DNA of 64,000 bases, from positions 1,968,501 through 2,032,500 of the forward strand of contig NZ_CP089928.1 of assembly GCF_021290385.1 (NCBI RefSeq), given 5' to 3'. The notes beneath the pieces were generated by a model. It saw only the letters and a program-made list of their open reading frames with translations, was not told where the DNA came from and made no database searches. The stretch is from Microbulbifer sp. YPW16. Lineage in GTDB: Bacteria; Pseudomonadota; Gammaproteobacteria; Pseudomonadales; Cellvibrionaceae. Each line of letters begins with the position of its first letter. Within the stretch, counting starts at the first letter, position 1. Below, piece after piece: positions 1 through 64,000 of this stretch. Position numbers and translations under genes: made by a program.

Positions 1-1
1 A

Positions 2-958
2 GCGCGCGACCCGCGGGTCGTACAGCTGCGGAGCCTGCTTATGCAGTATGGGGATTACACCCTGGAGGACCACGACGGCCCGGCACACAACCCGGACGAA
101 TATGACCCGCGCCTGCAACAGGCCACCCAGCGCTTCCAGCGCCGCCACGGCCTGCGGGATAACGGGCTGGTGGATGATGCCACCCGCAGCCACCTGAACG
201 TGGCCCCGGCAAAGAGGGTGGAGACCCTCACTGCGAACCTGGTGCGCCTCCAACAGATGCCGCGGGAACTGGGTCCGCGCTTTATCCTGGTCAATATCCC
301 GGACTACCAGCTGCGCCTGATGGACGGTGAGCGGGAGGCTTTCCGCATGCGGGTGGTAGTGGGCAAACCCAAGCATGCCACCCCGCAGATTGCGACCCGC
401 ATGACCCGGGTGATCTTCAACCCGGTCTGGCGCGTGCCCCAGAATATCGCCCTGCGCGAGCTACTGCCCAAGGGCAGCGCCAACCTCACAGCCAACGGTT
501 ACCGCCTGGTCAACCACCGCGGCCGTTCCGTCCCCTTTACCCGCGGCAATATCGCCGCGATCCGCCGGGGCAAGGTGATGCTGCACCAGAAGGGTGGCCC
601 GGGTAATGCCCTGGGGCGGGTCAAGTTTTTAATCCCCAACCGCGAGGCCATTTTCCTGCACGACACGAACAGCAAGCACCTGTTCAAGAAAAATGAGCGC
701 GCCTTCAGCCACGGCTGTATCCGGCTGGAAAAACCGCTGGAATTCGCCCGCCTGATGCTCGCGGAGCAGAATAACTGGAGCGAAAACCGGATCCAGCACT
801 ACCTGAACACCCGCCGTACCCGTGGCGTGCCACTGGAACAGCCGTTGCCGGTTTACATCGTGTACTGGACTGCATGGGTGGATGAAGAGGGCATGCTGCA
901 GTTCCGGCGCGACATCTACGACCGGGATCCGGAGGATGCCGCCCGGGCGGCTGAGTAA
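2..958 (+). CDS. L,D-transpeptidase, YcbB/LdtD-like (5' partial)
   Basis: The reading frame is open from base 2, and the residues before the first ATG (base 41) match the equivalent part of the next gene (VQLRSLL versus EQLRELL), so this CDS begins outside the window. It has an N-terminal peptidoglycan-binding domain (ATQRFQRRHGL) followed by a YkuD L,D-transpeptidase domain. The catalytic signature is HDTNSK, about 20 residues, then SHGCIRLE, with the Cys codon at 716-718. The family makes 3-3 (mDAP-mDAP) cross-links in periplasmic peptidoglycan. It lies 2 bases upstream of a paralogue and is probably co-transcribed with it. Family assignment is firm; which of the two is the functional LdtD counterpart cannot be told. 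Confidence 0.93.
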   Translation, partial: ARDPRVVQLRSLLMQYGDYTLEDHDGPAHNPDEYDPRLQQATQRFQRRHGLRDNGLVDDATRSHLNVAPAKRVETLTANLVRLQQMPRELGPRFILVNIPDYQLRLMDGEREAFRMRVVVGKPKHATPQIATRMTRVIFNPVWRVPQNIALRELLPKGSANLTANGYRLVNHRGRSVPFTRGNIAAIRRGKVMLHQKGGPGNALGRVKFLIPNREAIFLHDTNSKHLFKKNERAFSHGCIRLEKPLEFARLMLAEQNNWSENRIQHYLNTRRTRGVPLEQPLPVYIVYWTAWVDEEGMLQFRRDIYDRDPEDAARAAE

Positions 959-960
959 AC

Positions 961-2136
961 ATGGCCATTTCCATGAGTTACTGGCGACGCTGCCTCTCCG
1001 GCTTCGTGGCAATCGCCCTGACCGGTGCTCTCGCCGCATCCGCCATCGCCATCAGCCCGCCAGCCGATTCCCGCCGCGCCGCCGAACAGCTGCGCGCCGA
1101 GGCGTCGCGCTACCGGGAAATGCAGGATCGCTGGCAGCCTGTCGGCGAGGGCGCAGCACTACAGCCCGGTGATCGCGATCGCCGTGTCGAACAGCTGCGG
1201 GAACTGCTGCAGCTGCTGGGCGACTACCGCGGCCTGCCCGGCCCCATCACCCTGTTACCGCCGGATGCGAGCCGCTACGACAGTGCAGTGCAGAGTGCGG
1301 TGGAGCGCTTCCAGCGACGCCACGGGCTCGAGGTAACCGGTGACGCAGGCGAGGCAACCCTGGCCGAACTCGCAATCAGCCCCGCCGTTCGGGCACACCA
1401 GCTGGAGTTGAATGCAGAGCGCTGGGAGAAACTGCCGCTGCCGGACCGGGATCGCTATGTGCTGGTCAATATTCCCGACTACCGCCTGCAACTGATCGAG
1501 GACGGCCGCGAGGTGCTGGGTATGCGCACGGTGGTGGGCAAGAGCAGCACCCGCACCCCGCCGATCACCAGCCGTATCACCAATGTGGTCTTCAATCCAA
1601 CCTGGACCGTGCCGCGCAGCATCCTGCTCACCGACCTCCTGCCCAAGGCACGCAACAATCCCGAGGCGATGCACAATCGCGGTTACCGGGTAGTGTCCTA
1701 CCGCAGTGGCAACACCACCACCATATCCCCGGACAGTATTGACCGCGCAGCACATGGCCACGCCACCCTGCGCCAGATAAGCGGTCCCGGCAATACCCTG
1801 GGCCGGGTCAAGTTCGTGCTGCCCAACAAGCAATCGATCTTCCTGCACGACACCCAGGCCCAGAGCCTGTTCGAGGAGCACCAGCGGGCATTCAGCCACG
1901 GGTGTGTGCGCCTCGAACATCCCGAGGAACTGGCCTACGCCCTGTTGCGCAAGCAGGGCTGGGACCGCACCCGTATCGCCCAGGTCACCACCGGCACCGA
2001 AATCATGAACATCCGCGTAAAGAAGCCGGCACGCCTCTTCATTACCTACCTCACGGCCTGGATCGACAAGGACGGCCGCCCCCAGTTCCGGCGGGACATC
2101 TACCACCGCGACCAGCCCGCAAACGTCACCCACTGA
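961..2136 (+). CDS. L,D-transpeptidase, YcbB/LdtD-like
   Basis: A 391-residue paralogue of the preceding gene. An N-terminal hydrophobic segment (about residues 10-30, ending ASAIA) looks like a Sec signal peptide or anchor. Next come a peptidoglycan-binding domain (VERFQRRHGLEV, near residue 115) and a YkuD domain with HDTQAQ and SHGCVRLE; the catalytic pair is His313/Cys315. E. coli LdtD is about 615 residues, so this is a short form lacking much of the N-terminal region. The start at 961 follows the previous stop by two bases; Met at 973 is an alternative. As in E. coli, where ycbB precedes ycbK, a MepK-like gene follows, which supports a role in peptidoglycan 3-3 cross-link turnover. Confidence 0.93.
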   Translation: MAISMSYWRRCLSGFVAIALTGALAASAIAISPPADSRRAAEQLRAEASRYREMQDRWQPVGEGAALQPGDRDRRVEQLRELLQLLGDYRGLPGPITLLPPDASRYDSAVQSAVERFQRRHGLEVTGDAGEATLAELAISPAVRAHQLELNAERWEKLPLPDRDRYVLVNIPDYRLQLIEDGREVLGMRTVVGKSSTRTPPITSRITNVVFNPTWTVPRSILLTDLLPKARNNPEAMHNRGYRVVSYRSGNTTTISPDSIDRAAHGHATLRQISGPGNTLGRVKFVLPNKQSIFLHDTQAQSLFEEHQRAFSHGCVRLEHPEELAYALLRKQGWDRTRIAQVTTGTEIMNIRVKKPARLFITYLTAWIDKDGRPQFRRDIYHRDQPANVTH

Positions 2137-2492
2137 CCGGTCGGTTCAGCTGTACGCAACTGGTATTCCGCTGATTTCCGCCACACCAGGCAGTCATTCC
2201 GCGATGGGCCCAAACTGGCACCCTGCGGTCACAAAAAAATTATTTTTCAGTGCAAAACCGCCAAATGACAACGCTGTCTCATTTTTTAGGGGCTGCATGG
2301 CCAATGAAGCCGGAAAAATCCCCTGCGCCATTAGCCTATTGGAACAATATTGCCAAACCTGTTTTACGATCCTTTTGTAATGACCCGTAAAAGGTTTGTA
2401 ACGCCTGGTTATTTTTCGTACAGTTATTCCCGTGCTCGATGGCGCCCAAAGCAACTAACTGCAGGGAGCCGCGAGCGACTGAAGAGAAACAC
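2137..2492. other. intergenic region upstream of mepK
   Basis: A 356-base non-coding gap that is clearly AT-richer than the flanking genes. No convincing ORF or RNA gene is visible. The A/T-rich stretches around 2230-2290 and the promoter-like elements near 2396-2424 are the only notable content, so mepK probably has its own promoter. Confidence 0.5.
2396..2424 (+). promoter_or_regulatory. candidate sigma70 promoter for mepK
   Basis: TTGTAA (2396-2401) and TACAGT (2419-2424) are separated by 17 bases, about 70 bases before the gene. Each hexamer matches the consensus at only four of six positions, so this is tentative. Confidence 0.3.
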
Positions 2493-3047
2493 ATGACGAG
2501 GCGGAAACAGGGTATGAACAATCCATCCAGACGTCGATTCCTGGCAGTTACCTGTGCTACAGCGGCTGCGGTCACTGCCGGACCGACATTCGCAAAAGTG
2601 GGCAATGCCCGCACTCTGAAAATGCGCAACCTGCACACCGGTGAGACGTTGAACACCGCCTTCTGGTCGAATGGTAAGTACGATAGCAGCGGCCTGAAGC
2701 AGTTCAACCGTCTGCTGCGCGACCACCGCGCCAACGAAGTTACGCGCATGGACCCGGAGCTGTTCGACATTGTCTACAAGCTGAAGGAAAAACTGGGCTT
2801 TAACGGCACCGTGGAGATTATCTCCGGCTACCGTTCACCCAAGACCAACGCCAAACTGCGCGCACAGGGCCGCGGTGTTGCACGACGCAGCTACCACACC
2901 CGCGGCATGGCGCTCGATATCCGTTTCCCGGGTATCAGCACCTCCAAACTGCGCCGGGCGGCCATGGACCTCAAGGCCGGTGGTGTAGGCCACTACCCGA
3001 AGAGCGGCTTTGTGCACGTCGATACCGGTCCGGTTCGTAGCTGGTAA
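2493..3047 (+). CDS. mepK: MepK/YcbK-family murein endopeptidase (DUF882, M15-like)
   Basis: A 184-residue protein with a twin-arginine signal (SRRRFLAVT) followed by a hydrophobic stretch ending near AFA/FAK, so export by Tat to the periplasm is likely. The peptidase core has SGYRSPKTN, SYHTRGMALDI and FVHVDTG, the His/Asp/His zinc-ligand pattern of M15/LAS endopeptidases. E. coli MepK cleaves D-Ala-mDAP and mDAP-mDAP cross-links. Its position after two L,D-transpeptidases mirrors the E. coli ycbB-ycbK order and fits hydrolysis of the bonds those enzymes make. ATG 2493 follows GAAGAG; ATG 2514 is an alternative that still keeps the RR motif. Confidence 0.88.
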   Translation: MTRRKQGMNNPSRRRFLAVTCATAAAVTAGPTFAKVGNARTLKMRNLHTGETLNTAFWSNGKYDSSGLKQFNRLLRDHRANEVTRMDPELFDIVYKLKEKLGFNGTVEIISGYRSPKTNAKLRAQGRGVARRSYHTRGMALDIRFPGISTSKLRRAAMDLKAGGVGHYPKSGFVHVDTGPVRSW

Positions 3048-3070
3048 TACGGCGCACGCAGCCCATAAAG

Positions 3071-3096
3071 CAAACCCCGGCCCAGGCCGGGGTTTG
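3071..3096. terminator. intrinsic terminator-like hairpin
   Basis: A perfect 12-bp GC-rich inverted repeat (CAAACCCCGGCC / GGCCGGGGTTTG) with a 2-base loop lies between convergent genes. It can serve both mepK and the minus-strand imelysin gene. The T-tract is short. Confidence 0.7.
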
Positions 3097-3158
3097 TCGT
3101 TTCCGGGGTAGCAGAATCATCGCTTCCGGCGCAGGCAGGGGCACCGGGAATCCGGGGT

Positions 3159-4343
3159 TCACTGTTCAGTCGTGAGGGAAACCGGGGTGACCTCGTCTTC
3201 CCCCGCGGGGATCTCCGCGCGGCCGGACATCAGGCTGGCAATTTCCTCCAGCAGCTCCCGTGCCCTGGCAAGCTGCCCCAGCTCGGCCAGCTCCACCGGG
3301 TCCTCCATTTTCAGCAGCAACTCCTCCAGCACCTCAAATCGCTCGGCCAGTGCCTCGCGCTGGCGCGGGTCGAGCAACAGGTCTGCCAGGCCGGGCCCCT
3401 CGTTGGGCACCCAGGCGGCTTCCAGGCTTCCCAGCATGGCCAGGATCGCCTGCTTGGAGTCCGCCGCACGACCGCTCTCCACATCGCTCTCAGAGCTTTC
3501 CGGCAGCCGCCGCAACAGCTCCTCATCCAGCGTGCGCAGGTGTGAGGCCCGTACCTGCTGCAGGCGCGCCACCGGGTCCAGGGCCAGGAAGTGGCGCGAC
3601 AGGTCATTCATTGTAAACGGCCAGCGGCGCTCCAGCCCCGCCAGGTCCTCTGCCAGCGCCTCGCCCATGAGCCGCGTGAGCTGGCGCCGGCGGTTGGCTG
3701 CCAGTGCCTCTGGCTGCTCACCCGCGGACGCGGCCTGGAACTGGTCCGCACTGCGCTCGCTGGTGGGGCCCCAGAGCATGATCTCCAGGGCATGGAAGCC
3801 GGTGCTGGCCTCCTCGTGGGCAGTCAGTCGATGCTGCCGGCGCAGGTTGGCCAGGGTAAGCTCCACTGCGGTGTCATTGACGATACCGCTCTCCGAATAG
3901 CCGGGTACCGTGTCCAGGTAGCCGGGCTGCACCGGCCAGCTGTCCATGGAAAGTACCAGCTCGCGGCCCTCATCGCGCAATTCAGCCGGTGCAAAGGCCA
4001 GCTGGATGTAGGGCAGTGCGGCGGCGAATTCACGGTGGGCATCCAGCCACGCCAGCTTGGCGGACTCCAGGTGGTCTTCACTGGGCCTGTCCAACAGGGT
4101 GGTGAGCGCCCGGTTCAGGGCCTCCACGGAGGCACGCACATCAATCAGCTGGGCCTCCCCCGCCTGCCACATCGTATGCGAAAAACGTTCGGCCACCTTG
4201 CGGTCGATGGCTGGCGGTGTCTTCACCGCCGGCGCCTCCTGCTGCGGCTCTTCCGCCCGGCGGCTGTCACAGCCAGCCAGGCCCAGGCCCAGCAGGATGG
4301 CGAGGGCCGCTGAGACACGCTTGAGAACGATTGATCCAGTCAC
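3159..4343 (-). CDS. imelysin-like (M75) lipoprotein
   Basis: A 394-residue predicted lipoprotein: a hydrophobic signal ends in the lipobox LAGC. The imelysin-type segment contains the GxHxxE motif (GFHALEIMLWG) near residue 190 and an N-terminal helical region (MWQAGE...). Imelysin/EfeO-like proteins are periplasmic metal-related factors. No efeU/efeB-type partner is nearby, so this is a stand-alone member. About 150 C-terminal residues form acidic/leucine-rich helices beyond the usual core. The start chosen is GTG 4343, preceded by GGGGA at a 5-base spacing; the longer frame begins only at a TTG (4370). Substrate is unknown. Confidence 0.8.
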   Translation of the reverse strand: MTGSIVLKRVSAALAILLGLGLAGCDSRRAEEPQQEAPAVKTPPAIDRKVAERFSHTMWQAGEAQLIDVRASVEALNRALTTLLDRPSEDHLESAKLAWLDAHREFAAALPYIQLAFAPAELRDEGRELVLSMDSWPVQPGYLDTVPGYSESGIVNDTAVELTLANLRRQHRLTAHEEASTGFHALEIMLWGPTSERSADQFQAASAGEQPEALAANRRRQLTRLMGEALAEDLAGLERRWPFTMNDLSRHFLALDPVARLQQVRASHLRTLDEELLRRLPESSESDVESGRAADSKQAILAMLGSLEAAWVPNEGPGLADLLLDPRQREALAERFEVLEELLLKMEDPVELAELGQLARARELLEEIASLMSGRAEIPAGEDEVTPVSLTTEQ

Positions 4344-4427
4344 ACAAATCCCCACGTCAAGCAATTGCAAAGCTTCGGTTCCGGCGCCCGGGGCCCCGGC
4401 TTGTCAAAATTTCGCTGCGCCTGCCGG

Positions 4428-5096
4428 TTATTCCAGCGGTTCGCGCAGGCTGATTATCGGCCAGCCACGCTGCTCTGCCTCGGCACGCAGCGTTGCATCC
4501 GGGTCCACCGCTACCGGGTGCTCGACCGTCTTCAACAGCGGCAGGTCATTGATCGAGTCGCTGTAAAACCACTTTTCCCCGCGGCGGTAGTCGGGGTTGC
4601 CGGCCAGCCACTGTTCGAGCCGCAGCACCTTGCCGTTCTGGTAGCAGGGCTCGCCCACCACCTTACCGGTAAAGCGCCCCTCCACCTCCTCGGGTTCGGT
4701 GGCCAGCAGGGTGTCCACCCCCAGGCGCGCGGCGATCGGCTCCACCACAAACCGGTTGGTGGCGGTAATGATCATGATGTGATGACCCTGGCGCCGGTGC
4801 CGGGCGATCAGCTCCTCCGCCTGCGGCAGCCAGATCTCGCTGACCACCTCCTCCATGAACTCCCGCTGCAGGTTGGCCAGCTGCGCCCGCGAGATTTGCG
4901 CCAGCGGCTCGAGCGCGAACTCGAGGTAGGCGAAGATATCCAGTTCACCGCGCTGGTAATCCCGGTAGAAACGATCATTGGCGGAGCGATAGCGATCACT
5001 GTCGACGTGCTCACGCTCTACCAGGAACTCGCCCCAGGCGTAGTCGCTGTCCCCTCCAATCAGGGTGTTATCCAGGTCAAAAATAGCCAGGTGCAC
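4428..5096 (-). CDS. HAD-superfamily (IB) phosphatase
   Basis: A 222-residue HAD hydrolase: motif I is FDLDNTL at the N-terminus, motif II is ITATN, and motif III/IV is DSINDLPLL with an upstream Lys (GEKWFYSDS). This is the phosphoserine-phosphatase-like IB subclass. In Pseudomonas a homologous HAD gene sits beside rppH and ptsP, as here, and I recall a proposed histidinol-phosphatase role for that protein; the substrate is not proven by sequence. The start is GTG 5096 with a strong AGGGAG ribosome-binding site 6 bases upstream, which makes the longer frame to 5156 unlikely. It is divergent from rppH. Confidence 0.87.
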   Translation of the reverse strand: MHLAIFDLDNTLIGGDSDYAWGEFLVEREHVDSDRYRSANDRFYRDYQRGELDIFAYLEFALEPLAQISRAQLANLQREFMEEVVSEIWLPQAEELIARHRRQGHHIMIITATNRFVVEPIAARLGVDTLLATEPEEVEGRFTGKVVGEPCYQNGKVLRLEQWLAGNPDYRRGEKWFYSDSINDLPLLKTVEHPVAVDPDATLRAEAEQRGWPIISLREPLE

Positions 5097-5309
5097 CGCG
5101 CACTCCCTATTCAAATATAGTCGGCATAGATTAATTCGCCGCCACACAGCCCACACTTCGGACCATTGCGGCGGGCAATTTTACCCGTCCCGGGAGCTGT
5201 TCACAGGATCCGTTTCACTGAATTGCAGTAATGTCCCCCGCTGTGGAACAATGCTGGGCAAGATTGCGCGGCGTCTGGGCCGCGCAGACACAGTTTAGAG
5301 GACGGGAAT

Positions 5310-5954
5310 TTGGGCGACGGCAAGCCAAAGCAAGCCGGGCGAAAAAACCGCCGCAGATCCGCCAAGTCCAACCGCACCAACAGCCCCGCCACCGGCAACA
5401 GCGCCGGTAACCGCAAGGCGCACGGCTCGGGCGGCGACAACAGCAGTAATATCGACGCGGAGGGCTTCCGCCCCAATGTCGGCATCATTGTGCTGAACGA
5501 GCGCGGCCAGGCGCTCTGGGCACGGCGGGTGGGCGGCAAGGACGCGTGGCAGTTTCCGCAGGGCGGCATCAACCCGGGCGAGTCCGCGGAGCATGCGTTG
5601 TACCGGGAGCTATACGAGGAAATCGGGCTTACCCGTGACCAGGTGAGCATGATCGCCTGTACCAGGGGTTGGTTGCGCTACCGGTTGCCCAAGCGCCTGG
5701 TGCGCCGGCGATCGGAACCGCTGTGTATCGGCCAGAAGCAGAAGTGGTACCTGCTGCAGCTGCGGGCCCCGGAAAGTGTCATCAGCTTCAACAACGGCTA
5801 CAAGCCCGAGTTCGACCACTGGCGCTGGGTCAGCTACTGGCACCCCCTGGACAAGGTGGTGGCCTTCAAGCGCGAGGTGTACCGCCGCGCGCTTACCGAA
5901 CTGGCGCCACAGCAAATACAATTGGAGAAACGCTGGCTGGGCGAGCGGGAATAG
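5310..5954 (+). CDS. rppH: RNA pyrophosphohydrolase with basic N-terminal extension
   Basis: RppH removes pyrophosphate from 5'-triphosphorylated (or diphosphorylated) mRNA and so triggers RNase E decay. The Nudix domain starts at about residue 49 ([12 protein letters not shown]), where typical RppH proteins begin; the Nudix box [20 protein letters not shown] is intact. The first 48 residues are an extra Arg/Lys/Asn/Gly/Ser-rich low-complexity tail (for example [13 protein letters not shown]). The only plausible start is TTG 5310, which has GAGGA 7 bases upstream; no ATG/GTG/TTG lies at the usual RppH start. It is followed 77 bases later by ptsP, the same pair as in Pseudomonas and E. coli. 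Confidence 0.93.
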
Positions 5955-6031
5955 TCCTGCCCGCCCGGCCCCGATCGTCCCGGCCCGGGAATGGCCGGCC
6001 GACACTTCCGCTTCACGGCGAGGACAGGCCT

Positions 6032-8287
6032 TTGCTCGGATCTCTGCGCAGTATCGTTCAGGAAGTCAACGCGGCACGCGACCTGCCCGCGGTGCTGGAT
6101 ATTATCGTGCGGCGCGTGCGCGAGGTCATGCACACCCGGGTCTGCTCCGTATACCTGCGCGATAACCAGTCCGGCACCTACGTGCTGATGGCGACCCGTG
6201 GCCTCAACCCCGATGCCGTGGGCAATGTGCACCTGGCCCCCGGTGAGGGCCTGGTGGGCAACGTGGTCACCCGCGAGGAGCCGATCAACCTCGAGCGCGC
6301 CGAGGCCCACCCCGCCTACCATTACTTCCCGGCCACCGGCGAGGAGCGTTTCAGCGCTTTCCTGGGCACCCCCATCATTCACCACCGGCAGGTCCTGGGG
6401 GTACTGGTCGTGCAGCAGGCCGAACAGCGGCGCTTCGATGAGGGTGAAGAGGCCTTCCTGGTCACCCTGTCAGCCCAGCTGGCCGGTGTCATCGCCCACG
6501 CGGAGGCCACCGGCGCCCTGGCCGCCATTGGCCAGCAGCGGCGGGAGGCCAAGTTCAGCGGCCTCGCCGCCTCACCCGGGGTGGCGATCGGCCGCGCGCA
6601 TATCGTCGCGCCCCCCGCCAACCTGGCAACGGTGCCCTTCGCCTGCTGCATGGACGTGGACGCCGAACTGGAGCTGTTCCACCAGGCGCTGGCCAATGCC
6701 CGCGCGGAGATCCGCGAGGTGGGCGAGCGGCTCAAGGGGGATCTCAACCGCGAGGAGCGGGCACTGTTCGATGCCTATATCAGCATGCTCGATGACAGTT
6801 CCATCGCGGTCGAGGTCTCCGAGCGCATCCGCCAGCAGCTTACCGCCAGCCGCGCCTGGGCAGAGGTAATGCTGGAGCATGTGCGCCGCTTCGAGGCCAT
6901 GTCCGATTCCTACTTCCGCGACCGCGCCGCCGACGTGCGGGATCTTGGCGCCCGCGTGCTGATGCACCTGCGCCAGCAACAGCAGATCGAGCGGGACTAT
7001 CCCGAAAACACCATCCTGGTGGGAGAGGAACTCACCGCCGCGGCACTGGCGCAGGTGCCCCGGGACAGGTTGATCGGCCTGGTTTCTGTGAGGGGCTCGG
7101 GTAACAGCCACGTGGCCATCATTGCCCGCGCCATGGGCCTGCCCGCTGTCATGGGGGCCCAGGAACTGCCGTTCGAGCGCATCGACGGCGAGGACCTGGT
7201 GGTGGACGGCTACCGCGGCGAGCTGTTCGTGCACCCCAGCCCGGAGCTGCGGCGCCGCTACGACAGTATCGTCGAGGAAGAGCGGGAGCTGGCGCGCAAC
7301 CTGGATCACCTGGCCAGCCTCCCCGGCGAAACCGCCGACGGCCACCGGGTGCGCCTGTGGGTCAATACCGGCCTGATGGCGGACGTGGTGCGCTCGCTGG
7401 AGCGCGGTGCCGAGGGCGTGGGGCTCTACCGCACCGAGGTTCCCTTCCTGCTGCGCGACCGCTTCCCGTCCGAGGAGGAACAGCGGGAAATCTACCGGGA
7501 ACAGCTGGAGGCCTTCGCCCCGCGACCGGTCACCATGCGCACCCTGGATATCGGCGGCGACAAGGCCCTGGCCTATTTCCCCATCGAGGAAACCAACCCC
7601 TTCCTGGGCTGGCGCGGTATCCGCGTGACCCTGGACCACCCGGAAATCTTCCTGGCCCAGGTGCGCGCGATGATGAAGGCCAGCCTGGGCCTGGATAACC
7701 TGCGCATCATGCTGCCGATGATCAGCGGCGTGGCCGAGGTGGAGGCTGCGCGCAAGCTGGTGGAGCGGGCCCACGGGGAACTGGTCGACGAGGGTTTCGA
7801 TATTGCCATGCCGCCGCTGGGCATCATGATCGAGGTTCCCTCGGCCGTGTACCAGGCGCGCGAACTGGCCGAACGGGTCGACTTCATGTCCGTGGGCAGC
7901 AACGACCTCACCCAATACCTGCTGGCGGTGGACCGCAACAACAGCCGCGTGGCGGGAATCTACCACTCCCTGCACCCGGCAGTGCTGCGGGCACTGCGGG
8001 ATGTCATCACCGCCGGTCACGAGGCCGGCACCAAGGTGGGCATCTGCGGCGAGCTGGCCGGCGATCCCGGCGGGGCCCTGTTGTTGCTCGCCATGGGCTA
8101 TGACGTGCTGTCGATGAATGCCACCAACCTGCCGCGGGTCAAGGCAGCCCTGCGCGCGGTGACCCGGGCCGATACCGAGCGCCTGCTGGAACGTGTACTG
8201 GATATGCAGTGCCCGGAGGAAATCGAGGAGACCCTGGCCGGGTACCTCAAGGGCATCGGCCTGAAGGCACTGTTACAGCCCCAGTAA
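6032..8287 (+). CDS. ptsP: phosphoenolpyruvate-protein phosphotransferase PtsP (EI-Ntr)
   Basis: EI-Ntr, the first enzyme of the nitrogen phosphotransferase system, passes phosphate from PEP to NPr. Its 751 residues match the E. coli length (748). Order: GAF domain (about 1-165), PEP-utiliser N-terminal domain, phosphohistidine swivel domain with His360 in GNSHVAIIAR, and a C-terminal TIM barrel with LGWRGIRV, SVGSNDLTQY and catalytic Cys in GICGELAGDP. The start is TTG 6032 (LLGSLRSIVQEVNAA matches the family N-terminus), with AGGA 7 bases upstream; the longer frame from 5669 runs over rppH. A shared transcript with rppH is likely. Confidence 0.95.
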   Translation: MLGSLRSIVQEVNAARDLPAVLDIIVRRVREVMHTRVCSVYLRDNQSGTYVLMATRGLNPDAVGNVHLAPGEGLVGNVVTREEPINLERAEAHPAYHYFPATGEERFSAFLGTPIIHHRQVLGVLVVQQAEQRRFDEGEEAFLVTLSAQLAGVIAHAEATGALAAIGQQRREAKFSGLAASPGVAIGRAHIVAPPANLATVPFACCMDVDAELELFHQALANARAEIREVGERLKGDLNREERALFDAYISMLDDSSIAVEVSERIRQQLTASRAWAEVMLEHVRRFEAMSDSYFRDRAADVRDLGARVLMHLRQQQQIERDYPENTILVGEELTAAALAQVPRDRLIGLVSVRGSGNSHVAIIARAMGLPAVMGAQELPFERIDGEDLVVDGYRGELFVHPSPELRRRYDSIVEEERELARNLDHLASLPGETADGHRVRLWVNTGLMADVVRSLERGAEGVGLYRTEVPFLLRDRFPSEEEQREIYREQLEAFAPRPVTMRTLDIGGDKALAYFPIEETNPFLGWRGIRVTLDHPEIFLAQVRAMMKASLGLDNLRIMLPMISGVAEVEAARKLVERAHGELVDEGFDIAMPPLGIMIEVPSAVYQARELAERVDFMSVGSNDLTQYLLAVDRNNSRVAGIYHSLHPAVLRALRDVITAGHEAGTKVGICGELAGDPGGALLLLAMGYDVLSMNATNLPRVKAALRAVTRADTERLLERVLDMQCPEEIEETLAGYLKGIGLKALLQPQ

Positions 8288-8321
8288 CCGCCGGCAGGGT
8301 TGCGGGCGCAAAAGCAGGCAC

Positions 8322-8357
8322 AAAAAAAGCCGCACCGGTTTCCCGTTGCGGCTTTTT
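8322..8357. terminator. bidirectional intrinsic terminator
   Basis: AAAAAAAGCCGCA and TGCGGCTTTTT form a stem around a 12-base loop, between the convergent ptsP and gcvH genes. A-tract and T-tract on opposite sides suit termination in both directions. Confidence 0.85.
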
Positions 8358-8373
8358 GCTGCCCTGCCGGTGA

Positions 8374-8763
8374 TCAGCCCTCTTCGGACTCGGCACGGTA
8401 GGCATCGGCGTCCAGCATGTTGTCCAGCTCACTGGTATCGCTGGGCTTGACGCGGAAGAACCAGCCCTCGTCGTAAGGTGAGGAGTTGACGGTTTCCGGG
8501 GCGTCTTCCAGCGCCTCGTTTACCTCGACCACCTCACCGGAGACCGGCGCGTAGATATCGCTGGCGGCCTTTACCGACTCCACCACACCGGCCTCGTCGC
8601 CGGCAGCCAGGTTGGTGCCCACTTCCGGGGTCTCGACAAAGACCACATCGCCCAGCGCATCCTGGGCGTGATCGCTGATGCCGATGGTCACGGTGCCGTC
8701 TTCCTCCAGGCGCGCCCACTCGTGGCTGGAGAGGTATTTCAGTTCGTTGCGGATTTCGCTCAT
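8374..8763 (-). CDS. gcvH: glycine cleavage system H protein
   Basis: The lipoyl carrier of the glycine cleavage complex: it shuttles the aminomethyl group between GcvP, GcvT and the L protein in the cytoplasm. Its 129 residues are full length. The lipoylation site is Lys65 in ESVKAASD, and the N-terminal [12 protein letters not shown] and C-terminal DEGWFFRVK are typical. It lies 93 bases downstream of gcvT on the same strand and probably shares its transcript. A gcvP gene does not follow; the next gene is ptsP, convergent, so the P protein must be encoded elsewhere. Confidence 0.96.
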
Positions 8764-8856
8764 GCTGTGATCCCTCGATTAAGCATTTCTCATTCGGTAA
8801 AACCGGCGCGGGATGCCTGCCTGGCACCGCGCCGGTCGCTTGTCATTTTCCCGGCG

Positions 8857-9945
8857 TCAGATAACCGACTTGCCGTTGCGCACAAAGCTGGCCTTGACCA
8901 CTTTCACCGGCACCAGCTTCTTACGGATTTCCACCTGGGCCCGGTCACCGGTACTCGCCGGCACGCGGGCCATGGCGATGGAGTGACCCAGGGTCGGCGA
9001 AAAAGTACCGCTGGTGATGATACCGGCCTCGTCGCTGCCGTCCACTTTTACCACCTGGCCGGCGCGCAGCACGCCGCGCTCTTCCAGCACCAGGCCTACC
9101 AGCTTCTGCTTCCGGCCCGCGGCTTTTTCCGCTTCCAGCGGCTCGCGGCCGATGAACTTGCGCTCTTCCGGCTCCCAGGCAATGGTCCAGCCCATGTTCG
9201 CCGCCAGCGGCGAGGTGTCATCGTCCATCTCGTGGCCGTACAGGTTCATGCCCGCCTCGAGACGCAGGGTATCGCGGGCGCCGAGGCCACAGGGAGCCAC
9301 GCCGGCCTTTTCCAGGGCGCGCCAGAAACCGTCGGCGTCTTCCGCCGGCAGCATGATTTCCAGGCCGTCTTCCCCGGTATAGCCGGTGCGGGCCACGAAC
9401 CACTCACCGCGGGCGACACTCTGGAACGGCTTGAGATCGTCAATGGCCGCGGTCCACTCGATGCCCAGCACCTCCTTGGCCTTGTCCAGGGCCTCGGGGC
9501 CCTGGATCGCCACCATGGCCAGCTCCGGGCGCTCGGTCAGGGTGACATCAAACTGCTGCGCCTGCTCCTGCATCCAGGCCAGGTCTTTCTCGCGGGTGGC
9601 ACAGTTGACCACCACCCGGTAGCCCGGGTCGCGCAGGTACACGATCAGGTCATCGATCACCCCACCGCGCTCATTCAGCATACCGGTGTAGAGGGCTTTG
9701 CCCGGCTTGCCGTCCAGCTTGGCCACGTCGTTGGCCAGCAGGTAGCGCAGGTAATCGCGGGCGCCGTCGCCGTCGATATCCACGACGGTCATGTGGGACA
9801 CATCGAACATGCCCGCCGCGGTGCGCACCTTGTTGTGCTCTTCCAGCTGCGAACCATAGTGCAGCGGCATATCCCAGCCACCGAAGTCGACCATTTTGCC
9901 GCCCATGGCGACATGCGCGTCATACAGAGGCGTTCTGTTTCCCAT
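8857..9945 (-). CDS. gcvT: aminomethyltransferase (glycine cleavage T protein)
   Basis: GcvT moves the methylene group from the lipoyl-bound aminomethyl of GcvH to tetrahydrofolate and releases ammonia. At 362 residues it is full length. It has the N-terminal signature ([21 protein letters not shown]), the catalytic-region Asp in [15 protein letters not shown], and the C-terminal barrel motif [15 protein letters not shown]. The ATG start is convincing although the ribosome-binding site (near GAGAAC) is weak. It is the promoter-proximal gene of a gcvT-gcvH pair. The roughly 270-base upstream region shows no recognisable glycine riboswitch. Confidence 0.96.
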
Positions 9946-10212
9946 CTTTTGTTCTCGAATCTGTCTGTTAGAAAGCCGCGTATTCTACCGGCCGCGCCGC
10001 CGCCGTTACCAGATGGCGATCTTCTGCAAGCCTAGCAGGCAACGGGACTTAAACCTGTACCACGGCCCGCTCACCGACAAAGATTCCGTGAGGCGGGGCG
10101 CCGCCGGGCGGGGAGCCCGATATGGGGAAGGGAAAGCTTTGCAACCCGGGGGTTTGGGTGTATAAGTCCCTCGCAGCGACACCCGTTCGCCACCAGCCCG
10201 GAGCCTCCCCTA

Positions 10213-10905
10213 TTGAACATTGCCTTGCGCGCCACCGACGACCGCCCCTGCGGCCCCCGGGACGGCGACCCCATTGACCGGATCGCCGCGGCACTGCGCG
10301 CCGACGGCTATGTCGTACTGCCCGCGCCGCTGCCACCCGCCGCGTTGGGGGGCCTGTTGCGCCATTTCCGCTCCATCGACCGCGAGCATTTCCGCCGTGC
10401 CGGTATCGGCCGGGAAGAGGAACACCAGCTGAACCGCTTTGTGCGCAGCGACGAGATTTACTGGCTCGATAACACCAACCCCTCGGTCAACACCTACCTG
10501 TCGTGGATGGAAACCCTGCGCGAGGGACTCAACCGGCGGCTGTTCCTGGGCCTGTTCGATTACGAGTGCCATTACGCCTACTACGACCGCGGCACCTTTT
10601 ACAAAAAACACCTGGACTCCTTCCAGGGCAGCACCAACCGGGTCCTGAGCACCGTGCTCTACCTGACCCCGAACTGGCAGCCCCGCGATGGCGGCGAGCT
10701 GGCGATCTATCCCGCGGGTGAGGAAGGTTCTGCTGCAGACGCGCCACCCCTGCTGAAAGTGGCACCGCGCTTTGGCCAGATGGTGATTTTCCTGAGCGAG
10801 GAATTTCCCCACGAGGTGCTCACCGTTAACCGGCCACGCTATAGCGTCACCGGCTGGTACCGGGTCAATAACAGCCTGGGCGACATCGTCGACCCGGCTT
10901 CCTGA
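10213..10905 (+). CDS. 2OG-Fe(II) dioxygenase, prolyl-hydroxylase (PHD-like) family
   Basis: A 230-residue protein with the double-stranded beta-helix fold of prolyl 4-hydroxylases. Iron ligands are His133 and Asp135 (KKHLDSFQG) and His200 (EEFPHEV); Arg209 (RPRYSVTGWYR) would bind 2-oxoglutarate. The YYDRGTFYKKHLD and WYR segments resemble the Pseudomonas putida enzyme reported to hydroxylate a proline in EF-Tu, so EF-Tu is the best guess for substrate (inference). The start is TTG 10213, since no ATG lies near the expected N-terminus; ribosome-binding support is weak. It is divergent from gcvT, with TGTATAAGT near 10158 as a possible -10 region. Confidence 0.85.
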   Translation: MNIALRATDDRPCGPRDGDPIDRIAAALRADGYVVLPAPLPPAALGGLLRHFRSIDREHFRRAGIGREEEHQLNRFVRSDEIYWLDNTNPSVNTYLSWMETLREGLNRRLFLGLFDYECHYAYYDRGTFYKKHLDSFQGSTNRVLSTVLYLTPNWQPRDGGELAIYPAGEEGSAADAPPLLKVAPRFGQMVIFLSEEFPHEVLTVNRPRYSVTGWYRVNNSLGDIVDPAS

Positions 10906-10946
10906 CAGGGTGCGCGGCCCCCGGCCGCGCACCACTGGCTACAGAC

Positions 10947-11513
10947 TCAGCTGGTGGCCGATACCGAGCGCAGCATGCCCGCCACGGTGGGCTGTGCCTC
11001 GATATGGATATCGGCGTGCAGACGCCGGGCCACATCCATCGCACTGACCAGGCCGCGCACATGGTGCAGGTCGCGGTCCACCACCAGGCAACAGGGCTGC
11101 CCCTCCCGGCGCATGGCCTGGAGGACTTCCCGGATGGTGCAGCTTTCCACCTGTGGGTAACTGAGCAACTGCAGCTCCCGGCGCGGGCGCATCAGGTCGC
11201 CCACCGTCAGCTCCTGGCGCAGCTGCCCCGCAGCCACGCGCTGCATCACCCGCTGGTAGGAAATATCGTCGTCGCTCAACAGGCCGACAAATTCCCCCTG
11301 CCGGTCCAGCACCAGCACGGCCCCCAGGTGACCGGCCCGCATCAGCCGGGATGCTTCCAGGGCCGGCACCGAGGGGGTCAGGATTGCCGGGTGGTGATCC
11401 TTGAAGTCAGTAATGAAGCTCAGGGCCGGGGAGTCCAGGTGCAGTTCACAGAACTCCTCGGGAAAGACGAGTTTGTCCGCCGTTTCGAGCGGAACGAAAT
11501 CCAGGTTTTTCAT
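10947..11513 (-). CDS. CBS-domain pair protein
   Basis: A 188-residue cytoplasmic protein made of two CBS motifs (about residues 42-100 and 108-170), seen in LGAVLVLDRQGEFVGLLSD and CCLVVDRDLHHVRGLVSA. Paired CBS domains bind adenine nucleotides or act as regulatory modules, but no effector domain is attached. The first about 40 residues (FVPLETADKLVFPEEFCE) are not part of a CBS motif. Start ATG 11513 has GAGAG 8-9 bases upstream; the longer frame to 11564 adds no conserved sequence. It lies 100 bases downstream of a small secreted-protein gene. Function is unknown. Confidence 0.75.
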   Translation of the reverse strand: MKNLDFVPLETADKLVFPEEFCELHLDSPALSFITDFKDHHPAILTPSVPALEASRLMRAGHLGAVLVLDRQGEFVGLLSDDDISYQRVMQRVAAGQLRQELTVGDLMRPRRELQLLSYPQVESCTIREVLQAMRREGQPCCLVVDRDLHHVRGLVSAMDVARRLHADIHIEAQPTVAGMLRSVSATS

Positions 11514-11613
11514 GGCATAACTCTCTTGCACGGGCGATCGCCGGGCGGTGGCCCGTGCCTGCAAAATCGGTTGGGCGGCCGCACTGGCGCCCGGTTACTT
11601 GGTGGGAGAGAAG

Positions 11614-11913
11614 TTAAGCCGTGAACGGGGGTGCCCGGATGGCATTGGCGGTTCGCGTCCGGGGCTGTGCCCGGCCGATCTTCCGCGCAGAGGTTACGGC
11701 GCGGGGAAAGGGAGTTGCAGAGAGTGGGCCGCTGCTGCGCGGCGGTAGCGAGTCGGTATCACCGTCGGGAGAGAAAAGCGGGGAATACTGGAGATCACCC
11801 GGGGACTGCCCCGCCAGGTCGATGCGATCAGTTCCCGGCGACACGGGCCCTGCCAGCACCGCCGAACACAGCAGTACCGATTGCAGCAGAATAAACGCCA
11901 GGTTCTTACGCAC
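11614..11913 (-). CDS. small secreted proline/serine-rich hypothetical protein
   Basis: About 99 residues: a good Sec signal peptide (RKNLAFILLQSVLLCSAVLA, cleavage before GPVSPG) and then a short hydrophilic tail rich in Pro, Ser, Arg and Asp without cysteines. GTG 11913 is chosen because AGG lies 9 bases upstream; GTG 11919 is too close to it. I recognise no family. The signal peptide is the main reason to believe it; the tail could also be a fortuitous frame. It starts just after the terminator of the CNNM gene, so it would need its own promoter. Confidence 0.45.
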   Translation of the reverse strand: MRKNLAFILLQSVLLCSAVLAGPVSPGTDRIDLAGQSPGDLQYSPLFSPDGDTDSLPPRSSGPLSATPFPRAVTSARKIGRAQPRTRTANAIRAPPFTA

Positions 11914-11940
11914 GCTCACACACCTGCGGTGCCCTCGGGT

Positions 11941-11980
11941 AAAAATGCCGGCAGTACCGCGAAGCGGTTTACTGCCGACA
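11941..11980 (-). terminator. intrinsic terminator of the CNNM/rhomboid unit
   Basis: On the minus strand GTCGGCAGTA and TACTGCCGGC pair around an inner CCGC/GCGG stem, followed by ATTTTTA. It lies about 50 bases after the CNNM gene stop. Confidence 0.8.
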
Positions 11981-12030
11981 ACAAATTTTGACCGGGATCC
12001 CGGTAACGGGTTCCGCACCGCCGGATCGAC

Positions 12031-13185
12031 TCATCCCCGCGACTGCTGGTCCGGGTCATCGCCCCGCGAGGCTTCCTCGTCATCCGCGGGGCTACCCCCC
12101 TCGGCCTCCGTTTCCCCATCGCGGTCCGCCTCCTCATCCACCTTGAGCCCGTATCGCTTGGAGCGCCAGCGCCACAGTCGCTTGGCCACTTCCTGGCGGT
12201 CGGCGGTCTTGTCTGCCTCGTCGACGATTTCCTCGCCCAGCAGGGTCTCGAGAATGTCTTCCAGCGTCACCAGCCCTTCCAGGCTGCCGTACTCATCCAC
12301 CACCGCGCTGATCTGTACGCGCCGGCGCATCATCTTCTGGAATACCTGGTAGATGGTGGCGGTCTCCGGCAACATCAACATGTCGCGGCGAAAAGTCGAC
12401 AGTTTTTCCTTCTCCCCACCGCGGGCGTAGGCCAGCAGCAGGTCCTGCTTGAGGACGAAGCCCACTACGCAATCCGGGTCCTGCTGCTCGTAAATGGGAA
12501 GCCGGGAGAAGCGGCTCTTTTCCACCTCGTCATAGGATTCCCCCACGGTGGCATCCTGGGACAGGGAGAACACCACCGTACGGGGTGTCATCACTTCCCG
12601 CACCGAGTGGTCGCGCAGGGTGAAAAACAGGTTGCGCAGGATGCTGGACTCCTGGGCCTCGAGCTGTCCCTCTTCCTCTCCCAGCTGCGCCATCACCGCA
12701 AATTCCTCGCGGCTGAAACCGGTCAGGGTGGGGCCGTGGGAGAGACCACGGGTCAGCCACTCGGACATCTTCACAAACGGGTACAGCAGCCACACCAGGC
12801 CGCGCAGGGCATAGGCCGTAGCCGGCGCCAGCTGGCGCCAGTAAAAGGCCCCCAGGGTCTTGGGGATGATCTCGGAAAAAACCAGGATAAGCAGCGTGAG
12901 GATGGCCGAGGCAATCCCCAGGTACTGGCTGCCGAATACCGCTGCCGCCTGGGCACCGGCACCGGCGGCGCCGGCGGTGTGGGCAACGGTGTTCAGGGTG
13001 AGGATAGCGGCGAGCGGCGCGTTGATATCCTGCTTCAGCTCCCGCAGCACTCGCCCCGAGCGGTGCCCCTCACGCTCGAGCAGGCTCACATAGGGCGTAC
13101 TGACACTGAGAATCACGGACTCCGCGATCGAGCACAGGAAGGAAAAACCCAGCGCGATCAGCACATAGACGATCAACAGAATCAT
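12031..13185 (-). CDS. CNNM-domain (DUF21) membrane protein with CBS pair
   Basis: 384 residues. The N-terminal CNNM/DUF21 domain has about four hydrophobic segments (1-25, 58-85, 88-112, 120-142) and SEIIPKTLG. It is followed by a CBS pair (MTPRTVVFSL..., ...VVDEYGSLEGLVTLEDILE) and an acidic tail. This is the HlyC/CorC/CNNM family, linked to Mg2+/Co2+ efflux or homeostasis. The C-terminal CorC_HlyC domain common in this family is missing; the protein ends shortly after the second CBS motif. It starts 6 bases after the rhomboid gene stop, so the two are co-transcribed. Confidence 0.88.
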   Translation of the reverse strand: MILLIVYVLIALGFSFLCSIAESVILSVSTPYVSLLEREGHRSGRVLRELKQDINAPLAAILTLNTVAHTAGAAGAGAQAAAVFGSQYLGIASAILTLLILVFSEIIPKTLGAFYWRQLAPATAYALRGLVWLLYPFVKMSEWLTRGLSHGPTLTGFSREEFAVMAQLGEEEGQLEAQESSILRNLFFTLRDHSVREVMTPRTVVFSLSQDATVGESYDEVEKSRFSRLPIYEQQDPDCVVGFVLKQDLLLAYARGGEKEKLSTFRRDMLMLPETATIYQVFQKMMRRRVQISAVVDEYGSLEGLVTLEDILETLLGEEIVDEADKTADRQEVAKRLWRWRSKRYGLKVDEEADRDGETEAEGGSPADDEEASRGDDPDQQSRG

Positions 13186-13191
13186 TTTGGA

Positions 13192-14139
13192 TCAGGCAGC
13201 CCCGTCGTCATTGGTGAAATGGCGGTCCCCGCCGGCGAGGCAATAGACTGCCGCGAGCGCAACGCCGCAGGCAAACCCGCCCATGTGCGCCGCATTGGCC
13301 ACACCGACACCGACCAGCAGTGTGACCAGGCCGGTGGCGCAAACTAACAGCCAGCCCACTGCCACCGCAACGATACCACGCGGGACTTCCAGCCACTCCG
13401 GGTGCCGCCGTTGCAGGACAAACACGCAGCCTACCAGTGCATACACCACGCCCGACATGCCGCCGAAAATCGTTCCCGGCGACCACCAGTACTGTGCCAG
13501 GTTGGCCACCGCAGCACTCACCAGCACCGCAACAATGAATACCCCGCTGCCGGCACGCACTTCCAGCGGCCGGCCGACGATCCATATGCCCAACGCATTG
13601 AACAGCGCGTGGGGCAGGGAGAAATGCAGGATAGCCGGCGTCCACAGTCGCCAGTATTCACCATTGGCGAAGTGCCAGGCGAGAGAGGACGTGGCGAGGG
13701 AAAAGTCCGCGCCGCGATCGGGCAGGATGATCAGCTGCCGCGCAAAACTGTCACTGGCCAGGAACCAGCCGACGAAACACAGCAGAATCAGTATCAGGCT
13801 TACCGGTGTGCGATCCAGCGGCCAGCTGGGCAATGCCGCAACGGTTGCCTGGTAGTCGCCCCCGGTTTCCCCCGGTGCCCCCGGTGCCTGCCCGGTGTCA
13901 CTGCCGGTCTCACTGTGCTGAGCGGTAACCTGGATCTGTGACAGATCGATTTCACCGGCGCTCCAGCGGTCCAGCAACGGCTGCAACAGCTCATTCAGGC
14001 GGGGATCGGGCGTGGCCAGGCGCTGGCAGTTGCGCTCTTCGGTAATGCGCAAGGGCAAGCCGCTGCGCCGTATAAACTGCGCCAGTTCGGAGAGATCCTG
14101 CTGCGGGGGAAATTCCCGGACGGTAATCCAGTCGCTCAA
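13192..14139 (-). CDS. GlpG-type rhomboid intramembrane serine protease
   Basis: 315 residues. The cytoplasmic N-terminal domain (1-105) ends in a Ser/Thr/Gly/Pro-rich linker, and about six membrane helices follow. The catalytic dyad is Ser229 in FGGMSGVVYAL and His285 in ANAAHMGGFACG; the L1-loop motif WRLWTPAILHFSLPHALFN is present. Rhomboids cut transmembrane substrates within the inner membrane; in bacteria GlpG is linked to membrane-protein quality control. It is not in a glp operon here but sits directly upstream of a CNNM protein (6 bases) and 56 bases downstream of ubiI on the same strand. Active-site residues are intact. Confidence 0.92.
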   Translation of the reverse strand: MSDWITVREFPPQQDLSELAQFIRRSGLPLRITEERNCQRLATPDPRLNELLQPLLDRWSAGEIDLSQIQVTAQHSETGSDTGQAPGAPGETGGDYQATVAALPSWPLDRTPVSLILILLCFVGWFLASDSFARQLIILPDRGADFSLATSSLAWHFANGEYWRLWTPAILHFSLPHALFNALGIWIVGRPLEVRAGSGVFIVAVLVSAAVANLAQYWWSPGTIFGGMSGVVYALVGCVFVLQRRHPEWLEVPRGIVAVAVGWLLVCATGLVTLLVGVGVANAAHMGGFACGVALAAVYCLAGGDRHFTNDDGAA

Positions 14140-14195
14140 GGTGTGCCTGTGTCTTCCCTATAGGCCTGTGCGCGGGTCACCGGACAGGAACCCGG

Positions 14196-15431
14196 TCAAA
14201 CCGCCATCGCGCGCAGGATAATTCGTTTTTTCAGTAGCGGGCTGGCGTCCACCATACTCAATCCGGTGTTGCGCAGCCAGCGCCAGTGCAGGTCGCCGGC
14301 CCCGAACAGGGACTTGAAGGCACTCATCGCCTTGAGTGTGGCCGCGTTGTCGCCGCGGCGGCGGCGCTGGTAGCGCGCCAGTACCGAGTTATCTGATGGG
14401 TCCAGGTCGCGTTTCAGTGCGCGCCCGATTTCCTCGCTCAGCACGCGCACGTCCTGCAATCCCAGGTTGGCGCCCTGCCCGGCCAGCGGGTGGATACTGT
14501 GTGCGGCATCACCGACCAGTACGGCGCCCGGGCCGAAATAGGATTCCGCATGGCGCGCGCGCAGCGGGAAGGCGTAACGCTCACCCACCGCCTCCACCTC
14601 GCCCAGGCGACTCTCGAAGGCCTTCTCCATATTCAGGGCAAAGGCGGCATCGTCCAGCTCGAGCAGCTCGCGCGCCAGGGCATCGTCCGCGGACCACACC
14701 ACCGCGCAGTGATTCTCGTCACCGAGCCCGCTGAGCGGCAGGAAGGCCAGCGGCCCCTCCTTGAGGAAGCGCTGCCATGCAGTGTGGCGATGGGGCTCAC
14801 TGCAGCGGGCCACGCACACCATCGCAGTCTGGTGGTAATTGGTCTCGTGACAGCGGATATGCAGCAGGTCGCGCACCCGCGAACGCACACCGTCGGCACC
14901 GATCAGCAACCGTGCGCGCAGGGTCTCGGGATTGCGCTCACCGCCCTCCACATCTGCCAGCCGGTCGGAACGCGGCTGCAGGTGCCACAGGCCGCAATCC
15001 CGCCACCAGCTCTCGAGGCGGAAACCGCTGATCAACTCCGCATTGGGCAGCTCATCGATACGCCGGCGCAGTGCATCCACCACCACATTGTTCTCGACAA
15101 TATGGCCGAGGTTCGGCAACTGCACATCGCGGCTGTTGAAGCAGACCGAGCCGGTACCCTCGGCATCCCATACCCGCATCTCGGTGTAGGGGCAGGCGCG
15201 ATTGTTCTCAATCAGCGCCCAGGCGCCCACCTCCTCCAGCAACTCGCGGGAGGCCTGGGTCAGTGCGACCACCCGCGGATCGTAGGTGTCCGGTGACACC
15301 TCCGGCAGCTCCGTGGAGGCTTCCAGCACCGCCACCTGCAACTGCGGATGGCGCACGGCCAGCAGCGCTGCCTGGGCGAGCCCCACCATACCGGCGCCAA
15401 CCACCGCAATATCGAGACGTTGTCTGTTCAT
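14196..15431 (-). CDS. ubiI: UbiI/VisC-type FAD monooxygenase of ubiquinone synthesis
   Basis: A class A flavin hydroxylase of the UbiH/F/I/COQ6 group. It has the N-terminal FAD fold GAGMVGLAQAALLA, the DG motif (IGADGVRSRVR) and GDAAHSIHPLAGQGANLGLQD. In E. coli the gene following ubiH is ubiI, which hydroxylates C5 of the ubiquinone ring, and the order ygfB-pepP-ubiH-ubiI is kept here, so UbiI is preferred over UbiF. Met at 15431 matches the E. coli N-terminus; 15440 is an alternative. The longer frame to 15485 would touch the ubiH stop at 15486. Confidence 0.87.
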   Translation of the reverse strand: MNRQRLDIAVVGAGMVGLAQAALLAVRHPQLQVAVLEASTELPEVSPDTYDPRVVALTQASRELLEEVGAWALIENNRACPYTEMRVWDAEGTGSVCFNSRDVQLPNLGHIVENNVVVDALRRRIDELPNAELISGFRLESWWRDCGLWHLQPRSDRLADVEGGERNPETLRARLLIGADGVRSRVRDLLHIRCHETNYHQTAMVCVARCSEPHRHTAWQRFLKEGPLAFLPLSGLGDENHCAVVWSADDALARELLELDDAAFALNMEKAFESRLGEVEAVGERYAFPLRARHAESYFGPGAVLVGDAAHSIHPLAGQGANLGLQDVRVLSEEIGRALKRDLDPSDNSVLARYQRRRRGDNAATLKAMSAFKSLFGAGDLHWRWLRNTGLSMVDASPLLKKRIILRAMAV

Positions 15432-15485
15432 AGGTGCCATTCCAGCTAATTCCGCGCCGGCGCCATACCGGTCGGGTGCGCTCAA

Positions 15486-16727
15486 TTAAAGCCCAAATCC
15501 AGCCGCCTGGCCGGCAAACTCTGCCCGCAGGGGCGGCGCCAGCGCCAGGCCCAGCAGGCCGAACTGGCGCAGGCCCCGGGCCAGCGGGCCGGGGGCGGCA
15601 AACAGGGCCGGTACGCGATCACTGAAACCGATGGTCAGCTGTTGGTCCAGCTGCCGCGACCGCGCATATTCCTGTAACAAGTCTAGCCGCTCAGATGAAT
15701 TTTGCGCCAAACCGCCCCGGGCGAGGCTCTGCGCCAGGCCATGGCAGTCGCGCAGGGTCAGGTTGAAGCCCTGGCCGGCCACCGGGTGCAGGAAATGCGC
15801 GCAGTTACCCACCAGAACCAGGTCGCGGCGCCACTGCTCCCGCGCCAGAGACAGACTCAGTGGGTAACTGCTCACTTCGCCCGCGCACTCGATCCGCCCG
15901 GCCCGCCAGCCGAAGGTTCGCTGCAGGCGCCGGACGAATGAATCGGCCGACAGTGATTCTATTTCTGCCGCGTCCTCTTCGGGACTGGTCCACACCAGTG
16001 CCATGCGGTGCTGGCCGTGGCGGCGTGGCAGCGGCAACAGCGCCATGGGGCCATCCGGGGTAAATCGCTCGTAGGCCACCCCCCCGTGGTCGCGCTGCAA
16101 CCCTACCGTTGTCACCAGTGCGCGCTGGCTGTAAGAGACCTGCTCGGTCTCGATCCCGAGCCGGCGACAGAGCGGTGAGTTCACGCCATCCGCCACCACC
16201 AGCAGGCCAGCACGCAGCAACTGCATCGGGCTGTCCTCGCCGGCACTCCACTGCAGTTGCGCACCGGCTTCCTCCATCTGCACGTCCAGGACCCGCGCCG
16301 GCGCCAGCAGGCGCACATCGGTCCCGCTGAGCGCGCCGTGCAGGACCGGGCCCAGCGCGGCATTTTCAATCACTGCACCCAGCATACCGTCATAGCTGGC
16401 ACGCGCCTCGGTCTGCGCGCGCAGGGAAACCCCCAGCGGGCGCCCCCGGTCGCTGACCTGCACCCGCCGGATTGGCGCTGCGTACTCACGCAATTGCGAC
16501 CACACACCCAGGCGGTCGAACAACTGCAGGCTGCCCGATGCCAGCGCGGTGGCGCGGGCATCGAAACTGGGCAATTCGACACTGGCCGCAGCTTCCGGCA
16601 ACGGGTGCTGCTCCAGCAGTGCCACCGACAGGTGCGGGCAGGACTGCTGTAACATCAGCGCCAGGCTCACCCCGGCCATGCCGCCACCAACAATAGCAAC
16701 ATCCACGAAATCTTGCGGCTGGCTCAC
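15486..16727 (-). CDS. ubiH: 2-octaprenyl-6-methoxyphenol hydroxylase
   Basis: FAD monooxygenase for C1 hydroxylation in ubiquinone synthesis, a peripheral protein of the Ubi complex. 413 residues. FAD motif GGGMAGVSLALML, DG motif VVADGVNSPLCRRLG, and the C-terminal FAD/ribityl motif GNCAHFLHPVAGQGFNL; Asn in place of the usual GD Asp is common in UbiH. The start is GTG 16727, with AGGAGG 7 bases upstream; its GTGA overlaps the pepP stop by 4 bases, showing translational coupling. Located between pepP and ubiI as in E. coli. Confidence 0.93.
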   Translation of the reverse strand: MSQPQDFVDVAIVGGGMAGVSLALMLQQSCPHLSVALLEQHPLPEAAASVELPSFDARATALASGSLQLFDRLGVWSQLREYAAPIRRVQVSDRGRPLGVSLRAQTEARASYDGMLGAVIENAALGPVLHGALSGTDVRLLAPARVLDVQMEEAGAQLQWSAGEDSPMQLLRAGLLVVADGVNSPLCRRLGIETEQVSYSQRALVTTVGLQRDHGGVAYERFTPDGPMALLPLPRRHGQHRMALVWTSPEEDAAEIESLSADSFVRRLQRTFGWRAGRIECAGEVSSYPLSLSLAREQWRRDLVLVGNCAHFLHPVAGQGFNLTLRDCHGLAQSLARGGLAQNSSERLDLLQEYARSRQLDQQLTIGFSDRVPALFAAPGPLARGLRQFGLLGLALAPPLRAEFAGQAAGFGL

Positions 16728-18055
16728 AGCAACGCCTCCTGTACATCCCCACAACGGATCAGGTATTCGATATCGGCCACCCCCTTGGGCGCATCCGCCG
16801 ACAACACTTCGGGCCCATTCTTCAGCAGTGCGACATCGTCTTCGATACGGATACCGATACCGCGGAATTTTTCCGGCACCTGCTCATCTTCGGCAGCGAT
16901 ATAAATACCGGGCTCCACTGTCATCGCCATTCCCGCCTCCAACAGGCGCCACTGGCCGTGCACGCGATAGTCGCCCACATCATGCACATCCATTCCCAGC
17001 CAGTGCCCGGCCCGATGCATGTAAAACCGGCGATAGGCACCGGACTCGATAATGCCACTGAGATCGCCCTGCAACAGCCCCAGGTCAAGCAAGCCCTGTG
17101 CGATCACTTCCACGCTGGCCATATGCGGCACATTCCAGTCATTGCCTACCTGCAGCTGTGCGATCGCCGCTTCCTGCGCTTCAAGCACGATTTCGTAAAT
17201 TGCTTTCTGCGCACCACTGAAACGCCCATTGACCGGATAGGTGCGGGTCACATCGGCCGCGTACCCGCGGTATTCACAACCGGCATCCACCAGCACCAGG
17301 TCACCGCTTTTCAGGGGCGCATTGTTTTCGCAATAGTGCATCACCAGCGCATTGTGACCCGCGGCAACAATACTGGGATAGGCCGGCTCCCGCGCACCCG
17401 CGGCAACAAAACCGTGCAGCAATTCTGCCTCCAGGTGGTGCTCATACAGCCCCGGCCGGCAAGCCGCCATGGCCCGTTTGTGTGCCGCTGCGGTGATTTC
17501 TGCCGCGCGGCGCATCAGGCGTATTTCCTGCGCGCTCTTGTACAGGCGCAGGTCGTGCAGGTGCCGGTCCAGGTCCACCAGCTCCGGCGCACCGTCACTG
17601 CCGGGCGCACCGTCGAGCACGCGCAGGTATCCCTGCAGGCGCCGGTCCAGCTGCGGGAAGCGGCCCAGGGTGTAATAAATACGGCTGCGCCCCTCGAGCA
17701 GGCCCGGCAGGATGTCGTCCAGGTCGCCGATCGGGAAGGCATCACAGAGGCCGCACTCGCCGGCGGCGCGCTCCGGGCCCAGCCTGGGCCCATCCCACAT
17801 TTCCTTTTCCGCGTCGCGCTCACGGCAGAACAGGATCGATTCCCCCTGCGCCCTGCCGGGGACCAGCACCAGCAGTGCCTCCGGCTCGCGGAACCCCGTC
17901 AGGTATAGAAAATCACTGTCCTGCCGGAACGGGAAATAGGTATCCCGTGAACGCAACTGCTCCCTTGCCGCCGGCACAATTGCCAGGCCATCCGAATCCA
18001 GTGCCGCCACCAGGCGCGCGCGGCGCCGGGCATATTCCGCCTTGCCAATTGCCAT
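16724..18055 (-). CDS. pepP: Xaa-Pro aminopeptidase P
   Basis: PepP removes N-terminal residues preceding proline. 443 residues, near the E. coli size (441). N-terminal domain with YFPFRQDSDFLYLTGF; C-terminal pita-bread metallopeptidase with dimanganese ligands in VLVDAGCEYRGYAADVTRT, HWLGMDVHD, TVEPGIY and GIRIEDDV. The ATG overlaps the ygfB stop (TGATG) and its own TGA overlaps the ubiH GTG, so the operon is tightly coupled. Confidence 0.95.
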   Translation of the reverse strand: MAIGKAEYARRRARLVAALDSDGLAIVPAAREQLRSRDTYFPFRQDSDFLYLTGFREPEALLVLVPGRAQGESILFCRERDAEKEMWDGPRLGPERAAGECGLCDAFPIGDLDDILPGLLEGRSRIYYTLGRFPQLDRRLQGYLRVLDGAPGSDGAPELVDLDRHLHDLRLYKSAQEIRLMRRAAEITAAAHKRAMAACRPGLYEHHLEAELLHGFVAAGAREPAYPSIVAAGHNALVMHYCENNAPLKSGDLVLVDAGCEYRGYAADVTRTYPVNGRFSGAQKAIYEIVLEAQEAAIAQLQVGNDWNVPHMASVEVIAQGLLDLGLLQGDLSGIIESGAYRRFYMHRAGHWLGMDVHDVGDYRVHGQWRLLEAGMAMTVEPGIYIAAEDEQVPEKFRGIGIRIEDDVALLKNGPEVLSADAPKGVADIEYLIRCGDVQEALL

Positions 18056-18636
18056 CAGTGAACCGTGGGACCGCCCTTGCCCCCTGCACTGCCCGGGCGG
18101 CTCGCCGCCTGCGCGGCAGCCACTTCGGTGAAAATATTCAGCACGGCCACCCGCACATATTCCTCCACCTGCAACAGCTGGTTTTCAGTCTCCTCGGAAT
18201 CCCCCAGCTCGGTTTCATCCACCTGGGCCACCGCGCCCAGGTCACGCAGTGCCTCTTCACTGGTTTCCTGCAGCTTGCCCTTGAACTGGCCGATACCGAA
18301 ACCATGCAGGAAGCCCTGGCACCAGTGTCCCAGCGTCAGGGTACGGGCTGCCAGGTCCGGGTCATCAGTCAGCAACAGCTGGAAATCAAAGTCACTGTCT
18401 TCCAGCTGGGCCTGGCTTTGCTGTGCCATTTCCACCAGTGCCTTGTCCAGGTCGGCGGGGACCGCTTCCAGGTCGAGCAGGCCCGCAAGCTCTGATTGCC
18501 AGCGTTTTTTGTCCGGGCGCGCGCCCGCCGACAACATGCCACAGACGAACCCGTGCAATTCGCTGGGGTCGGCCCGGCCACCGGCAGCCATGATGGCGTT
18601 GGCGAGGGAGTGAAAATCGTTTGCGGGACTTGTCAT
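18055..18636 (-). CDS. ygfB: UPF0149 family protein YgfB
   Basis: A 193-residue UPF0149 protein: SELHGFVCGMLSAG near the N-terminus and HWCQGFLHGFG in the middle are the family hallmarks. It is a small acidic helical cytoplasmic protein. In Pseudomonas aeruginosa YgfB has been tied to control of the ampDh3/alg44 region; the biochemical role is still poorly defined. Start ATG 18636 is chosen because homologous sequence begins there; the frame continues upstream without conserved content. It is the first gene of the ygfB-pepP-ubiH-ubiI operon and is divergent from the zapA unit. Confidence 0.9.
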   Translation of the reverse strand: MTSPANDFHSLANAIMAAGGRADPSELHGFVCGMLSAGARPDKKRWQSELAGLLDLEAVPADLDKALVEMAQQSQAQLEDSDFDFQLLLTDDPDLAARTLTLGHWCQGFLHGFGIGQFKGKLQETSEEALRDLGAVAQVDETELGDSEETENQLLQVEEYVRVAVLNIFTEVAAAQAASRPGSAGGKGGPTVH

Positions 18637-18832
18637 ACAGACGGCTCGGTACTTTATTGGATTGAACAGTTTGTGCTTACAGTTTTGCAGATTATCGCCC
18701 GGCAATCTGCTCCCGGCCCCGGGGTGCTCAGAGTTTGCGCAGTTCGTCGCTTTATGCCGCAACTGCACACACTTCACCACGGGCGTGGGCAGGCCGCACG
18801 CAAATTTGTGATTGCGTGCTCGGGCGGGATAA

Positions 18833-18861
18833 TTGACCCACCATGACACCGGCAATATAGT
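18833..18861 (+). promoter_or_regulatory. sigma70-type promoter of the zapA unit
   Basis: TTGACC (18833-18838) and TATAGT (18856-18861) with exactly 17 bases between. Both hexamers match the consensus at five of six positions, about 68 bases upstream of the first coding start. Confidence 0.7.
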
Positions 18862-18928
18862 AGCGGAATCCCGCGCGGTCTGTCGTGGTGGGAGTCTATT
18901 CAGGGCGCACGCCTGAAACGCAGGAATT

Positions 18929-19132
18929 ATGGACAGAATTGAAGCGTTAGAAAGCACGGTGGACTCGCTGATCGCCCGCTGCCAGCAGCTGGCGGAGCAG
19001 AACCGCGAGCTACGTCAGCTGGAGGCTGAATGGCAACGCGAGCGCCAGCGCCTGGTAAAGAATAATGAAGCCGCCCGCAACCGGGTGGAAGCCATGATCA
19101 ACCGCCTCAAGGGGCTAGCACAAGAATCCTGA
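18929..19132 (+). CDS. small coiled-coil protein, TIGR02449-type (ZapB-like)
   Basis: 67 residues, almost entirely one charged coiled coil (LESTVDSLIARCQQLAEQN onward, leucine/heptad pattern). It matches the short TIGR02449-type proteins encoded just before zapA in Pseudomonas and relatives; a ZapB-like divisome role is suspected by context, not shown. Its TGA overlaps the zapA ATG by one base. Confidence 0.8.
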   Translation: MDRIEALESTVDSLIARCQQLAEQNRELRQLEAEWQRERQRLVKNNEAARNRVEAMINRLKGLAQES

Positions 19133-19452
19133 TGGGTGATTCAGCAGCAACGCAGGAAACGGTAACGGTAACCATCCTCGACAAGGAATACCGCGTTGCC
19201 TGCACAGAAGACGAGAGCGCAGAACTGCAGGCGTCCGCACGCCTGCTGAACGAGCGCATGTCGCGTATTCGTGCCAGCGGCTCGGTGATCGGCCTCGAGC
19301 GCATCGCGGTTATGGCCGCGCTGAATATTGCCCACGAACTGATCCAGGCAAAAGCGGACCTGACCCGCGTCCCGCTGGAGCAGGACATGCTTGACCGCCT
19401 GCAGGACAAGGTCCAGTCCGCCCTCAGCAAGATTGATTCCCACGACGCCTGA
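19132..19452 (+). CDS. zapA: cell division protein ZapA
   Basis: ZapA bundles FtsZ filaments at the septum. 106 residues: an N-terminal globular domain with VTVTILDKEYRVACTEDE and a C-terminal coiled coil (LNIAHELIQAK... onward). Its neighbours, a small coiled-coil gene upstream and 6S RNA plus fau downstream, are the standard gammaproteobacterial arrangement. The start overlaps the previous stop, so it is translationally coupled. Confidence 0.93.
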   Translation: MGDSAATQETVTVTILDKEYRVACTEDESAELQASARLLNERMSRIRASGSVIGLERIAVMAALNIAHELIQAKADLTRVPLEQDMLDRLQDKVQSALSKIDSHDA

Positions 19453-19523
19453 GCAGCCTTGACTTTTGCCGCCGGAGACATCCGGCGCGCACTACGCGCT
19501 TAGCCTTTTTCCCCGGCCATTGT

Positions 19524-19529
19524 TATACT
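19524..19529 (+). promoter_or_regulatory. -10 element of the 6S RNA promoter
   Basis: TATACT preceded by TTGT, 7 bases before the predicted 6S RNA 5' end. No clear -35 hexamer stands out upstream. Confidence 0.6.
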
Positions 19530-19535
19530 TCACAT

Positions 19536-19710
19536 ACCCTGGAGTGTTGGCCAGTTGACTATGTCCTCGAGCCGATAATCTGACCCGGGTGGTTGCCAGA
19601 GGGTGTTGTTGAGCAAGTCCGCCTCGCAGCGGAAAGCCTGATACATCCCGGGAACCGCCACCTTGAACTTTACGGTTCAAGGCTACGTCATCAGCCGCAC
19701 TTTGGGGCTC
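19536..19710 (+). ncRNA. ssrS: 6S RNA
   Basis: An approximately 175-nt gap between zapA and fau, the conserved place for 6S RNA. The 5' segment 19537-19546 (CCCTGGAGTG) can pair over 10 bp with 19698-19707 (CACTTTGGGG), closing the long hairpin. The conserved inner hairpin CACCTTGAAC...GGTTCAAGG lies at about 19657-19682, and GAGCCGATA matches the E. coli 5' region. 6S RNA binds sigma70 RNA polymerase as an open-complex mimic in stationary phase. Ends are estimated from pairing. ORFs crossing this region are spurious. Confidence 0.88.
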
Positions 19711-19738
19711 TTAATTTCCTTCCCGGTGGCGACTTACC

Positions 19739-20317
19739 ATGAGCGAGAGCAAAGCGGAACTGCGCCGCGCCATGCGCACCGCCCGCCGCGCACTGTCCGC
19801 CCATCACCAGCGACTCGCCGCCCGCGCCGCACTGACACGCCTGGGGCGCACCCCCGAGTTCCGGGTGGCCAGGCACATCGGCATCTACTGGCCGATGGAC
19901 GGCGAGCTGGACCTGCTGGGCCTGCCACGCCGCTTTCCCGACAAGCGCTTCTACCTGCCGCGACTACCGGCAGAGCCCCATCCGCACCTGCGCTTCTGTC
20001 ACTGGCGGGGCAGGGCCCTGACCTACCGCAACCGATACGGCATCCCGGAACCGGTACGGGGGGACAGCCATTCTCCCATGCGCCTCGACCTGGTGCTGGT
20101 GCCGCTGGTGGCCTTTGACCCGAGCGGCGCGCGGCTGGGCATGGGAGCCGGCTTTTATGACCGGACATTCGCTTTCAAGCGCCAGCTGCCCGGCACCGGG
20201 CCGGCAATGATCGGCGCAGCCCACCAGCTACAGTGTGTCGACCACCTACCCACTGACAGCTGGGATATCCCGCTGGATGCAGTGATCACGGACCACCAGC
20301 TGTATCGCTGCCGCTGA
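19739..20317 (+). CDS. fau: 5-formyltetrahydrofolate cyclo-ligase
   Basis: ATP-dependent conversion of 5-formyl-THF to 5,10-methenyl-THF (YgfA/Fau, MTHFS). 192 residues: N-terminal SKAELRRAMRTARRAL, the ATP-binding motif LGMGAGFYDR near residue 133, and WDIPLDAVITD at the end. It follows 6S RNA by about 28 bases; in E. coli ssrS and ygfA are co-transcribed and the same is likely here. A strong terminator follows. Confidence 0.93.
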   Translation: MSESKAELRRAMRTARRALSAHHQRLAARAALTRLGRTPEFRVARHIGIYWPMDGELDLLGLPRRFPDKRFYLPRLPAEPHPHLRFCHWRGRALTYRNRYGIPEPVRGDSHSPMRLDLVLVPLVAFDPSGARLGMGAGFYDRTFAFKRQLPGTGPAMIGAAHQLQCVDHLPTDSWDIPLDAVITDHQLYRCR

Positions 20318-20340
20318 CCCCGCCCCCTGGCACCCACAAC

Positions 20341-20376
20341 AAAAAAGGCCGGACGCTCTCGCGTCCGGCCTTTTTT
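20341..20376. terminator. bidirectional intrinsic terminator
   Basis: A perfect 16-bp inverted repeat (AAAAAAGGCCGGACGC / GCGTCCGGCCTTTTTT) with loop TCTC. It serves fau and the convergent small membrane-protein gene. Confidence 0.93.
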
Positions 20377-20405
20377 GTGTTTTGCCTGCGGGCATGGGGG
20401 CACAC

Positions 20406-20549
20406 TCAGCGCGTTACCACTCCTTGCTGCAATGCCGCCGGCGGCTCCGACTCTTCATCCGAGGCAAACACCTCGGTGAGGCCGGTGCTGCTCAACAGCA
20501 CGCCCGCAACAAAGACAACCACTGCGATTGTCAGTGCATCGGGTTTCAT
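20406..20549 (-). CDS. 47-residue single-pass membrane protein
   Basis: Too short for most gene finders. The minus-strand frame starts at ATG 20549, with AGGA 8-9 bases upstream, and ends TGA at 20406. The product is MKPD, then a hydrophobic helix (ALTIAVVVFVAGVLLSSTG), then a short acidic tail (ASDEESEPP). Length, strong ribosome-binding site, a clean transmembrane helix and a shared bidirectional terminator support a real gene. No family is recognised with confidence. It lies between fau and ilvA. Confidence 0.6.
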   Translation of the reverse strand: MKPDALTIAVVVFVAGVLLSSTGLTEVFASDEESEPPAALQQGVVTR

Positions 20550-20800
20550 GGGGACCATCCTGTAAGTTCGACTGTATTTTTGTTATGAGCACTTCACCCC
20601 GCGTTAGATTCGCTTTAACGCAAAAGTTCCGCGGGTGAGAAGATACTTTAATAGCGAACAAATAGTAACCGATCGCCGTACAAATTTTGAGATAAATGTC
20701 TCATTTTTAGCCTGCCGCGTTGGACAAAAGCATTTTCCTGGCCTACCCGCGCCTGAAAACAGGCTCCCATAACTGCCCCGATATTCCCAACTGGCCGAGC

Positions 20801-22315
20801 TCAGCTTGACAGGAAGAAGCGATAGGCCGGGTTGCCGGTCTCATCCCAGTAGGGGAACTGCAGCTGGTTGAGCAGTTCCAGCAGCTGCTCCCGCTCGGCG
20901 GGCACCACTTCCATACCCACAAGCACCCGGCCATAGGCCGCACCGTGGTTGCGGTAGTGAAACAGGGTGATATTCCAGCGCCCGGCCAGCTGTTCCAGGA
21001 ACTTCCGCAGCGCTCCGGGGCGCTCGGGAAACTCAAAGCGATAGACCACCTCGTCCTGTAGGCCCTGGGCGCGGCCACCCACCAGGTGGCGGATATGCAG
21101 TTTGGCCATCTCGTTGTCGGTCAGGTCGGTGACCTGGTAGCCACCGCCCTGCAGGGCGTCCACCAGCTGGTGCCGGTCGGCATCCGCCGCCACCTGCAGG
21201 CCGACGAAGATATGTGCCTCGCCACTGTTGGCATAGCGGTAATTGAACTCGGTGATGGCACGGTCGCCCAGGTCGCGGCAGAACTGCAGGTAGCTGCCGG
21301 GCCGCTCGGGAATGGTCACCGCCAGCACCGCCTCGCGCTTTTCGCCAATTTCGGTGCGTTCACTGATGTAGCGCAGCCGGTCGAAATTGGTATTGGCGCC
21401 GCTGCATACGGTGGCCAGGGTGGCGTTGCGGCTGCCACTCTGCTCGATGTACTTCTTCAGGCCGGCCAGCCCCACGGCGCCGGCGGGCTCGGCGATCGAC
21501 CGGGTATCCTCGAAGATGTCCTTGATCGCCGCGCAGACCTCATCAGTGGACACGGTAATGACGCCGTCCACGGTCTCGCGCAGCACGCGGAAAGTCTCCT
21601 CGCCGATCTGCGCCACCGCCACGCCGTCGGCAAACAACCCCACCTGCGGCAGGCATACCCGCTCCCCGGCAGCCAGCGCCGCCTGCAGGCAGGCGGCCTC
21701 CTCGGGCTCGACCGCATAGACCTTGATCTCCGGCCGCACGTACTTGATATAGGCGGCCATGCCCGCCGCCAGGCCACCGCCACCCACCGGGATGAACACC
21801 GCATCCAGGTTGCCGGAGTGCTGGCGCAGCAACTCCATCGCCACCGTACCCTGGCCGGCAATCACATCGGGGTCGTCATAGGGGTGCACGAACACCAGGC
21901 CGCGCTCCTCCACCAGCTGCTGGGCGCGGGTCTTGGCCTCGTCAAAGGTATCGCCGTGCAGCACCACCTCGGCGCCGCGCATACGCACTGCATTCACCTT
22001 GATCTGCGGGGTGGTGGTGGGCATTACGATGGTGGCGCGCACCCCCAACTGGGCCGCGCCCATCGCCAGGCCCTGGGCGTGATTGCCCGCCGAGGCGGCG
22101 ATCACGCCGCGGGCGCGCTGCTCCGCGGGAAGCTGCAACAGCTTGTTGTAGGCACCGCGGATCTTGAAGGAAAAGACCGGCTGCAGGTCCTCCCGCTTGA
22201 GCAGGATGCGGTTATTGAAGCGGTGCGACAGCTGCCGCATTCCCTCGAGTGGCGTCTCGGTGGCGACATCGTAAATCCGCGCGTCTAAAATGCGCTTGAT
22301 ATAGGAATGGGGCAT
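20801..22315 (-). CDS. ilvA: threonine ammonia-lyase, biosynthetic
   Basis: PLP-dependent deamination of threonine to 2-oxobutyrate, the first step of isoleucine synthesis. 504 residues: a catalytic domain (1-320) with PLP-Lys51 in FSFKIRGAYNK, ASAGNHAQG and the phosphate loop VGGGGLAAG, then two C-terminal ACT-like domains (EKREAVLAVTIPERPGSYL and VVYRFEFPERPGALRKFL) for allosteric control by isoleucine and valine. Start ATG 22315 matches Pseudomonas IlvA (YIKRILDARIYDVA); Met at 22354 is an alternative. Divergent from rpiA, as in Pseudomonas. Confidence 0.95.
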   Translation of the reverse strand: MPHSYIKRILDARIYDVATETPLEGMRQLSHRFNNRILLKREDLQPVFSFKIRGAYNKLLQLPAEQRARGVIAASAGNHAQGLAMGAAQLGVRATIVMPTTTPQIKVNAVRMRGAEVVLHGDTFDEAKTRAQQLVEERGLVFVHPYDDPDVIAGQGTVAMELLRQHSGNLDAVFIPVGGGGLAAGMAAYIKYVRPEIKVYAVEPEEAACLQAALAAGERVCLPQVGLFADGVAVAQIGEETFRVLRETVDGVITVSTDEVCAAIKDIFEDTRSIAEPAGAVGLAGLKKYIEQSGSRNATLATVCSGANTNFDRLRYISERTEIGEKREAVLAVTIPERPGSYLQFCRDLGDRAITEFNYRYANSGEAHIFVGLQVAADADRHQLVDALQGGGYQVTDLTDNEMAKLHIRHLVGGRAQGLQDEVVYRFEFPERPGALRKFLEQLAGRWNITLFHYRNHGAAYGRVLVGMEVVPAEREQLLELLNQLQFPYWDETGNPAYRFFLSS

Positions 22316-22567
22316 GGTGAAATCGGGCGGCCGTGGCGTTTGATACTTGTACATCCAGTACATCGAAATCGACTACATGGACATCGCGCCTCCCGAATCG
22401 CGCCAGTGGCCGCCGGCATCCCGGTGACCGATACGGGAAACGCATCACAGGCTGGCCAGTCTAAACGCCACACGGCATTTTTGCCACCATAATGACAATT
22501 CGGCGCGAATTTTTAGCCCCAAAAAGCCACAACAGTAAAAATCATTGCAAAGGACCCACCCGTCACC

Positions 22568-23242
22568 ATGAACCAGGATGAACTCAAACAGGCCACCGCC
22601 CGCGCTGCCGTCGAGCATATTGCCCCGAAGCTGGAGGCGGACTCGATCGTCGGTGTGGGCACCGGCTCCACGGCCAACTTCTTTATCGACTACCTGGCGG
22701 AAATCAAGGGGCGGTTCGACGGCGCCGTGGCCAGCTCGGAGGCCTCTGCCGAGCGCCTGAAGAGCCACGGTATCCCGGTATACGACCTGAACGCGGTAGA
22801 TGGGATGCAGGTGTACGTGGACGGTGCCGACGAGGCCAACGCCGCCCTGCAGCTGGTCAAGGGCGGCGGTGCCGCCCTCACGCGGGAGAAGATCGTCGCC
22901 GCCTGTGCCGAGGAGTTCGTCTGTATTGCCGACGAGAGCAAGTGGGTACCGATGCTGGGCAACTTCCCCCTGCCGGTGGAAGTCATCCCCATGGCCCGCT
23001 CCCTCGTCGCCCGCGAGCTGGTCAAGCTGGGCGGCGACCCGGTCTACCGCCAGGGTGTGACCACCGACAACGGCAACGTGATCCTCGATGTGCACAATCT
23101 GGAGATCGCCCAGCCAGTGGCGCTGGAACAGGCGATCAACAACATCACCGGGGTGGTGACCAATGGTATCTTCGCCATGCGTCCCGCTGACATCCTGCTG
23201 TTGGGCACAGCCGCGGGCGTGAAGACGTACACCGCCGGATAA
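22568..23242 (+). CDS. rpiA: ribose-5-phosphate isomerase A
   Basis: Interconverts ribose 5-phosphate and ribulose 5-phosphate in the pentose phosphate pathway. 224 residues: [16 protein letters not shown] near residue 30, DGADEAN at about 85, [14 protein letters not shown], and ADESKWV. Full length. Divergent from ilvA and followed after 8 bases by a lipoprotein gene that may share its transcript. Confidence 0.96.
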
Positions 23243-23250
23243 TTGTGAGA

Positions 23251-23904
23251 ATGAAATCGATCGCCATGCCGAATAACAAGAAAGTATCGCGCCGCCTCCA
23301 GCGGTGCCTGGGCCTGCTGTTCCTGCCATTGCTGGCGGCCGGCTGCGCCACCACCCCGCCCAGCAACACCGAGGACATCTGCAGTATTTTCCGGGAGAAG
23401 GATGACTGGTACGCAGACGCCAAGGACGCCGAGGAAAAATGGGGCTCGCCGGTGGCCACCATGATGGCCTTCCTGCACCAGGAATCCCGCTTCGTGCACG
23501 ATGCCCGCCCGCCGCGGACCAAAATCCTGTGGATCTTCCCGGGGCCGCGCCCTTCTGACGCCTATGGCTACTCCCAGGCCCTGGGCACCACCTGGCGGAG
23601 CTACCAGCGCACCACCTTCAACTATGGCGCCGACCGCGACGATTTCGCCGATGCGGTGGATTTTGTCGGCTGGTACAACAACACCAGCCAGGCGCAGTGC
23701 CGTATCCGCCCGGACGATGCCTACCACCTGTACCTCGCCTACCACGAGGGTCACGGCGGCTTTAACCGGCGCAGCTTCAACCGCAAGCCGTGGCTCAAGA
23801 ACGTGGCAAAGAAAGTCTCGGCCCAGGCGCGGACTTACCAGCGCCAGCTCAACAGCTGCGAGAGTTCGCTGCAACGGCGCAAGAAATTCCTGGGGATCTT
23901 CTAG
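23251..23904 (+). CDS. lysozyme-like (SLT-fold) lipoprotein
   Basis: A predicted lipoprotein: basic N-terminus, hydrophobic LLFLPL, lipobox LAAGC. The mature part resembles transglycosylase SLT domains: a Glu in FLHQESRF (the catalytic Glu position), AYGYSQALGTTW (the GxxQ element) and AYHEGHGGF. A role in cutting peptidoglycan glycan strands from the outer membrane is likely but unproven. Met 23251 is chosen; GTG 23245 and ATG 23266 are possible. It lies 8 bases after rpiA. A GGGGGCTG/CAGCTCCCC hairpin at about 23909-23928 follows. Confidence 0.75.
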   Translation: MKSIAMPNNKKVSRRLQRCLGLLFLPLLAAGCATTPPSNTEDICSIFREKDDWYADAKDAEEKWGSPVATMMAFLHQESRFVHDARPPRTKILWIFPGPRPSDAYGYSQALGTTWRSYQRTTFNYGADRDDFADAVDFVGWYNNTSQAQCRIRPDDAYHLYLAYHEGHGGFNRRSFNRKPWLKNVAKKVSAQARTYQRQLNSCESSLQRRKKFLGIF

Positions 23905-24137
23905 GGGCGGGGGCTGTCACAGCTCCCCACAGGCGCTGTATCCATCCGCGCCGGCGGTAAAAAAACCACGCGGATGGCGGCAAATCAGACAAGAGCGTGG
24001 TGACAGCGACTAAGCTGGACGAACAGCTCCAGTCTTTCTTTTGCCGCAGCGAGAGAACAACGCCTGTAGCCCCATTGCGACGCTGGGCGCGTGACACCAA
24101 GCAAAAGCGTCCCTCTCAGACCCACTAGAGGTGTTCA

Positions 24138-24515
24138 ATGAAAATTCCCGCCATCTGTATCGCCGCGCTGTCCCTCGTTCTCGCACTGTCGGCCGCCCAT
24201 GCTCAAAACGGGGAAGCCGGTGCTGCCTCGGCCCGGGCGGCCTCCTACTCCGAGCCCAAGCTGGAGAGCTTCGCCAACGCCTATCGCTCCATCGTGATAC
24301 TCAGCCGGGAATATGCCCCCAAGCTGAAGGCCGCTGAGAATATCGAGCAGGCGGAAGCGCTGAACAAGGAAGCGCAGGGCAAGATGGTTGCCGCGATCCA
24401 GCAGGCGGGATTGACCAAAGAGGAATACCAGCAGATCGCCGCCAGCCTGAAGGACGATCCCAAGCTGGTCGAGCGCATCAACGGCATGCTGCAGAAGCAC
24501 GCCGACAGCGAGTAA
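24138..24515 (+). CDS. DUF4168-like periplasmic protein
   Basis: 125 residues with a clear Sec signal (AALSLVLALSAAHA, cleavage before QNGEAG). The helical remainder (KLESFANAYRSIVILSREY..., AQGKMVAAIQQAGLTKEEYQQIA...) matches the DUF4168 pattern of small periplasmic helical proteins of unknown function. A good AGAGGTG ribosome-binding site precedes the ATG. Isolated between a lipoprotein gene and a convergent wHTH gene. Confidence 0.75.
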   Translation: MKIPAICIAALSLVLALSAAHAQNGEAGAASARAASYSEPKLESFANAYRSIVILSREYAPKLKAAENIEQAEALNKEAQGKMVAAIQQAGLTKEEYQQIAASLKDDPKLVERINGMLQKHADSE

Positions 24516-24549
24516 CCCCTGCGGCGCGCCCCACCTGGGGCCGCGCCCG

Positions 24550-24861
24550 TCAGTCCAGCGACACCCCCAGCGTCGCGCAGATCTGCGCCAGGTGCCGTCG
24601 GACCCATTCCCGGTCAAACGACCCCCAGTCGTGCAGCAGGTAGTGCCCGTCGTTGTTGCGCACCCCCTCCTGAACAAACTCCACCCGGGTACCGTGGCCG
24701 GGCAATCCCTTGGCGATAATGTCCTGCACCGTGCGCCGCGGCCAGCCGGTTGCCGCCTCCAGCGCGGGGTTATTGGGCTTCTCCAGCGACTCGATCAGGT
24801 AGGCAATCAGCATCCGGCGGCAGATGGTGGGGTTGAGCTGCAGCTCCGGGTCATTGGGCAT
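24550..24861 (-). CDS. small winged-helix-like conserved protein
   Basis: 103 residues. LNPTICRRMLIAYLIE, ATGWPRRTVQDIIAKGLPG and RNNDGHYLLHDWGSFDREW fit a short conserved proteobacterial family with a winged helix-turn-helix-like core (GWPRRTVQDII as recognition helix). I recall this type as an HTH family but cannot verify the accession. DNA binding is inference. ATG 24861 is chosen; the frame extends upstream to 24972 without conserved sequence. Confidence 0.65.
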   Translation of the reverse strand: MPNDPELQLNPTICRRMLIAYLIESLEKPNNPALEAATGWPRRTVQDIIAKGLPGHGTRVEFVQEGVRNNDGHYLLHDWGSFDREWVRRHLAQICATLGVSLD

Positions 24862-25078
24862 GGTGTGTTTCCGTGACTGTCCAGCCCCTGTTTGTACCAC
24901 AGCTGCCGGTCCAGTGCCGCGATACCGGCGGTACCACCGACCGGTGACACACCCGTGCACCCCGGAATGCACCCTCGTGCATAGCGTCAGGTAATCAATC
25001 CCAGAGCGTTATTCAATTTCTACAATCACACACCTGCCGCAATAATGAAAATCAAACTCACTTGGTGCGGTGATCGCT

Positions 25079-25273
25079 ATGAAAAAGACGCTCAGCTTTG
25101 CAGCAGTGCATATGTCAGTGGCTTTCTCGGTGGGGTTCCTGGTGACCGGCAGCCTCTGGGTCGGCAGTGCGCTGGCCCTGGTGGAACCTGCCGTTAACAC
25201 CGTGGCCTACTACCTCCATGAGAGGGCCTGGAGCCGCCTGGGCGCCGACCGTGGCACCGCCCTGTCGGCGTGA
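25079..25273 (+). CDS. DUF2061 small membrane protein
   Basis: 64 residues. KKTLSFAAVHMSVAFSVGFL and ALVEPAVNTVAYYLHERAW are the DUF2061 hallmarks: two short membrane-associated hydrophobic stretches and a conserved E-P-x-x-N-T-x-A-Y-x-x-H. Function is unknown. ATG 25079 gives the usual MKKT start; GTG 25070 is possible. Confidence 0.82.
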   Translation: MKKTLSFAAVHMSVAFSVGFLVTGSLWVGSALALVEPAVNTVAYYLHERAWSRLGADRGTALSA

Positions 25274-25458
25274 CCGTTGCAGCATCGTGGGACCACTCCC
25301 CGGGCAGGGGCCGCCCTGTTTACCTGGCTTTAACGCGGCGTTGAACGCTGCAATCAGCCCAACGCAGCCTACTGAACCAGCCCCCGTTTCCTGCCCATTT
25401 TCAGTGCAAACCTGACTTTCCGCTGCCGTTTGCGCATAATCCCTGCTCCACACCTGCG

Positions 25459-26532
25459 ATGCACGCTGACAAATCAATAACGCCGAGGGCTGACAGAGTG
25501 GACAGCGAGACCCCCAAGCTCCCCGGAGAGGATCCCGGTATCCCCGCCGCCGCCATTCGCGCACAGCTGGCGGGCGCCCGTGCTGCCGGGCTGGACTGCG
25601 ACCGGCTGCTGCTGGACTGCGGCATTGCGCCGCAATTGCTGGATGAACCCGATGCGCGGCTGGGGCGCGACCAGGTGGCCGGCCTGCTGCGCCGCGAATG
25701 GGACCTGCTGAGCGATGAATCCGGCGGCTTCCTGGCCCGCCCCTGGATACCGGGCACCTTTGCCATGATGGGGCACGCCTGCATTCACTGTCCCAACCTG
25801 CGCCGCGCCCTCCTGCGCTCGGCCCGTTTCGTCGCCATGGTGAGCGACGACATGCATATCCGGCTGGTGGAAGACGGCGAGGAAGCGCGCCTGATCTTCC
25901 ACCACGGCAACGACCGGCAGCTGCCCAACCAGATTTTCGTGGAGTCACTGGCACTGATCTGGCTGCGCTTCTTCAGCTGGCTGATCGACCGCACCATCCT
26001 GCTGGAGCGGGTCAACCTCGCCTTCCCGCCGCCGGATTACAACGAGGACTACAGCGATATGTTCCCGTGCCGGCACTACTTCAACCAGCGCGAGACCTGC
26101 CTGGTCTTCAATACCCGCTTCCTGCAGATGCCCCTGGTGCGCGACCCGCAGCAACTGAGTGAATTCCTTTCCCGCGCGCCCGAGTGCCTGCTGGCCCAGT
26201 ACAAATCCGACAACAGTTTCACCGGCCGGATCCGGCGCATGCTGCAGGCACAGAATGCGATCGAGAACCTGTCCCTGGATGACGTCGCCGCACGCCTGTA
26301 TATCTCGCCGCAGACCCTGCGCCGGCGCCTGAAAGAAGAGGGCAACAGCTGGCAGGACATCAAGGATTCCGTGCGCCGGGATATGGCGGTCTACCAGCTG
26401 AAACAGCAGGAAACCGCGGTGGCGGAAATCGCCGAGCGGCTGGGCTTCTCCGAACCCAGCGCCTTTAACCGCGCGTTCAAGAAATGGACCGGCCTGGCAC
26501 CGGGTGCCTACCGGGACAAGTTCCGCAGCTGA
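25459..26532 (+). CDS. AraC-family regulator with N-terminal effector domain
   Basis: 357 residues. The N-terminal part (about 30-225) resembles the arabinose-operon-regulator-like domain found in OruR/ArgR-type AraC proteins (GTFAMMGHACIHCPNLRRALLRSARF). The C-terminal AraC DNA-binding domain has two HTH motifs (LSLDDVAARLYISPQTLRRRLKEEG, AVAEIAERLGFSEPSAFNRAFKKWTG). The target is not obvious: the downstream DUF2939 gene is 190 bases away on the same strand. GTG 25498, with AGGG about 8 bases upstream, is a serious alternative start to ATG 25459. Confidence 0.88.
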   Translation: MHADKSITPRADRVDSETPKLPGEDPGIPAAAIRAQLAGARAAGLDCDRLLLDCGIAPQLLDEPDARLGRDQVAGLLRREWDLLSDESGGFLARPWIPGTFAMMGHACIHCPNLRRALLRSARFVAMVSDDMHIRLVEDGEEARLIFHHGNDRQLPNQIFVESLALIWLRFFSWLIDRTILLERVNLAFPPPDYNEDYSDMFPCRHYFNQRETCLVFNTRFLQMPLVRDPQQLSEFLSRAPECLLAQYKSDNSFTGRIRRMLQAQNAIENLSLDDVAARLYISPQTLRRRLKEEGNSWQDIKDSVRRDMAVYQLKQQETAVAEIAERLGFSEPSAFNRAFKKWTGLAPGAYRDKFRS

Positions 26533-26724
26533 TTTCCTGCGACATGCGTTTGCGCTGTCGCCCGCTGCACTCCCATCGATTGCTGTTCCCCCTGCCCGCC
26601 TCCCCTACCGGGTGCCTCCTGGGCGCTGCCTTTACAGGTCGCTCCGGGAGGCGCCATAATCGACTCAGTATAAAATTCCACACCACCTCTCCAACAAAAA
26701 ACAATAAGTCACAGGAAGTGCCAA

Positions 26725-28743
26725 ATGAAAAACAATATGGCGATAGCTGCTGCAGCGGTTATCGGGATCAATCTCGTTATTTACCTGGCCTCCCCCTACT
26801 ACAGCGCCTGGCGCATCATGCAGTCGGTCTCATCCGGCTCCCCCGCACAAATGCAGCGCTATATCGATTTTCCCAGTGTGCAGTCTTCCCTGCGCCAGCA
26901 GGTGGACACTGCCTTTACCGTACAGGCGGAGAAGGATCCCATGGTCGCGGCCTTCGCGCCGATGATCCGTCCGGCGCTGGACTCAGTGATCGATGAGCTG
27001 GTACAGCCGGATAAACTGGCCGAGCTGATCCAGTCCGGGAAATTGCAGCCCGCACCGGCTCGCGCTGATGCAACAGCTGCTGCCCCGGAAGAGGGTCGTG
27101 GGAACACTGAGGCCGAACTCGACTGGCATGCTTTTTTCGACCGCCCGGATCGCTTCCGCATTTCAGCCGGTGACCTGTCGCTGTACATGGAAATGCGCCA
27201 GTGGCGCTGGCAGCTGACCGCCATCGGTATCGACGGCCTACTGGATATGGACGCCCCGCGGGGACAGGCTGTGGCAACCACAGGCGCCGCTACTACCGAA
27301 CCTGTCGCCGATGAAATCGACACCCACAGCCCGCCACCACCCCAGACCAGGATCGATCGGGAATCTCTCCGCGAGCAGCTGGCCCGGTCCTTTTTCATCA
27401 CCGGCGACTTCTCTGACAGGGCAATGGTCGAGGGTGACTTCCACTACGTCCCCCTAACCCCAGGTACGGAAGTTGAAGTGACCTGGCTGGATGCACGGGA
27501 TCCAGACGGCAACCCGGTGCTGGGAAGCTTCACGGAGGAGGAGAAGCAGGAACGGGAGAAGTTCAGGAGCGGCAAAGGTACATTCCGGGGACTATGGCAG
27601 GATAAGCTGCCAAAGAGCTCAGCGGACGCCAGCGTCGCCACTGCAACCGGGCAACTGGAGTTAATGCTGCCCGCGCGGGTCGAGCATATTTCCCTGAATG
27701 CCAACCAGCTGAACCAGCTACAGGTGCAGGGCGATGTCGCCGCAAGCGTGACCGAGATGGAAAACGGCAGGGTTGGCCTCAGCCTGTACCGGCCGCACGA
27801 CCAGCCCGGTGTCGAGCCCATGGTGTACATCCGCAATGCAGGGGGCCAGCCACTACGCAAACCACGTGCCTCCTCCGTCTCGCCCACTGAAGCGGTCAAG
27901 AAGGACGAGTTTTCGCGCCCCATGCGCGTTACCAAAACCAGCTATTCCGTAACCGGCACGCCAGCCAGTGTCGATATTTATTTCCCCCTGGAAATGGAGC
28001 AACTGGAGGTAGAGTTCACCGCGACGCGGAAGCCACAGGTCAGTTTCGGCGAGCTGCAAACCCCGATAGAGCAGACCCGCTATGCGGCGCCGGGCGCCGA
28101 ACGGGAGCTGTCCCAGGTCGACGCCAGCGTACTGGAAAGTATCGAGGCCGAACTGGTGAGGGAGACTGGCTGGGACAACAAGCCACGCACCTCGCTGCAA
28201 TTTACCCTGCCAGACCTTGGCAACAGCGTATTTGCCCGCGTCGATTACAGCGATCTCCAGGTTTTCAGGGATGAGCAGGCGGTTGAATTTACACCCTCGC
28301 AGAACCGCTCAGGTGCTACCAACTACGAGGTTACCTTTCAGGAGGGCAACGGCTCCAACGCTGGCTACCTGACACCCGACCGCATTGCCGGCACCATCAA
28401 GCTCAGCTACCCGGCCAGGGTCGGGACGCTACGCGTCAACCAGGGCGAGAGCATCCGGGGAGCGACCCTGGACGGCGCACAATTGAGCTACCCGAACGAC
28501 GGCGATTTCCCGCGCTATAACCCTGTATTCAGCCCGCGATCCGCCAACGCCTTCGATAGCGAGGGGCGCCGTATCGCCTACTTACCCGGCAGCGATTCCT
28601 GGGGCGACGACTCATATTCGCTCTACTTCTGGGGAGAGCCCGACCATGTGGAATTGAAAACAGTCACCGAGTGGATTGAAACCGAGATACCGGTGAACCT
28701 GTCTCTGGACGACCTGAAGGGAGCCGACGATTCACAGGGCTAG
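26725..28743 (+). CDS. large envelope protein with N-terminal DUF2939-like region
   Basis: 672 residues. An N-terminal membrane anchor (AIAAAAVIGINLVIYLASPYY) is followed by a DUF2939-like segment (YSAWRIMQSVSSGSPAQMQRYIDF ...). DUF2939 proteins are usually about 150-200 residues; here about 480 more follow, beta-rich and without cysteines. Two similar modules stand out: LPARVEHISLNANQLNQLQV (about 315) and YPARVGTLRVNQGESIRGATL (about 560), the latter ending in YSLYFWGEPDHVELKTV. A Pro/Thr/Ala linker (about 175-210) separates the halves. AGGAAGTG precedes the ATG, and a terminator follows. Periplasmic location with an inner-membrane anchor is likely; function is unknown. Confidence 0.6.
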   Translation: MKNNMAIAAAAVIGINLVIYLASPYYSAWRIMQSVSSGSPAQMQRYIDFPSVQSSLRQQVDTAFTVQAEKDPMVAAFAPMIRPALDSVIDELVQPDKLAELIQSGKLQPAPARADATAAAPEEGRGNTEAELDWHAFFDRPDRFRISAGDLSLYMEMRQWRWQLTAIGIDGLLDMDAPRGQAVATTGAATTEPVADEIDTHSPPPPQTRIDRESLREQLARSFFITGDFSDRAMVEGDFHYVPLTPGTEVEVTWLDARDPDGNPVLGSFTEEEKQEREKFRSGKGTFRGLWQDKLPKSSADASVATATGQLELMLPARVEHISLNANQLNQLQVQGDVAASVTEMENGRVGLSLYRPHDQPGVEPMVYIRNAGGQPLRKPRASSVSPTEAVKKDEFSRPMRVTKTSYSVTGTPASVDIYFPLEMEQLEVEFTATRKPQVSFGELQTPIEQTRYAAPGAERELSQVDASVLESIEAELVRETGWDNKPRTSLQFTLPDLGNSVFARVDYSDLQVFRDEQAVEFTPSQNRSGATNYEVTFQEGNGSNAGYLTPDRIAGTIKLSYPARVGTLRVNQGESIRGATLDGAQLSYPNDGDFPRYNPVFSPRSANAFDSEGRRIAYLPGSDSWGDDSYSLYFWGEPDHVELKTVTEWIETEIPVNLSLDDLKGADDSQG

Positions 28744-28776
28744 CCGTGACTTTCTGCCTGCAAAAACAAAACGCAA

Positions 28777-28801
28777 AAATCCCCGCCGCAGCGGGGATTT
28801 A
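28777..28801. terminator. bidirectional intrinsic terminator
   Basis: AAATCCCCGC and GCGGGGATTT pair around CGCA, with A and T tracts on the two sides, between convergent genes. Confidence 0.85.
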
Positions 28802-28839
28802 CCTTTGCGCCAGTGTTGATAAGGCACACGGAAGAATTC

Positions 28840-30105
28840 TTACTCGAATTTCACCACCCGTACACTGATACGCCGGTTCTGCTGCTTGCCCGCCTCGGTG
28901 GCGTTGTCGGCCAGGGGCTTGGCGGAGCCCATGCCCATACTGGTAATACGGCTCTCATCGATTCCCTTTTCCACCAGCATCTGCTTCACCGCATCGGCGC
29001 GCTGCTGCGAAAGCGCCTTGTTGCGGTTCTCATCGCCGTCGCTGGAAGTATGCCCCTCGATGGCGATGGTCAGTTCCGGGTTTTTGGTGAGGATGGTAGC
29101 CAGTGCCTGCACATCCGGTGCCGAGGCACTGGTGACCTCGGCGCTGTCCTGCTGGAACTCGATCCTGAGGCGGAATTCCCGGTTCGGGTCGCGGGAGCTA
29201 TTGCCCAGGTACTGCTCCATGCTGCTACCCAGGTCCTCGTCGGCAGCGGCTCCCATGGTGCCGGCCTGGTCACCGTCCTGCTGCGGAGCGGCTCCGGGCG
29301 GAGTGGTATCCGGCTGGTCCTCCGGTTGCCCGGAGGTATCCGGCTCTTCAGTGATGATCTCCTCATCCAGCACGCCCTCGCCCGGGGACTCCTCCATCTG
29401 CTCTTTCTTCGAGCACATGTTCAGTGTGTAAAGCACCGCCAGCGCGATCAGCAACGGCCAGAACCACTTGGCGAAGCCACCGCGTTTTTTCTCGACCTTC
29501 TTGTGGTGCGGGCGTGAGGTCTGGGGCTCGGCGTGGCCGTGGCTCTCCAGGTGCTGGCCCAGGTCCTCGAAATCGTGCACGCCGATGGTTTTCAGCAGGC
29601 CATCCGGCAGGTGGCCCTTGATATGGGATTTCTGCGCAAACAGCAGCCCGGCCAGGCCACCCACATCCAGGCCCTTGCCCTTCACCAGCTTGCCCATCAG
29701 TGACATCACGATCGGTGCGGCGATTTTCAGCAGGCTGCTGCCCTTGTCGCCGCCGACACCCAGCGAGCTGCCGAGTACACCACCCACATCCCCGGCCTTG
29801 GAGCCGAAGATGGAATCCGCCATGTTACCGCCGGTCTCCAGCAGGCTGCCCATCTGCGACGAGTCACGGAGGATATCCGGCAAGGCCGACAGGTCCAGCC
29901 CGGTACTTTCTGTCACCCGGTTGAACATGCTGGTCAGACCGGTCTTGCTTTCACCCTTGTTCAGCATGCCCGCCAGCACGGACGAGACTCCGGTGTTGAC
30001 CGCCGCCTCCCCCTGGTCCTCCGGTAGCCCCAGGGCCCCCCTGAGCGCATCGATCCCGGAAGTGCCCAGCTGGCGCACGGCCATATCCAGCAGGTTGTCA
30101 GCCAT
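28840..30105 (-). CDS. DUF937-TM-OmpA fusion protein
   Basis: 421 residues in three parts. First, a cytoplasmic DUF937-type domain (1-185: MADNLLDMAVRQLG..., GGVLGSSLG, FAQKSHIKGHLPDGLL). Second, a basic patch and one membrane helix (FAKWFWPLLIALAVLYTLNMCS, about 205-225). Third, an acidic/Pro linker and a C-terminal OmpA domain with FQQDSAEVTSAS, IEGHTSSDGDENRN, LSQQRADAVKQML and NRRISVRV. OmpA domains bind peptidoglycan, so the protein would link the cytoplasm or inner membrane to the wall. This combination occurs in some Gammaproteobacteria; function is unknown. Convergent with the DUF2939 gene. Confidence 0.85.
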   Translation of the reverse strand: MADNLLDMAVRQLGTSGIDALRGALGLPEDQGEAAVNTGVSSVLAGMLNKGESKTGLTSMFNRVTESTGLDLSALPDILRDSSQMGSLLETGGNMADSIFGSKAGDVGGVLGSSLGVGGDKGSSLLKIAAPIVMSLMGKLVKGKGLDVGGLAGLLFAQKSHIKGHLPDGLLKTIGVHDFEDLGQHLESHGHAEPQTSRPHHKKVEKKRGGFAKWFWPLLIALAVLYTLNMCSKKEQMEESPGEGVLDEEIITEEPDTSGQPEDQPDTTPPGAAPQQDGDQAGTMGAAADEDLGSSMEQYLGNSSRDPNREFRLRIEFQQDSAEVTSASAPDVQALATILTKNPELTIAIEGHTSSDGDENRNKALSQQRADAVKQMLVEKGIDESRITSMGMGSAKPLADNATEAGKQQNRRISVRVVKFE

Positions 30106-30363
30106 AGCAGAACCTCGTCGTCAAAAACAACTTAACGTCTCCCATGAGTGTAAAGCAGCTAACGTTCTACATTAGTTCGATTTTGAATAACAAAATGCCT
30201 GGAGCGCCAGGTGCGCCCATGATCCCGGCCCGCCGATTCCGACTGCGGTGAAGAATCCGGCGCTGGTGTCGCGGCAGTCACGCCCCCTGACGCTTTTTAT
30301 CATTGCGCGCCACCGGGATGGGGCTAATGTAAGAGGCAGTCCAATAATAAAGAGGCACCCACT

Positions 30364-31584
30364 ATGCCCAGCGAAACGATGAACGAAGCTTTTATCTACG
30401 ACGCCATCCGCACCCCCCGCGGCAAGGGCAAGCCCGGCGGCGCACTCTACGAAGTGAAGCCGGTCACCCTGCTTTCCGACCTGTTGCGGGAACTGCAGCA
30501 ACGCACCGACCTGGACACCGCCGCCGTGGACGATGTGGTCATGGGCTGCGTCACCCCCGTCAGCGACCAGGGCGCGGATATCGCCAAGACCGCCGCCCTG
30601 GCCGCCGGCTGGGACTGGAATATTGGCGGCGTGACCCTGAACCGCTTCTGCGCCTCCGGCGCCGAGGCCGTCAACCTGGCCGGGGCCAAGGTGCGCTCCG
30701 GCTGGGAAGAGCTGGTGGTGGCAGGCGGGGTGGAATCCATGTCGCGGGTGCCCATGGGCAGCGACGGCGGTGCATGGGCGGCGGATCCGCGCACGGCACT
30801 GGATACCGGCTTCGCGCCGCAGGGTATTGGCGCCGACCTGATCGCCACCCTGGGCGGCTTCAGCCGCGAGGACGTGGATGCCTTTGCGCTGCACTCACAG
30901 CAGAAAGCCGCTGCCGCCTGGGAACGCGGCGCCTTCGGCAAATCCGTGATCCCGGTACGGGACCAGAACGGCCTCACTATCCTCGATCGCGACCAGCTGG
31001 TGCGCCCGGACACCTCCATGGAAGGCCTGGGCCAGTTGAAACCCTCCTTCGCCGGCATGGGCGAGTTCGGTTTCGACACGGTGGCAAAGGCACGCTACCC
31101 ACAGGTGGAAGCCATCAATCATGTGCACACCGCGGGTAACTCTTCCGGCATCGTCGACGGCGCCACCGCCGTACTGGTGGGCAGCGAGCAGGCGGGTAAA
31201 AACCTGGGGCTCAAGCCACGCGCGCGCATCGTGTCCGCCGCCGTGGTGGGCACCGATCCCACCATCATGCTTACCGGGCCGGCACCGGCCACGGTCAAGG
31301 CCCTGCGGGTAGCCGGGTTATCAGCAGATGATATCGACCTGTTCGAGGTGAACGAGGCTTTCGCCGCAGTGGTGATGCGCTTCCAGCGCGAACTGGATAT
31401 CGACCCGGGAAAAATCAACGTCAATGGTGGCTCCATCGCCATGGGTCACCCGTTGGGTGCCACCGGCGCGATGCTGATCGGCACACTGCTGGACGAACTG
31501 GAACAGCGCCAGCTCCGCTACGGCCTCACCACACTGTGCGTGGGCGGCGGTATGGGTGTGGCCACCATCATCGAGCGTGTTTAA
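30364..31584 (+). CDS. acetyl-CoA C-acyltransferase (thiolase)
   Basis: Thiolytic cleavage of 3-ketoacyl-CoA, the last beta-oxidation step. 406 residues: nucleophile Cys96 in NRFCASG, NEAFA at about 330, catalytic His in [14 protein letters not shown], and the second Cys in LCVGGGMG. It forms a cluster with the FadB-like gene 28 bases downstream and an acyl-CoA dehydrogenase. It is closer to FadI/AtoB-type than to compact FadA; chain-length preference cannot be read from sequence. AGAGG precedes ATG 30364. Confidence 0.93.
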
Positions 31585-31612
31585 GCCTGGGACACAAGGG
31601 AGAACAAGAACA

Positions 31613-33766
31613 ATGAAATCTATCCGCATCGAGAGAGACAACGACAATATTGTCCACCTGGTCCTGGATAACCCCAACGCATCCGCCAACGTGATGGACG
31701 GGGACTTCACCGATTCGCTGCATGAAGCCGTGCAGCAACTGGATGGCGAGGACTTCGCCGGCATCATCCTGCGCTCGGCAAAAAACACCTTCTTCGCGGG
31801 CGGCGACCTGAACGGCCTCTACGCCGCCAGGCAGGAAGAGGCGCAGCAATTCTTCGATGGCTGCCAGCAGCTGAAGGCCGACCTGCGCTGGCTGGAGACC
31901 CAGGGCAAGCCGGTGGTGGCCGCCATCAACGGTGCCGCGCTGGGCGGCGGCTGGGAACTGGCCCTGGCCTGTCACCACCGTATTGCTCTCAACGACCGCA
32001 GGGTGAAGATCGGCCTGCCGGAAGTCACCCTGGGCCTGCTGCCCGGCGGCGGTGGCTGCGTGCGCATGCCCCGCCTGCTCGGCATGCAGGCCGCCCTGCC
32101 ATTCCTGATGGAAGGCAAGCAGGTGGGACCGCAACAGGCGCTGGATGCCGGGCTGGTGCACCAGCTGGCCGAAAATCCCGACCAGCTGCTGGCTCACGCC
32201 CGCGACTTTATCCTTGCCAACCGCGACGAGCCGGTCCAGCAACCCTGGGACCAGCCCGGCTACCGTATGCCCGGCGGCGACGCCAAAAACCCGAAGAATG
32301 CGCAGCTGCTCGTTGTCGCACCGGCGATGCTGGAACAGAAAACCAAGGGGGTTTTCCCGGCGCCTGAGGCGATACTGTCGGTGGTGGTCGAAGGCTCCCA
32401 GGTGGATTTCGACACCGCCACCCGCATCGAGTCGCGCTATTTTGTCGAGCTCACCTGCGGCCAGGTGGCCAAGAACATGATTGGCACCTTCTGGTTCGGC
32501 CTCAACGCGGTCAAGGCCGGCGCATCCCTGCCGCCGGCGGCGCGCGACATCAAGGCCGAACCGGTGAAAAAGGTCGGCATCCTCGGTGCCGGCATGATGG
32601 GAGCGGGTATCGCCTACGCCTGCACGATGAAAGGCGTCGAGGTGGTACTGAAAGATGTCTCGCAGGAGGCTGCCGACAAGGGCAAGGGCTACGCGGAAAA
32701 ATCCCTGCGCAAGCGCGTCGAGCGCGGCCGCATGGATGAGCAGCGCATGACTGACATCCTCGACCGCATCCATCCCACAGCAAAGGCAGCCGACCTGGAC
32801 GGCTGCGAGCTGGTGATCGAGGCGGTTTTCGAAAACCGGGAACTGAAAGCCAGTGTCACCGCCGAGGCGGAATCCGTACTGGCAGACAGCGCGGTCTTTG
32901 CCTCCAACACTTCCACCTTACCCATCACCGGGCTGGCGGAAGCCTCTGCCCGGCCGAAGAACTTTATCGGCCTGCATTTCTTCTCGCCGGCGGACAAGAT
33001 GCCACTGGTGGAAATCATCTGCGGCGAGCGGACCGGCGACGAGACCCTGGCCCGCGCTTTTGCGTTCGTGCTGCAGATCGGCAAGACCCCCATCGTGGTC
33101 AACGACAGCCGCGGCTTTTTCACCTCGCGGGTATTCGGCTGCTTTACCAACGAGGGTATCGCCATGCTGGGCGAGGGTGTGAACCCGGCCACCATCGAGA
33201 ACGCCGCCAGCTTCTCCGGTTTCCCGGTGGGCCCCCTGGCGGTGAGCGACGAGGTGTCGCTCACCCTGATGGGCAAGATCCGCCAGCAGACCATTGCCGA
33301 CCTGGAGCGCGAGGGCAAGACACCACCTTCGCACCCGGCGGACAAGGTGATCGACCATATGCTGGAACTGGGCCGTGCCGGCAAGGCCGCGGGCAAGGGC
33401 TTCTATACCTATCCCGAGGAGGGCAGGAAACACCTGTGGACCGGCCTGGCCGGCGAATACCCCCAGGGCGAACAGCCGCCCTATGAAGACGTGAAAGAGC
33501 GGCTGCTGTTTATCATGGCCATCGAGACACTGCGCTGCTACGAGGAGCAGGTACTGCGCAGTGTGCGCGATGCCAATATCGGTTCCATCTTCGGTATCGG
33601 CTTCCCACCCTGGACCGGCGGGGCGCTGCAGTACATCAACCAGTATGGGCCGACAGAATTCTGCCAGCGGGCCGACACGCTGGCGGAAAAGTACGGCGAT
33701 CGCTTTGCCCCGCCGGCCCTGCTACGGGAAATGGCGCAATCCAACCAACCCATCACCGACGAATAA
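31613..33766 (+). CDS. FadB/FadJ-like 3-hydroxyacyl-CoA dehydrogenase/enoyl-CoA hydratase
   Basis: A bifunctional beta-oxidation enzyme, 717 residues. The N-terminal crotonase domain (1-190) has FFAGGDLNGL, NGAALGGGWELALAC and PEVTLGLLPGGGG with the conserved Glu. The NAD-binding domain has GILGAGMMGAGIAYA (about 325), SNTSTLPI and GLHFFSPADKMPLVEII, and a C-terminal dehydrogenase domain follows (NDSRGFFTSRVF, GKGFYTYPEE). It probably forms a complex with the thiolase upstream. Met 31613 is chosen (28 bases after the thiolase stop, AGGGAGAA upstream). Confidence 0.93.
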   Translation: MKSIRIERDNDNIVHLVLDNPNASANVMDGDFTDSLHEAVQQLDGEDFAGIILRSAKNTFFAGGDLNGLYAARQEEAQQFFDGCQQLKADLRWLETQGKPVVAAINGAALGGGWELALACHHRIALNDRRVKIGLPEVTLGLLPGGGGCVRMPRLLGMQAALPFLMEGKQVGPQQALDAGLVHQLAENPDQLLAHARDFILANRDEPVQQPWDQPGYRMPGGDAKNPKNAQLLVVAPAMLEQKTKGVFPAPEAILSVVVEGSQVDFDTATRIESRYFVELTCGQVAKNMIGTFWFGLNAVKAGASLPPAARDIKAEPVKKVGILGAGMMGAGIAYACTMKGVEVVLKDVSQEAADKGKGYAEKSLRKRVERGRMDEQRMTDILDRIHPTAKAADLDGCELVIEAVFENRELKASVTAEAESVLADSAVFASNTSTLPITGLAEASARPKNFIGLHFFSPADKMPLVEIICGERTGDETLARAFAFVLQIGKTPIVVNDSRGFFTSRVFGCFTNEGIAMLGEGVNPATIENAASFSGFPVGPLAVSDEVSLTLMGKIRQQTIADLEREGKTPPSHPADKVIDHMLELGRAGKAAGKGFYTYPEEGRKHLWTGLAGEYPQGEQPPYEDVKERLLFIMAIETLRCYEEQVLRSVRDANIGSIFGIGFPPWTGGALQYINQYGPTEFCQRADTLAEKYGDRFAPPALLREMAQSNQPITDE

Positions 33767-33785
33767 ACCAGACAGGATTCCCTTG

Positions 33786-33858
33786 TTGTAGGAGCGGCCC
33801 ATGGCCGCGATAGGTAGGCAGGTTGCACGATTAATCGCGGCCAGCGGCCGCTCCTACA
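33786..33858. repeat. REP/BIME-like palindromic element
   Basis: TGTAGGAGCGGCC (33786-33798) is the exact reverse complement of 33846-33858, with inner GGCCGCGAT/ATCGCGGCC arms. The TGTAGGAGCGGC head is the form common in REP elements of Pseudomonas and relatives. It lies in the gap between fadB-like and acyl-CoA dehydrogenase genes and may affect mRNA processing. Confidence 0.8.
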
Positions 33859-33898
33859 CAAAGAGACAGATCACGCTTAACAAAGGCGGAGAAACAAA

Positions 33899-35044
33899 AT
33901 GATCCCGAGAACAGTCTTCAACACCGAGCACGAACAGTTCCGCGATACCGTGCGCAAATTCCTCGAAAACGAGGCCGTGCCCCACCATGCCCAATGGGAA
34001 AAAGAAGGTCAGGTGGACCGCGCCCTGTGGAACAAGGCCGGCGAAATGGGCTTCCTGTGCCCGCAGGTGCCCGAGGCCTACGGCGGCCTGGAACTGGACT
34101 TCGGCTACAACGCCATTATCGACGAAGAGATCTCGCGCCTGGGCCTCACCGGCATCGGCTGGGGCCTGCACTCGGATATCGCCGTGCCCTACATCGCCAA
34201 TTACGGTTCCGAGGAACAGAAACAGAAATACCTGCCCAAGTGCATCAGCGGTGAAATTGTTACCGCAATTGCCATGACCGAACCCGGCACCGGCTCCGAC
34301 CTGCAGAATGTGCGCACCACCGCCATCCGCGACGGCGACCACTATGTGCTGAACGGCTCCAAGACCTTTATCACCAACGGCCAGCATGCCGAACTGGTGA
34401 TCGTGGTGGCCAAGACCAATCCCGACGAGGGTGCCAGTGGCGTCAGCCTGCTGCTGGTGGACACCAGCCTGCCCGGCTTCAAGAAAGGCACCAACCTGGA
34501 AAAAATCGGCATGAAAGCCCAGGACACCTCGGAGCTGTTCTTCGACGATGTGCGTGTGCCGGCAGAGGACCTGCTGGGCGGCGAGGGCCAGGGCTTCATC
34601 TACCTGATGCAGGAGCTGCCGCAGGAGCGCCTGGGCGTGGCCATCGGCGCCATCGCCAATGCCGAGGCGGGGCTGCAGTGGACCATTGACTATGTACGTG
34701 AGCGCAAGGCCTTTGGCCGGCCCATTGCCAGCTTCCAGAACACCCAGTTCAAGCTGGCGGAGCTGTCCAGCGAACTCACTGCATTGCGGGTATTCGTGGA
34801 CCGCTGCCTGGAGCTGCACTACGAGAAAAAACTCGACGTGCCTACCGCTGCCAAAGCCAAGCTGCTGGCCACGGATTTCCAGTGCAAGCTGCTGGACGAA
34901 TGCGTACAGCTGCACGGCGGCTACGGCTATATGTGGGAATATCCCATCGCGCGCGCCTGGGCCGACGCCCGCGTACAGCGCATCTACGCCGGCACCAACG
35001 AAATCATGAAACTGATTATCGGCCGCGACCTGGTGAAAAACTGA
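33899..35044 (+). CDS. acyl-CoA dehydrogenase
   Basis: FAD enzyme for the first beta-oxidation step. 381 residues with AIAMTEPGTGSDLQNVRTTA, FITNGQHAELVIVVAKT, QELPQERLGVAIGAIANAE, LHGGYGYMWEYPIARAWAD and the C-terminal IYAGTNEIMKLIIGRDL. The Glu before YGGLELDFG and the catalytic Glu region near YAGTNEI are intact. A substrate in the medium/branched-chain range is plausible. AGGCGGAG lies upstream of ATG 33899. Third gene of the acyl-CoA cluster. Confidence 0.93.
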   Translation: MIPRTVFNTEHEQFRDTVRKFLENEAVPHHAQWEKEGQVDRALWNKAGEMGFLCPQVPEAYGGLELDFGYNAIIDEEISRLGLTGIGWGLHSDIAVPYIANYGSEEQKQKYLPKCISGEIVTAIAMTEPGTGSDLQNVRTTAIRDGDHYVLNGSKTFITNGQHAELVIVVAKTNPDEGASGVSLLLVDTSLPGFKKGTNLEKIGMKAQDTSELFFDDVRVPAEDLLGGEGQGFIYLMQELPQERLGVAIGAIANAEAGLQWTIDYVRERKAFGRPIASFQNTQFKLAELSSELTALRVFVDRCLELHYEKKLDVPTAAKAKLLATDFQCKLLDECVQLHGGYGYMWEYPIARAWADARVQRIYAGTNEIMKLIIGRDLVKN

Positions 35045-35059
35045 CGGGAATCGCAAAAC

Positions 35060-35288
35060 GGGCGGATACAAGATCCGCCCCTGCGGCGCACATACCACCG
35101 GGCAATCCCGGTGGTTTCCACTCACCGTAGGGGCAACCCTGTGTTCACCCTGCCCGGTAGGAACGACGGAACCGGGCGGATACAAGATCCGCCCCTACGG
35201 CGTACATACCACCCGAAAATCCCGGTGGTTTCCATTCACCGTAGGGGCGAACCTTGTGTTCGCCCTGCCCGGAAAGAAAACCGGAACC
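35060..35288. repeat. tandem duplication of a ~114-bp REP-like unit
   Basis: Two direct copies, 35060-35173 and 35174-35288, each starting GGGCGGATACAAGATCCGCC. Each unit holds three palindromes: GGCGGAT-ACA-ATCCGCC, ACCACCGGG/CCCGGTGGT and GTAGGGGCGAA...TTCGCCC. The copies differ by scattered substitutions (for example CTGCGG versus CTACGG). It fills most of the 338-base gap before the CoA-transferase gene; no ORF is credible here. Confidence 0.9.
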
Positions 35289-35382
35289 GGACGCACGAAT
35301 GACCAGGCTGGAAATAGCGACAGCCAATTCTCCGCAGAGAATCAATACACACCGGCCCGGGCAACCCCCGAAGGGAAAAACC

Positions 35383-36588
35383 ATGCATAAAATTGACGGC
35401 CCCCTGAACGGCCTGAAAGTCCTGGATTTCTCCACCCTGCTGCCGGGCCCCTACGCCAGCATGCTGCTGGCGGACATGGGCGCCGAGGTGCTGCGAATCG
35501 AGTCACCCAGCCGCCCCGACATGCTGCGCGGACTGCCTCCGATGGTGGGGGGCAATGGCCCGGGAGCGGAAAAGGTTTCTGCCGCCCATGCCAGTATCAA
35601 TCGCAACAAGAAATCCCTGGCGCTGGACCTGAAGAGTGAGCGCGCCGGTGAAATCATCAGGCGCCTGCTGACCGAATATGACGTGGTGCTGGAACAGTTC
35701 CGCCCCGGCGTGATGGACCGACTGGGCCTGGGTTACAGTACCCTGCGCAAGATGCGCAAGGACCTGGTTTACTGCTCCGTCACCGGCTACGGCCAGACCG
35801 GCCCGATGAAGGGCCGTGCCGGGCACGACATCAACTACCTGGCCCTGTCGGGACTGGCGAGCTACTCGGGCCGCGCCGACAGCGGCCCCACGCTCAGCGG
35901 TACCCAGCTGGCGGATATCGCTGGCGGCTCGCACCACGCGGTGATGGGCATCCTTGCCGCCGTGTACCAGCGCGAGAAAACCGGCAAGGGGAGCCATGTG
36001 GATATCAGCATGACCGACTGCGCCTTCGCCCTGAATGCCATCAGCGCCGCCAATGCCCTTGCCGGTGCCGGTGAACCACAACTGGGTGGCGAGCTGCTCA
36101 ATGGCGGCAGCTACTACGATTACTACCGCACTGCCGACGACCGCTACCTGTCGGTGGGCAGCCTCGAGCCCCAGTTCGCCGAGCAGTTCTTCCACGGCAT
36201 CGGCTACGGGGAGTGGATAGAGCGGGTGTTACAGCCGGACCAGCAGCACGCCCTGAAACGCGATATCAGCGAGGTTATCGCCAGCCGCCCGCTGGACCAC
36301 TGGATGCGGGTGTTTGAGGGCTGTGACGCCTGCGTGGAGCCGGTGCTGGGTTTCCTCGAGGCATCCCAGAGCGTCCTGATGCAGGAACGCGAGATGCTGT
36401 GCGACGCGGAACTCCCCAACGGCGAGACCCTGCACCAGGTCAATACACCACTGTCATTCGGCAGCGCCAAACCCCGCCGGCATGTAGCCGGCGCCCCGCT
36501 CGGCAGCCATACCCGCGAGCTGCTGCGTGACCTGGGCTACGATGGTGAGGAGATCGAGGCGCTGCGCAGCCAGGGCGTGATCGCCTGA
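35383..36588 (+). CDS. CaiB/BaiF family (class III) CoA transferase or acyl-CoA racemase
   Basis: 401 residues. LKVLDFSTLLPGPYASMLLADMGAEVLRIES, the N-terminal Rossmann-type motif, then YGQTGPMKGRAGHDINYLALSG with the catalytic Asp, and GKGSHVDISMTDCAF. The protein is close to alpha-methylacyl-CoA racemase (AMACR)-type members, which suits a branched-chain acyl-CoA pathway alongside the acyl-CoA dehydrogenase. ATG 35383, with AAGGGA upstream, is the family start; the open frame begins within the repeat region and is not used. Confidence 0.88.
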   Translation: MHKIDGPLNGLKVLDFSTLLPGPYASMLLADMGAEVLRIESPSRPDMLRGLPPMVGGNGPGAEKVSAAHASINRNKKSLALDLKSERAGEIIRRLLTEYDVVLEQFRPGVMDRLGLGYSTLRKMRKDLVYCSVTGYGQTGPMKGRAGHDINYLALSGLASYSGRADSGPTLSGTQLADIAGGSHHAVMGILAAVYQREKTGKGSHVDISMTDCAFALNAISAANALAGAGEPQLGGELLNGGSYYDYYRTADDRYLSVGSLEPQFAEQFFHGIGYGEWIERVLQPDQQHALKRDISEVIASRPLDHWMRVFEGCDACVEPVLGFLEASQSVLMQEREMLCDAELPNGETLHQVNTPLSFGSAKPRRHVAGAPLGSHTRELLRDLGYDGEEIEALRSQGVIA

Positions 36589-36604
36589 GCCTGGGCACAT
36601 CGCC

Positions 36605-36793
36605 ATGGCCCACCGCAAACCCCACCTGCCGGAGAAGACCTGCCCGGTGTGCGGGCTGCGGTTCTGCTGGAGAAGGAAATGGGCCAACTGTTGGGAACAG
36701 GTGAAATAGTGCAGTGAGCGCTGTCGCCGCCAACGCCAGCGGGGACAGCGAACGAGGCAAGACAGCGACGGCAGGGAGGCCGACCCCGAGTGA
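36605..36793 (+). pseudogene. DUF2256 zinc-ribbon gene with in-frame amber codon
   Basis: From ATG 36605 the frame reads MAHRKPHLPEKTCPVCGLRF and continues to KWANCWEQVK, then TAG at 36707-36709, then CSERCRR and a charged tail to TGA at 36791. DUF2256 proteins normally read VKYCSERCRR at this point, so the amber replaces a Tyr codon (TAC/TAT to TAG, one base). The stop splits the CxxC...CxxxC zinc ribbon. The downstream part is intact and its TGA overlaps the photolyase GTG (GTGA), so the full gene was recently or still is functional. Options: recent nonsense mutation, readthrough, or sequence error. Confidence 0.8.
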
Positions 36794-38094
36794 ACCTGGT
36801 CTGGTTCCGCAACGACCTGCGTACCGCGGATAACGCCGCACTGACCGCCGCCTGTAACGACGCCCGGCGGCGGGGCCGGCAGGTGCGGGCCGTCTACTGC
36901 CTGGACCCGCGCCAGTTCCAGCGCGACCGGTATGGCTTCCGGCGCACGGAAAAATTCCGCGCGCGCTTCCTCCTGCAGACCCTGGCCGAACTGCGCGCAC
37001 AGCTGGCCAGCCTGAATATCACCCTGCTGGTGCGCGACGATTACCCGGAAGCCGTGATCCCGGCACTGGTACGCAAGGCCGGTGTCTCCGACCTGTACCT
37101 GCAGCATGAGTGGACCCGGGACGACCGGCGGGTGGAAACCGCAGTGATGCGAGCCGAGGGTATGGCCCTGGTCACGCCACACCGATACTTCGACCAGTTC
37201 TTGCTGCACCCGGACGACGTGCCCTTCGCTACGGAAGAACTTCCTCGCGTGTTTACCGGGTTCCGCAAGGCCTGCGAAGCGGACTGGCAGGTGCGCGACT
37301 GCCTGCCCCGCCCGACGCCGATGCCCCGGGAAAACCAGGCAGCCGCCGGGGCCCCGCTGCCCACTCTGGCTGACCTGGGCCTCGAGGACTTTACCCCCGA
37401 CCCGCGCAGCGCATTTCCCTTCGATGGCGGCGAGCTGGCCGCCCGCCAGCGCATCCAGGAATACTTCTGGGACACCGAGAACCTGGCCCGCTACAAGCAC
37501 ACCCGCAACGGCATGATCGGCACCGAGTACAGCTCCAAGCTGTCCCCCTGGCTCGCCAACGGCAGTTTGTCGGCGCGGCAGGTATACCAACAGGTCCAAC
37601 AGTTCGAACGGGACGTAACTGCCAACGAGGATACCTACTGGCTGGTATTCGAACTGCTGTGGCGGGACTTCTTCCGCTACGTGAGCCTGAAGCACGGCGA
37701 CCGCATCTTCCAGCAGGGCGGCATCCTGCAGGAACAGTACGACTGGCACCGCGACCCGGAAGAGGTACAGCGTTGGATCAACGGCGAGACCGGGTACGAC
37801 TTCGTCAATGCCAATATGCGCGAAATCGCCACCACCGGCTGGATGAGTAACCGCGGCCGGCAGAATGTGGCCAGCTACTTTGCCCGCGAGCGCCAGCAGG
37901 ACTGGCGCATCGGCGCCGCCTACTTCGAGAGCCTGCTGCTGGACTACGACGTGCACAGCAATTACGGCAACTGGATGTACAACAGCGGCGTTGGCAACGA
38001 CCCGCGCGACCGCCACTTCAATATCGACAGCCAGGCAGACCGCTACGACCCGGACGGGGACTATCGCCGGCTGTGGCTACCCGGCAACGACTAA
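36790..38094 (+). CDS. DASH-type cryptochrome/photolyase
   Basis: 434 residues. N-terminal photolyase domain (LVWFRNDLRTADNAAL) and C-terminal FAD domain with GTEYSSKLSPWLANGSLSA, WRDFFRYVSLKHG, GYDFVNANMREIATTGWMSNRGRQN and FNIDSQADRYDPDGDY. The order and the WMSNRGRQNVASYF block are those of CRY-DASH, which repairs cyclobutane dimers in single-stranded DNA and may signal. The GTG start overlaps the stop of the DUF2256 gene, and the next flavoprotein starts 17 bases downstream, so the three form one transcript. Confidence 0.92.
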   Translation: MNLVWFRNDLRTADNAALTAACNDARRRGRQVRAVYCLDPRQFQRDRYGFRRTEKFRARFLLQTLAELRAQLASLNITLLVRDDYPEAVIPALVRKAGVSDLYLQHEWTRDDRRVETAVMRAEGMALVTPHRYFDQFLLHPDDVPFATEELPRVFTGFRKACEADWQVRDCLPRPTPMPRENQAAAGAPLPTLADLGLEDFTPDPRSAFPFDGGELAARQRIQEYFWDTENLARYKHTRNGMIGTEYSSKLSPWLANGSLSARQVYQQVQQFERDVTANEDTYWLVFELLWRDFFRYVSLKHGDRIFQQGGILQEQYDWHRDPEEVQRWINGETGYDFVNANMREIATTGWMSNRGRQNVASYFARERQQDWRIGAAYFESLLLDYDVHSNYGNWMYNSGVGNDPRDRHFNIDSQADRYDPDGDYRRLWLPGND

Positions 38095-38111
38095 CCCCAC
38101 ACAGGGCAAGC

Positions 38112-39647
38112 ATGAAAAGACTGCGACTGATCCTCGGTGACCAGCTGAACCACAAGCACAGCTGGTACAGGAACGACGATGACGACACCCTGTATTTCAT
38201 CGCCGAGATGCGCCAGGAGACCGACTACACCAAGCACCATATCCAGAAAGTGGTGGCCTTCTTCGAGGCCATGGAAGCCTTCGCCGGCTGGCTGCGGGAC
38301 CAGGGCAAGAAGGTGGTGCACTACAAACTGGACGGCAAGAACAATACCCAGAAGCTGGGCACCAATATCGCCGCGCTGGTGGAGGAGCGCGCTATCGAAA
38401 AGTTCGAATACCAGCTGCCGGACGAATACCGCCTGGACCAGCAACTGAAACAGCTGGCGGACGACCTGAGCATCGAGTGTGAAGCCTTCGATACCGAGCA
38501 CTTCATCACCGGCCGCAATGAGCTGGCGGAGTTCTTCGAGGGTAAAAAGTCGCTGCTGATGGAGAGCTTCTACCGGCATATGCGCAAGAAGCACGATGTG
38601 CTGATGACGGACAACGGCAAGCCTGAAGGTGGCAAGTGGAACTTCGACCAGAGCAACCGCAGGAAGTGGAAGGGCCAGCCGCAGATCCCCCACGAGAAGG
38701 GCTTTCGCAAGGACGTACGCAAGACCCTGAAGCGCATCGAGACCGCCGGGGTAACAACCTTCGGCAATATCGACCCGCAGAACTTCAACTGGCCCACAAC
38801 CCGCGCAGACTGCCTCAAGGTACTGCGCTACTTCTGCGAGCATCTTTTAGTCCACTTCGGTGACTACCAGGATGCCATGGATCCGGACCAGGTCTACCTG
38901 TTCCACAGTCGCCTGAGCTTCGCCATGAACAGCAAGCTGCTGCACCCGATGGAAGTGATCCAGGCGGTGATCGAACACTGGCAAGACAACAAGTCCAGTA
39001 TCTCACTGAACGAGGTGGAGGGCTTCGTGCGGCAGATCCTCGGCTGGCGGGAGTACATGCGCGGTATCTACTGGAAGGAGATGCCCGGCTATGCCCGCTG
39101 CAACCGGCTCGACAATCAAAAGGACCTGCCCGGGTTTTACTGGACCGGCGACACACAGATGAACTGCCTGCACCACGCCATCAAAAACAGCCTGGACCAC
39201 GCCTACGCCCACCATATCCAGCGCCTGATGATCACCGGCAACTTCGCCCTGCTGCTGGGTGTGCACCCTGACCAGGTGGACGCCTGGTACCTGGGCATCT
39301 ATATCGATGCCATCGAGTGGGTGGAGATCACCAATACCCGCGGCATGAGCCAGTTCGCTGATGGCGGCCTGGTAGCCACCAAGCCCTACGTCAGCAGCGG
39401 CAGCTATATCGACAAGATGAGCAACTACTGCAAGGGCTGCCGCTATAACGTGAAGGAAAAGACCGGCGAGGACGCCTGCCCATTTAACAGCCTGTACTGG
39501 AATTTCCTGGCTGAGAAGCGGGAACACTTTGCGGGGAACCAGCGGATGGCGATGATGTTGAGTACCCTGGACAGAATGGACCCGGACGACCTGGAAGGCC
39601 TGCGCTCCCGGGCCCGTCAGGTGATTCGCAGCCCGCACGATTACTGA
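38112..39647 (+). CDS. iron-sulfur bacterial cryptochrome/photolyase (FeS-BCP, PhrB-like)
   Basis: 511 residues of the deoxyribodipyrimidine photolyase-related family (RLILGDQLNHKHSWY at the N-terminus). FAD-domain motifs include FGDYQDAM, HSRLSFAMNSKLLHP, GWREYMRGIYW and GNFALLLGVHP. Four candidate cluster Cys: one in YARCNRLD, two in NYCKGCRYN and one in DACPFN, matching the [4Fe-4S] ligands known from Agrobacterium PhrB, a (6-4) photolyase. Start ATG 38112 is 17 bases after the CRY-DASH stop. Likely role: light-driven (6-4) photoproduct repair. Confidence 0.92.
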   Translation: MKRLRLILGDQLNHKHSWYRNDDDDTLYFIAEMRQETDYTKHHIQKVVAFFEAMEAFAGWLRDQGKKVVHYKLDGKNNTQKLGTNIAALVEERAIEKFEYQLPDEYRLDQQLKQLADDLSIECEAFDTEHFITGRNELAEFFEGKKSLLMESFYRHMRKKHDVLMTDNGKPEGGKWNFDQSNRRKWKGQPQIPHEKGFRKDVRKTLKRIETAGVTTFGNIDPQNFNWPTTRADCLKVLRYFCEHLLVHFGDYQDAMDPDQVYLFHSRLSFAMNSKLLHPMEVIQAVIEHWQDNKSSISLNEVEGFVRQILGWREYMRGIYWKEMPGYARCNRLDNQKDLPGFYWTGDTQMNCLHHAIKNSLDHAYAHHIQRLMITGNFALLLGVHPDQVDAWYLGIYIDAIEWVEITNTRGMSQFADGGLVATKPYVSSGSYIDKMSNYCKGCRYNVKEKTGEDACPFNSLYWNFLAEKREHFAGNQRMAMMLSTLDRMDPDDLEGLRSRARQVIRSPHDY

Positions 39648-39744
39648 CCTTGTATTTCGCGTTAAGGGCCCGGCTGTCTATACTGAGCACTCTACCCGAA
39701 AGACGGCAAACCACCCGATAAGCTAGGATCGTCACCAAACCCCT

Positions 39745-39987
39745 ATGCAGCAATCCCAGCCCAACAACCCCCTCCACGGCATCAAGCTCGCCACTATCGT
39801 CGAGGAGCTGGAAGAGCACTATGGCTGGGAGGGGCTGGCCGAACGCATCGATATCAATTGCTTCAAGAGTAACCCGTCGGTGAAGTCCAGCCTCAAGTTC
39901 CTGCGCAGGACCCCCTGGGCACGGACTAAAGTGGAGCAGCTCTACCTGGCCACCTTCAGCAGCGACAATCCCTGGGGGAAAAGCTGA
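39745..39987 (+). CDS. VF530-family (DUF2132) DNA-binding-like protein
   Basis: 80 residues: [49 protein letters not shown] and KVEQLYL are the DUF2132/VF530 signature. The structure of a Vibrio fischeri member suggested DNA binding; no function is established. Sits 98 bases after the photolyase gene, on the same strand; whether it belongs to that unit is unclear. Confidence 0.88.
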
Positions 39988-40209
39988 CAACAACACCGGG
40001 GAAAGAATTAACCTGGCCAAATCAACGGCCTGCCTCCCTGGCGAAAAAGGCACAATCCCCGCCTGAATACTCCCCCCGTAAGAACCGGCTCAATAACAGC
40101 AAGCCAGGCGAGGCAATGGGCCAGGACATTCCCGTCCATATTGACCCTACCCGCCAAGCCAGTACAGTTAGTCCTTCCAAGATCATTCTCTGCATATCGA
40201 AGGTTAATA

Positions 40210-40749
40210 ATGAGCCAGGGCTTTGACCCAAAATCGTATATACGCACCATCCCCGACTGGCCCGAACCCGGTGTGCAGTTCCGGGACATTACTACCCTGC
40301 TGGAAAATGCCCGGGCCTTCCGCTGTGTGATAGATACCCTCGTGCAGCGCTATTTTGACGCCGATATCAGCGCGGTGGTCGGTGTGGATGCCAGGGGCTT
40401 TATCCTGGGTGCCCCACTCGCCTATGAACTGAAAACCGGCTTTGTTCCTGTGCGCAAGAAGGGCAAGCTGCCCTTTGACACCATTACCGAAAGCTACCAG
40501 CTGGAATACGGCACTGCCGAAGTTGAACTGCATGCCGACGCCCTGCGGGCCGGGGACCGGGTTATCCTGGTGGATGACCTGATTGCCACCGGCGGCACCC
40601 TGCTGGCAGCCAGCAGCCTGATCAGCAGACTGGGGGCGGAAGTTGTCGAGGCCTGTGCGATTATTGACTTGCCGGACCTGGGGGGCAGTGAAAAGCTCGG
40701 GCAACAGGGATTGAAGGTTTTTTCCCTTTGCCAGTATCGGGGCGAATAA
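40210..40749 (+). CDS. apt: adenine phosphoribosyltransferase
   Basis: Purine salvage: adenine + PRPP to AMP. 179 residues. [21 protein letters not shown], the Apt N-terminal motif, [18 protein letters not shown], and the PRPP-binding loop [17 protein letters not shown]. Start ATG 40210 matches the family; a longer frame from 40141 lacks similarity. Stands alone; an AzgA-type purine permease lies at the window end. Confidence 0.95.
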
Positions 40750-40840
40750 CCCCCTTGCCTGGTTTCAGGCTGGCCACCGCATTCGAACTCCTGCAATAAC
40801 AGTGGCCCCTTTTAAACTCATGACCCCAAAGCGGGAGGCT

Positions 40841-41191
40841 CTATGGGGTCGGAATCGGCATACACTCCATCACTTCCACGCAGTCACCGGGAAAGATACT
40901 GAAATGCGGGTGGTGCTCAAATAGCTTTGCCGCGGCGTCGTGGCTGTCCGCCTTGATAATGACATAGCCGGTCATGTTATTACTGGTGTCGGTGATGCCG
41001 GCGGAGTCAATACGCTTGGTTTTGCCCAGCGGTCCACCGGACTCCACCAGGATGTCCTTATGGGTTTCCATCCAGTCGCCCCAGGCGGCCATGCCTTCCT
41101 GGATGCGCTGCTGGCGCTCTTCTTCGGACAGGTGCTCCCATCCTTTCATTGAGCCGGGAGTGCCGAGGTACATGGCGAGGTAGTTTTTCAT
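40841..41191 (-). CDS. YciI/YCII-related protein
   Basis: 116 residues of the ferredoxin-like YCII/DGPF group: MKNYLAMYLGTPGS at the start, a central ESGGPLGKTKRID and YVIIKADSHDAAAKLFEHHPHFS. Members are putative small-molecule enzymes; none of the function is fixed by sequence. It lies 49 bases downstream of an SRPBCC gene on the same strand, a pairing often seen for these two families. Confidence 0.82.
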   Translation of the reverse strand: MKNYLAMYLGTPGSMKGWEHLSEEERQQRIQEGMAAWGDWMETHKDILVESGGPLGKTKRIDSAGITDTSNNMTGYVIIKADSHDAAAKLFEHHPHFSIFPGDCVEVMECMPIPTP

Positions 41192-41240
41192 TGTCGTTCC
41201 TTACATTGGTGGTATCGATTGCATGTTTAGCGGGTAAAAA

Positions 41241-41684
41241 TCACTCACTGATTTCCGGTTCGACCAGGCGGGCCAGTGCCAGCAGTGACTCCTGCCAGCC
41301 CAGGTAGCACATTTCCACCGGGATCATTGCGGGAAGGCCCTCCGCGACGATCTTAAGCTCGGTACCACAGGACACGGGCTTCAGGGTCACCGTCACCTGC
41401 ATGGTGCCGGGGAGATGCGGGTTGTCGAAGGTGTCGGTGTAGCGGATCCGTTCGTTCTCCACCAACTCCAGGTATTCGCCGCCGAAAGAGTGGCTCTGGC
41501 CATTGCTGAAGTTGATAAACGAGGCCCTGAAGGTGCCGCCCACCTCCGGCTCCAGGTAGTCGAAATTGGCGTAAAAGCCATCCGGCGGCAGCCATTTGGC
41601 CATTGCCTGGGGATTCAGGAAGGCGCGATACACGCGCTCTGTCGGGGCGCGCAGGATACGATGTAAATTTACGGTGCCAGTCAT
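41241..41684 (-). CDS. SRPBCC (AHSA1-type) domain protein
   Basis: 147 residues with the START/Bet v1-like AHSA1 pattern: LHRILRAPTERVYRAFLNP, AMAKWLPPDGF, GGTFRASFINF, and a C-terminal helix GWQESLLALARLVE. Such proteins bind hydrophobic ligands; the specific ligand is unknown. Probable two-gene unit with the YciI gene downstream. Confidence 0.85.
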   Translation of the reverse strand: MTGTVNLHRILRAPTERVYRAFLNPQAMAKWLPPDGFYANFDYLEPEVGGTFRASFINFSNGQSHSFGGEYLELVENERIRYTDTFDNPHLPGTMQVTVTLKPVSCGTELKIVAEGLPAMIPVEMCYLGWQESLLALARLVEPEISE

Positions 41685-41921
41685 GGTGTTTCCCCTGTTC
41701 TTTGTTCCGTTGGTTGTCTCAGTCGCGTGTATGATCGCGCAGGCGGGTCAACAATCTATTTGCCTTTTCATTAATAACTCCATAGTGCCCAAATGGGCAG
41801 CAGACCACTGTGATGCACTGCGGGTTGCCCTGCTGAATTCATGCGTCTTGATAGTTAGTCGAACGGAAGTGCTGGTATTCGACAATGGGCTGAAATTTTT
41901 TTTGGCTTTTTCCGGACTGGT

Positions 41922-42110
41922 TCAGCCGGCCTTCAGTTCGGCCTGGCACCGTGCGCGGAAGCGCTGTTCCGGGCCCTGCTGTGCCGGTTCCAGCATGCAC
42001 TGGTAGGCGGCGCGTATTTCATCTTTCCAGCCCCAAGTGGCGGCGGAGATCGGCAGACTTTGCGCGCGACAGGCGGTAGTCGGTGAGTGCGCCAAGGGGA
42101 AACGGAGTCT
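41922..42110 (-). pseudogene. gene remnant (C-terminal fragment, unidentified)
   Basis: A minus-strand frame open between TAG (42111-42113) and TGA (41922-41924). It encodes a protein-like C-terminus: ISAATWGWKDEIRAAYQCML, then EPAQQGPEQRFRARCQAELKAG. It has no start codon near its upstream end and abuts the octamer repeat. Amphipathic and Cys-containing, unlike random GC-rich frames. I do not recognise the parent family. Confidence 0.4.
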
Positions 42111-42115
42111 CTATC

Positions 42116-42163
42116 AGGCGCACAGGCGCACAGGCGCACAGGCGCACAGGCGCACAGGCGCAG
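42116..42163. repeat. tandem octanucleotide repeat (about 6 units)
   Basis: Six consecutive copies of AGGCGCAC, the last ending AGGCGCAG. The 8-bp period is not a multiple of three, so unit gain or loss would shift frame in anything reading through it. Confidence 0.92.
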
Positions 42164-42279
42164 CCTAATTTTCAGGCTTTTATATCCGCGACCCAGGTCA
42201 TTTCTATTTGCGCAATTCCATGTAATTATCCAGATTCTGGCCCCAGGCCAGTCAGCATATGTACAAGGGGGAAGGCATC

Positions 42280-42648
42280 ATGATCGATTTCGAAAACAAG
42301 ACCATCTTCAAGCTCAAGCAGAAGCATTCCTACGCTGAAAAAGTATCCGAGCTTTTGATGGATGGCGAGGAAGTGCTGGATGCTTTCAAGTCCATGCGCG
42401 ACGGGGTGGTATTCACCAGCAAGCGCATTATCGCGGTCAATATCCAGGGCATCACTGGCAGCAAGAGGTCTTTCACTTCCCTGCCTTACAAGAATATCGT
42501 CGCCTTCTCTATCGAGACCTCGGGTACACTCGATATCGACAGCGAACTGGAACTCTATTTCTCCGAGGTTGGCAGGGTGAGGTTTGAGTTCAGCGGCAAG
42601 GCCCGCATCAAGGACATCGCGCACTATATAGGCCGCTACGCGCTCTGA
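42280..42648 (+). CDS. PH-domain (bPH-type) protein
   Basis: 122 residues. Pleckstrin-homology-like bacterial domain: MDGEEVLDAFKSMRDGVVFTSKRIIAVN, KRSFTSLPYKNIVAFSIETSG and the C-terminal amphipathic helix IKDIAHYIGRYAL. Proteins of this type occur in many bacteria; the ligand is unknown. ATG 42280 follows GGGGGAAGG closely and is preferred to 42259. Confidence 0.85.
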   Translation: MIDFENKTIFKLKQKHSYAEKVSELLMDGEEVLDAFKSMRDGVVFTSKRIIAVNIQGITGSKRSFTSLPYKNIVAFSIETSGTLDIDSELELYFSEVGRVRFEFSGKARIKDIAHYIGRYAL

Positions 42649-42707
42649 ACCTCTCTGCCAGCTATTCCCGGAAAGCCCACACAAGAAGAAGAGATAAAAG
42701 TAAGACC

Positions 42708-43790
42708 ATGCGATTGACGGGAAAGATAGTGCTGCTGATCTCCCTGCTATGTTCACCAGCTTTGGCAATGGAAACAGCCAGTCACGGTGGGCCTGGCGCC
42801 GGCCTTGATCGCGAGCTTGATGCCATCGCCAGGGACTTTGAGATTCCGGCACTCTCCGTCGCCGTTATCGCGTCTGGAGAGCTGGTCTATACGGGCGGGG
42901 CCGGCTACGAGGACCAGGAGCAAGAGGTGCCAGTCACGGGGGATACCAGGTTCCGTATCGCTTCCATCTCCAAGCTGTTTGCAGCTCAGGCTATTATGCA
43001 GCTGGCTGAGGCTGGCAAGCTAGACCTGGATGACCCGATTGCGGATTACCTGCCCGGTTTCGAACAATCCCCCATCACCATCCGGCAACTGCTCACCCAC
43101 AGCTCGGGCCTGAGCGACCTGGTTCGGCCAGTTGGCACTGAAGAACAGAGAACGGAACAAGCCTATTTCGCGCTGGTCAATACCGCGATGGAGATCACTG
43201 GTACCGAGCACGGCTTCGAATACAGCGATACCGGCTTTAACCTCCTGGGAGCCATTATCAGCAGGGCTAGCAGCAAGGCTTTCCCTGATTACATCCAGCA
43301 GCACATACTCACGCCCGTGAACATGCGGCACAGCGGCTACTATGACGGCCAACAGGGTACCGCTCCCGAGGTATCGCCAACATATCAAGGCAAGGTGCTG
43401 ACCGAAGCCCAGCGGCGGCCTTTCGATACCAGCTTTTACCCCAGTGAAGGAGTGGTTTCCACTGCCGGAGATCTGGGGCGCTGGCTGGTGGCCACCCTGA
43501 ACCAGGATAACAGGCTGCTCAGCAGAGCCAGCTATTCACAAATGCTGGAACCGCGCGTGAAGACCACATGGGGAGATATTCACATCGGCCTGGGATGGCA
43601 GGTCTACGAGGTGGATGGCCGCTTTATCGCTCGCCACCCTGGCAGTATACGTGGTTACAAGTCCCTGCTGCTCAGCTATCCCAGAGAGGGCAACGCCATC
43701 ATCCTGCTGACCAACGCAGCGAAGGCGCCCCGTTTCGATATCGCCGATCGCCTTGCAGAAAAATTGAGGCAGGCGAAAGTCTGGCGCTGA
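42708..43790 (+). CDS. secreted serine hydrolase, beta-lactamase/class C-like family
   Basis: 360 residues with a signal peptide (IVLLISLLCSPALA). Active-site motifs: SxxK Ser86-Lys89 in RIASISKLF, Y-S-D in FEYSDTGFNLL in place of YxN, and HPG in ARHPGSIRGYK. LTHSSGL is also typical. The family includes esterases, D-aminopeptidases and DD-peptidases; calling it a resistance beta-lactamase is not supported. A decayed relative of its 3' end lies about 1 kb downstream. Confidence 0.88.
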   Translation: MRLTGKIVLLISLLCSPALAMETASHGGPGAGLDRELDAIARDFEIPALSVAVIASGELVYTGGAGYEDQEQEVPVTGDTRFRIASISKLFAAQAIMQLAEAGKLDLDDPIADYLPGFEQSPITIRQLLTHSSGLSDLVRPVGTEEQRTEQAYFALVNTAMEITGTEHGFEYSDTGFNLLGAIISRASSKAFPDYIQQHILTPVNMRHSGYYDGQQGTAPEVSPTYQGKVLTEAQRRPFDTSFYPSEGVVSTAGDLGRWLVATLNQDNRLLSRASYSQMLEPRVKTTWGDIHIGLGWQVYEVDGRFIARHPGSIRGYKSLLLSYPREGNAIILLTNAAKAPRFDIADRLAEKLRQAKVWR

Positions 43791-43888
43791 GCCCTGAAAA
43801 CGCTACAGCAACGCTATAAACCGTAAATTATATCCGGGTATAGCTCGCCAGGCTTTCACTATGAATGACGTTACCTCATGGCCACAAA

Positions 43889-44542
43889 ATGAAATACTTC
43901 GTCTCTAGCTTACTTTTTGCACTACCCAGCATTGCACTGGCACTTGAAGGAATCTGGTTCAGCTACTACAACTTCAAGGCCGATGGCTCTTTTAAACCGT
44001 TAATCATTGTCGACCTCAGGACAGAAGAGATACGGCTAAGTGAGAAAATCAACAAAAGCATATTTCCTGGCGAAAAGCAGCATCCCGACAGGTCCGATCG
44101 AATCAGTGCTTTTTTAAGGCAAGTGGACTCGGCTGAAGACAACACTTTTATTTATTCCTATGGCACCGACGATAAGATGAAGTTCTATAGAGCTGTTCCT
44201 GTAATAGAAGCTAACGCCGAAAAATACCTGGAGGGTGTGTGGGCCTGGCAGCCCAAAAAATGTGATACGGAATATTTTTCTTATGATTTCGAGTCCCATC
44301 AAGCGAAATATAATTCTAATAAACTCGGTGACGAAGTATTGCGTTTTGAGGTAAAGGGCGATACTTACAGGGAGTGGACAGAAAACTCTCTAAACCTAAT
44401 AAAAATGTACTACATTCCTGAAACAGACTGGCATGTCTCCATTTTGAAATTCGCCACTCATGATGGAGATGTGGTCTTTGATAAGAATCCGGATGATCTA
44501 GATATGTGGCACCATTTTTGGTACCACAGGTGTGAAGAGTAG
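43889..44542 (+). CDS. AT-rich secreted hypothetical protein
   Basis: 217 residues beginning with a clear signal peptide (FVSSLLFALPSIALA, cleavage before LEGIWF). The mature part is Tyr/Trp/Phe-rich and acidic (LEGIWFSYYNFKADGS, FEVKGDTYREWTENSLNLI, WHHFWYHRCEE) and may form a small beta-sheet domain of the lipocalin-like/THAP kind, but I recognise no family. Base composition is much AT-richer than neighbouring genes, suggesting recent acquisition. ATG 43865 is an alternative start. Confidence 0.65.
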   Translation: MKYFVSSLLFALPSIALALEGIWFSYYNFKADGSFKPLIIVDLRTEEIRLSEKINKSIFPGEKQHPDRSDRISAFLRQVDSAEDNTFIYSYGTDDKMKFYRAVPVIEANAEKYLEGVWAWQPKKCDTEYFSYDFESHQAKYNSNKLGDEVLRFEVKGDTYREWTENSLNLIKMYYIPETDWHVSILKFATHDGDVVFDKNPDDLDMWHHFWYHRCEE

Positions 44543-44973
44543 GCACTAACCCAGTGTGCAACCCGACCAGAAAAGAAGGAGAAGGGGCTGATCATCTAAC
44601 CAGTGCAGGCGGGAGTTAATCGTCTATCGGGTAATACTCGCGATGCCAGATGGGCTGTGCACTGTTTTATTTTTCCACTTTTTACCCATCAGGCTGAGTA
44701 GCAGAACGCAACTTTTAGCGATAAAGCGGAGCTTTATCGCAGCTCGCCTGAAGGTTACGCGACTCTAACTCTCCAATGGTCAGTTACCCCAACGCTATTA
44801 CCCTGCTGAGCAGTGGCTAAGGCGCCCGGCTTCGACATCCTCAGGCGCTCAACGGATGTGCTGCGGGAGATGTAGGCCAGGCACTGATGGTGGCAGTTAC
44901 CTGCCTCGGCTCAATATGGAATAATCTGGCTCAACCGCCGGCCGTAACCCAGCAAATATCCTAGGAACACCCC
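44543..44973. other. 431-base gap with decayed gene fragment
   Basis: No intact gene. The 3' part (44726-44875) is a serine-hydrolase remnant listed separately. A 10-bp perfect hairpin GCGATAAAGC/GCTTTATCGC lies at 44718-44740, its right arm within the remnant. The 5' part (44543-44700) shows nothing recognisable. Confidence 0.55.
44726..44875 (+). pseudogene. decayed 3' fragment of a serine hydrolase paralogue
   Basis: Nucleotide and protein similarity to the end of the intact hydrolase at 42708-43790: GCTTTATCGC, GGTTAC, CCCAACGCTATTACCCTGCTGA and GGCGCCCGGCTTCGACATC align with its final 150 bases. In three shifted frames it reads GYATLTL, then SYPNAITLLSS, then AKAPGFDILRRSTDVLREM-stop, against GYKSLLL, SYPREGNAIILL and AKAPRFDIADRLAEKLRQ. 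Small deletions break the frame. No upstream domains remain. Confidence 0.7.
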
Positions 44974-45702
44974 ATGTCCCTCCTTTTTGAAGAAATCGAC
45001 AGCCAGCCCTCCCCCCTGGGTGAAATCTCCCTGCGCAGGCGACGCATTCCCGCACTGGGGGACAGGGATATCTACGAGGTGAAGCTGGGCGACGAGTTCC
45101 TGATGTCGAGTATGTTTGTGGAGGCAGAAGAGGCCCTGTCTACACTAGGCCTGGCCGCCGTGCAGGGCGACAGGCTCGATGTGGTCGTCGGTGGGCTGGG
45201 CCTGGGCTATACCGCCGTGGCGGCACTGAAGGACGAGCGCATTGATGAGCTGCTGGTGGTGGAGGCGCTGGATACGGTCATCGGCTGGCATAAGAATGAA
45301 CTGGTGCCCCTGGGCAAGATCCTCAACGCCGACGCACGCAATCGCTATGTGCACGGCAGCTTCTTCGACCTGGCCACAGCCCCGGAGGCGGGCTTTGATC
45401 CAGCAACCCCGGGGAAGAAGTTCGATGCCATCCTGCTGGATATCGACCACTCCCCCACCGAATACCTGAATGCCGCCAATGCCGGCTTCTATACCACCGA
45501 AAACCTAGCGCTGATGGCTGAGCAGCTGAAGTCCGGGGGCGTATTTGCCATGTGGTCGCAGAACCTGCCGGAGGAGAACTTTGAGGCATTGCTGCGAACG
45601 GTGTTCGAGACTGTGGATTCACATGTAGTCTCTTTCTATAACCCTTTCCTGAGTGGGGAATCGACCAATTCGGTGTATGTTTGCGTTAAGGCTCGCCGGT
45701 AG
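44974..45702 (+). CDS. spermidine-synthase-like/methyltransferase-fold protein
   Basis: 242 residues. A Rossmann-type SAM-binding fold: LDVVVGGLGLGYTAVAAL (glycine-rich motif I), ELLVVEALDTVIGWH, FDAILLDIDHSP and GGVFAMWSQNLPEE. Such proteins are often auto-annotated as spermidine synthase; the length and lack of the full polyamine-binding motifs make that doubtful. Function in polyamine or another aminopropyl/methyl transfer is open. Single-gene unit. Confidence 0.75.
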   Translation: MSLLFEEIDSQPSPLGEISLRRRRIPALGDRDIYEVKLGDEFLMSSMFVEAEEALSTLGLAAVQGDRLDVVVGGLGLGYTAVAALKDERIDELLVVEALDTVIGWHKNELVPLGKILNADARNRYVHGSFFDLATAPEAGFDPATPGKKFDAILLDIDHSPTEYLNAANAGFYTTENLALMAEQLKSGGVFAMWSQNLPEENFEALLRTVFETVDSHVVSFYNPFLSGESTNSVYVCVKARR

Positions 45703-45726
45703 TCAACGCTTCCTCACATCGACAAA

Positions 45727-45751
45727 TAGGCGGCGACATAGTCGCCGCCTA
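45727..45751. terminator. palindrome: terminator or single REP unit
   Basis: An 11-bp perfect stem TAGGCGGCGAC/GTCGCCGCCTA with loop ATA, 25 bases after the methyltransferase-fold gene. No long T-tract follows. Its style (TAGGCGGCGAC-ATA-) resembles the arms of the 35-kb repeats, so it may be a solitary REP unit. Confidence 0.55.
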
Positions 45752-45818
45752 TCTCCTTCATGCCCCCTTCCCTAATGAGCGCATGCCACAGTGACAGCTG
45801 TCGGGGTGGGTCTTTTCG

Positions 45819-46439
45819 TCAGGCTGTTGCCTCAAGTGCATCATCTTTTTCCGTGGCGCGGTGATAGGCATCGCGCGCTGTGGCCCGCTGCGCGTAGTCG
45901 ATGAATTCGATCCGCTTTTCGATCGTACCGAATTCCATCCCCCAGACGATCATAGCTCCCACATAGACGTCGGCGGCGGTAAAGCGCTCGCCCGTTACAT
46001 AGGTGTGGCCCTTGAGCCAGCTGGAAAGACTGTCGAGCGCGGCCGCGTAGCTGCCGTAGCCCACCGTCATCTGCTGCTGCGCATCCGGTTCCACACTGAA
46101 TGTCTTGAAGTCGATAATCGCCGCCTCCAGCGGTCCGGCGGCAAAGAACAGCCAGCGGTAGTAACTGGCGCGCTCTTCGGGCAGCGGGGCCAGTCCCGCC
46201 TGCGGGAAGGCTTCCGCCAGATAGGCACAGATGGCGGCGCTCTCCGTCACCACCTGGTCGCGGTGCACGATGGCCGGCACTTTGCCCATCGGGTTGATCT
46301 TCAGGTAGGCGGGCGCTTTCATGCTACCGCCATATTCGAGAACCTCTGTGCGATAGGGCGCGCCCACTTCCTCAAGCATCCAGCGCGCAATACGACCGCG
46401 GGACTGGGGGTTGGTATAGAACATCACTTCATCTTGCAT
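45819..46439 (-). CDS. glutathione S-transferase family protein
   Basis: 206 residues. Thioredoxin-like N-terminal domain (MFYTNPQSRGRIARWMLEEVG, KVPAIVHRD, VTESAAICAYLAEAF) and helical C-terminal domain with GERFTAADVYVGAMI, the GST N-capping box. Ser/Asn near NPQSRGR would be the catalytic region. Divergent from a WYL-domain regulator 119 bases away, which is the obvious candidate for its control. Confidence 0.9.
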   Translation of the reverse strand: MQDEVMFYTNPQSRGRIARWMLEEVGAPYRTEVLEYGGSMKAPAYLKINPMGKVPAIVHRDQVVTESAAICAYLAEAFPQAGLAPLPEERASYYRWLFFAAGPLEAAIIDFKTFSVEPDAQQQMTVGYGSYAAALDSLSSWLKGHTYVTGERFTAADVYVGAMIVWGMEFGTIEKRIEFIDYAQRATARDAYHRATEKDDALEATA

Positions 46440-46558
46440 AGCAGCTCTCCGTTGCTCTTCATTTCTCTTCGGTTGTCAGGACCTGTGACAGGAACGAGAG
46501 CACTGTAGTTGTTAAATAGGCTATATTCCGCCCTAATAAATTTTTCGGGATGCAAGAG

Positions 46559-47512
46559 ATGTCGAATCCGACGACACGGGTGCTGGCACTGCTGGAGTTG
46601 TTGCAGATCCATGGCAATGCCAGTGGTAGCGAACTGGCGCAAATGCTCGGCGTGGACGGCCGTACGCTGCGTCGCTACATCGCGACCCTTGAGGAGATTG
46701 GCATTCCCTTGATGGCCGAGCGCGGGCGCTACGGCGGTTACCGGCTGGTGTCTGGTTACAAGCTACCGCCGATGATGTTCACCAACGAGGAGACGCTGGC
46801 CATCTCTCTCGGTCTGCTGGCGGCAAGCAGCCTCAGTGTGGGCGAGGTCTCCACCGCCGTCGCCAGTGCCCGGGCCAAGTTGGAACGGGTCATGCCGCAG
46901 AAACTGAAACAGCAACTGCGCGCGCTCGGTGATAGCGTCACCCTGGACCTGGTGCCGACGGCGGCGCCGGCCAGTGTCACGCTGGCAACCCTGGCCGCCG
47001 CTACCCAGAACCGATGCCGCACGGTATTCGACTATACCGGCGGTAGCAGTAACGGGAGCGCGACGCGGCGCGAGTTCGACCCTTATGGCCTGGTGTTCCG
47101 CCGCGGTCGCTGGTATGCGGTGGGCCACTGCCACCTGCGCGCAGATCTCCGCACCTTTCGCCTCGACCGAATGCAGCAGTTGCGCCGGCTGGAAGTTCCT
47201 TTTCAACGGCCACAGGATTTTGACGCTGCGGCTTATCTCACCAGCAGTTTTGCCAGCATGGATTCGGGCATTGAAGTGGAGCTGTTGCTGCATACGGACC
47301 TGGCAAATGCCAGCGCCGTGCTCGGCGACGAGCTGGGCCTGCTGACCCCCAAAGGGGATTCCGTGTTATGGCGGGCGCACACCGGCTGCCTGAACTGGTT
47401 TGCGGCGCAGCTGGTGCGACTGCCATTTACCTTCGATATTCTCACGCCGTCAGACTTGCGGGTCGAGTTGCGCCGCCAGGCCGAGAGACTCCTGGCCATC
47501 GCGATGGCTTGA
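46559..47512 (+). CDS. HTH-WYL transcriptional regulator (YafY-like)
   Basis: 317 residues: N-terminal DeoR-type winged HTH (TRVLALLELLQIHGNASGSELAQMLGV, RTLRRYIATLEEIG), central WYL domain (FDPYGLVFRRGRWYAVGHC, RTFRLDRM) and a C-terminal WCX-like region. WYL regulators sense small ligands or nucleic acids. Divergent from the GST gene, suggesting control of that gene. Met 46559 gives the family-typical start MSNPTTRV; 46550 is possible. Confidence 0.9.
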   Translation: MSNPTTRVLALLELLQIHGNASGSELAQMLGVDGRTLRRYIATLEEIGIPLMAERGRYGGYRLVSGYKLPPMMFTNEETLAISLGLLAASSLSVGEVSTAVASARAKLERVMPQKLKQQLRALGDSVTLDLVPTAAPASVTLATLAAATQNRCRTVFDYTGGSSNGSATRREFDPYGLVFRRGRWYAVGHCHLRADLRTFRLDRMQQLRRLEVPFQRPQDFDAAAYLTSSFASMDSGIEVELLLHTDLANASAVLGDELGLLTPKGDSVLWRAHTGCLNWFAAQLVRLPFTFDILTPSDLRVELRRQAERLLAIAMA

Positions 47513-47733
47513 TGGATAGCAATCTTGCAGAGTGCGGGGACCCGGATATATCCGGCCCAACTACTTAGAAAGCCCCTACCAGCCCCGGATTCCGACACTC
47601 CAGGCTGTACAACTAATAGCCAAATTCCTCGACACCCCGCCCGTCAGCCCTTATAGTGCGCGGCCCGCCCTACGCACCTGCGATGGCGGACCCCACTGAT
47701 ACCGCCCACCTTAAAGCCCCCGGGAATACGCTC

Positions 47734-49341
47734 TTGATCACCACCGCCAACATCACCATGCAGTTTGGTGCCCAGCCGCTGTTTGAAAACATCTCCGCCA
47801 AGTTCGGCAACGGCAATCGCTATGGCCTGATCGGGGCCAATGGTTGTGGCAAGTCCACCTTTATGAAGATCCTGAGCGGCGCGCTGGCGCCGACCTCTGG
47901 CAATGTGTCCATGGAACCCGGCTGCACCCTGGGCATCCTGAGCCAGGACCAGTTTGCGTTCGAGGAGTACTCGGTGGTCGACGCGGTCATCATGGGCGAT
48001 GCCCGCCTGTGGGCGATCAAGCAGGAGCGCGACCGCATCTACTCGCTGCCGGAAATGAGTGAGGAAGAGGGCATGCGCGTGGCGGAGCTGGAGGTGCAGT
48101 TCGCGGAACTGGACGGCTACAGCGCCGAGAGCCGCGCCGGCGAGATCCTGCTGGAGGCGGGCATTCAGGAGTCGCTGCATTTCGGCCTGATGAAGCAGGT
48201 GGCACCCGGCTGGAAGGTGCGCGTGCTGCTGGCCCAGGCACTGTTCGCAGACCCGGATATCCTGCTGCTGGATGAGCCCACCAACAACCTGGATATCCAT
48301 ACGATCCACTGGCTGGCGGAAGTGCTGAACCAGCGCCGCTCCACCATGATCATCATTTCCCACGACCGCCATTTCCTCAATTCCGTCTGCACCCATATGG
48401 CGGATATCGATTACGGCGAGCTGCGCATCTTCCCGGGCAACTACGAGGACTTTGTCGCGGCTTCCACCTTGATCCAGGAACAGCTGCACGCGGAGAACGC
48501 AAAAAAGACCGCGGAACTGGAAGAGCTGCAGAGTTTTGTAAACCGCTTCTCCGCCAACGCGTCCAAGGCCAAGCAGGCCAGCTCGCGGGCCAAGAAGATG
48601 GAAAAGATCAAGCTGGACGAGGTGAAACCCTCCAGCCGGGTGAAACCCTACATCACCTTCCAGCAGTGCAGGAAACTGCACCGGCAGGCATTGACCCTGG
48701 AGGGCATCGGCCATGGCTTTGACGGCGAACAGCTGTTTGCCGGCGGTGAGATGCTGCTGGAAGCCGGTGCTCGCCTGGCGGTGATCGGCGAGAACGGCGT
48801 GGGCAAGACCACCCTGCTGCGCTGCCTGGTGGACGAACTGCAGGCGAACAACGGCGTGGTGAAGTGGTCCGAGAATGCCGCCATTGGTTACTGCCCACAG
48901 GACAGCAGCGCGGACTTTGACAACGACCTCACCATCTTCGAGTGGATGTCCCAGTGGCGCACACCCAAGCACGATGACCTGATAGTCCGCGGCATACTCG
49001 GCCGCCTGCTGTTTACCGCAGATGACGCCAACAAGAGGGTCCGGGTCTGTTCCGGTGGCGAAAAGAACCGCCTGCTGTTCGGCAAGCTGATGATGATGGA
49101 CACCAATGTGCTGGTCATGGACGAGCCCACCAACCACCTGGATATGGAGTCCATCGAGGCACTGAACAAAGCGCTGTCCCAGTACGAGGGCACCCTGATC
49201 TTCGTCAGCCACGACCGCCAGTTTGTCTCTTCGCTGGCGACCCGGGTGCTGGAGATCAAGGACCAGCGGCTGTATGACTTCCAGGGCACCTACGACGAGT
49301 ACCTGGTGGACCGGGCACGAGCGGAAGCCCGCGCGGCCTGA
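47734..49341 (+). CDS. ybiT: ABC-F family ATPase, YbiT-like
   Basis: 535 residues, close to E. coli YbiT (530). Two ABC domains: Walker [10 protein letters not shown] and GENGVGKTT, Walker B/H-loop [11 protein letters not shown]...[10 protein letters not shown] and [10 protein letters not shown]...[10 protein letters not shown], signature SGGEKNR in the second half and the degenerate VAPGWKVR in the first. A charged linker helix lies between (about 245-310). ABC-F proteins act on ribosomes. Start TTG 47734 matches YbiT ([11 protein letters not shown]); ATG 47683 is an alternative. Confidence 0.93.
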
Positions 49342-49600
49342 CGGCTCGACTGACTTAACAGTACTGGCGCGGCTCCCCGGCACAGGCGGTGAGCTGCGCC
49401 AGGAAAAAAGCTGAACAATTTATAGACAGCGCCGCCATTTGCGGGTAATGTGACGGCTGCTAGAAAGAAAGTCCTCTATTGATACCGCTACTTCGCTGTT
49501 TTACTCGTAATACCTCGTCCTGCAGTTTTCAAGAGTCTTTACCTCCAAGCAACACCCGCCTCCCGTAGGCAATACTCTGTTTAAATTTCAGGAATTAGTT
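49342..49600 (+). promoter_or_regulatory. long upstream region of the cold-shock gene
   Basis: 259 non-coding bases before the csp ATG, AT-rich towards the gene, consistent with the long structured 5' untranslated leaders of cspA-type genes. TTGCGG near 49439 and TAGAAA about 16 bases further are a possible promoter. GGAAT lies just before the ATG. No exact E. coli cold box is visible. Confidence 0.45.
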
Positions 49601-49810
49601 ATGTCTAATACAGTTACCGGCACCGTCAAGTGGTTCAACGAATCCAAGGGCTTTGGCTTTATCGAGCAGCAGTCCGGCCCGGACGTTTTCGCCCACTTCA
49701 GCGCGATCTCCAGCTCCGGCTTCCGCACCCTGATCGAAGGCCAGAAAGTTGAGTTCACCGTGACTCAAGGCCAGAAAGGCCCCCAGGCTGAAAACATCGT
49801 AGTGATCTAA
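49601..49810 (+). CDS. cold-shock protein (CspA family)
   Basis: 69 residues, a single cold-shock domain. RNP1 KGFGFIEQ and RNP2 VFAHFSAI are both intact, with [11 protein letters not shown] at the N-terminus and GPQAENI at the C-terminus. An RNA/ssDNA-binding chaperone. Its own terminator follows and a long leader precedes it. Whether it is cold-induced or constitutive is not shown by sequence. Confidence 0.96.
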
Positions 49811-49825
49811 CTCACTATCGATGTG

Positions 49826-49853
49826 AAAACGGGCCCTGCGGGGCCCGTTTTTG
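49826..49853 (+). terminator. intrinsic terminator of the cold-shock gene
   Basis: AAACGGGCCC/GGGCCCGTTT, 4-base loop TGCG, then more T. It lies 16 bases after the stop. Confidence 0.92.
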
Positions 49854-50154
49854 TTTGTGCTTCGTGTAGAAGCCCGCCTCGAAACACCGCCGCCTCCCCA
49901 TTATCCCTCTACCCCACAACGGGCTTCTGACCTCCCAAATAGTCAGAACTGCACCTCCTCCGCTTGTTTATACAGCGGGGCCCGGATTTCGTCCCGGAGA
50001 GCAGCTCAAGGCCTGTATTGCGGGACAACCCGGATCAGAATATTGGTCTAGAATGGCCTGGGTGCCCGCCGGCAGCCGAAGGAAAATCGCCAAATGGTGC
50101 GACGAGCAGTGCCCGGACGACCTTGTTACGTATACTTCGGAAGAGGATAGCGGG

Positions 50155-50457
50155 ATGGACGGCTATACGGTTTCGGTGGTTTTTGAGGCAAGTAGCGACA
50201 AAGTCGAAGAAATGGAACAAGTAGTGAAAGATGTCTACTTGCCCAGCATCCGCGAATCCGGCATGCGGGAATATCGCTGGTATCGCTCACGCCAGGACCC
50301 CAGAACTTTTCTGCTTTTCATGACCTGGGACTCGGAGGCTGCCTTCCAGGCCCATGTCAACACACCACATATACAGAAAGCAGAAGCCGATTTTGTCTCC
50401 AAAGGTATCCTGGTCAAACCGGCACCGGAGAGTTACTGGCAATACCTCAAGCCATAA
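50155..50457 (+). CDS. ABM-like (dimeric alpha-beta barrel) protein
   Basis: 100 residues: a short antibiotic-biosynthesis-monooxygenase-type ferredoxin fold with VSVVFEASSDKVEEMEQVV, YRWYRSRQDPRTFLLFMTWDS and AFQAHVNTPHIQKA. Members range from heme oxygenases to quinol monooxygenases; no specific substrate can be assigned. ATG 50155 follows GAGGA and is preferred; the frame extends to 50053 without similarity. Convergent with an ABC transporter gene. Confidence 0.75.
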   Translation: MDGYTVSVVFEASSDKVEEMEQVVKDVYLPSIRESGMREYRWYRSRQDPRTFLLFMTWDSEAAFQAHVNTPHIQKAEADFVSKGILVKPAPESYWQYLKP

Positions 50458-50480
50458 CAATGTCTTTTGGCGTCCGGAGC

Positions 50481-52307
50481 CTAGGCCCTGGAATCCTGGA
50501 ACTGCAGTTCCGCCAGGCGCCTGTACAGCGGCGATGTGTCGATAAGCTCCAGGTGCTTACCCTGTGCCACCACCTGGCCCTGGTCTAATACCGCAATCCT
50601 GTCCGCATGCAGAATCGTCGCCAGCCGATGGGCAATGATGATGGTGGTGCGGCCCTGCATCAGCTCCTGCAGCGCCTGCTGCACGTGGTACTCGCTCTCG
50701 GCATCCAGCGCACTGGTGGCCTCGTCCAACAGCAGGATTTTCGGGTCTTTCAGTATCGCGCGGGCAATTGCCAGGCGCTGCTTCTGCCCGCCGGACAACC
50801 GGGCGCCCTGCTCGCCCAGGTGACTGTCATAGCCTGCCGGTAGCTGCCGGATAAACTCGTGGGCATGGGCGGCCTTCGCCGCTGCAATCACTTCCTCGTC
50901 GCTGGCATCGGGCCTGCCATAGCGGATGTTGTACCAGACATCCGCGGTGAACAGGGCCGGCTGCTGCGGCACCACGGCCATTTCACCACGCAGTACGCTC
51001 GTGTCTATTTCCCGGATATCCACGCCATCTAAAGTGATGCGCCCCGCCTGCGGGTCGTAGAAGCGCTGCAGCAGTTCCAGCAGGGTGGATTTGCCGGCAC
51101 CGGACGGGCCCACCAGGGCCAGGCTCTTGCCCTCTTCCACCACCAGGTCCAGTGCCCGGATCGCGGGCTGTTCGAGCCGGGAGGGGTAGCTGAAGTCGAC
51201 CCCTTCGAAGGCAACCCGGCCTTCCCGGGCATCCACAGTTGGCACTGGCCTGTCACCGCCCGTACTGACCGGGATTTCCGCTTCCACCTGTAACAGGTCC
51301 ACCAGCCTTTCGGTGGCGCCGGTGGCGCGCTGCAGCTCGCTGTAGACTTCGGAGATAGTCGCCAGCGCCGAGCCCATCAGCATGGCGTAGAACACAAAGG
51401 CGGCCAGGTCCCCGGCGGTGATGCGCCCGGCAATCATGTCGTTGCCCCCCACCCACAGCAGCGCGCTCACCGCGCCGAACATCAACAGTATCACCACCGC
51501 GATCAGCAGGGCCCGCTGGCGTATGCGCCGCCTGGCCACCCGGAATGCGGTTTCCACTTCGCGGCCGAACGCCTGTTTCTCGTGTTCCTCGCGGGTGTAG
51601 CTCTGCACTGTTTTTATATGCTGGATAATCTCACCGGCGTAGCTGCCCACATCGGCAATCGAGTCCTGGCTGACCTTGGACAGCTTCCGCACCCGCCGGC
51701 CGTAGAGCACGATCGGCAGCAGCACCAGCGGCACGCCCACCAGCACCATCAGGCTCAGCTTGAGGTTGGTGAACAACAGCAGTACCAGCGCGCCGACAAA
51801 CATCAGCGAGCTGCGCAGTGCCATGGAGAAGGAGGTACCGATGATATGTTGCAGCAGGGTGGTATCGGTAGTGAGCCGGGACATGATCTCGCCACTGCGG
51901 TTCATCTCGAAATAACTGGGATGCAGCGTCACGATATGGTCGAACACCGCCTTGCGCAGGTCCGCCACCACGCGCTCGCCCAGCCAGGACACCAGGTAAT
52001 GGCGCGCGTAGGTACCCACAGCCATCAGCAGGGCCAGGCTCATCAGTACCAGCACCGCGGTTCGCAACGCGGTACCGGAGCTTTCCACCAGTCCCTCATC
52101 CACCAGCAGTCGGATTCCCTGGCCAATGGAGAGGGTAATGCCCGCAGTAAACACCAGCGCTACCCCCGCAGCCACCAGGACCTTTTTATACGGGCGCATA
52201 AACTGCCAGAGCTCGGCCATCATCTCGCGGAAGCTCATCGTGGATGAGCCCCGGACTACCGGTTTCTCGACTGGTGCACTGGTGCTGGGTTCTGCTGTGT
52301 TCGGCAT
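50481..52307 (-). CDS. ABC exporter (fused membrane and ATPase domains)
   Basis: 608 residues. An N-terminal region with six transmembrane helices (about 40-330) containing HPSYFEMNRSGEIMSRLTTD, and a C-terminal ATPase: Walker A GPSGAGKST, Q-loop VPQQPALF, signature LSGGQKQR, Walker B ILLLDEATSALD and H-loop IAHRLATI. It resembles MsbA/LmrA-type homodimeric exporters; the cargo (lipid, drug or peptide) is unknown. The first about 25 residues are a Ser/Thr/Pro-rich cytoplasmic tail. No partner gene adjoins. Confidence 0.9.
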   Translation of the reverse strand: MPNTAEPSTSAPVEKPVVRGSSTMSFREMMAELWQFMRPYKKVLVAAGVALVFTAGITLSIGQGIRLLVDEGLVESSGTALRTAVLVLMSLALLMAVGTYARHYLVSWLGERVVADLRKAVFDHIVTLHPSYFEMNRSGEIMSRLTTDTTLLQHIIGTSFSMALRSSLMFVGALVLLLFTNLKLSLMVLVGVPLVLLPIVLYGRRVRKLSKVSQDSIADVGSYAGEIIQHIKTVQSYTREEHEKQAFGREVETAFRVARRRIRQRALLIAVVILLMFGAVSALLWVGGNDMIAGRITAGDLAAFVFYAMLMGSALATISEVYSELQRATGATERLVDLLQVEAEIPVSTGGDRPVPTVDAREGRVAFEGVDFSYPSRLEQPAIRALDLVVEEGKSLALVGPSGAGKSTLLELLQRFYDPQAGRITLDGVDIREIDTSVLRGEMAVVPQQPALFTADVWYNIRYGRPDASDEEVIAAAKAAHAHEFIRQLPAGYDSHLGEQGARLSGGQKQRLAIARAILKDPKILLLDEATSALDAESEYHVQQALQELMQGRTTIIIAHRLATILHADRIAVLDQGQVVAQGKHLELIDTSPLYRRLAELQFQDSRA

Positions 52308-52537
52308 AGGCTCCTGCTGGCTGGATCACGGACAAGTCCACAAGGCAAATCACACGGCCGGGACGAAGGGCTTGCCATCGGGGCTGGCGGTGGCGGTATT
52401 GACTTTAGTCGCCCGGTGGGGATCAATGAGTCGGCACAAAATGCCGGTTACCGCAGGCCGAGTCAATCGCCGAACTGGCGATGCCGCCCCGTTAACCGGG
52501 CACTGAACCATAAAACTTTCCCTGGAGGAGGTTGGTA

Positions 52538-52999
52538 ATGACCCCACTGCGAGGTGGCTGCGCCTGCGGCCAGGTGCGGTACGAATCCACGGCAGGGCCC
52601 CTGGTGCAGTTTATCTGCCACTGCCGCGATTGCCAGCACGCCAGCGGCGGTGCCTTTTCGGCCTTTGTGTTCGTGCCGCGGGACAGGCTCACCTACCTTT
52701 CCGGGAAGATGCATCACTACGATGTAAAGGCGGAGAGTGGTCGCGAATTGCGCCGGCAGTTCTGCAGTGCGTGCGGTTCGCCGATATCGGCGCACTGGCC
52801 CGCATCGCCGGTGGTGGAAATGCTGACCGTGGCCAGCCTCGATGACCAGGGTATCTTTGCCCCCACCCATGAACTATGGGTTTCCCGCGCGGAGGCCTGG
52901 CACCCATTCCACCCGGACACCATCAAGCTGCCGGAGGGACCTGCTGAGGAAGTGGTACGCGATCCAATTCGGGCTTACTTTGCCGCGCGCCGGGAATGA
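52538..52999 (+). CDS. GFA/CENP-V-fold zinc protein
   Basis: 153 residues. The GFA fold with zinc-binding Cys: GGCACGQVRYES, FICHCRDCQHASGG, FCSACGSPIS. The family is named after glutathione-dependent formaldehyde-activating enzyme, but activity in that reaction is doubtful for most members. ATG 52538 has an excellent GGAGGAGG upstream. The next gene overlaps by 4 bases (ATGA). Confidence 0.9.
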   Translation: MTPLRGGCACGQVRYESTAGPLVQFICHCRDCQHASGGAFSAFVFVPRDRLTYLSGKMHHYDVKAESGRELRRQFCSACGSPISAHWPASPVVEMLTVASLDDQGIFAPTHELWVSRAEAWHPFHPDTIKLPEGPAEEVVRDPIRAYFAARRE

Positions 53000-53562
53000 C
53001 TGCAGCACTGTCGAGCCAGCTGCAAGCCGATACCGGCCGTGAAACAGACCTGTCGACTCCCCTGGGTACCTATCGCTGCTGGGATAAGAAAATGACATCA
53101 ATAGATACGCTGGGTTGCCCCGAGCCGCGACTCGCCCTTTACCTGCCCCATCGCCCGAATGGCCTGTCGCAACTCGCTGCAGCCCCCGACAGCCAGCGGT
53201 TAATCGACGCCAACTCCAACCACTGGCGCAAGATTGTCAACCTGCTGGCCAAGGTCGCGAGCCCGGACGCCGAGGGCTGGCGCCAGTTCAGGGATGAAGC
53301 GCTGTTTCGCCATACAGCACTCTGCTTTACGTCCATATTATCTGACAGCGCCTGCTGGCACTGGATCGGCGGCAAGGATAACCTGCAGCGCTTTGGCAGC
53401 CTGGGGCAATCGGCGGAGCCGCTGCCCGGATGTCCATCTGTGCGCATTGATGCGGAGAAGCGATTGTTACTGACGCCCTACCCGGATTACCGCCAGCTCA
53501 GTAACGAAGTAGTGAGCCACATCCGCACAGAGCTTGGGCGCTACCGGTTTTATCAATTCTGA
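52996..53562 (+). CDS. conserved hypothetical protein (DUF6942-like?)
   Basis: Up to 188 residues. The core (after Met 53092) has LALYLPHRPNGLSQL, NHWRKIVNLLAKVA, WRQFRDEALFRHTALCFTS and LLTPYPDYRQLSNEVVSHIR. I recall a marine gammaproteobacterial family (DUF6942) with similar NHWRK and PYxDYRQLSN motifs, but cannot check it. ATG 52996 overlaps the GFA stop (ATGA), while ATG 53092, with GGGATAAGAAA upstream, starts at the conserved part; the first 32 residues look unconserved. Function is unknown. Confidence 0.65.
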   Translation: MTAALSSQLQADTGRETDLSTPLGTYRCWDKKMTSIDTLGCPEPRLALYLPHRPNGLSQLAAAPDSQRLIDANSNHWRKIVNLLAKVASPDAEGWRQFRDEALFRHTALCFTSILSDSACWHWIGGKDNLQRFGSLGQSAEPLPGCPSVRIDAEKRLLLTPYPDYRQLSNEVVSHIRTELGRYRFYQF

Positions 53563-53790
53563 CCCCGCTTTCCCTTGTCCGGCCAGCGGACCGGCCCCAA
53601 ACTCCTGCCCGCTCACCCCTTACTGCTCAACGCGCGCCGTTTACCAGTTTCTTTTCTTGCTTTGCTGCTCGGCAGGTAACCCATCATTCGACAGCCATAT
53701 GGACAATGGCAAACTTACAGCTTGATCCCCGGATACAAGTTCGCGCCGTTTGTGATAATAAACCCCGGATATTGGCCCTATAAATTATAG

Positions 53791-54156
53791 TCAGTGCTCC
53801 AACACTGCCGTACTGCCGGCAATAAGGCAGGCCTCCTGCCCCGGCAAGTCCCGGTTTTCACACCGGGATCGATTGCCGGGCCAACCCGACAGGAATTCGT
53901 TTGCCGCAGAAACCTGCCGGGATATATCTGACACACCCCGGTAATAGAAGACAAACCTGTGCCTGCCTTTATTCAGTATCACATGGAATACGGTTGGCAA
54001 AGTCGTCACGTGATAGCGCTCTGCATCCAAGCGATCCAGGTGCCAGAGGACATACTGGTTCTCAATCGCAGTTGAAATCTGCGGCTTGAAGAGAATCGCC
54101 GCCAGGACCAAAACCAATGCAGATCCTGCTACAAAACATATCCGGTATTTACCCAT
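53791..54156 (-). CDS. small membrane-anchored hypothetical protein
   Basis: 121 residues: an N-terminal membrane helix or signal (ICFVAGSALVLVLAAILF), then a periplasmic part with two Cys (SRCENRD, QEACLIAG) that could form a disulfide, and FHVILNKGRHRFVFYYRGVSDI. GGAGAGG lies upstream of ATG 54156 (GTG 54165 is too close). No family is recognised. Composition is slightly AT-richer than neighbours. Divergent from the permease. Confidence 0.6.
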   Translation of the reverse strand: MGKYRICFVAGSALVLVLAAILFKPQISTAIENQYVLWHLDRLDAERYHVTTLPTVFHVILNKGRHRFVFYYRGVSDISRQVSAANEFLSGWPGNRSRCENRDLPGQEACLIAGSTAVLEH

Positions 54157-54345
54157 CGGGCGCACCTCTCCTTGCAGTTATCGAACGGCTTCACACATAG
54201 CTTGGCTTGATTTCAACCAAATTCCCGCCGGACTGCTCCCGGGTAACACCGGCCTACATTTCATGCCCTATCCGCAGACACCGCGCTTACCGGCAAGTCG
54301 CGCTAAAATCCTAGACCACCCTGATGCAAACCGATATGTAGACAG

Positions 54346-55551
54346 ATGCCCGGGACAGTTCCCCTAAAACGCTCTCTTTCCCTGCCCGTAGTGAGCTTCT
54401 ATGGCATCGGCACCATTATCGGCGCCGGCATCTACGTGCTGGTAGGCAAAGTGGGCGGGGCGGCGGGCATGGCACTTCCGTATGCGTTTTTACTGGCGGG
54501 TATTATTGCCGGATTTACGGCACTGTCTTACGCGGAGCTGGCGTCACGATTCCCTGTAAGCGCGGGCTCCGCTGCCTATATCTGGCAGGCGTGGCAACGG
54601 CGATGGCCGGCCCAGGTTGTGGCCGCGCTGGTGGCACTCACCGGAATTGTATCGGCGGCCACAATTGCCAACGGCTTTGTCGGCTACCTGGCGATCTTTG
54701 TCCAGGTTCCGGATGCACTGGCCATCACCCTGCTGGTGACACTGCTGACGCTGATTGCCCTGTGGGGCATCAATGAGTCCGCACTCACCGTCATGCTGGT
54801 CACACTGATCGAGGTGGGTGGCCTGCTGTTTGTGATTTACGCCAGCCGCAATGCCACCCCGGCCAATACATGGAGTTCGATTACCGCGCTGCCCAAATGG
54901 GATGCCGTGCCCGGTCTACTGGTAGGCAGCTTCCTGGCCTTCTATGCATTTATCGGCTTCGAGGATATGGTCAATACTGCCGAGGAGGTCAAGAACCCAC
55001 GGAGAACCCTGCCACGGGCGATACTGCTGGCCATCTGCACGTCGACGGTGCTGTATATGGTGATTGCCGCACTGGCGGTGCGCACCCTGCCGGTAGCAGA
55101 GCTGGCCCGGAGCGAAGCGCCCCTGGCCACCATGGTCACCAATGCCGGTTATTCACCGGCATTTATCGGCGTGATCAGCCTGTTCGCGGTGGTTAATGGG
55201 GCACTGGTGCAGATCATCATGGCATCCCGCCTGCTGTACGGGATGGCAAAGAAGCAGATGGCACCGGGGTTCCTGGCCAAGGTGAATCCCAGGACACGGA
55301 CGCCGGTGATAGCCACCCTGCTGATCGGGGCGTTTATCCTCACCTTCGCCCTGTGGCTACCGCTCACCGCCCTGGCAAAGATCACCAGCTTTATCATGTT
55401 GCTGGTGTTTTGCCTGGTGAACAGTGCGCTACTCACCATCAAGGCCCACGGGGCCGGCCGCGAGGAAGGCGTAATCTGCTACCCCGCCTGGATACCCGCG
55501 GTAGGCCTGCTTTCCTGCCTGGGCCTGATGAGCTTCTCCGCATTCGGCTGA
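54346..55551 (+). CDS. APC-superfamily amino acid permease
   Basis: 401 residues with about 11-12 hydrophobic helices. The first helix motif SFYGIGTIIGAGIYVLVGKVGG, with the unwound GAGIY, is the APC substrate site; FAFYAFIGFEDM-like sequence (FYAFIGFEDMVNTAEEVKNPRRTLPRAI) marks helix 6 and its loop. Substrate cannot be predicted. The C-terminus is short and ends at the last helix. Start ATG 54346; the ribosome-binding site is weak. Confidence 0.88.
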   Translation: MPGTVPLKRSLSLPVVSFYGIGTIIGAGIYVLVGKVGGAAGMALPYAFLLAGIIAGFTALSYAELASRFPVSAGSAAYIWQAWQRRWPAQVVAALVALTGIVSAATIANGFVGYLAIFVQVPDALAITLLVTLLTLIALWGINESALTVMLVTLIEVGGLLFVIYASRNATPANTWSSITALPKWDAVPGLLVGSFLAFYAFIGFEDMVNTAEEVKNPRRTLPRAILLAICTSTVLYMVIAALAVRTLPVAELARSEAPLATMVTNAGYSPAFIGVISLFAVVNGALVQIIMASRLLYGMAKKQMAPGFLAKVNPRTRTPVIATLLIGAFILTFALWLPLTALAKITSFIMLLVFCLVNSALLTIKAHGAGREEGVICYPAWIPAVGLLSCLGLMSFSAFG

Positions 55552-55721
55552 GCAGGCTCCAGTTACGCTTTCCTGCAGCCAATCGGTGCTGCTGCCCCTC
55601 CTCCCGGTGAGGCCCAGGTCACACACCTGTGAATAAGCAGGCGCAACGCTATTCCGCCTGCAAGTTGCCGCCATATACTGGCAACACTTTCCTGGAATCT
55701 CTCACTGCCGGGGCATCTCTT

Positions 55722-56312
55722 GTGACGAAAAAGAACCCACACGCCGATCGTTTCTTCACGTCTTCCAGATCATGGCAAGAGGAGTTTAATGCCCTCCGCG
55801 CCTTGCTACTGCAGAGTGAGCTCGACGAGCAGCTGAAGTGGGGCAAGCCCTGTTACACACTGGGAGACAGTAATGTAGTCATCATGCAGGGCTTCAAGGG
55901 ATTCTGCGCCCTCCTGTTTACGAAGGGCGCCCTGCTTCAGGACCCGGACCGCATACTGGAAAAACCCGGTGAGAACACACAATCGGCACGCCGCATACCT
56001 TTCACCAGCGCGCAGCAGATTGATGGGATGAAAGGCAGTCTCGGTCGCTATATTGCGGATGCCATTGAGGTTGAAAAGTCCGGGAAAAAGGTAGCCTTCA
56101 GGAAGACAGAAGACTTTCCCGTGCCAGAGGAATTCCAGCACAAACTGGACGCCATGCCTGAATTAAAGGCCGCCTTTGCGGCCCTGACTCCCGGGCGTCA
56201 GCGCGGCTACCTGCTCCACTTTGGTGGCGCCAGGCAATCGGAGACACGGGCAAGCCGGGTGGAGAAATGCATCCAGGATATACTCGACGGGAAGGGCCTG
56301 AATGACCGGTAA
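55722..56312 (+). CDS. YdeI/DUF1801-family protein
   Basis: 196 residues. LDEQLKWGKPCYTLGDSNVVIMQGFKGFCALLFTKGALL is the DUF1801 core; a C-terminal YdeI-type helix-rich part (PEEFQHKLDAMPELKAAFAALTPGRQRGYLLHF) follows. YdeI proteins of unclear role are found in many bacteria. GTG 55722 starts at the conserved VTKKNPH; GTG 55629 would add 31 residues without similarity. Confidence 0.82.
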   Translation: MTKKNPHADRFFTSSRSWQEEFNALRALLLQSELDEQLKWGKPCYTLGDSNVVIMQGFKGFCALLFTKGALLQDPDRILEKPGENTQSARRIPFTSAQQIDGMKGSLGRYIADAIEVEKSGKKVAFRKTEDFPVPEEFQHKLDAMPELKAAFAALTPGRQRGYLLHFGGARQSETRASRVEKCIQDILDGKGLNDR

Positions 56313-56387
56313 CAGGATCGCCCTCAGCGCGATGCAGGGGCAACAGAGGGGCCGTCCGGACAGGGCCCCGGGGGTTGGCAGTAACAG

Positions 56388-56804
56388 TTACTTGAACATC
56401 AATTCCGGGTTCACCATCGACTTCATCTCCAGCACATTGCCGTTCGGGTCCTTGATAAAGAACGTCTCCTGCTCGTACTCATCGCCGACGAAACGACGGT
56501 AAGGTTTATCCAGGTATTCGAGCCCGGCTTCCTCGATACGGCCCTTCAGCGCCTGGAACTCGTCGTCCGGCAGGTGGATGCCGAAGTGCGGGACGGCGAC
56601 AGCACCCATATCCACTTCGTGGCGCACATTCGGCAGCTGCTCCTCACTCTGGTGCAGGGTCAGTTCGTTGCCCCAGAAGTCGATATCCACCCAGCGGCCT
56701 TCCTCGCTGTTACCGGTTTTGCATCCCAGTACGTCGCAGTAAAAGGCCTTGGCTTTTTCCAGGTCACCGGCGGGAATGGCCAGGTGCAGACAATTGGATT
56801 TCAT
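56388..56804 (-). CDS. VOC (glyoxalase/bleomycin-resistance fold) protein
   Basis: 138 residues with two beta-alpha-beta-beta-beta modules: LHLAIPAGDLEKAKAFYCDVLGC, WVDIDFWGNELTLHQ, and HFGIHLPDDEFQALKGRIEEAG...FFIKDPNGNVLEMKSM. Metal-binding His/Glu are present (LHLAI, NVLEMK). Typical single-domain dioxygenase-like VOC member; substrate unknown. Confidence 0.88.
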   Translation of the reverse strand: MKSNCLHLAIPAGDLEKAKAFYCDVLGCKTGNSEEGRWVDIDFWGNELTLHQSEEQLPNVRHEVDMGAVAVPHFGIHLPDDEFQALKGRIEEAGLEYLDKPYRRFVGDEYEQETFFIKDPNGNVLEMKSMVNPELMFK

Positions 56805-59473
<2,669 letters not shown>

Positions 59474-59514
59474 ATCCGGCGAAGGTGAACCGCTAATACA
59501 ATGCGGTAATCCAG

Positions 59515-59545
59515 AAGGGGCGGCCAACTGGCCGCCCCTTTTTTA
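59515..59545 (+). terminator. intrinsic terminator of katG
   Basis: AAGGGGCGGCCA/TGGCCGCCCCTT, a 12-bp stem with a 2-base loop, followed by TTTTT. Confidence 0.93.
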
Positions 59546-59583
59546 TGTGACTTGACCGGGCGGCATGCCCAGCCATGCAGCTG

Positions 59584-60285
59584 CTACCCGATCATCTTGC
59601 GCAGGGAGTCCTCGATCTGCCCCCCGCAGTAACCCCGCCCCATTTCCTCCCGCTGCTCCGCCAGGAAACGCCTGATATTCGGGCGAGCCTCCACCCGCTG
59701 GCACAGGCCGGCGATATGGGGCGCGTTCTCCTGCAGGTCACCTTGCAGCTCCGGGAACGAATACACCATGGCGCCGAACAGGGCTGCAGTGGCAATATCG
59801 GCGACCGTCAGCCGGGAACCCAGCAGGAAGCCCGTGCCATTGCTGCCGCCATCTTTCAGCCCATGTCGCAGGCCGGTGTTCTCGAATACCTTCATCCATT
59901 CCGGCAGGCGTGCGTAGCGGAATGCCTCCCAGTTGCTTTTTGTCCACATCACCTGCCCGTTGCTGTTGGTGATTTCCATCAACACGTCGTTGCAGTCCAG
60001 GATTGTCTTCAGTGCCAGCGTATGGGTCTCGGCGCGCCTCGGCAGGTAATCGTATTCGCGGCCCAGGTGCATCAGGCAGGCCGGCATCTGGGCAAAGTAG
60101 GTTTTGCTCTTGCATTCGTAGAGATAGGGCGGCGCCATGCCGGGATTGTGGATTCCCAGGCTGCGTTCCGGGTAAATCTCCCCGGCGTCGTGCCGTTCAT
60201 ACTGCGCCCCCACCTCCTCGAGGAACAGCTGGATAAAATTGCCGCGAAACGGCAACGCCCAGTAATAGAGTTTGTATTCCAGCAA
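59584..60285 (-). CDS. glutathione S-transferase family protein
   Basis: 233 residues. N-terminal thioredoxin-like domain (YKLYYWALPFRGNFIQLFLEEVG) and C-terminal helical domain with GSRLTVADIATAALFGAMVY. The start is TTG 60285 with GGGGAGG 4 bases upstream, a tight but strong site, and homology begins there; the same frame runs on upstream to 60936 but that part is antisense to the MutS-like gene. Divergent from that gene. Confidence 0.85.
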   Translation of the reverse strand: MLEYKLYYWALPFRGNFIQLFLEEVGAQYERHDAGEIYPERSLGIHNPGMAPPYLYECKSKTYFAQMPACLMHLGREYDYLPRRAETHTLALKTILDCNDVLMEITNSNGQVMWTKSNWEAFRYARLPEWMKVFENTGLRHGLKDGGSNGTGFLLGSRLTVADIATAALFGAMVYSFPELQGDLQENAPHIAGLCQRVEARPNIRRFLAEQREEMGRGYCGGQIEDSLRKMIG

Positions 60286-60561
60286 GGTGCCTCCCCGGGC
60301 TGGACGAATCCGGCAAACGGATGACCGGCTTCCAGCACTCGATGCGCTTCGAAGCCTGAAGCTTAGCAAAGTGGTGCATGGCGAGAGTTGCTGGCCATAA
60401 TGGCGCGTAAATTTTCCGTATAATTTTACGCCGGGATAAATACTTGCCATGATGCTTCCTGTGGTGATGCAGGAAACCCTGGTCCCGCACTTCTGCCACA
60501 CACGGCAATAATACCGGCACGAGGTAACGCCAGCCTTCCTTACTGAACGGGAATCCTGCCC

Positions 60562-61965
60562 ATGACCGATCGCTGTGCCCCCGATGAAATCCTCGGCCTC
60601 GATAGCAATACATTCAAGGACCTGGAAATTTTTGAGGCCGGCGCCGGCCAGGCCAGTCTGTTCGATTTCTGCAACCAGTCGCGCACCGAGGGCGGTGCCG
60701 CGGTACTGCGCCGACGCATGGAGCAACCGTGGTCCACTGCTGTGCGGATTCGCAGCACCCAGGAATCCGTCACCTTTATCGCCACCCACCCCCAGGTATT
60801 TTCCAAATTGCCATCGGCCTACGTCATCGTCAGCACGGAGGCCTATATGCGCGAAATACTGCCCGCCGTGGATTACCGCAACCCGCTTGAGTTCGCGCTG
60901 GGTGCGCTGCAGATGTGGACCAACCAGGACAGCCACTATTTCAGTATTGTGCGCGGCGTGCAGGCCACCGCCCGGATGATACGGGCGTTGCGCGCCTTCC
61001 TGGTCCAGCCCGGGCTGGCGTCGCTCCGTGGCGAACTGGTTCCCCTTATCCGGGAGATGCGCTCACTGCTTAGGCGCCCTCACATGGCCCGCGTTCCCGA
61101 CCAGGAAATCGGCCACTGGGGCATGTGGCGCATGCTGCGCCTGGACCAGGTCTTGCGGACACAGGAGAAAAACACCGTCACACGGCTGCTGGAACTGGTC
61201 TATGAGATCGATGCCCTGTTCGCCATGGCAGAGGCCACTCGCAAGCACGGATTCAACATGCCGGTTATAGAGCAGGGACTGCCGCGGGTGGATGTGGAGG
61301 GACTGGTGCATCCCTATCTCGAGCGACCGGTGGCCAACCCGGTTGCACTCAACCAGGACCAGCGCGTGCTCTTCCTCACCGGTCCCAATATGGCCGGTAA
61401 AACAACCTACCTGCGTGCATTCGCAACCGCGCTCTACCTGGCCCAGCTGGGCATGGGCGTCCCGGCAACCAGTTTCCGCTTTGTGCCGGTACAGTGGCTG
61501 TTCAGCTCCATCTCCCTCTCCGATGACCTGCGCCAGGGCGTCAGCTACTTCCGTGCCGAGGCCCTGCGCGTAAAGGCAGTGGCACAGGCAGTGACCGACG
61601 GCCACAAAGTGGTGGCGCTGATGGACGAGCCTTTCAAGGGAACCAACGTCAAGGATGCCTTCGATGCTTCGCTGGCCATCCTGGAGCGCCTGTCGGCAAG
61701 GGAGAACTGCCTGTTTATGTTCTCCTCCCACCATATTGAGCTCAGGGACCACCTGCACGTCGCCAATGGCCAGGTCGATTGCCGTTACTTCGAGGCGGAA
61801 GAGACTGCGGGGCGCCTGCGCTTCGACTACCGGTTGCGTAGCGGCATTTCCGAACAGCGGCTGGGCATGCGGGTACTGCGGGAAGAGGGCATTTTCGAAT
61901 TGCTCGACGCGCTTCCCACTCCAGTCGATAACCATACCCCCGGGGCCGCTACTGTGGAGAGCTGA
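60562..61965 (+). CDS. MutS-like ATPase without mismatch-recognition domain
   Basis: 467 residues. Lever/core-like helices (1-230, FDFCNQSRTEGGAAVLRRRM) and a MutS-type ATPase: Walker A TGPNMAGKTTYLRAFA, SISLSDDLRQGVSYFRAE, Walker B VVALMDEPFKGTN and the His-box SSHHIEL. MutS proper is about 850 residues with domains I-V; the mismatch-reading domain I and connector are absent here. Similar short MutS-family proteins exist in many bacteria, with unclear roles (branched DNA or recombination control are guesses). ATG 60562; ribosome-binding site weak. Confidence 0.82.
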   Translation: MTDRCAPDEILGLDSNTFKDLEIFEAGAGQASLFDFCNQSRTEGGAAVLRRRMEQPWSTAVRIRSTQESVTFIATHPQVFSKLPSAYVIVSTEAYMREILPAVDYRNPLEFALGALQMWTNQDSHYFSIVRGVQATARMIRALRAFLVQPGLASLRGELVPLIREMRSLLRRPHMARVPDQEIGHWGMWRMLRLDQVLRTQEKNTVTRLLELVYEIDALFAMAEATRKHGFNMPVIEQGLPRVDVEGLVHPYLERPVANPVALNQDQRVLFLTGPNMAGKTTYLRAFATALYLAQLGMGVPATSFRFVPVQWLFSSISLSDDLRQGVSYFRAEALRVKAVAQAVTDGHKVVALMDEPFKGTNVKDAFDASLAILERLSARENCLFMFSSHHIELRDHLHVANGQVDCRYFEAEETAGRLRFDYRLRSGISEQRLGMRVLREEGIFELLDALPTPVDNHTPGAATVES

Positions 61966-62213
61966 GTCCAGCAACGGCCTCCTACAGACTGGCCAGCCAC
62001 CCCGATGCCGGAATTATTTCCCCGCTTTTCCCTTCATGTGGGACCGCTATTCCAACAGCATGTCCACGCATGCAATCCGCCCGGTAAAAAGTTGGAAATC
62101 CGGTCATGAATCCGGTAAATTCCGCGCTCATTTTTTAACCAGATGCCGGACAGGACGGCCGGACGCCAGCGCGGGGCGAGCTTTACCGCGGTTTGCTGAC
62201 CCAGAGGTACCCG

Positions 62214-63023
62214 ATGCAGCTGTCCCTGTCTTCCCTGTCAATTTCTTCCCGATTGGCCGCCGGCCTGGCTGCCCTATCACTGCCGTTCCTGGCCCAGGCC
62301 GAGATGCTGTGGCAGGACAACAGCCTCAGCTATCTGTACGGCAATGAGTACGAGGTCGACTACAGCCTGGACACGGACGATTCCAGCCGCAACGTGGTGA
62401 CCTTCGAGCACGCCAGTGGCCACAGCTGGGGCGACCTGTTCATGTTCGCCGATTACCTGGCCTCCGATGCGGGCTCCGACGAGCTTTACACCGAGGTGTC
62501 ACCGCGCCTGAGCCTGGGCAAGCTCAGTGGCCGCGAACTGTCCTTCGGGCCGGTTAAGGACGTGCTGGCTGCCGGCACACTCGAGTTCGGCAATATGGAC
62601 GACCCCAACCATCTCACCGCCACCGGCCCACACTTCACCAATAAGCTGGCGGGCATCGGCTTTGACCTGGCGGTACCGGGCTTCAACTATGTGCAGGCCA
62701 ACTTCTACCACCGCATCAATGACGACAGGGCGGACAACGAGCAGCTGACCCTGGTGTGGGCATTGCCGTTTACCCTTGGCAACGCGGACTTCCTCTACGA
62801 CGGTTTTATCGACTGGACCAGTGCGTCGGCGGACGCGCACCCGAGCATGAATTTTGCATCCCAGCTGAAATGGGATGTCGGCGCCCGCTGGGGCCAGCCG
62901 AAATCCCTGTATGCAGGCATCGAGTACGTGCATTGGAACGATAAATTCGGTATCAAGGACGGCTCCTTCGGTATCGACTCCAATGAACGCAACATAAACC
63001 TGCTGCTCAAGTATCATTTTTAA
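62214..63023 (+). CDS. Tsx/OmpK-like outer-membrane channel
   Basis: 269 residues: signal peptide (LAAGLAALSLPFLAQA, cleavage before EMLWQ), beta-barrel composition with alternating aromatic residues, and a C-terminal Phe (LLLKYHF) for the BAM machinery. LWQDNSLSYLYGNEYE and FEHASGHSWGDLFMFADY are the nucleoside-specific channel (Tsx/OmpK) signature. The following gene encodes a purine permease, so nucleobase or nucleoside uptake through the outer membrane is likely. AGAGG lies upstream of the ATG. Confidence 0.9.
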   Translation: MQLSLSSLSISSRLAAGLAALSLPFLAQAEMLWQDNSLSYLYGNEYEVDYSLDTDDSSRNVVTFEHASGHSWGDLFMFADYLASDAGSDELYTEVSPRLSLGKLSGRELSFGPVKDVLAAGTLEFGNMDDPNHLTATGPHFTNKLAGIGFDLAVPGFNYVQANFYHRINDDRADNEQLTLVWALPFTLGNADFLYDGFIDWTSASADAHPSMNFASQLKWDVGARWGQPKSLYAGIEYVHWNDKFGIKDGSFGIDSNERNINLLLKYHF

Positions 63024-63050
63024 GCATTACTTTCGGGATTAAACCAGACC

Positions 63051-64000
63051 ATGAACCAAGCCCCCGCTTCTGCGACCGACAAGACCGCAGTACCCCAGTC
63101 GCCCGGGAAAGCCTCACTGCTGGAGCGCCTCTTCAAGCTGTCCGAGCGCCAGAGCAGTGTCCGCCAGGAAATAATTGCCGGTGTCACCACCTTCCTGACG
63201 ATGGCCTATATCATCTTTGTTAACCCGAACATCATGGCCGCAGCCGGCATGGACAAGGGTGCGGTGTTCACGGCCACCTGCCTGGCCGCGGCCATCGGCT
63301 GCCTCATTATGGGGCTCTACGCCAACTACCCCTTCGCACTGGCACCGGGCATGGGCCTGAACGCCTTCTTCAGCTTCGTGGTCGTCGGGGAGATGGGCTA
63401 CAGCTGGCAGGTAGCCCTGGGGGCGGTATTTATCTCCGGTGTGGTTTTCCTGCTGCTGAGTATCTTCAAGGTGCGGCAGTGGATTATCGACAGTATTCCC
63501 ATGTCCCTGCGGCAGGCACTGGCGGCGGGCGTGGGCCTGTTCCTGGCCATTATCGCGCTGAAGAGCGCCGGCATTGTGGTCGCCAGCCCGGCCACCCTGG
63601 TAACCCTGGGGGATATGACCTCCAGCGATGCCATCCTGGCCGCGCTGAGCTTCTTCCTGATCACCGCGCTGGCGTTCCGGCGCATGCTGGGTGCCGTGAT
63701 GATCGGCATTCTTGTCACCACCGCGATTTCACTGGTGATGGGCAAGGTGCAATACGCCGGCCTGGTTTCCGCCCCGCCGAGCATGGCAGCGACATTCATG
63801 CAGCTGGATATTGCCGGCGCCTTTGAAGTGGGCATGATCAGCGTGATCTTCGCCTTCCTGTTCGTCGACCTGTTCGATACCGCCGGCACCCTGCTGAGCA
63901 CCGCCGACCGGGCCAAGCTACTGGATAAAGAGGGCAAGCTGCCGGGCATGGGCAAGGCGCTGATGGCCGACAGCTCGGCCTCTGCCGTGGGCTCCCTGCT
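63051..64000 (+). CDS. AzgA/PbuG-type purine permease (NCS2; 3' partial)
   Basis: The frame from ATG 63051 stays open to the window end (316 residues). A transporter of adenine, guanine or hypoxanthine in the inner membrane: GVTTFLTMAYIIFVNPNIM, ALAPGMGLNAFFSF, MSLRQALAAGVGLFLAIIAL and VDLFDTAGTLL are typical of the AzgA subfamily. It starts 27 bases after the Tsx-like porin gene, so the two form a purine-uptake pair across both membranes. It runs off the right edge. Confidence 0.93.
   Translation, partial: MNQAPASATDKTAVPQSPGKASLLERLFKLSERQSSVRQEIIAGVTTFLTMAYIIFVNPNIMAAAGMDKGAVFTATCLAAAIGCLIMGLYANYPFALAPGMGLNAFFSFVVVGEMGYSWQVALGAVFISGVVFLLLSIFKVRQWIIDSIPMSLRQALAAGVGLFLAIIALKSAGIVVASPATLVTLGDMTSSDAILAALSFFLITALAFRRMLGAVMIGILVTTAISLVMGKVQYAGLVSAPPSMAATFMQLDIAGAFEVGMISVIFAFLFVDLFDTAGTLLSTADRAKLLDKEGKLPGMGKALMADSSASAVGSL

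What the first reader, a model, noticed from the sequence alone, without database searches (positions are those of the whole stretch)
36605..36793. In-frame amber codon inside a conserved zinc-ribbon gene next to photolyases
The DUF2256 frame is intact on both sides of TAG 36707-36709, which replaces the Tyr of the conserved VKYCSERC motif. The second half keeps its cysteines, and its TGA overlaps the photolyase GTG, the mark of a coupled operon. A long-dead gene would not normally keep both. It may be a fresh nonsense mutation, readthrough, or a sequencing error, and termination here could also lower photolyase translation.
Basis: partly seen in the sequence, partly recalled or inferred. Interest (0 to 1): 0.7.

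Follow-up and report, generated by a model that had tools for sequence, protein, structure and literature searches.

The report
Fresh stop codon in small zinc-ribbon gene
One bacterial genome carries a single-letter change that cuts short a small, poorly understood gene next to a light-driven DNA-repair type gene; relatives have the intact gene or none at all, so this looks like an ordinary recent gene-breaking mutation (or a one-base sequence error), not a new way of reading the code.

Summary
In detail: frame 36605-36793 is DUF2256 (PF10013) with one internal TAG at 36707-36709, and its TGA overlaps the GTG of a DASH-type cryptochrome/photolyase gene. The genome is a Microbulbifer. Of 12 Microbulbifer genomes with DUF2256, all 12 place it directly before this gene and only the window's has the stop. 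The relative with the closest DASH protein, M. sediminum TT37, has TAC. Codons 36-44, after the stop, differ from TT37 only silently, so the change looks young. Amber recoding is unsupported: RF1 is intact, TAG ends 4 of 45 gene-like stretches picked in the window, and no CTA-anticodon tRNA or pyrrolysyl-tRNA synthetase over cut-off was found (tRNA survey incomplete). Six other Microbulbifer keep DASH without a DUF2256 match; in two the upstream neighbour is the same, so the gene looks dispensable. DASH keeps its own purine-rich leader and start. Best reading: a recent, private nonsense mutation that removes the second CxxxC half of the zinc ribbon. A base error cannot be excluded without reads; readthrough is possible but has no positive evidence. 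Ordinary.

The parts
36605..36709 (+). DUF2256 gene up to the amber codon; predicted 34-aa truncated product with C13/C16 and two further cysteines (C21, C29)
   Evidence: translation; PF10013 49.1 bits for this piece alone
36707..36709 (+). in-frame TAG where other copies have a Tyr codon, rarely Phe
36710..36793 (+). remaining DUF2256 frame: CSERCRR core (second cysteine pair) and variable tail, ending in TGA
   Evidence: codons 36-44 differ from M. sediminum TT37 only by four silent changes; tail from codon 46 diverged, with a two-residue gap
36774..36779 (+). GGGAGG, probable ribosome-binding site of the DASH gene, 10 nt before its GTG
   Evidence: sequence; similar purine-rich stretch before the start in TT37; function inferred
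36790..38094 (+). DASH family cryptochrome/photolyase gene, frame intact
   Evidence: TIGR02765 491 bits, cut-off 317; PF00875 and PF03441; 434 aa open frame
38112..39647 (+). deoxyribodipyrimidine photolyase-related protein gene (DPRP), frame intact
   Evidence: PF04244 256 bits
35386..36588 (+). CoA-transferase family III gene upstream, frame intact
   Evidence: PF02515 322 bits

Best explanation
A single base change turned the conserved Tyr codon of a DUF2256 gene into TAG in this Microbulbifer lineage. Translation stops after residue 34, so the product lacks the second CxxxC pair and should not form the four-cysteine zinc ribbon (inferred). The gene is a young pseudogene or a strain-level loss-of-function allele. 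The downstream DASH gene is still expressed from its own ribosome-binding site, perhaps at a changed level (inferred). The stop, its absence in relatives and the intact neighbouring frames are shown; loss of function, fixation and expression effects are inferred.
For: Stop in 1 of 12 genus copies and, over the family cut-off, in 1 of 36 family-level genomes; the two sub-threshold matches carry TGAs. A Tyr codon in all 11 other genus copies. Codons 36-44 show no amino-acid change and four silent ones against TT37, so constraint lasted until recently. Tyr or Phe at this place in 51 of 51 other sequences read (46 distinct cores, 5 copies). Six of 18 DASH-bearing Microbulbifer have no DUF2256 match; in G014 and G037 the CoA-transferase lies directly upstream of DASH and no DUF2256 frame is seen between them. 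The window copy has P-to-R at a place where none of those 51 has R, compatible with relaxed constraint. TAG ends 4 of 45 gene-like stretches picked in the window, within one codon of where the TT37 alignment ends. RF1 is intact, 570.5 bits.
Against: No read data, so a base error is possible. Codons 1-34 still look constrained (dN/dS 0.07, five amino-acid changes), so there is no sign of long decay. The frame's dS against TT37 (1.17) is higher than that of four neighbouring genes (0.43-0.71), which I do not explain beyond the small sample. No second strain of the same species was available to show that the allele is fixed.
Confidence: 0.72

Rival explanations
1. Sequencing or assembly error: the true codon is a sense codon and the gene is intact.
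For: A single base separates either Tyr codon from TAG; the core after the stop is fully conserved in protein; no reads to check.
Against: The genome is one contig, rated 100% complete. A screen of the window against TT37 gave 38 stop places with coding-like flanks; 31 of them lie inside stop-free gene-like stretches, usually read in another frame or strand, and 7 do not: 8669, 18663, 29429, 36206, 36707, 50821, 50830. Of the 7, 36206 lies in the CoA-transferase gene read backwards and 36707 is the stop under study; the other five were not resolved. One search also printed 13 frameshift candidates; two were looked at on both sides and seemed to lie before the real starts, the rest were not resolved. 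So this control is noisy and only weakly against an error.
Confidence: 0.2
2. Readthrough: a near-cognate or suppressor tRNA inserts an amino acid at TAG often enough to give a full-length protein, with the stop lowering its amount.
For: The frame after the stop is kept and its core is constrained. Belinky et al. 2021 (PMC7918605; abstract and passages seen) argue that in-frame stops in constrained bacterial genes are widespread and may be read through for short periods.
Against: The stop is private to one genome, so constraint after it can simply predate it. ARAGORN at 46 loci covering all 48 tRNA matches gave no CTA anticodon, though some tRNAs that I would expect (e.g. Ile-GAT, Ala-TGC, Ser-GCT) are missing from that list. 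A pattern search for a CTA anticodon loop gave two hits, with no tRNA called at either locus. Pyrrolysyl-tRNA synthetase hits are below cut-off. RF1 intact. Near-cognate readthrough by ordinary tRNAs cannot be tested here.
Confidence: 0.06
3. Regulated or useful truncation: the 34-aa form, with four cysteines (C13, C16, C21, C29), is itself a product, or early termination tunes the coupled DASH gene.
For: The truncated form still has four Cys; a stop 80 nt before the DASH start could alter coupling.
Against: The stop is in no other copy read; Cys at position 21 is otherwise seen in one of 51 sequences (L027); folding of 36700-36830 is unremarkable, z = -0.04.
Confidence: 0.02

Closest known systems
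DUF2256 (PF10013), small zinc-ribbon-like protein of the TRASH clan (clan from a passage of PMC4047054)
   Same: Sequence family, both cysteine pairs in the frame, position directly before a DASH gene as in the 11 other Microbulbifer copies
   Different: Interrupted by TAG at the conserved Tyr
Nonsense pseudogenes / transient in-frame stops in bacteria (Belinky et al. 2021, PMC7918605; abstract and passages seen)
   Same: Single in-frame TAG in an otherwise constrained frame
   Different: Private to one genome, whereas that study focused on stops shared by two or more species
Amber-interrupted DUF2256 in G474 (same order)
   Same: TAG inside a DUF2256 core
   Different: At a Trp codon, with the Tyr kept; no photolyase in the 3.9 kb read around it

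Membership tests
DUF2256 (PF10013) | Profile score over the curated cut-off of 25 bits | tested here: met
   64.3 bits across the stop; 49.1 for the first piece alone
DUF2256 (PF10013) | Uninterrupted frame carrying both cysteine pairs | tested here: not met
   TAG between the pairs; hence filed as a disrupted copy
Nonsense pseudogene | Stop absent from orthologues, which run through | tested here: met
   11 of 11 other genus copies have no stop and a Tyr codon there
Nonsense pseudogene | Loss of function | not testable with these tools
   needs expression data or an assay
Programmed amber recoding (pyrrolysine or reassigned TAG) | tRNA with CTA anticodon and its synthetase | tested here: inconclusive
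   none found, but the tRNA survey is incomplete
Programmed amber recoding (pyrrolysine or reassigned TAG) | Stop conserved among orthologues | tested here: not met
   the list is cut, and its only listed stop is at another codon
DASH family cryptochrome (TIGR02765) | Score over the cut-off | tested here: met
   491 bits, cut-off 317

The most novel reading that the evidence does not exclude
The amber codon is read through at a useful level in this strain, giving a small amount of full-length DUF2256 with another residue in place of the Tyr and tuning the coupled DASH gene.
Probability: 0.04. Interest if true: 0.5.

Novelty: new member of a known kind. Interest (0 to 1): 0.15.

Why it matters
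Little in itself: a young nonsense allele. It is a natural knock-out of DUF2256 beside an intact DASH frame. Together with the six Microbulbifer that have DASH but no DUF2256 match, it suggests that this hardly studied small protein (2 papers in the library name it), which sits directly before DASH in 12 of 12 genus genomes that have it (Fisher p 2.7e-7 over 48 genomes, no correction for kinship), is not strictly needed for keeping DASH.

Tried and rejected
Amber reassignment was set aside as above. A restart in the DASH frame at GTG 36709 was considered and rejected: that frame reads GTG, CAG, then TGA (read). RNA folds: 36700-36830 is ordinary (z -0.04); around the DASH start the window folds more weakly than its shuffles (z 1.78 for 71 nt, 1.36 for 101 nt) and TT37 about as its shuffles (z -0.41 and 0.19), which points, if anywhere, to an accessible start. 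A promoter/terminator scan of 36300-36900 found none. Literature: 'DUF2256' gave 2 papers, passages seen; 'COG4338' (name recalled) gave 0; Microbulbifer with photolyase gave 1, listing only; a readthrough search gave 8, listing only except one, of which abstract and passages were seen. The screens for other broken genes in the window were noisy because of shadow frames; the greedy filter missed DUF2256 itself, which one search found. One fetched stretch of TT37 ended inside the DASH gene, which disturbed. The 38 stop places and the 45 stretches were copied by hand: 43 of the 63 stretches, 20 left out, plus the CoA-transferase and DASH; they are gene-like, not proven genes. One search's regular expression dropped L018, L020, L021, L027 and L031, which one search then read.

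Full report
Observation. The frame 36605-36793 reads as DUF2256 with one TAG at 36707-36709. The profile PF10013 spans the stop at 64.3 bits against a cut-off of 25. The frame's TGA overlaps the GTG of the next gene, which is a DASH family cryptochrome/photolyase (TIGR02765, 491 bits); the gene after it is a photolyase-related protein (PF04244). The gene before is a family III CoA-transferase (PF02515).

Organism. The window lies in a single-contig genome of 4,194,587 bases, rated 100% complete with 2.03% contamination. Its genus mate G026 has its DUF2256 locus on a contig of 516,069 bases, the length of the Microbulbifer sediminum TT37 contig that holds the closest named DASH gene, 90% identical in protein; so the genus is Microbulbifer. 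'Nearest relative' here means nearest by this gene among the genomes held.

Relatives. DUF2256 is found in 12 of 48 genus genomes; 11 have no stop and one, the window's, has the TAG. In the 11 the codon is TAC in ten and TAT in one. In the family search 38 of 144 genomes match, 36 of them over the cut-off; besides the window only the two matches below the cut-off bear stops, all TGA. In the class search 51 of 369 genomes match and the only stop listed is the window's. In the order search 172 of 390 match; that match list is cut, and its one listed stop, in G474, is a TAG at a Trp codon. Over 46 distinct cores the stop's place holds Tyr in 45 and Phe in 1; five copies dropped there have Tyr in 4 and Phe in 1. 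Many of these loci come from the DASH search and include Flavobacteriia.

Age of the change. Against TT37, codons 36-44 show no amino-acid change and four silent ones; codons 1-34 show five amino-acid changes and, by the Nei-Gojobori count, eleven silent differences (nine codons differ silently only); the tail from codon 46 is unlike TT37 and has a two-residue gap. Tails also vary between the other genus members, so that is not itself decay. By the same count dN/dS is 0.07 for codons 1-34, 0.05 for the core 1-44, 0.23 for codons 36 to the end, 0.16 for the whole frame, and 0.02 to 0.14 for four neighbouring genes. dS of the frame, 1.17, exceeds the neighbours' 0.43-0.71; with 60 codons I make nothing of it. 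The core was therefore constrained until recently. P-to-R in the first half is unseen in 51 other sequences, and Cys 21 is seen in one of them.

Dispensability. A close DASH gene (59% identity or more) is present in 18 of 48 genus genomes and in all 12 with DUF2256; from the coordinates of those two calls DUF2256 lies directly before it in all 12. Six have DASH without a DUF2256 match: G014, G017, G025, G028, G032, G037. In G014 and G037 the CoA-transferase directly precedes DASH with no DUF2256 frame between; in G017 and G032 an acyl-CoA dehydrogenase precedes it; the upstream genes of G025 and G028 were not identified (the two genes are recognised by eye from their likeness to the window's). 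Loss, rather than never having had the gene, is an inference for G014 and G037.

Decoding. Of 48 tRNA matches in the genome 46 are over the cut-off; ARAGORN on the 46 loci that cover all 48 found no CTA anticodon. Several tRNAs that I would expect from general knowledge are not in that list, so the survey is incomplete. A CTA-loop pattern search gave two places, fewer than its backward control (4 and 8 on the two strands), with no tRNA called at either. Pyrrolysyl-tRNA synthetase matches were under the cut-off; the 14 control genomes also ring, one of them over the cut-off. RF1 is intact. Of 45 gene-like stretches picked in the window, 26 end in TGA, 15 in TAA and 4 in TAG, these four within one codon of where the TT37 alignment ends.

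Translation of DASH. GGGAGG lies 10 nt before its GTG and TT37 has a similar stretch. A four-base overlap of stop and start is seen in 8 of the 11 other genus copies; two end before the DASH start and one runs on past it. So close coupling is usual but not universal in the genus. Ending translation 80 nt earlier may weaken coupling; this was not tested. Folding gives no sign that the start is hidden.

Verdict. A recent private nonsense mutation is most likely (0.72), a base error second (0.20), readthrough unlikely (0.06). The control for sequence quality is weak, so the base-error odds are kept where they were.

Noticed in passing
L193 (G474:C18:3611-3727, minus strand): A second DUF2256 copy in the same order carries a TAG, here at a conserved Trp codon, with the rest of its core intact; next to it on the same strand is an 857-aa frame that runs to the end of the stretch read, not a photolyase.
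   Followed up: partly
Microbulbifer G014, G017, G025, G028, G032, G037 (L196-L201): DASH genes without a DUF2256 match: after a CoA-transferase in two, after an acyl-CoA dehydrogenase in two, upstream gene not identified in two.
   Followed up: partly
L038-L041 and several of L059-L106: DUF2256 also lies shortly before the DASH gene in Leeuwenhoekiella and other Flavobacteriia, so the pairing is not confined to this genus.
   Followed up: no
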